A DNA stretch of 15,628 nucleotides from positions 1-15,628 of the forward strand of contig JAADIO010000015.1 of the NCBI GenBank assembly GCA_013151235.1, in the 5' to 3' direction. This document shows positions 1 to 15,628 of this stretch, one piece after another. Position numbers and translations under genes: made by a program. A model generated the notes under the pieces. The model was not told the DNA's origin. It ran no database searches and was given only the letters and a program-made list of their open reading frames with translations. This stretch comes from Deltaproteobacteria bacterium. GTDB taxonomy: Bacteria > CG2-30-53-67. How positions within the stretch are numbered: the first letter of the stretch is position 1; each line of letters opens with the position of its first letter.

Positions 1-52
1 TCGTCCCGATATTGACGTGGGGCTTCGTCCGCTCATATTTTGCCTTTGCCAT
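1..52 (-). CDS. tuf: Elongation factor Tu, N-terminal fragment (runs off the left edge)
   Basis: Only the first 17 codons are inside the window. They read MAKAKYERTKPHVNIGT, the conserved start of bacterial EF-Tu just before its first GTP-binding motif. EF-Tu is the cytoplasmic GTPase that delivers aminoacyl-tRNA to the ribosomal A site. The start is ATG at 52-50, preceded on the minus strand by AAGGAGG (60-66) with a 7-nt gap, a strong ribosome binding site. It is the last visible gene of the str operon, 69 nt after fusA. It is a different copy from the tuf whose 3' end lies at the right edge, so the genome has at least two tuf genes unless the assembly has collapsed or misjoined them. Confidence 0.95.
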   Translation of the reverse strand, partial: MAKAKYERTKPHVNIGT

Positions 53-72
53 CGGTCTTCCTCCTTATTCAA

Positions 73-117
73 ATCAAACCGTTCAAACCGTCTCATCCGT
101 TCAAACCGTTTAAGCTG
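73..117. repeat. Degenerate 9-nt tandem repeat in the fusA-tuf spacer
   Basis: Five consecutive 9-mers stay in register on the plus strand: ATCAAACCG (73-81), TTCAAACCG (82-90), TCTCATCCG (91-99), TTCAAACCG (100-108) and TTTAAGCTG (109-117). The second and fourth are identical and the others are diverged. They fill most of the spacer between the fusA stop and the tuf ribosome binding site. In the tuf mRNA leader the unit reads CGGTTTGAA. No protein or RNA function is evident; replication slippage is the simplest origin. Confidence 0.7.
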
Positions 118-121
118 TCTA

Positions 122-2212
122 TTATCTTCCTTGCAGCTTCGCGACAATCTCATCCGCAATCTGCCGGGGAATCTCGGCATAGTGGGAAAACTGCATGGTA
201 TAGGTCGCCCGGCCCTGTGTCTCTGAACGAAGGTCGGTGGAGTATCCGAACATCTCCGCCAGCGGAACATGGGCATCAATCACCTGAATATTTGCCCGGG
301 CCTCCATCCCCTGAACATGCCCCCGCCGGGCGTTCAGGTCCCCGATGACCTGCCCCATATACTCTTCCGGGACCACCACTTCCACCGACATCATCGGCTC
401 CAGCAAGTAGGGGTCCGCTTTGCCGACCCCGTTCTTGATCGCCATGGAGGCTGCAATTTGAAAGGCCATCTCCGAAGAATCCACATCATGATAGGAGCCG
501 TCATAGAGGACCACCCGAACATCCACCAAGGGATAGCCTGCAAGAACACCGCCGTCCAGGGCATTCCGCGCTCCCTTCTCGACGGATCCGATATACTCTT
601 TCGGAATCACACCGCCCTTGGTCTCATCCGCGAACTGAATCCCCGAACCGGGTTCCAGAGGCTCCAGACGAATATTGACATGGCCGTACTGGCCTCGTCC
701 GCCCGTCTGTCGGACGAAACGCCCTTCCGCTTTCACCGCTTTATGAATCGATTCACGGTAGGCCACCTGCGGTTTGCCTACATTGGCATCGACCTTGAAT
801 TCCCGCATCAACCGGTCCACGATAATCTCCAGATGCAGTTCACCCATTCCGGAGATAATCGTCTGTCCAGTTTCCCGATCCGTGGTTACCCGGAAGGAGG
901 GATCCTCCTGGGTCAGCTTGGCCAATGAAACACCCAACTTTTCCTGGTCCATTTTGGTCTTCGGCTCAATGGCGACGGAGATCACCGGTTCCGGAAATTC
1001 AAGGGATTCCAGGACGATCGGGTGTTTCGGATCACAGAGAGTGTCCCCCGTACTGCAATGGTTCAGACCCACGGCCGCAACAATATCTCCGGTCCGGACT
1101 TCCTTGATATCCTCCCGCTTGTTGGCATGCATCCGGAGGATCCGACCGACACGCTCCTTGCGTCCCCAGGAAGAGATATGGACCGGGTCCCCGGCCTCAA
1201 GGATTCCGGAATAGACCCGGAAGAAGGAGAGCTGCCCCACATAGGGATCGGTCATGATCTTGAAAGCGAGAGCGGAGAAAGGCTCCTCATCGTCGGCTTT
1301 CCGGATCACCTGTTTGGATTCTTTATGCTCGGGAAGGAGACCTTCCACGGGGGGAACATCAAGGGGAGAAGGAAGATAGTTGACAACGGCATCCAGAAGG
1401 GGCTGAACCCCCTTGTTGCGGAAGGCCGACCCGCAGAGAACGGGCACGATCTTCAGATCAAGCGTTGCCTTTCGAATGGCGGCGCGGATCGCGTCCTCCG
1501 TCAGTTCCTTTCCTTCGATATAGTCGTTCATCAGCGATTCGTCATATTCCGCCACCGATTCAATCATCTTCTCCCGATTGACGGCGGCGGTCTCAGCCAT
1601 CTCCGGCGGGATCTCGGTCACCGTGAACATTTGCCCTAAGGCCGCTTCATCTTCCCAAAGGAGGGCCTTCATCATCACCAGATCGATCACTCCGGCAAAA
1701 TTGTCTTCCTTGCCGACGGGGAGTTGAACCGGTACGGGATTCGCACCGAGACGTCCGTGGATCATCGAGACACAACGGTCGAAATCGGCCCCCATACGAT
1801 CCATCTTGTTCACGAAGGCAATCCGGGGAACAGCATATTTGTCCGCCTGACGCCAGACCGTCTCCGACTGGGGTTCCACTCCCCCCACGGCACAGAAAAC
1901 GGCAATGGCCCCGTCCAGCACCCGCAGAGATCGCTCCACCTCTATGGTAAAATCAACATGTCCGGGGGTATCAATAATATTGATCCGATGATCGAGCCAG
2001 AAACAGGCCGTCGCAGCGGAGGTAATCGTAATCCCCCGTTCCTGCTCCTGGATCATCCAGTCCATAACGGCGGCGCCGTCATGAACCTCTCCCATTTTGT
2101 GAGAAATGCCGGTATAGAAAAGAACCCGCTCCGTCGTCGTGGTCTTTCCCGCATCGATATGGGCCATAATCCCGATATTGCGATATTTCGATAAAGGATA
2201 TTCTCTGCCCAA
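122..2212 (-). CDS. fusA: Elongation factor G
   Basis: EF-G is the ribosomal translocase GTPase and also helps recycle ribosomes together with RRF. The 696-residue product matches the usual 690-700. GTPase motifs are visible: G1 AHIDAGKT (17-24), switch I RGITI (59-63), G3 DTPGH (81-85) and G4 NKMD (135-138). The domain IV tip (GGVIPKEY) and the later YHDVDSSE segment are intact. I place the start at TTG 2212-2210, giving [15 protein letters not shown], because GGAGG (2222-2226) sits 9 nt upstream and this matches family N-termini. An ATG-initiated frame from 2275 would add 21 non-conserved residues and overlap the end of rpsG. The gap to rpsG is 56 nt. It ends in TAA and is followed by tuf in the same str operon. 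Confidence 0.97.
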
Positions 2213-2221
2213 CCCTTGTTT

Positions 2222-2226
2222 CCTCC
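2222..2226 (-). promoter_or_regulatory. Ribosome binding site that fixes the TTG start of fusA
   Basis: GGAGG on the minus strand lies 9 nt before TTG at 2212-2210. The upstream in-frame ATG codons lie beyond this motif and lack a comparable one. This decides for the shorter protein. Confidence 0.8.
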
Positions 2227-2268
2227 GATGCTGCTCCTGACTGTTTTGCACTGCAATTGCGGGCATCA

Positions 2269-2754
<486 letters not shown>

Positions 2755-2759
2755 TTACA

Positions 2760-3134
2760 CTATTTTTTCGGGCGCTTCGCCCCGTATTTTGATCGAGCCT
2801 TCCGACGGTCGGACACTCCGGTGGAGTCCAGAGTCCCCCGGACAATGTGGTACCGGACACCCGGCAGGTCCTTCACACGGCCGCCGCGCAGCAGGACAAT
2901 GGAATGTTCCTGCAGACTATGCCCCATTCCCGGGATGTATGTCGTCACCTCATAGCCGTTGGTCAAACGAACACGAGCGACCTTACGAAGGGCCGAATTC
3001 GGCTTTTTCGGGGTCGAAGTATAAACTCGCGTGCAGACCCCCCGTTTTTGCGGGCTCCCCTGCAGGGCAGGGGCGCTTGTCTTCTTCCGGCTTTTGCTTC
3101 TTCCTTTTTTGACCAGTTGATTAATGGTCGGCAC
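2760..3134 (-). CDS. rpsL: 30S ribosomal protein S12
   Basis: S12 is the decoding-centre protein of the 30S subunit and the classical streptomycin-resistance locus. The 124 residues match the family. The loop [11 protein letters not shown] holds K43 and K44, and [14 protein letters not shown] holds K88 and D89. These are wild-type residues, so streptomycin sensitivity at this locus is predicted. The start is GTG at 3134-3132, preceded by GGAGGTGAT (3138-3146), a nine-base match to the anti-Shine-Dalgarno sequence. That motif is partly paired in a small leader hairpin (see 3142-3160). It is the first gene after a strong promoter at 3247-3276, which makes it the head of the str operon. The TAG stop lies 20 nt before rpsG. 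Confidence 0.98.
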
Positions 3135-3141
3135 TTCATCA

Positions 3142-3160
3142 CCTCCAGCCCTGATGGAGA
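3142..3160 (-). promoter_or_regulatory. Hairpin covering the rpsL ribosome binding site
   Basis: On the minus strand TCTCCA (3160-3155) can pair with TGGAGG (3147-3142), six pairs including one G-U, around a 7-nt loop. The 3' arm is the core of the rpsL Shine-Dalgarno sequence. A competing stem CCTG (3171-3168) with CAGG (3153-3150) would leave the ribosome binding site free. The pairing is read directly; a regulatory role is inference. Confidence 0.45.
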
Positions 3161-3180
3161 CCCCAACCAGGACTTATATC

Positions 3181-3198
3181 CCCTTTGTTTTCAAAGGG
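3181..3198 (-). promoter_or_regulatory. Perfect hairpin in the rpsL (str) leader
   Basis: CCCTTTG and CAAAGGG form a 7-bp perfect stem around a four-A loop in the predicted leader, between the promoter and rpsL. No T-tract follows, so it does not look like a terminator. It may stabilise or process the leader, or be part of a protein-binding site. Confidence 0.4.
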
Positions 3199-3246
3199 TA
3201 TGGAAAATTATACTGCGCACATTCCCCTCAGGCGAAAAACCTCCGC

Positions 3247-3276
3247 AATATATCAGAGCTGTTGAGGAGATGTCAA
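3247..3276 (-). promoter_or_regulatory. Strong sigma70-type promoter of the str operon
   Basis: On the minus strand TTGACA (3276-3271) is a perfect -35 box and TATATT (3252-3247) a good -10 box, 18 nt apart. An ATATAT -10 with a 17-nt spacer is the alternative reading. Two A5 tracts lie just upstream within about 35 nt of the -35 box and resemble an UP element. Transcription would start near 3240, leaving a leader of about 105 nt before rpsL. This suggests the str genes can be transcribed independently of rpoBC. Confidence 0.75.
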
Positions 3277-3279
3277 GAG

Positions 3280-3306
3280 GTTTTTCCGCTTTTTAGACGG
3301 AAAAAC
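3280..3306. repeat. Inverted repeat just upstream of the str promoter
   Basis: GTTTTTCCG (3280-3288) and CGGAAAAAC (3298-3306) form a perfect 9-bp inverted repeat with a 9-nt loop, ending three bases from the -35 box. The A-tracts within it are candidates for an UP element. As RNA it could contribute to ending the rpoBC transcript, but the stem is AT-rich and lacks a proper 3' T-tract. Confidence 0.5.
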
Positions 3307-3318
3307 AGAAGACCTTCC

Positions 3319-3342
3319 CCGGATGGCTCGCAAATCATCCGG
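3319..3342 (-). terminator. Candidate 3' hairpin after rpoC
   Basis: CCGGATG and CATCCGG form a perfect 7-bp GC-rich stem with a 10-nt loop, 21 nt after the rpoC stop codon. A T5 tract follows only 13 nt later (3305-3301), so this is not a canonical intrinsic terminator. It could protect the mRNA 3' end or cause partial termination of the rpoBC transcript. Confidence 0.35.
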
Positions 3343-3363
3343 TTTATAAAAGCCGCGAAACCA

Positions 3364-6300
3364 TCATGACGGGACGACTTCTTCCAGGCTCTCCTGGTTC
3401 CCGGCCTCCGCTCCCTCGGATACTTCCTCGGGTTCCTCCGGTTGTTCGACCTTGACTACCGTTTCACGATAGAGCTGGGTCCCCGTTCCCGCCGGGATCA
3501 GCCGCCCCATGATAACATTCTCCTTAAGGCCGATCAGCTCGTCCACTTTGCCGCCGATGGCCGCTTCGGTCAATGCGCGGGTGGTCTCCTGAAAGGAGGC
3601 CGCTGAAATGAAACTGTCCGTATTCAAAGAGGCCTTGGTAATCCCCAGCAGGAGAGGCTGCCCCCTGGCCGGCTGTTTTTTCTCCTTGACCATTTCCTGA
3701 TTCTTGTCGGCAAAGCGGAATTTATCCACCTGTTCTCCGATAAGAAAATCGGTGTCGCCGCTATCTTCTATCACAACCTTCTTCATCATCTGCCGGACGA
3801 TAACCTCGATATGCTTGTCATGGATGGAGACCCCCTGGAGGCGGTAAACCTTCTGCACCTCCTCCACCAGGTATTTCTGCAGTTCCTTCGGCCCCAGGAC
3901 CCGGAGAATATCGTGCGGATTGGCGGAACCGTCCATCAGGGCCTCGCCGGCCTTGACGAAATCGCCTTCATGAACGTTGACATGCTTCCCTCTCGGGATA
4001 CTGTATTCATGTTCTTCCCCGTTCTCCGTCACCACGAGGATGCGCCGGGACCCGCGGAGAAATCCGCCGTCCTTCACCGTCCCGTCGACCTCACTGATCA
4101 CGGCCTGCTCCTTCGGTTTCCGGGCCTCAAAGAGTTCCGCCACCCGGGGCAGCCCCCCGGTGATATCCTTGGTCTTCGTCGTTTCCCGGGGGATCTTCAC
4201 CAGGGCATCGCCCGGAAAAACCTCGTCCCCTTTTTCGACCAGGATATTCGCCCCCGCCGGAAGGATATAACGTGCACTGCCCCGCCCCCCCGGCAGTTTC
4301 AAGGTCTTGCCGCCGGCGCCTTTGATGGAAAGGCGGGGCCGAAGATCCGTATGGGAGTAATCAATAATCACTCGCCGGGAAAGACCGGTCACCTCGTCCA
4401 CTTCCTCCCGCATGGAGACCCCTTCCTGAATATCACCGAAGGCGACCTTGCCGCCGACCTCGGTCAAAATCGAAGTCGTGTAGGGGTCCCACTCGACCAG
4501 GGTATCTCCCGCCTTCACGGTTTCCCGGTCCTTCTTTTTAAGGAGGGCACCATAAACAACGGTGTATCGTTCCTTTTCCCGCCCCTTCTTGTCCAGGACC
4601 AGGAGCTGTCCGTTCCGGTTCATGATGACGATCTTGCCGTCCTTGTTGGTAACGGTCTTGATATTTTCATAGGCCACGACACCGCTGTTCTTCGCCTCCA
4701 GGGTCGTCTGTTCCGCGACCTGGCTCGCCGTACCGCCGATGTGGAAGGTCCGCATCGTCAGCTGTGTTCCCGGTTCCCCGATTGACTGGGCCGCCATCAC
4801 GCCGGCCGCCTCGCCGATCTCGATTCGATTGCCCCGCGCCAGATCCCGCCCATAACAGGCGGCACAGACCCCCCGGTGCATTTCACAGGTCAGGGGAGAT
4901 CGAATCTTCATTGCGTAGATCCCGGCATCAATAATACGGGATGCAATCTTCTCGTCGATCTCCCGATTGGCCTTGACGACGGTCTTGCCGTCCCGGTCCA
5001 CCACATCCTCCACCGTCACGCGCCCCAGGATCCGGTCGTAGAGAGGTTCGATAATTTCTCCCCCTTCCACCAGCGCCGTCACCTCGATCCCGTCCAGGGT
5101 CCCGCAGTCCTCCTGGAGTACGATGCTGTCCTGGGCCACATCCACAAGCCGGCGGGTGAGATAACCAGAATTGGCGGTTTTCAAAGCCGTATCGGCCAAT
5201 CCCTTCCGGGCGCCATGGGTGGAAATGAAGTACTGCAGCACGGTCAGCCCCTCGCGGAAGTTGGAGGTGATCGGGGTCTCGATGATCTCCCCCGAAGGCT
5301 TCGCCATCAGCCCCCGCATCCCCGCTAACTGCCGGATCTGCTGGGCCGAGCCTCTTGCCCCGGAATCGGCCATCATGAAAATGGGGTTCAATGTCTGATT
5401 CTTCTCATCCTCTTCGGAATGAAGTTCCTTCATCATCTCCGCCGAGATGGCATCGGTCACCTGAGCCCAGATATCCACGACCTTGTTATAGCGCTCCCCG
5501 TCGGTGATCAGACCGTCGGCATACTGTCGGGAAACCTCTTCGACATCCTTCAGTGCCCGGTCAAGAATCTTCGGTTTGCTGGAAGGAATCTTCATATCAT
5601 CCACACAGATCGAAACCCCTGCATAGGTCGCGAATTCAAAACCGAGGTCCTTGAGCCGATCCAGGAAGATCACGGTCTTCGCCGGCCCGGCCGAACGGTA
5701 GCAATCATCAATGATCGATGCCAGGGCTTTTTTGTTCAGGAGACGATTCACCGCTGAAAAAGGGAACCCCTCCGGCAGGATCTCTCCGATCATGGCCCGC
5801 CCGACGGTCGTCTTTTCCGATTTGCCGTTGATCCGCACCTTGATCTTCGCATGGAGAGAGACCTTCTTCGCGTCGTAAGCCATCCGGAGTTCATCGAAAC
5901 CGGAAAAATGCATTCCCTCGCCGAGAACACCCTTTCTCTCAATGGTCAGGTAATAACACCCCAGGACCATATCCTGGGAAGGAACGGTGATCGGTCTTCC
6001 GTTGGCCGGGGAAAGGATATTATTAATGGACAGCATCAGGATCCGGGCCTCCGTCTGAGCCTCAACGGAAAGAGGAACATGGACGGCCATCTGGTCACCA
6101 TCAAAGTCGGCGTTAAAGGCCGCACAGACGAGCGGATGGAGCTTGATCGCCTTGCCCTCCACCAGGATCGGATCAAAGGCCTGAATCCCTAAACGGTGCA
6201 GTGTCGGTGCACGGTTGAGCAACACCGGATGTTCCTTGATCACCTCGTCCAGGGCATCCCAAACCGCATCGTTCATCTTTTCCACCATCTTCTTGGCGCT

Positions 6301-7485
6301 CTTGATCGTCGTCACCAACCCCTGCTCTTCCAACTTGTTGAAAATGAAAGGTTTGAAGAGTTCCAGCGCCATCTTCTTCGGCAGACCGCACTGATTCAAT
6401 TTCAGCTCCGGCCCGACAACAATAACGGAACGGCCGGAATAGTCGACCCGCTTTCCCAAAAGATTCTGACGGAAGCGCCCCTGTTTCCCCTTCAGCATAT
6501 CGCTCAGCGATTTTAAGGGCCGTTTGTTCGGTCCCCGGATAATACGACCCCGGCGGCCGTTATCAAAGAGGGCATCGACCGATTCCTGGAGCATCCGTTT
6601 TTCGTTCCGGATAATAACCTCGGGGGCCTTGAGTTCCATGAGGCGTTTGAGCCGGTTGTTCCGGTTGATCACCCGGCGGTAGAGATCATTCAGGTCCGAA
6701 GTGGCAAAGCGTCCACCCTCGAGAGGAACGAGGGGGCGGAGTTCCGGCGGAATGACGGGAATCACATCGAGGATCATCCATTCCGGACGGTTGTCGGAAT
6801 GCCGGAAGGCTTCCACGACCTTCAGCCGCTTGATCATCTTCGCCTTGATCGCCTTCGACTTGACCGTCTTCTCCCCTTCACGGAGTTCTTCGGAAAGTTG
6901 ATCAAGATCAATCCGGGAGAGGGCTTCTTTGATGACCTCGGCGCCGATCCCGGCCGTAAAGCTCTCGCCGTATTCCTCCAGGGCATTCCTGTATTGTTCT
7001 TCGGTCAGGACCGTCATCGGTTTCAAGGGGGTGTTCCCCTCGTCAATGACCAGGTAGGACTCAAAATAGAGGACCTTCTCCAGATCCTTCAGGGTCAGGT
7101 TCAGCAGATGCCCGATCCGGCTCGGCAGGGCCTTGAAAAACCAGACATGAGAAACGGGACAGGCCAGTTCGATATGGCCCAGCCGTTCCCGGCGGACCTT
7201 CGACTGGATCACCTCCACACCGCACTTGTCACAGATGACGCCGCGGTGTTTCATTCGTTTGTATTTCCCGCAGGTACATTCCCAGTCCTTGGTCGGCCCG
7301 AAAATCTTGGCACAGAAAAGACCGTCCCGCTCCGGCTTGAAGGTCCGGTAGTTGATCGTCTCCGGTTTTTTTACCTCCCCGTGCGACCAGGAGCGGATCT
7401 TGTCCGGTGAGGCGATCCCGATCCGGATCTGCTCAAAACTGACCGTGCTCTTCGGCTTCTCAAACAGGTTCATCAATTCTTTCAA
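3364..7485 (-). CDS. rpoC: DNA-directed RNA polymerase subunit beta'
   Basis: Beta' is the largest RNA polymerase subunit and carries the catalytic Mg2+ site. I start it at TTG 7485-7483 ([13 protein letters not shown]), with GGGAGG 7 nt upstream, giving 1373 residues. With this start the first zinc site falls at C70, C72, C85 and C88 and the NADFDGD loop at 458-464, the same numbers as in E. coli. A frame from 7566 would add 27 unrelated residues. The second zinc site is C794, C867, C874 and C877. The bridge helix is near 764-786 and the trigger loop ([19 protein letters not shown]) near 900-920. The trigger loop is interrupted at about 921-1104 by a large SI3-type insertion, a Gram-negative feature. 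It lies 106 nt after rpoB and ends in TGA. Confidence 0.97.
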
Positions 7486-7492
7486 TGCACTT

Positions 7493-7498
7493 CCTCCC
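7493..7498 (-). promoter_or_regulatory. Ribosome binding site that fixes the TTG start of rpoC
   Basis: GGGAGG on the minus strand lies 7 nt before TTG at 7485-7483. The next in-frame ATG, four codons downstream, is too far from it for an optimal fit. Confidence 0.75.
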
Positions 7499-7591
7499 AA
7501 ACATGCAGGGACCGACCCCCGGAACCTTCCGCCGCCCTGCCCCCTGATTAAAGGCCGACGCATCATGTCCCGATTCCCGGAGCCCTGCCGT

Positions 7592-10500
7592 TTAAATGAG
7601 TTCTACGTCGAGGCAGAGGCTCTGCAGCTCCTTCACAAGGACGTTGAAGGATTCCGGGAGACCCGATTCCAAGGTATTTTGTCCCTTGACAATCGATTCA
7701 TAAATCCGGGTCCGGCCGGGAACATCATCCGATTTCACAGTGAGAAATTCCTGCAGGGTGTGGGCGGCCCCATAGGCCTCCAACGCCCAGACCTCCATCT
7801 CTCCCAATCGCTGCCCGCCGAATTGTGCCTTCCCTCCCAGAGGCTGCTGCGTCACCAGGGAGTAGGGACCGATTGACCGGGCATGGAGTTTGTCGTCCAC
7901 CAGGTGGTGCAGTTTGATGATATACATGCAGCCGACGGTGACCTCCTGATCAAAGGGCTCTCCCGTCTTCCCGTCATAGAGGAGAGTCTGGCCCCGTTCC
8001 GGCAGATTCGCCTCCCGAAGCAATGCCTTGATCTCCGTCTCCGTAGCCCCGTCGAAGACCGGTGTTGCAATATGAATCCCCAGGGCCTTCGCCGCCCATC
8101 CGAGATGGGTCTCCAGTACCTGGCCGATGTTCATACGGGAAGGCACACCCAGGGGATTCAAGACGATATCCACCGGCGTTCCGTCGGGCAGATAGGGCAT
8201 ATCTTCCACCGGCAGGATTTTCGAGACCACCCCCTTGTTCCCATGACGACCGGCCATCTTGTCACCCACCGAGAGGCGCCGCTTCATCGCTACATAGACC
8301 TTGACCATCTTGATCACACCCGGAGGGAGTTCATCCCCCTTCCGGACGCGGTTTATTTTTTCATCATAGTACCCGTGAACATCGTCCAGGCTGCGCCGGT
8401 ATCCATCTTCCAGCTCTTCAAGCTTCTCGTTCAAACTGTCATCCGCCGCCACCTCAATCCCGCCGAATACCTTCAGAGGAAGCGACTCGATCAGATCAGC
8501 CGACAGACTTCCGCCCTTCTTTACCAGGACCTTTCCGGACGCTTCATCCCGAATCGACTCCCGGACCTTGTAACCGACCAGGAGGCTCCGTTTCCGGGAA
8601 AGATGCTCTTCCTCAATAATCCGCAGTTCCTCCTCATAATCCTTTCGTATCCGCTCGATCTCCTCATTCTCGATACTGAGAGCCCGTTCGTCCTTCTCGA
8701 CTCCCCGACGGACAAAAACTTTTACATCCACAACCGTTCCTGCAATGCCAGGCGGCACTTTGAGAGAGGCATCCCGGACATCACCGGCCTTCTCTCCGAA
8801 GATGGCCCGGAGCAGTTTTTCTTCCGGTGTCAACTGGGTCTCCCCCTTGGGGGTCACTTTTCCTACGAGAATATCCCCGTGCTTGACCTCCGCCCCGACA
8901 CGAATAATTCCACTCTCATCAAGATTTCTGAGCGCCTCTTCACTGACATTGGGAATATCCCGCGTCACATCCTCCTGCCCCAGTTTCGTGTCCCGGGCTT
9001 CAATAGAGAACTCTTCAATATGGATCGAGGTGAAACGATCCTCCCGAACCACTTCCTCACTGATCAGGATCGCATCTTCATAGTTGTACCCGCGCCAGGG
9101 CATGAAGGCTACGAGGGCATTCTGTCCCAGGGCCAGTTCTCCCTGTTCGGTTGCGGGACCATCGGCGATAATCTGCCCCTGTGCAACGCGATCGCCCTTC
9201 TTGACAATCGGTTTCTGGTTGATACAGGTATTCTGGTTGGAACGTTTGTACTTCAGAAGATTATAGATGTCGAGACGGCTCGTCCCCACGCTCTCTTTTC
9301 CTTTTTTCTCCCTGATCGTCTTGACGACGATCTTCTCGGCATCGACATAGTCGACGACCCCGCTCCGCCGGGCAATGGAAACCGCACCGGAATCACGGGC
9401 CACAATCGCCTCCATCCCGGTCCCGACGATTGGTGCTTCCGTCTTGAGGAGGGGCACGGCCTGACGCTGCATATTGGATCCCATGAGAGCACGGTTGGCA
9501 TCATCATGTTCCAGAAAGGGAATCAACGACGTGGCCACACTGACCATCTGTTTCGGAGAAACATCCATATAATCGATCTGTTCCGGAGGAACCATGAGGA
9601 AATCACCTTTGGACCGAGCAGAGACCAGTTCCACGGAGATCTTCCCATCTTCGTCCAGGGGGGTATTGGCCTGAGCAATCACATACTTCTCTCCTTCGAG
9701 AGCCGTCAGGTAATCGACCTGGCTGGTGGCTCTTCCCTCTACCACCTTCCGAAAGGGCGCTTCAATAAACCCATAATCACTGACCCGTGCATAGGTGGAG
9801 AGCGAAGTGATAAGCCCGATGTTCGGACCTTCCGGCGTCTCAATCGGGCAAATCCGGCCGTAGTGCGTCGGGTGAACGTCACGGACGGCAAACCCCGCCC
9901 GTTCCCGGGTCAACCCTCCCGGCCCAAGGGCGGAAAGTCTTCGTTTGTGAGTAATCTCGGAGAGGGGGTTCGTCTGATCCATAAACTGGGAAAGCTGGCT
10001 GCTCCCGAAGAACTCTTTGATTGCGGCCGAAACCGGTTTGGCATTGATCAGCGTTTTCGGCAGAACCGTTTCGGAATCCTGAAGGTTCATCCGTTCCCGA
10101 ATCGTCCGTTCCATCCGGACCAGCCCGATTCGGATCTGGTTCTCCAGGAGTTCTCCCACGGAGCGGACCCGCCGGTTTCCGAGGTGATCAATATCATCCA
10201 CGGAGACCACGCCGTTTTTCAGGTCAATCAGGTGTTTGACCGTCCCGATGATATCCTCCTTGGTCAGGGTCCGGGTCGTCATGGGGATATCGAAACCAAG
10301 TTTGTGGTTCATCTTCAGACGTCCGACCGGGGAAAGATCGTAGCGGCGAGGATTAAAGAAAAGATTATGAAAGAGGTCGCGGGCCGTATCGAGCGTCGGC
10401 GGCTCACCGGGACGCATCCGCTTGTAGATTTCGATCATCGCCTCCTGGGGGGTGGAAATCTTGTCATGGGCGAGGGTATCCCTGAGAGCCGAACTGGCAT

Positions 10501-11554
10501 GAACGTTGTCCATGAAGAGGAGTTCAAACTCCCGGACGTTCTTCTCCAGCAACAAACCGACCGTCTCCTCCGTCAGCTCCGTATTCCCCTCCACAAGGAC
10601 TTCGCCGGTCCCGGGGTCGACGATATCACCCAGTACGACACGGCCGACCAGTTCTTCCGGAGTCACCTTGATCTCTTTGAGTCCCGATTCCGTAATCCGC
10701 TTCAGGGCGATCTTCGTAAACTTGTGTCCTTCCTTGACCAGGATCTTCCGGGTCCCCGGAGCATAGATATTGGAGGTCGAGGTCGTCCCCTTCAGGGTAT
10801 CCGGGTTGACCTCTTTTACCAAAACCCGTTTCTCACCCACATGAAATTTCTCCACATGGTAATAGATCCGCAGCAACTCCTCGGTACTGTATTCCAACGC
10901 CCGGAGGAGAATGGTAGCCGGCAGTTTCCGTCTCCGGTCGATCCGGACATAGAGGAGATCTTTGGCATCGAATTCAAAATCGAGCCATGAGCCTCGATAG
11001 GGAATAATCCGGGCTGTATAGAGATACTTGTCCGGGGAGGCCGCCTTCCCTTTGTCGTGACTGAAAAAAGCCCCCGGCGATCGGTGCAACTGGGTCACGA
11101 TCACCCGTTCCGTCCCGTTAATGATAAAGGTCCCGTTGGGTGTCATCAGGGGGATCTCCCCCATGTAGACCTCCTGTTCCTTGATGTCCCGGACCGACTT
11201 GCTCCCCTCCCCCTCTTCCGGCAGGTCGTAAACAATCAGCCGGACGCGAACCCGCAGAGGGGCCGCATAATTCGTTCCCCGCTGAAGACACTCCAGGATG
11301 TCGTATTTGGGCTCCCCCAGAGAGTAATCGACGAATTCCAGAGAGAGGGTCTCGTTGAAATCGGAGATGGGAAAGACACTCTCAAAGGCCGCCTGAAGAC
11401 CGGTAGCCTCCCGTTTGTCCGAAGAGAGATGATCCTGCAAAAAAAGACTGTAGGAACGTTTCTGGACCTCAATCAAATCCGGAACATCCATGGCCGCCGG
11501 AATCTTGGAAAAATTCCTTCGGACCCGGAGACTCGGTTTGCTAATCTTTGGCAT
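7592..11554 (-). CDS. rpoB: DNA-directed RNA polymerase subunit beta
   Basis: Beta forms one side of the RNA polymerase active-site cleft and is the rifampicin target. The 1320 residues compare with 1342 in E. coli. The rifampicin pocket spans about 517-548 ([20 protein letters not shown], then [10 protein letters not shown]), ten residues ahead of E. coli numbering. The residues equivalent to Q513, D516, H526, R529 and S531 are wild type, so rifampicin sensitivity is predicted. [10 protein letters not shown] follows. The late part has [19 protein letters not shown], and the C-terminus has the beta'-contacting [21 protein letters not shown] charged, coiled-coil-like insertion ([20 protein letters not shown] and following) precedes the C-terminal catalytic part. 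The start is ATG at 11554-11552 with AGGAG upstream. The alanine at 556 in [10 protein letters not shown] is a glutamate in E. coli. Confidence 0.98.
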
Positions 11555-11743
11555 GGGGGACTCCTAATCAATGAAAGTTACATTCTATCTTTTCAACGTC
11601 CCTGTTGAATCGCTGCGCAATCTTTCCTGGAAGTATCGGACGATGGATTAATCGCTGTATCCTCTATTGCGGGAAGCCTGTTGTTCCGTTGACAAACACC
11701 GAACATCTCAGACCTGTAGATCGTTTGAAAGGATGTGAAGTTA

Positions 11744-11776
11744 CAAAACCGGCGAAGCGGCCGGAGCCGCCCCGCC
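11744..11776 (-). terminator. Attenuator-like hairpin between rplL and rpoB
   Basis: Twelve bases after the rplL stop, the minus-strand RNA folds GGCGGGGCGGC with GCCGCTTCGCC around a UCCG loop. The stem is 11 bp with two G-U pairs, and the loop is a stable UNCG-type tetraloop closed by C-G. GG and then T4 follow. The short T-tract fits partial rather than full termination. In E. coli a partial attenuator in this same spacer lowers rpoBC transcription relative to the ribosomal genes; the same role is inferred here. Confidence 0.75.
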
Positions 11777-11788
11777 GATCGGAAGTCG

Positions 11789-12166
11789 TTACTTGATTTC
11801 CACGGTTGCACCGGTCGCTTCGAGTTTTTCCTTCAACTCGTCCGCCTCTTCCTTGGTGACACCTTCCTTGACCGCCTTGGGTGCCCCTTCGACCAGCTCT
11901 TTGGCCTCTTTCAGGCCCAGCCCGGTAATGGCGCGCACTTCCTTGATAACCTGGATCTTCTTCTCGCCGAAGCTCGCCAGGATGACATCAAAAGCCGTTT
12001 TCTCTTCCGCGGCCTCCGCTCCGGGGACGGCCCCAACCGCAGCCACGGCCACCGGCGCCGCTGCGGAGACACCGAACTTCTCTTCGATCTCCTTGACCAG
12101 GTCGGAGATCTCCAGCATCGTTGCACTTTCAATAAAGCTCATCACATCTTCTTTGGTTACCGCCAT
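11789..12166 (-). CDS. rplL: 50S ribosomal protein L7/L12
   Basis: L7/L12 forms the multimeric stalk that recruits and stimulates translational GTPases such as EF-G and EF-Tu. The 125 residues fit the family. An N-terminal dimerisation region ([20 protein letters not shown]) is followed by a flexible Ala/Val/Pro hinge at about 38-55 and a C-terminal domain with [20 protein letters not shown]. The start is ATG at 12166-12164, with GGAGG about 8 nt upstream. Longer in-frame readings to 12334 run into a repeat element and are not real. The rplJ-rplL spacer is unusually long because of an inserted palindromic element at 12239-12399. An attenuator-like hairpin follows the TAA stop. Confidence 0.97.
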
Positions 12167-12231
12167 GATCATATCCTCCAAAATTGTTTCCGGCCGGACA
12201 GCCGACATCATCTTTGATTTTTTTTTACTTG

Positions 12232-12406
12232 TTACTTGATGGTCTCGTAAAAAGTCACGAAGCCCTTCGACAGGCTCAGGGCGAACGGTGTAAGTTATTG
12301 ATATTCCGTTCGTGTGGTTCGGCAAGCTCACCATGCTCGGAAGCCTGTCGAACCATGAACGGAATCCGGAACCGGAAAACGACTTTTTACGACTTCATCT
12401 TACTTG
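12232..12406. mobile_element. MITE-like palindromic element with 7-bp flanking repeat, between rplJ and rplL
   Basis: The element proper is about 12239-12399. TTACTTG occurs directly on both sides (12232-12238 and 12400-12406), as expected of a target-site duplication, with a further tandem copy at 12225-12231. The ends form a 19-bp imperfect inverted repeat with 16 matches (12238-12256 against 12381-12399); its inner TCGTAAAAAGTC is perfect. Inside are two palindromes, one at 12263-12288 starting CCCTTCGACAGGCTCAGGG and a longer one at 12303-12365 whose outer arms are ATTCCGTTC and GAACGGAAT. The 11-mer TTCGACAGGCT is present at 12266-12276 and inverted at 12342-12352. No transposase is encoded. 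Similar CTTCGACAGGCTCAGG palindromes are dispersed in many bacterial genomes (from memory). Confidence 0.75.
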
Positions 12407-12437
12407 CAAGACAGCCTTTTTGCCGGGCCGTTGTATG

Positions 12438-12956
12438 TTATGCTGCTTTTTGATCTTTTACAGCATTCAACACACCCGCCAGATCCCTGATCGGTGCAGC
12501 GAGCACCGTGGCAAAACCGGTCACCGGGGCCTGCAGAACCCGCAGGAACATGCCGAGCAGCTCGTCCCGTGACGGGAGCAGAGCAATCCGCTTAATTTCA
12601 TCCCGGCTCAGAAGGTTCCCATCCATGGTTCCCGCCAGGATCTCCAGCTTCTTGAAATCCTTGAGTGCATTGTTTAAAATCTTCGCAGGCGCCACGACAT
12701 CATCGTAGCTCAAGGCAATGGCGGTCGGTCCCGAGAAATGATCCCGGAGGGACTCCAGAGAGGTCCCTTCGGATGCAATCCTGGCCAGATTGTTCTTAAT
12801 GACCCGATACTCCACCGAGACGTCCCGAAGCCTTCTGCGAAGATCGGTCATCTCGGCAACCGTCATTCCACGATAGCCCGTCAAAATACCGATCCTGGCT
12901 TTTGAAAACTTTTCCCGAACCCGGGTTACGACTTCTTCTTTTTCCGTTCGATTCAA
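12438..12956 (-). CDS. rplJ: 50S ribosomal protein L10
   Basis: L10 anchors the L7/L12 dimers to the 23S rRNA stalk base. In many bacteria the L10-L12 complex also represses its own mRNA by binding a leader. I start it at TTG 12956-12954 (MNRTEKEEVVTRVREKF), because AAAGGAGG (12965-12972) lies 8 nt upstream and family members begin this way. This gives 172 residues. A GTG in frame at 12989 would add 11 residues and place that motif inside the coding region. The rRNA-binding N-terminal domain contains YRGMTV and EYRVIKNNLA. The C-terminus is helical (MFLRVLQAPVTGFATVLAAP), as expected for L12 docking. An L10-leader-like structure precedes it at 13075-13145. Confidence 0.95.
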   Translation of the reverse strand: MNRTEKEEVVTRVREKFSKARIGILTGYRGMTVAEMTDLRRRLRDVSVEYRVIKNNLARIASEGTSLESLRDHFSGPTAIALSYDDVVAPAKILNNALKDFKKLEILAGTMDGNLLSRDEIKRIALLPSRDELLGMFLRVLQAPVTGFATVLAAPIRDLAGVLNAVKDQKAA

Positions 12957-12964
12957 CGATTCTT

Positions 12965-12972
12965 CCTCCTTT
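12965..12972 (-). promoter_or_regulatory. Ribosome binding site that fixes the TTG start of rplJ
   Basis: AAAGGAGG on the minus strand, 8 nt before TTG at 12956-12954, is the best Shine-Dalgarno match in this leader and supports the shorter L10. Confidence 0.8.
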
Positions 12973-13074
12973 CCTCTTAATCTGTTCACAGACCGATCTT
13001 AATGATGCGATCTATATGCCTGTGCATCAGTCAGAGGACAGAACCGGATTCCGCGCATTACAGCGAAGCTGCTT

Positions 13075-13145
13075 CTGTCTGCCTCGGCAGGCCGGATGAA
13101 TCCCATTAAGAAACCTCTTCGGATCTCACCTGCTGTCTCTGACAG
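13075..13145 (-). ncRNA. L10 leader (autoregulatory element of rplJ-rplL)
   Basis: Upstream of rplJ the minus strand reads CTGTCAGAGACAGCAGGTG, then an apical hairpin, then CCTGCCGAGGCAGACAG. An outer stem CTGTC (13145-13141) with GACAG (13079-13075) and an inner stem GCAGG (13133-13129) with CCTGC (13091-13087) flank an asymmetric purine-rich internal loop (AGAGACA opposite CGAGGCA). From memory this matches the conserved L10 leader family, the binding site for the L10-L12 complex. It lies about 120 nt before the rplJ start. A competing stem downstream (13037-13079) could act as a switch. Confidence 0.75.
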
Positions 13146-13148
13146 TAT

Positions 13149-13192
13149 TTTTTTTTGGAGGCACGGCACTTGTGCCGTGCCTCCAAAAAAAA
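13149..13192. repeat. 44-nt perfect palindrome immediately after rplA
   Basis: Two perfect 21-nt arms (13149-13169 and 13172-13192) surround a TT centre. Each arm is an eight-base T or A run plus GGAGGCACGGCAC or its complement. The palindrome abuts the rplA stop codon. On either strand the T-run precedes the hairpin and the A-run follows it, the opposite of an intrinsic terminator. It may be a dispersed palindromic repeat or an RNA-processing or stability hairpin between L1 and the L10 leader. Confidence 0.8.
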
Positions 13193-13897
13193 TCAACTGA
13201 AGGAATTTGCAATTTCTATCGTATCAATCTTAATCCCGGGTCCCATGGTCGTGGAAATGACCACACCCTTCATGTACTGCCCCTTGGCACTCGACGGTTT
13301 CAGTTTGTAGAGGATTTCAAAAAGAGCCCCTGCATTTTCATAGAGTTTTTGCGCATCAAAGGAGACCTTCCCGATGGCGGCATGAATAATCCCGGCTTTT
13401 TCGGTGCGAAACTCAATCTTCCCCGCCTTGATCTCCTGGATCGTGCGTGCAAGGTCGAAGGTCACCGTCCCTAATTTCGGATTCGGCATCAACCCGCGGG
13501 GACCGAGAATTCTGCCGAGGGGACCGACAACACCCATCATGTCCGGGGTGGCAATAATACGATCAAATTCGAGCCACCCTTCCTTAATCCTGGCCGCCAG
13601 ATCTTCCGCACCCACGTAATCCGCCCCCGCATCGCCGGCTTCCTTTTCCTTTTCTCCCTTGGCGAAGACAAGAACCCGCGTCGTCTTCCCCGTCCCGTGC
13701 GGCAATGCAACCGCCCCCCGGACCATCTGATCGGAATGTTTCGGATTGACGCCCAACCGGACGGCAACATCAACACTCTCGTCGAAGGCAGCCCGTTTCG
13801 TCTCCCGAACAAGTTCCAAGGCCTCTTTTAAAGGATAAGCCTTCCCCTGCTCCACCTTTTCCCGGACCGCATCCATTTTTTTCCCTTGTTTGCTCAT
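13193..13897 (-). CDS. rplA: 50S ribosomal protein L1
   Basis: L1 forms the mobile stalk at the E site of the 50S subunit and assists release of deacylated tRNA. In many bacteria it represses its own operon by binding mRNA. The 234 residues match the usual length. Conserved segments are [47 protein letters not shown] and the C-terminal [16 protein letters not shown]. The start is ATG at 13897-13895. Its Shine-Dalgarno TAGGAG overlaps the rplK stop region and the genes are only 12 nt apart, so translation is probably coupled. The TGA stop directly touches a perfect palindrome. Confidence 0.98.
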
Positions 13898-13909
13898 CTC
13901 TATATACTC

Positions 13910-14326
13910 CTATCCTACCTCGATGCCCATGTTTCGGGCGGTTCCTTCAATGATCCGCATCGCCCCTTCAATATCGTTGGCGTTCAGGTCGGGCATTTTC
14001 AACTCGGCAATCTTCCGGATCTCGTCACGACTCACCTTCGCCACCTTCTTGATATGGGGTTCTCCCGACCCCTTGTCGACCCCGGCCTTCAACAGGACCG
14101 CCGCCGGAGGCGTTTTGGTAATGAACGAAAAAGTCCGGTCGGCATAGACGGAGATTTCAACGGGAATAATCATCCCCGGCTGATCCTGCGTCTTGGCATT
14201 AAAAGCCTTGCAGAACTCCATGATGTTGACCCCATGTTGGCCCAGGGCAGGGCCGACAGGCGGGGAGGGATTGGCCGCTCCGGCCGGGACCTGTAGCTTG
14301 ATCTTTCCAATCACTTCCTTTGCCAT
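13910..14326 (-). CDS. rplK: 50S ribosomal protein L11
   Basis: L11 binds the GTPase-associated centre of 23S rRNA and is the thiostrepton target region; it is also needed for the RelA stringent response in many bacteria. The 138 residues are close to the usual 141. The proline-rich N-terminal helix region ([20 protein letters not shown]) and the RNA-binding C-terminal domain ([20 protein letters not shown]) are intact. The start is ATG at 14326-14324. AAGGAG (14337-14342) lies inside the final codons of nusG, and only 4 nt separate the two genes, so the two are likely translationally coupled. The TAG stop lies 12 nt before rplA. Confidence 0.98.
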
Positions 14327-14330
14327 TGCC

Positions 14331-14864
14331 TTATTTCTCCTTCTCTACCTGCAGAAATTCCAGCTCCACAGGCGTGGCACGACCGAAGATGCTGACCATC
14401 ACCCGCAGCCTTCCCTGATCGGGGTGGACCTCCTCCACCGTTCCGTTGAAATTCACAAAAGGACCATCGACAATCCGCACCGTCTCCCCTTCCTCGAAAG
14501 AACTCTTTGAGGCGGTCCGGACCGTTCCGGTATCCATCTGATGCAGGACCTCCTGCATCTCTCCCTCGTTCAAGGGGGTTGGATGCTTGGTCCCCCCGAG
14601 AAAACCGGTCACCTTGGGCGTCCCGTTGATCAGGTGCCAGGTCTCATCGGTTACCGTCATCTTAACCAGAATATAACCGGGGAAAAATTTCCTCGATGAC
14701 TTGCGCCGTTTGCCGTCCCGGAGTTCCGTCACCTCTTCCGTGGGAATGATTACCTCGGAGATCTTCTCTTCCCATCCCAGGGACTCCACCTTCTTGAGGA
14801 TATGCTCCTTGACCTTCCCTTCAAATCCCGAATAGGTATGTACGACATACCACTGATTCTCCAT
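14331..14864 (-). CDS. nusG: Transcription elongation/antitermination factor NusG
   Basis: NusG binds the beta' clamp of RNA polymerase through its N-terminal NGN domain and links it to Rho or the ribosome through its C-terminal KOW domain. I start it at ATG 14864-14862 ([20 protein letters not shown]), with GGAG a few bases upstream. This gives 177 residues, the normal length. The frame remains open upstream to 14951, but that segment is non-conserved. The NGN core ([12 protein letters not shown] is the typical form; here [12 protein letters not shown]) and the KOW motif ([20 protein letters not shown]) are clear. The secE-nusG spacer is 90 nt and contains a short repeat remnant. rplK follows after 4 nt. 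Confidence 0.97.
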
Positions 14865-14880
14865 GAACACTCCAATATAT

Positions 14881-14898
14881 GACGGCTTCGTAAAAGTC
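14881..14898. repeat. Solo repeat fragment resembling the end of the rplJ-rplL element
   Basis: GACGGCTTCGTAAAAGTC in the secE-nusG spacer resembles the terminal inverted repeat of the element at 12239-12399 (GATGGTCTCGTAAAAAGTC). The main differences are a shorter A-run and a few substitutions. I found no inverted partner nearby. It may be a decayed or solo end of the same repeat family. Confidence 0.5.
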
Positions 14899-14954
14899 CA
14901 TCCCTGCCGTTGAATACCCGGTCTTTCCCAGTCCCTCAACCTGCGGTGCACCCA

Positions 14955-15140
14955 CTAACCGAGAACGAAATGGATCATTTTAGATAAAAAGAAATCGATC
15001 ACACCAAAATAGATCGCAATCGCAATGACCGTCAGGATGACCACCACCGTCGATCCCTTCGTCTGGCTCATCGTCGGCCAGGTCACCTTCTTCATCTCGA
15101 TCTTGACATCATCCAGAAATGTTCGAATATTTCCAAACAC
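14955..15140 (-). CDS. secE: Preprotein translocase subunit SecE
   Basis: SecE clamps the SecY channel in the inner membrane and is essential for Sec-dependent export. The 61-residue, single-span form is usual outside the enterobacteria, whose SecE has three spans. An amphipathic N-terminal helix (RTFLDDVKIEMKKVTWPTM) with the conserved KKVTWP motif precedes one hydrophobic segment at about 31-52 (VVVILTVIAIAIYFGVIDFF). The start is GTG at 15140-15138, preceded by GAGGGTGAT. It lies between tRNA-Trp and nusG, its usual place. The TAG stop is followed by a 90-nt spacer. Confidence 0.97.
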   Translation of the reverse strand: MFGNIRTFLDDVKIEMKKVTWPTMSQTKGSTVVVILTVIAIAIYFGVIDFFLSKMIHFVLG

Positions 15141-15157
15141 GGATCACCCTCTATAGG

Positions 15158-15185
15158 AAAAACAGGGAGAGCCCTCATGACTCTC
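15158..15185 (-). terminator. Weak terminator or processing hairpin between tRNA-Trp and secE
   Basis: On the minus strand GAGAGTC (15185-15179) pairs with GGCTCTC (15173-15167) around a 5-nt loop, 7 bp with one G-U pair. Four bases later there is a T5 run (15162-15158). It starts 11 nt after the tRNA CCA end and stops before the secE ribosome binding site. Partial attenuation, or a 3' hairpin helping tRNA maturation, is plausible. Confidence 0.45.
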
Positions 15186-15196
15186 ACATCGGTTAC

Positions 15197-15272
15197 TGGC
15201 AGGCCAGGAGGGATTCGAACCCCCAACACCCGGATTTGGAGTCCGGTGCTCTACCGTTAGAGCTACTGGCCT
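15197..15272 (-). tRNA. trnW: tRNA-Trp (anticodon CCA)
   Basis: A complete cloverleaf reads on the minus strand. The acceptor stem is AGGCCAG/CTGGCCT with discriminator G and a genomically encoded CCA (15199-15197). The D stem is GCTC/GAGC. The anticodon stem is CCGGA/TCCGG with loop CTCCAAA, anticodon CCA. The T arm has loop TTCGAAT with stem GGGGG/CCCTC (one G-U pair). It decodes UGG. It sits between rpmG and secE, the standard place for tRNA-Trp in this cluster, and is presumably cut out of a shared transcript. Confidence 0.98.
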
Positions 15273-15297
15273 TCCGGATCCTGCATCACAGCGCCCG

Positions 15298-15450
15298 CTA
15301 CTTTTTGCCTTCCTTGTGCAGGGTATGGCTCCTGCAGAAACGGCAGTACTTCTTAAATTCTAGCTTCTGCGGTGTACTCTTCTTGTTTTTCGTCGTTGTG
15401 TAATTCCGCTGTTTGCACTCGCTGCAAACCAGAGTAATGATATCTCGCAT
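15298..15450 (-). CDS. rpmG: 50S ribosomal protein L33 (zinc-binding form)
   Basis: L33 is a small protein of the 50S subunit near the E site. The 50-residue product starts [20 protein letters not shown] and carries two CxxC pairs, C9/C12 and C36/C39, so this is the zinc-ribbon form rather than the cysteine-free one. The start is ATG at 15450-15448 with GAGGA upstream; the stop is TAG at 15300-15298. The tuf-rpmG spacer (15451-15540) is 90 nt and shows no promoter or T-tracted hairpin, so read-through from tuf is likely. tRNA-Trp follows 25 nt later. Confidence 0.97.
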
Positions 15451-15540
15451 GCAATTCCTCAGTTCTTCCCGCCGCTCTCCAGACCGGGGAGGGCCTCCAT
15501 CAACACTTTCAGACGGTTCCGTGACGCTGCCGTCGGCCCT

Positions 15541-15628
15541 TTATTCGATAATTTCGCTGATGACGCCGGCACCGACGGTCCGTCCCCCTTCACGGATGGC
15601 GAAGCGAAGTTCCTTCTCCATCGCAATC
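15541..15628 (-). CDS. tuf: Elongation factor Tu, C-terminal fragment (runs off the right edge)
   Basis: The last 28 sense codons and TAA stop of EF-Tu are present. They include KELRFAIREGGRTVGAGVIS and end in EIIE. This is the conserved end of domain 3. The rest lies outside the window. It is the first gene of the cluster as read here, upstream of rpmG, and is a second tuf copy relative to the fragment at the left edge. Gene conversion usually keeps such copies nearly identical, but only the non-overlapping ends are visible, so this cannot be judged here. Confidence 0.96.
   Translation of the reverse strand, partial: IAMEKELRFAIREGGRTVGAGVISEIIE

Follow-up and report, generated by a model that had tools for sequence, protein, structure and literature searches.

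Non-autonomous DNA transposons (MITEs) of bacteria, such as MITEAba12, the Coxiella QMITEs and the Correia elements, are short and non-coding, carry terminal inverted repeats, are flanked by target duplications, and occur, mostly between genes, in copy numbers from tens to hundreds, with no transposase of their own. Among insertion sequences (ISs), ISDol1 represents a desulfobacterial group with 6–7-bp duplications. ISDol1 has been named as a subgroup of ISNCY (PMC8147514). The Correia elements of Neisseria are about 155 bp long and may lie within transcripts, and cleavage of transcribed copies by RNase III at the terminal repeats has been reported (PMC10969869, PMC2649163).

Here, we analyzed a 15,628-nt stretch of DNA from a Deltaproteobacteria bacterium (the window), in which a palindromic element separates the ribosomal protein genes rplJ and rplL. 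The element resembles the above MITEs in these general features and differs from the named ones in its ends, in the length of its duplication and in its probable mobilising transposase. Its sequence is unrelated to that of the Correia elements, and its putative mobilising IS agrees with the ISDol1 group in duplication length. No report of its end sequences was found in a literature search, and the MITE family is a new one of an already known sort. We consider it very probable that the element is a MITE mobilised in trans by a DDE transposase group related to IS1182, and that it is a tolerated passenger between rplJ and rplL. The main reading of the initial annotation, a MITE-like insertion between the L10 and L12 genes, was borne out by the copies, the duplications and the corresponding site in a sister species.

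Structure and boundaries of the element

The stop codon of rplJ and the start codon of rplL are 271 nt apart (12167–12437), and most of this spacer is occupied by the element, which runs GATGGTCTCGTAAAAAGTC...GACTTTTTACGACTTCATC (Table 1). The terminal repeats, of 19 nt each, are complementary at 16 of 19 positions, and the repeat search gave inner palindrome arms at 12315–12328/12342–12355, 12303–12314/12354–12365 and 12266–12276/12342–12352. The reading frames across the element are chance ones only, indicating no coding capacity. Direct reading and the repeat search thereby reproduced the terminal repeat, the inner palindromes and the lack of coding capacity that had been described initially. 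When the end motif GATGNNNTCGTAAAAAGTC was searched with up to three mismatches, the only matches in the window were the two ends of the element (expected, 0.16).

Table 1. Features of the rplJ–rplL region of the window and of the orthologous spacer in the sister species
Feature	Position	Strand	Basis or remark
rplL (ribosomal protein L7/L12)	11789–12166	−	PF00542/PF16320
Probable rplL ribosome-binding site, GGAGG	12175–12179	−	Sequence; unpaired in centroid fold of spacer with element
Extra tandem TTACTTG, beyond the duplication proper; motif single in sister species	12225–12231	.	Spacer comparison, repeat search
Target-site duplication copy 1, TTACTT	12232–12237	.	Flank comparison, repeat search
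MITE, 162 bp, GATG...CATC	12238–12399	− (strand of rplJ–rplL transcript)	End counts, aligned copies, copies with target-site duplication
Terminal inverted repeat GATGGTCTCGTAAAAAGTC	12238–12256	+	Repeat search, motif match
Inner palindrome (long hairpin), differs among copies	12303–12365	.	Repeat search, fold, copy alignment
Terminal inverted repeat GATGAAGTCGTAAAAAGTC	12381–12399	−	Repeat search, motif match
Target-site duplication copy 2, TTACTT	12400–12405	.	Flank comparison, repeat search
ACGGCCCGGCAAAAAGGCTGTC, 19/22 identical to rplJ-proximal end of the sister's different MITE in the orthologous spacer	12410–12431	−	Spacer comparison
rplJ (ribosomal protein L10)	12438–12989	−	PF00466
Different MITE of the sister species, ends ACGGCnCAGTAAAAAG	G001:C222, L071 1365–1480		In rplJ–rplL spacer

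The palindromic insertion and its direct duplication had been recognized before, with bounds of 12239–12399 (about 161 bp) and a 7-bp duplication, TTACTTG. Both lengths had to be corrected, the element to 162 bp (12238–12399) and the duplication to the 6 bp TTACTT. The motif TTACTTG is present three times (12225–12231, 12232–12238 and 12400–12406), and its seventh letter, G, opens the element on the left side, whereas on the right it belongs to the host. The boundary was fixed at 6 bp because other copies in the same genome have 6-bp duplications directly outside GATG...CATC. Subtracting the element and one repeat (162 + 6 nt) from the spacer leaves 103 nt, the length estimated earlier.

This duplication length was a property of the family. 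Among 31 complete copies with readable flanks in the window's own genome, 23 had a perfect 6-bp duplication and four a perfect 7-bp one, compared with means of 1.05 and 0.18, respectively, when the flanks were paired at random. Duplications of 6 bp were found at 8 of 12 copies in the genome of a sister species (shuffled mean about 1), and the other genomes gave 41/96 for 6 bp and 10/96 for 7 bp (shuffled means about 1). The duplicated sequences are A/T-rich, typically AAnnTT.

Copies in the own genome

The own genome (2.62 Mb, 73 contigs) gave 54 blastn matches to the element, and the end motif, with at most two mismatches, occurred 93 times forward and 84 times in reverse, compared with one and two occurrences of a reversed-pattern control. 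These are the many full-length copies, each flanked by a different duplication, for which a BLASTN search had been proposed. In an alignment of 18 complete copies, identity over aligned columns ranged from 72 to 99% with a median of 90%, and the interiors were modular, with blocks gained or lost in the middle. The nearest copy to the element of the window was 99% identical across 154 aligned columns.

By crude ORF calling, 34 of 35 classified copies lay outside predicted ORFs and one inside. For the 29 copies with both neighbours called by the same crude procedure, 14 lay between co-directional genes, eight between convergent and seven between divergent ones. The position between rplJ and rplL is therefore typical and not exceptional, as co-directional gaps are the commonest class. 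As a side observation in 65 copies with an exact duplication, the MITE ends supply stop codons, TGA at the junction T|GATG and TAA in TCG-TAA, by which two of the three frames are closed off. Fifteen long frames ended at the junction TGA, and for eight of them the rejoined empty site stopped at the same codon, which places these insertions exactly at a native stop codon.

The rplJ–rplL spacer in related genomes

In a sister species of the same genus (G001), whose L10 is 83% identical to that of the window, the rplJ–rplL spacer is 200 nt long and lacks the element; one CAAGTAA stands in place of the element and the three motif copies seen in the window. A different palindromic repeat directly adjoins this CAAGTAA site; it belongs to a MITE family with ACGGCnCAGTAAAAAG ends (the related type), and each of the six genomes in the taxonomic family contained relatives of it. 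The proposed empty site was thus found in part, as a relative with a single motif, but not as a pristine site, since another MITE adjoins it. In genomes of other genera (G002–G004), the spacers are 84–111 nt long without the element, which is absent from this spacer in all four related genomes compared.

The stretch at 12410–12431 matches the second MITE of the sister species at 19 of 22 positions, a level reached by none of 20,000 shuffled spacers, and the spacers of other genera matched at 11–13. From this resemblance, the stretch may be the remnant of an older MITE insertion in the common ancestor. It may instead be a native hairpin, because the stretch forms a small hairpin where other genera have hairpin-like sequence.

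Two minor observations concern annotation and assembly. The rplL frame is open upstream into the MITE, up to an ATG at 12334 (11789–12334, minus strand), so the start of rplL may be set wrongly by automatic annotation. Many contigs of the sister genome (L215–L219, L221, L223 and L233) start 130–140 bp from a MITE end, as near-identical copies broke the assembly.

A candidate mobilising insertion sequence

A PF01609 profile search led to a transposase-bearing IS of 1937 bp in the sister genome (G001:C17). Its transposase of about 605 aa has the domains DUF772, DDE_Tnp_1 and DDE_Tnp_1_6, and its ends, GATGAACTCGTAACAAGTC and GATGGCTTCGTAAGAAGTC, are each one mismatch from the MITE end motif. The sister genome also has a 153-bp MITE subfamily of its own, whose left end is exactly GATGGCTTCGTAAGAAGTC and whose copies are flanked by 6-bp duplications, ATTATT for example; at the flanks of the IS itself, a single copy in this genome, no target-site duplication was found. 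The best NCBIfam match of the transposase was the IS1182 family (NF033551), which shares DUF772 and DDE_Tnp_1_6 with it and was matched over nearly the full length of the model at 159 bits. However, the curated cut-off is 270 bits, which neither this score nor those of relatives (116 and 190 bits) reach, and we call the group IS1182-related.

Relatives of this transposase were sought in a sample of 386 genomes. One (G377) was 61% identical over 447 residues, with ends GATGACTTCGCAAAAAGTC / GACGGCATCGCAAAAAGTA. Another (G142, 40% identical) was carried by three near-identical IS copies with ends GACGGGGCGGCAAAAAG and duplications AGCTTT, AAATCTA and ATAAATT, and a third (G126, 36%) by an IS with ends GATTCCGGCGCAAAAA and duplication AAACATT. 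The ends of the homologous ISs in G142 and G126 are all of the GA-G...G(T/C)AAAAA type, and these four full copies have A/T-rich duplications of 6–7 bp. A relative on a Microvirga plasmid (38.8%) has GACGGGGCGGTAAAAAGT at both ends. Since conserved ends and 6–7-bp duplications both agree, the transposase group matches the MITE in both respects. Separately, the transposase alignment shows a single in-frame TAG in each G142 copy (L279, L285 and L287), either a shared nonsense mutation or recoding.

In the own genome, no transposase of this group was detected at E 1e-20, so the copies there are probably stranded and immobile in their host. Long end pairs in genome-contig loci were considered as an autonomous element and rejected, as the largest ORFs between them were ordinary chromosomal genes. 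Unpaired ends in the own genome were also rejected, since for the most part they enclosed truncated MITE sequence and lay beside ORFs that look like ordinary genes. An all-against-all ORF comparison gave no obviously recurrent transposase, the NF033594 (ISNCY_2) profile gave no match, rve (PF00665) was found in neither the own nor the sister genome, and other PF01609 loci (L267, L268 and L270–L272) were without MITE-type ends. In viral contigs bearing the end motif, no transposase-sized pair with good ends was present, and a search of viral contigs for the G001-type transposase found no relative.

Taken together, the element is short and non-coding with terminal repeats, has copies at unrelated sites with 6-bp (sometimes 7-bp) duplications, is lacking from the site in a relative and has ends in common with an autonomous element. 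We infer from sequence that a transposase of the G001 type moved the copy between rplJ and rplL. The 19-bp terminal inverted repeats GATGNNNTCGTAAAAAGTC would be the sole functional parts for mobility and would be recognized in trans by the DDE transposase of the IS group with the same ends. The transposase would join them to an A/T-rich target cut with a stagger of 6 bp, sometimes 7 bp, and repair of this cut would produce the TTACTT duplication.

Possible effect on the rplJ–rplL transcript and alternative explanations

The transcribed strand of the element was predicted to fold at −64.5 kcal/mol (z −5.4), a strong fold which the inverted repeats demand, as in any MITE. The hairpin follows the rplJ stop by 38 nt and precedes the rplL start by about 70 nt; it does not cover the rplL ribosome-binding site, which has no pairing partner in the centroid fold of the whole spacer. 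A terminator scan of the transcript strand gave one weak terminator-like site in the element, such sites being no rarer in shuffles, and no strong terminator was added. Within the transcript, the element would most likely be a tolerated passenger, and a large functional weight in the L10–L12 operon is a priori unlikely. Processing of the element-bearing transcript by RNase III is conceivable by analogy with Correia elements.

It is unlikely, in our estimate, that the hairpin has been co-opted to alter the L10:L12 ratio, either as a cleavage site for RNase III or a different RNase or as a partial terminator, as Correia elements do to their transcripts. The strong fold, the RNase III cleavage known for transcribed Correia elements (PMC10969869, PMC2649163) and the presence of another hairpin element in the sister's rplJ–rplL spacer would suit such a role, whereas any MITE would form a hairpin through its inverted repeats, the centroid fold leaves the rplL ribosome-binding site free, the sole terminator-like site on the transcript strand is weak and such sites are no rarer in shuffles, co-directional gaps are the commonest insertion class, and other genera have short spacers without the element. 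More doubtful still is the idea that MITEs have repeatedly landed in the rplJ–rplL spacer of this genus (with a different family in each of the two sister species, one perhaps lying upon a remnant of the other) and that their transcribed hairpins serve as processing sites setting the L12:L10 ratio.

Two other origins have hardly any probability. A resident regulatory RNA, palindromic by chance, would be at home in the regulated ribosomal-protein operon of L10, but was refuted by dozens of full-length copies that are scattered over unrelated sites and individually duplicated their targets, and by the same spacer without the element in four related genomes; there was also no Rfam match at the element. 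A REP/REPIN element mobilised by a REP-associated tyrosine transposase, the initial annotation's example of a mobilising enzyme, would likewise be palindromic, intergenic and present in many copies, but REPIN/RAYT elements have a Y1 transposase and no target duplication, whereas here the 6–7-bp duplications are clean, the 19-bp terminal repeats are common to a DDE insertion sequence, and the transposase with matching ends is IS1182-related.

Distribution and significance of the family

Scanning species genomes for the exact end motif gave at least 116 stretches. Among the matches listed, most were from MAGs labelled Deltaproteobacteria or Desulfobacter-, Desulfobulb- or Syntrophaceae, and a few were labelled otherwise; the search set held only eight genomes of the window's own phylum. 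Judged by these motif matches, the same ends are present across many Desulfobacterota MAGs. A widespread MITE family of Desulfobacterota-like bacteria is now defined by its ends and its 6–7-bp duplication, and with a probable mobilising transposase group named, it becomes feasible to annotate such repeats and to test whether they move. The copy between rplJ and rplL also offers a natural test of how far the essential L10–L12 operon tolerates a structured insert between its two genes.

The inner module CCCTTCGACAGGCTCAGGGCGAACG (window 12264–12288) was found exactly in 26 viral-contig stretches, a palindrome spread far outside this MITE family.
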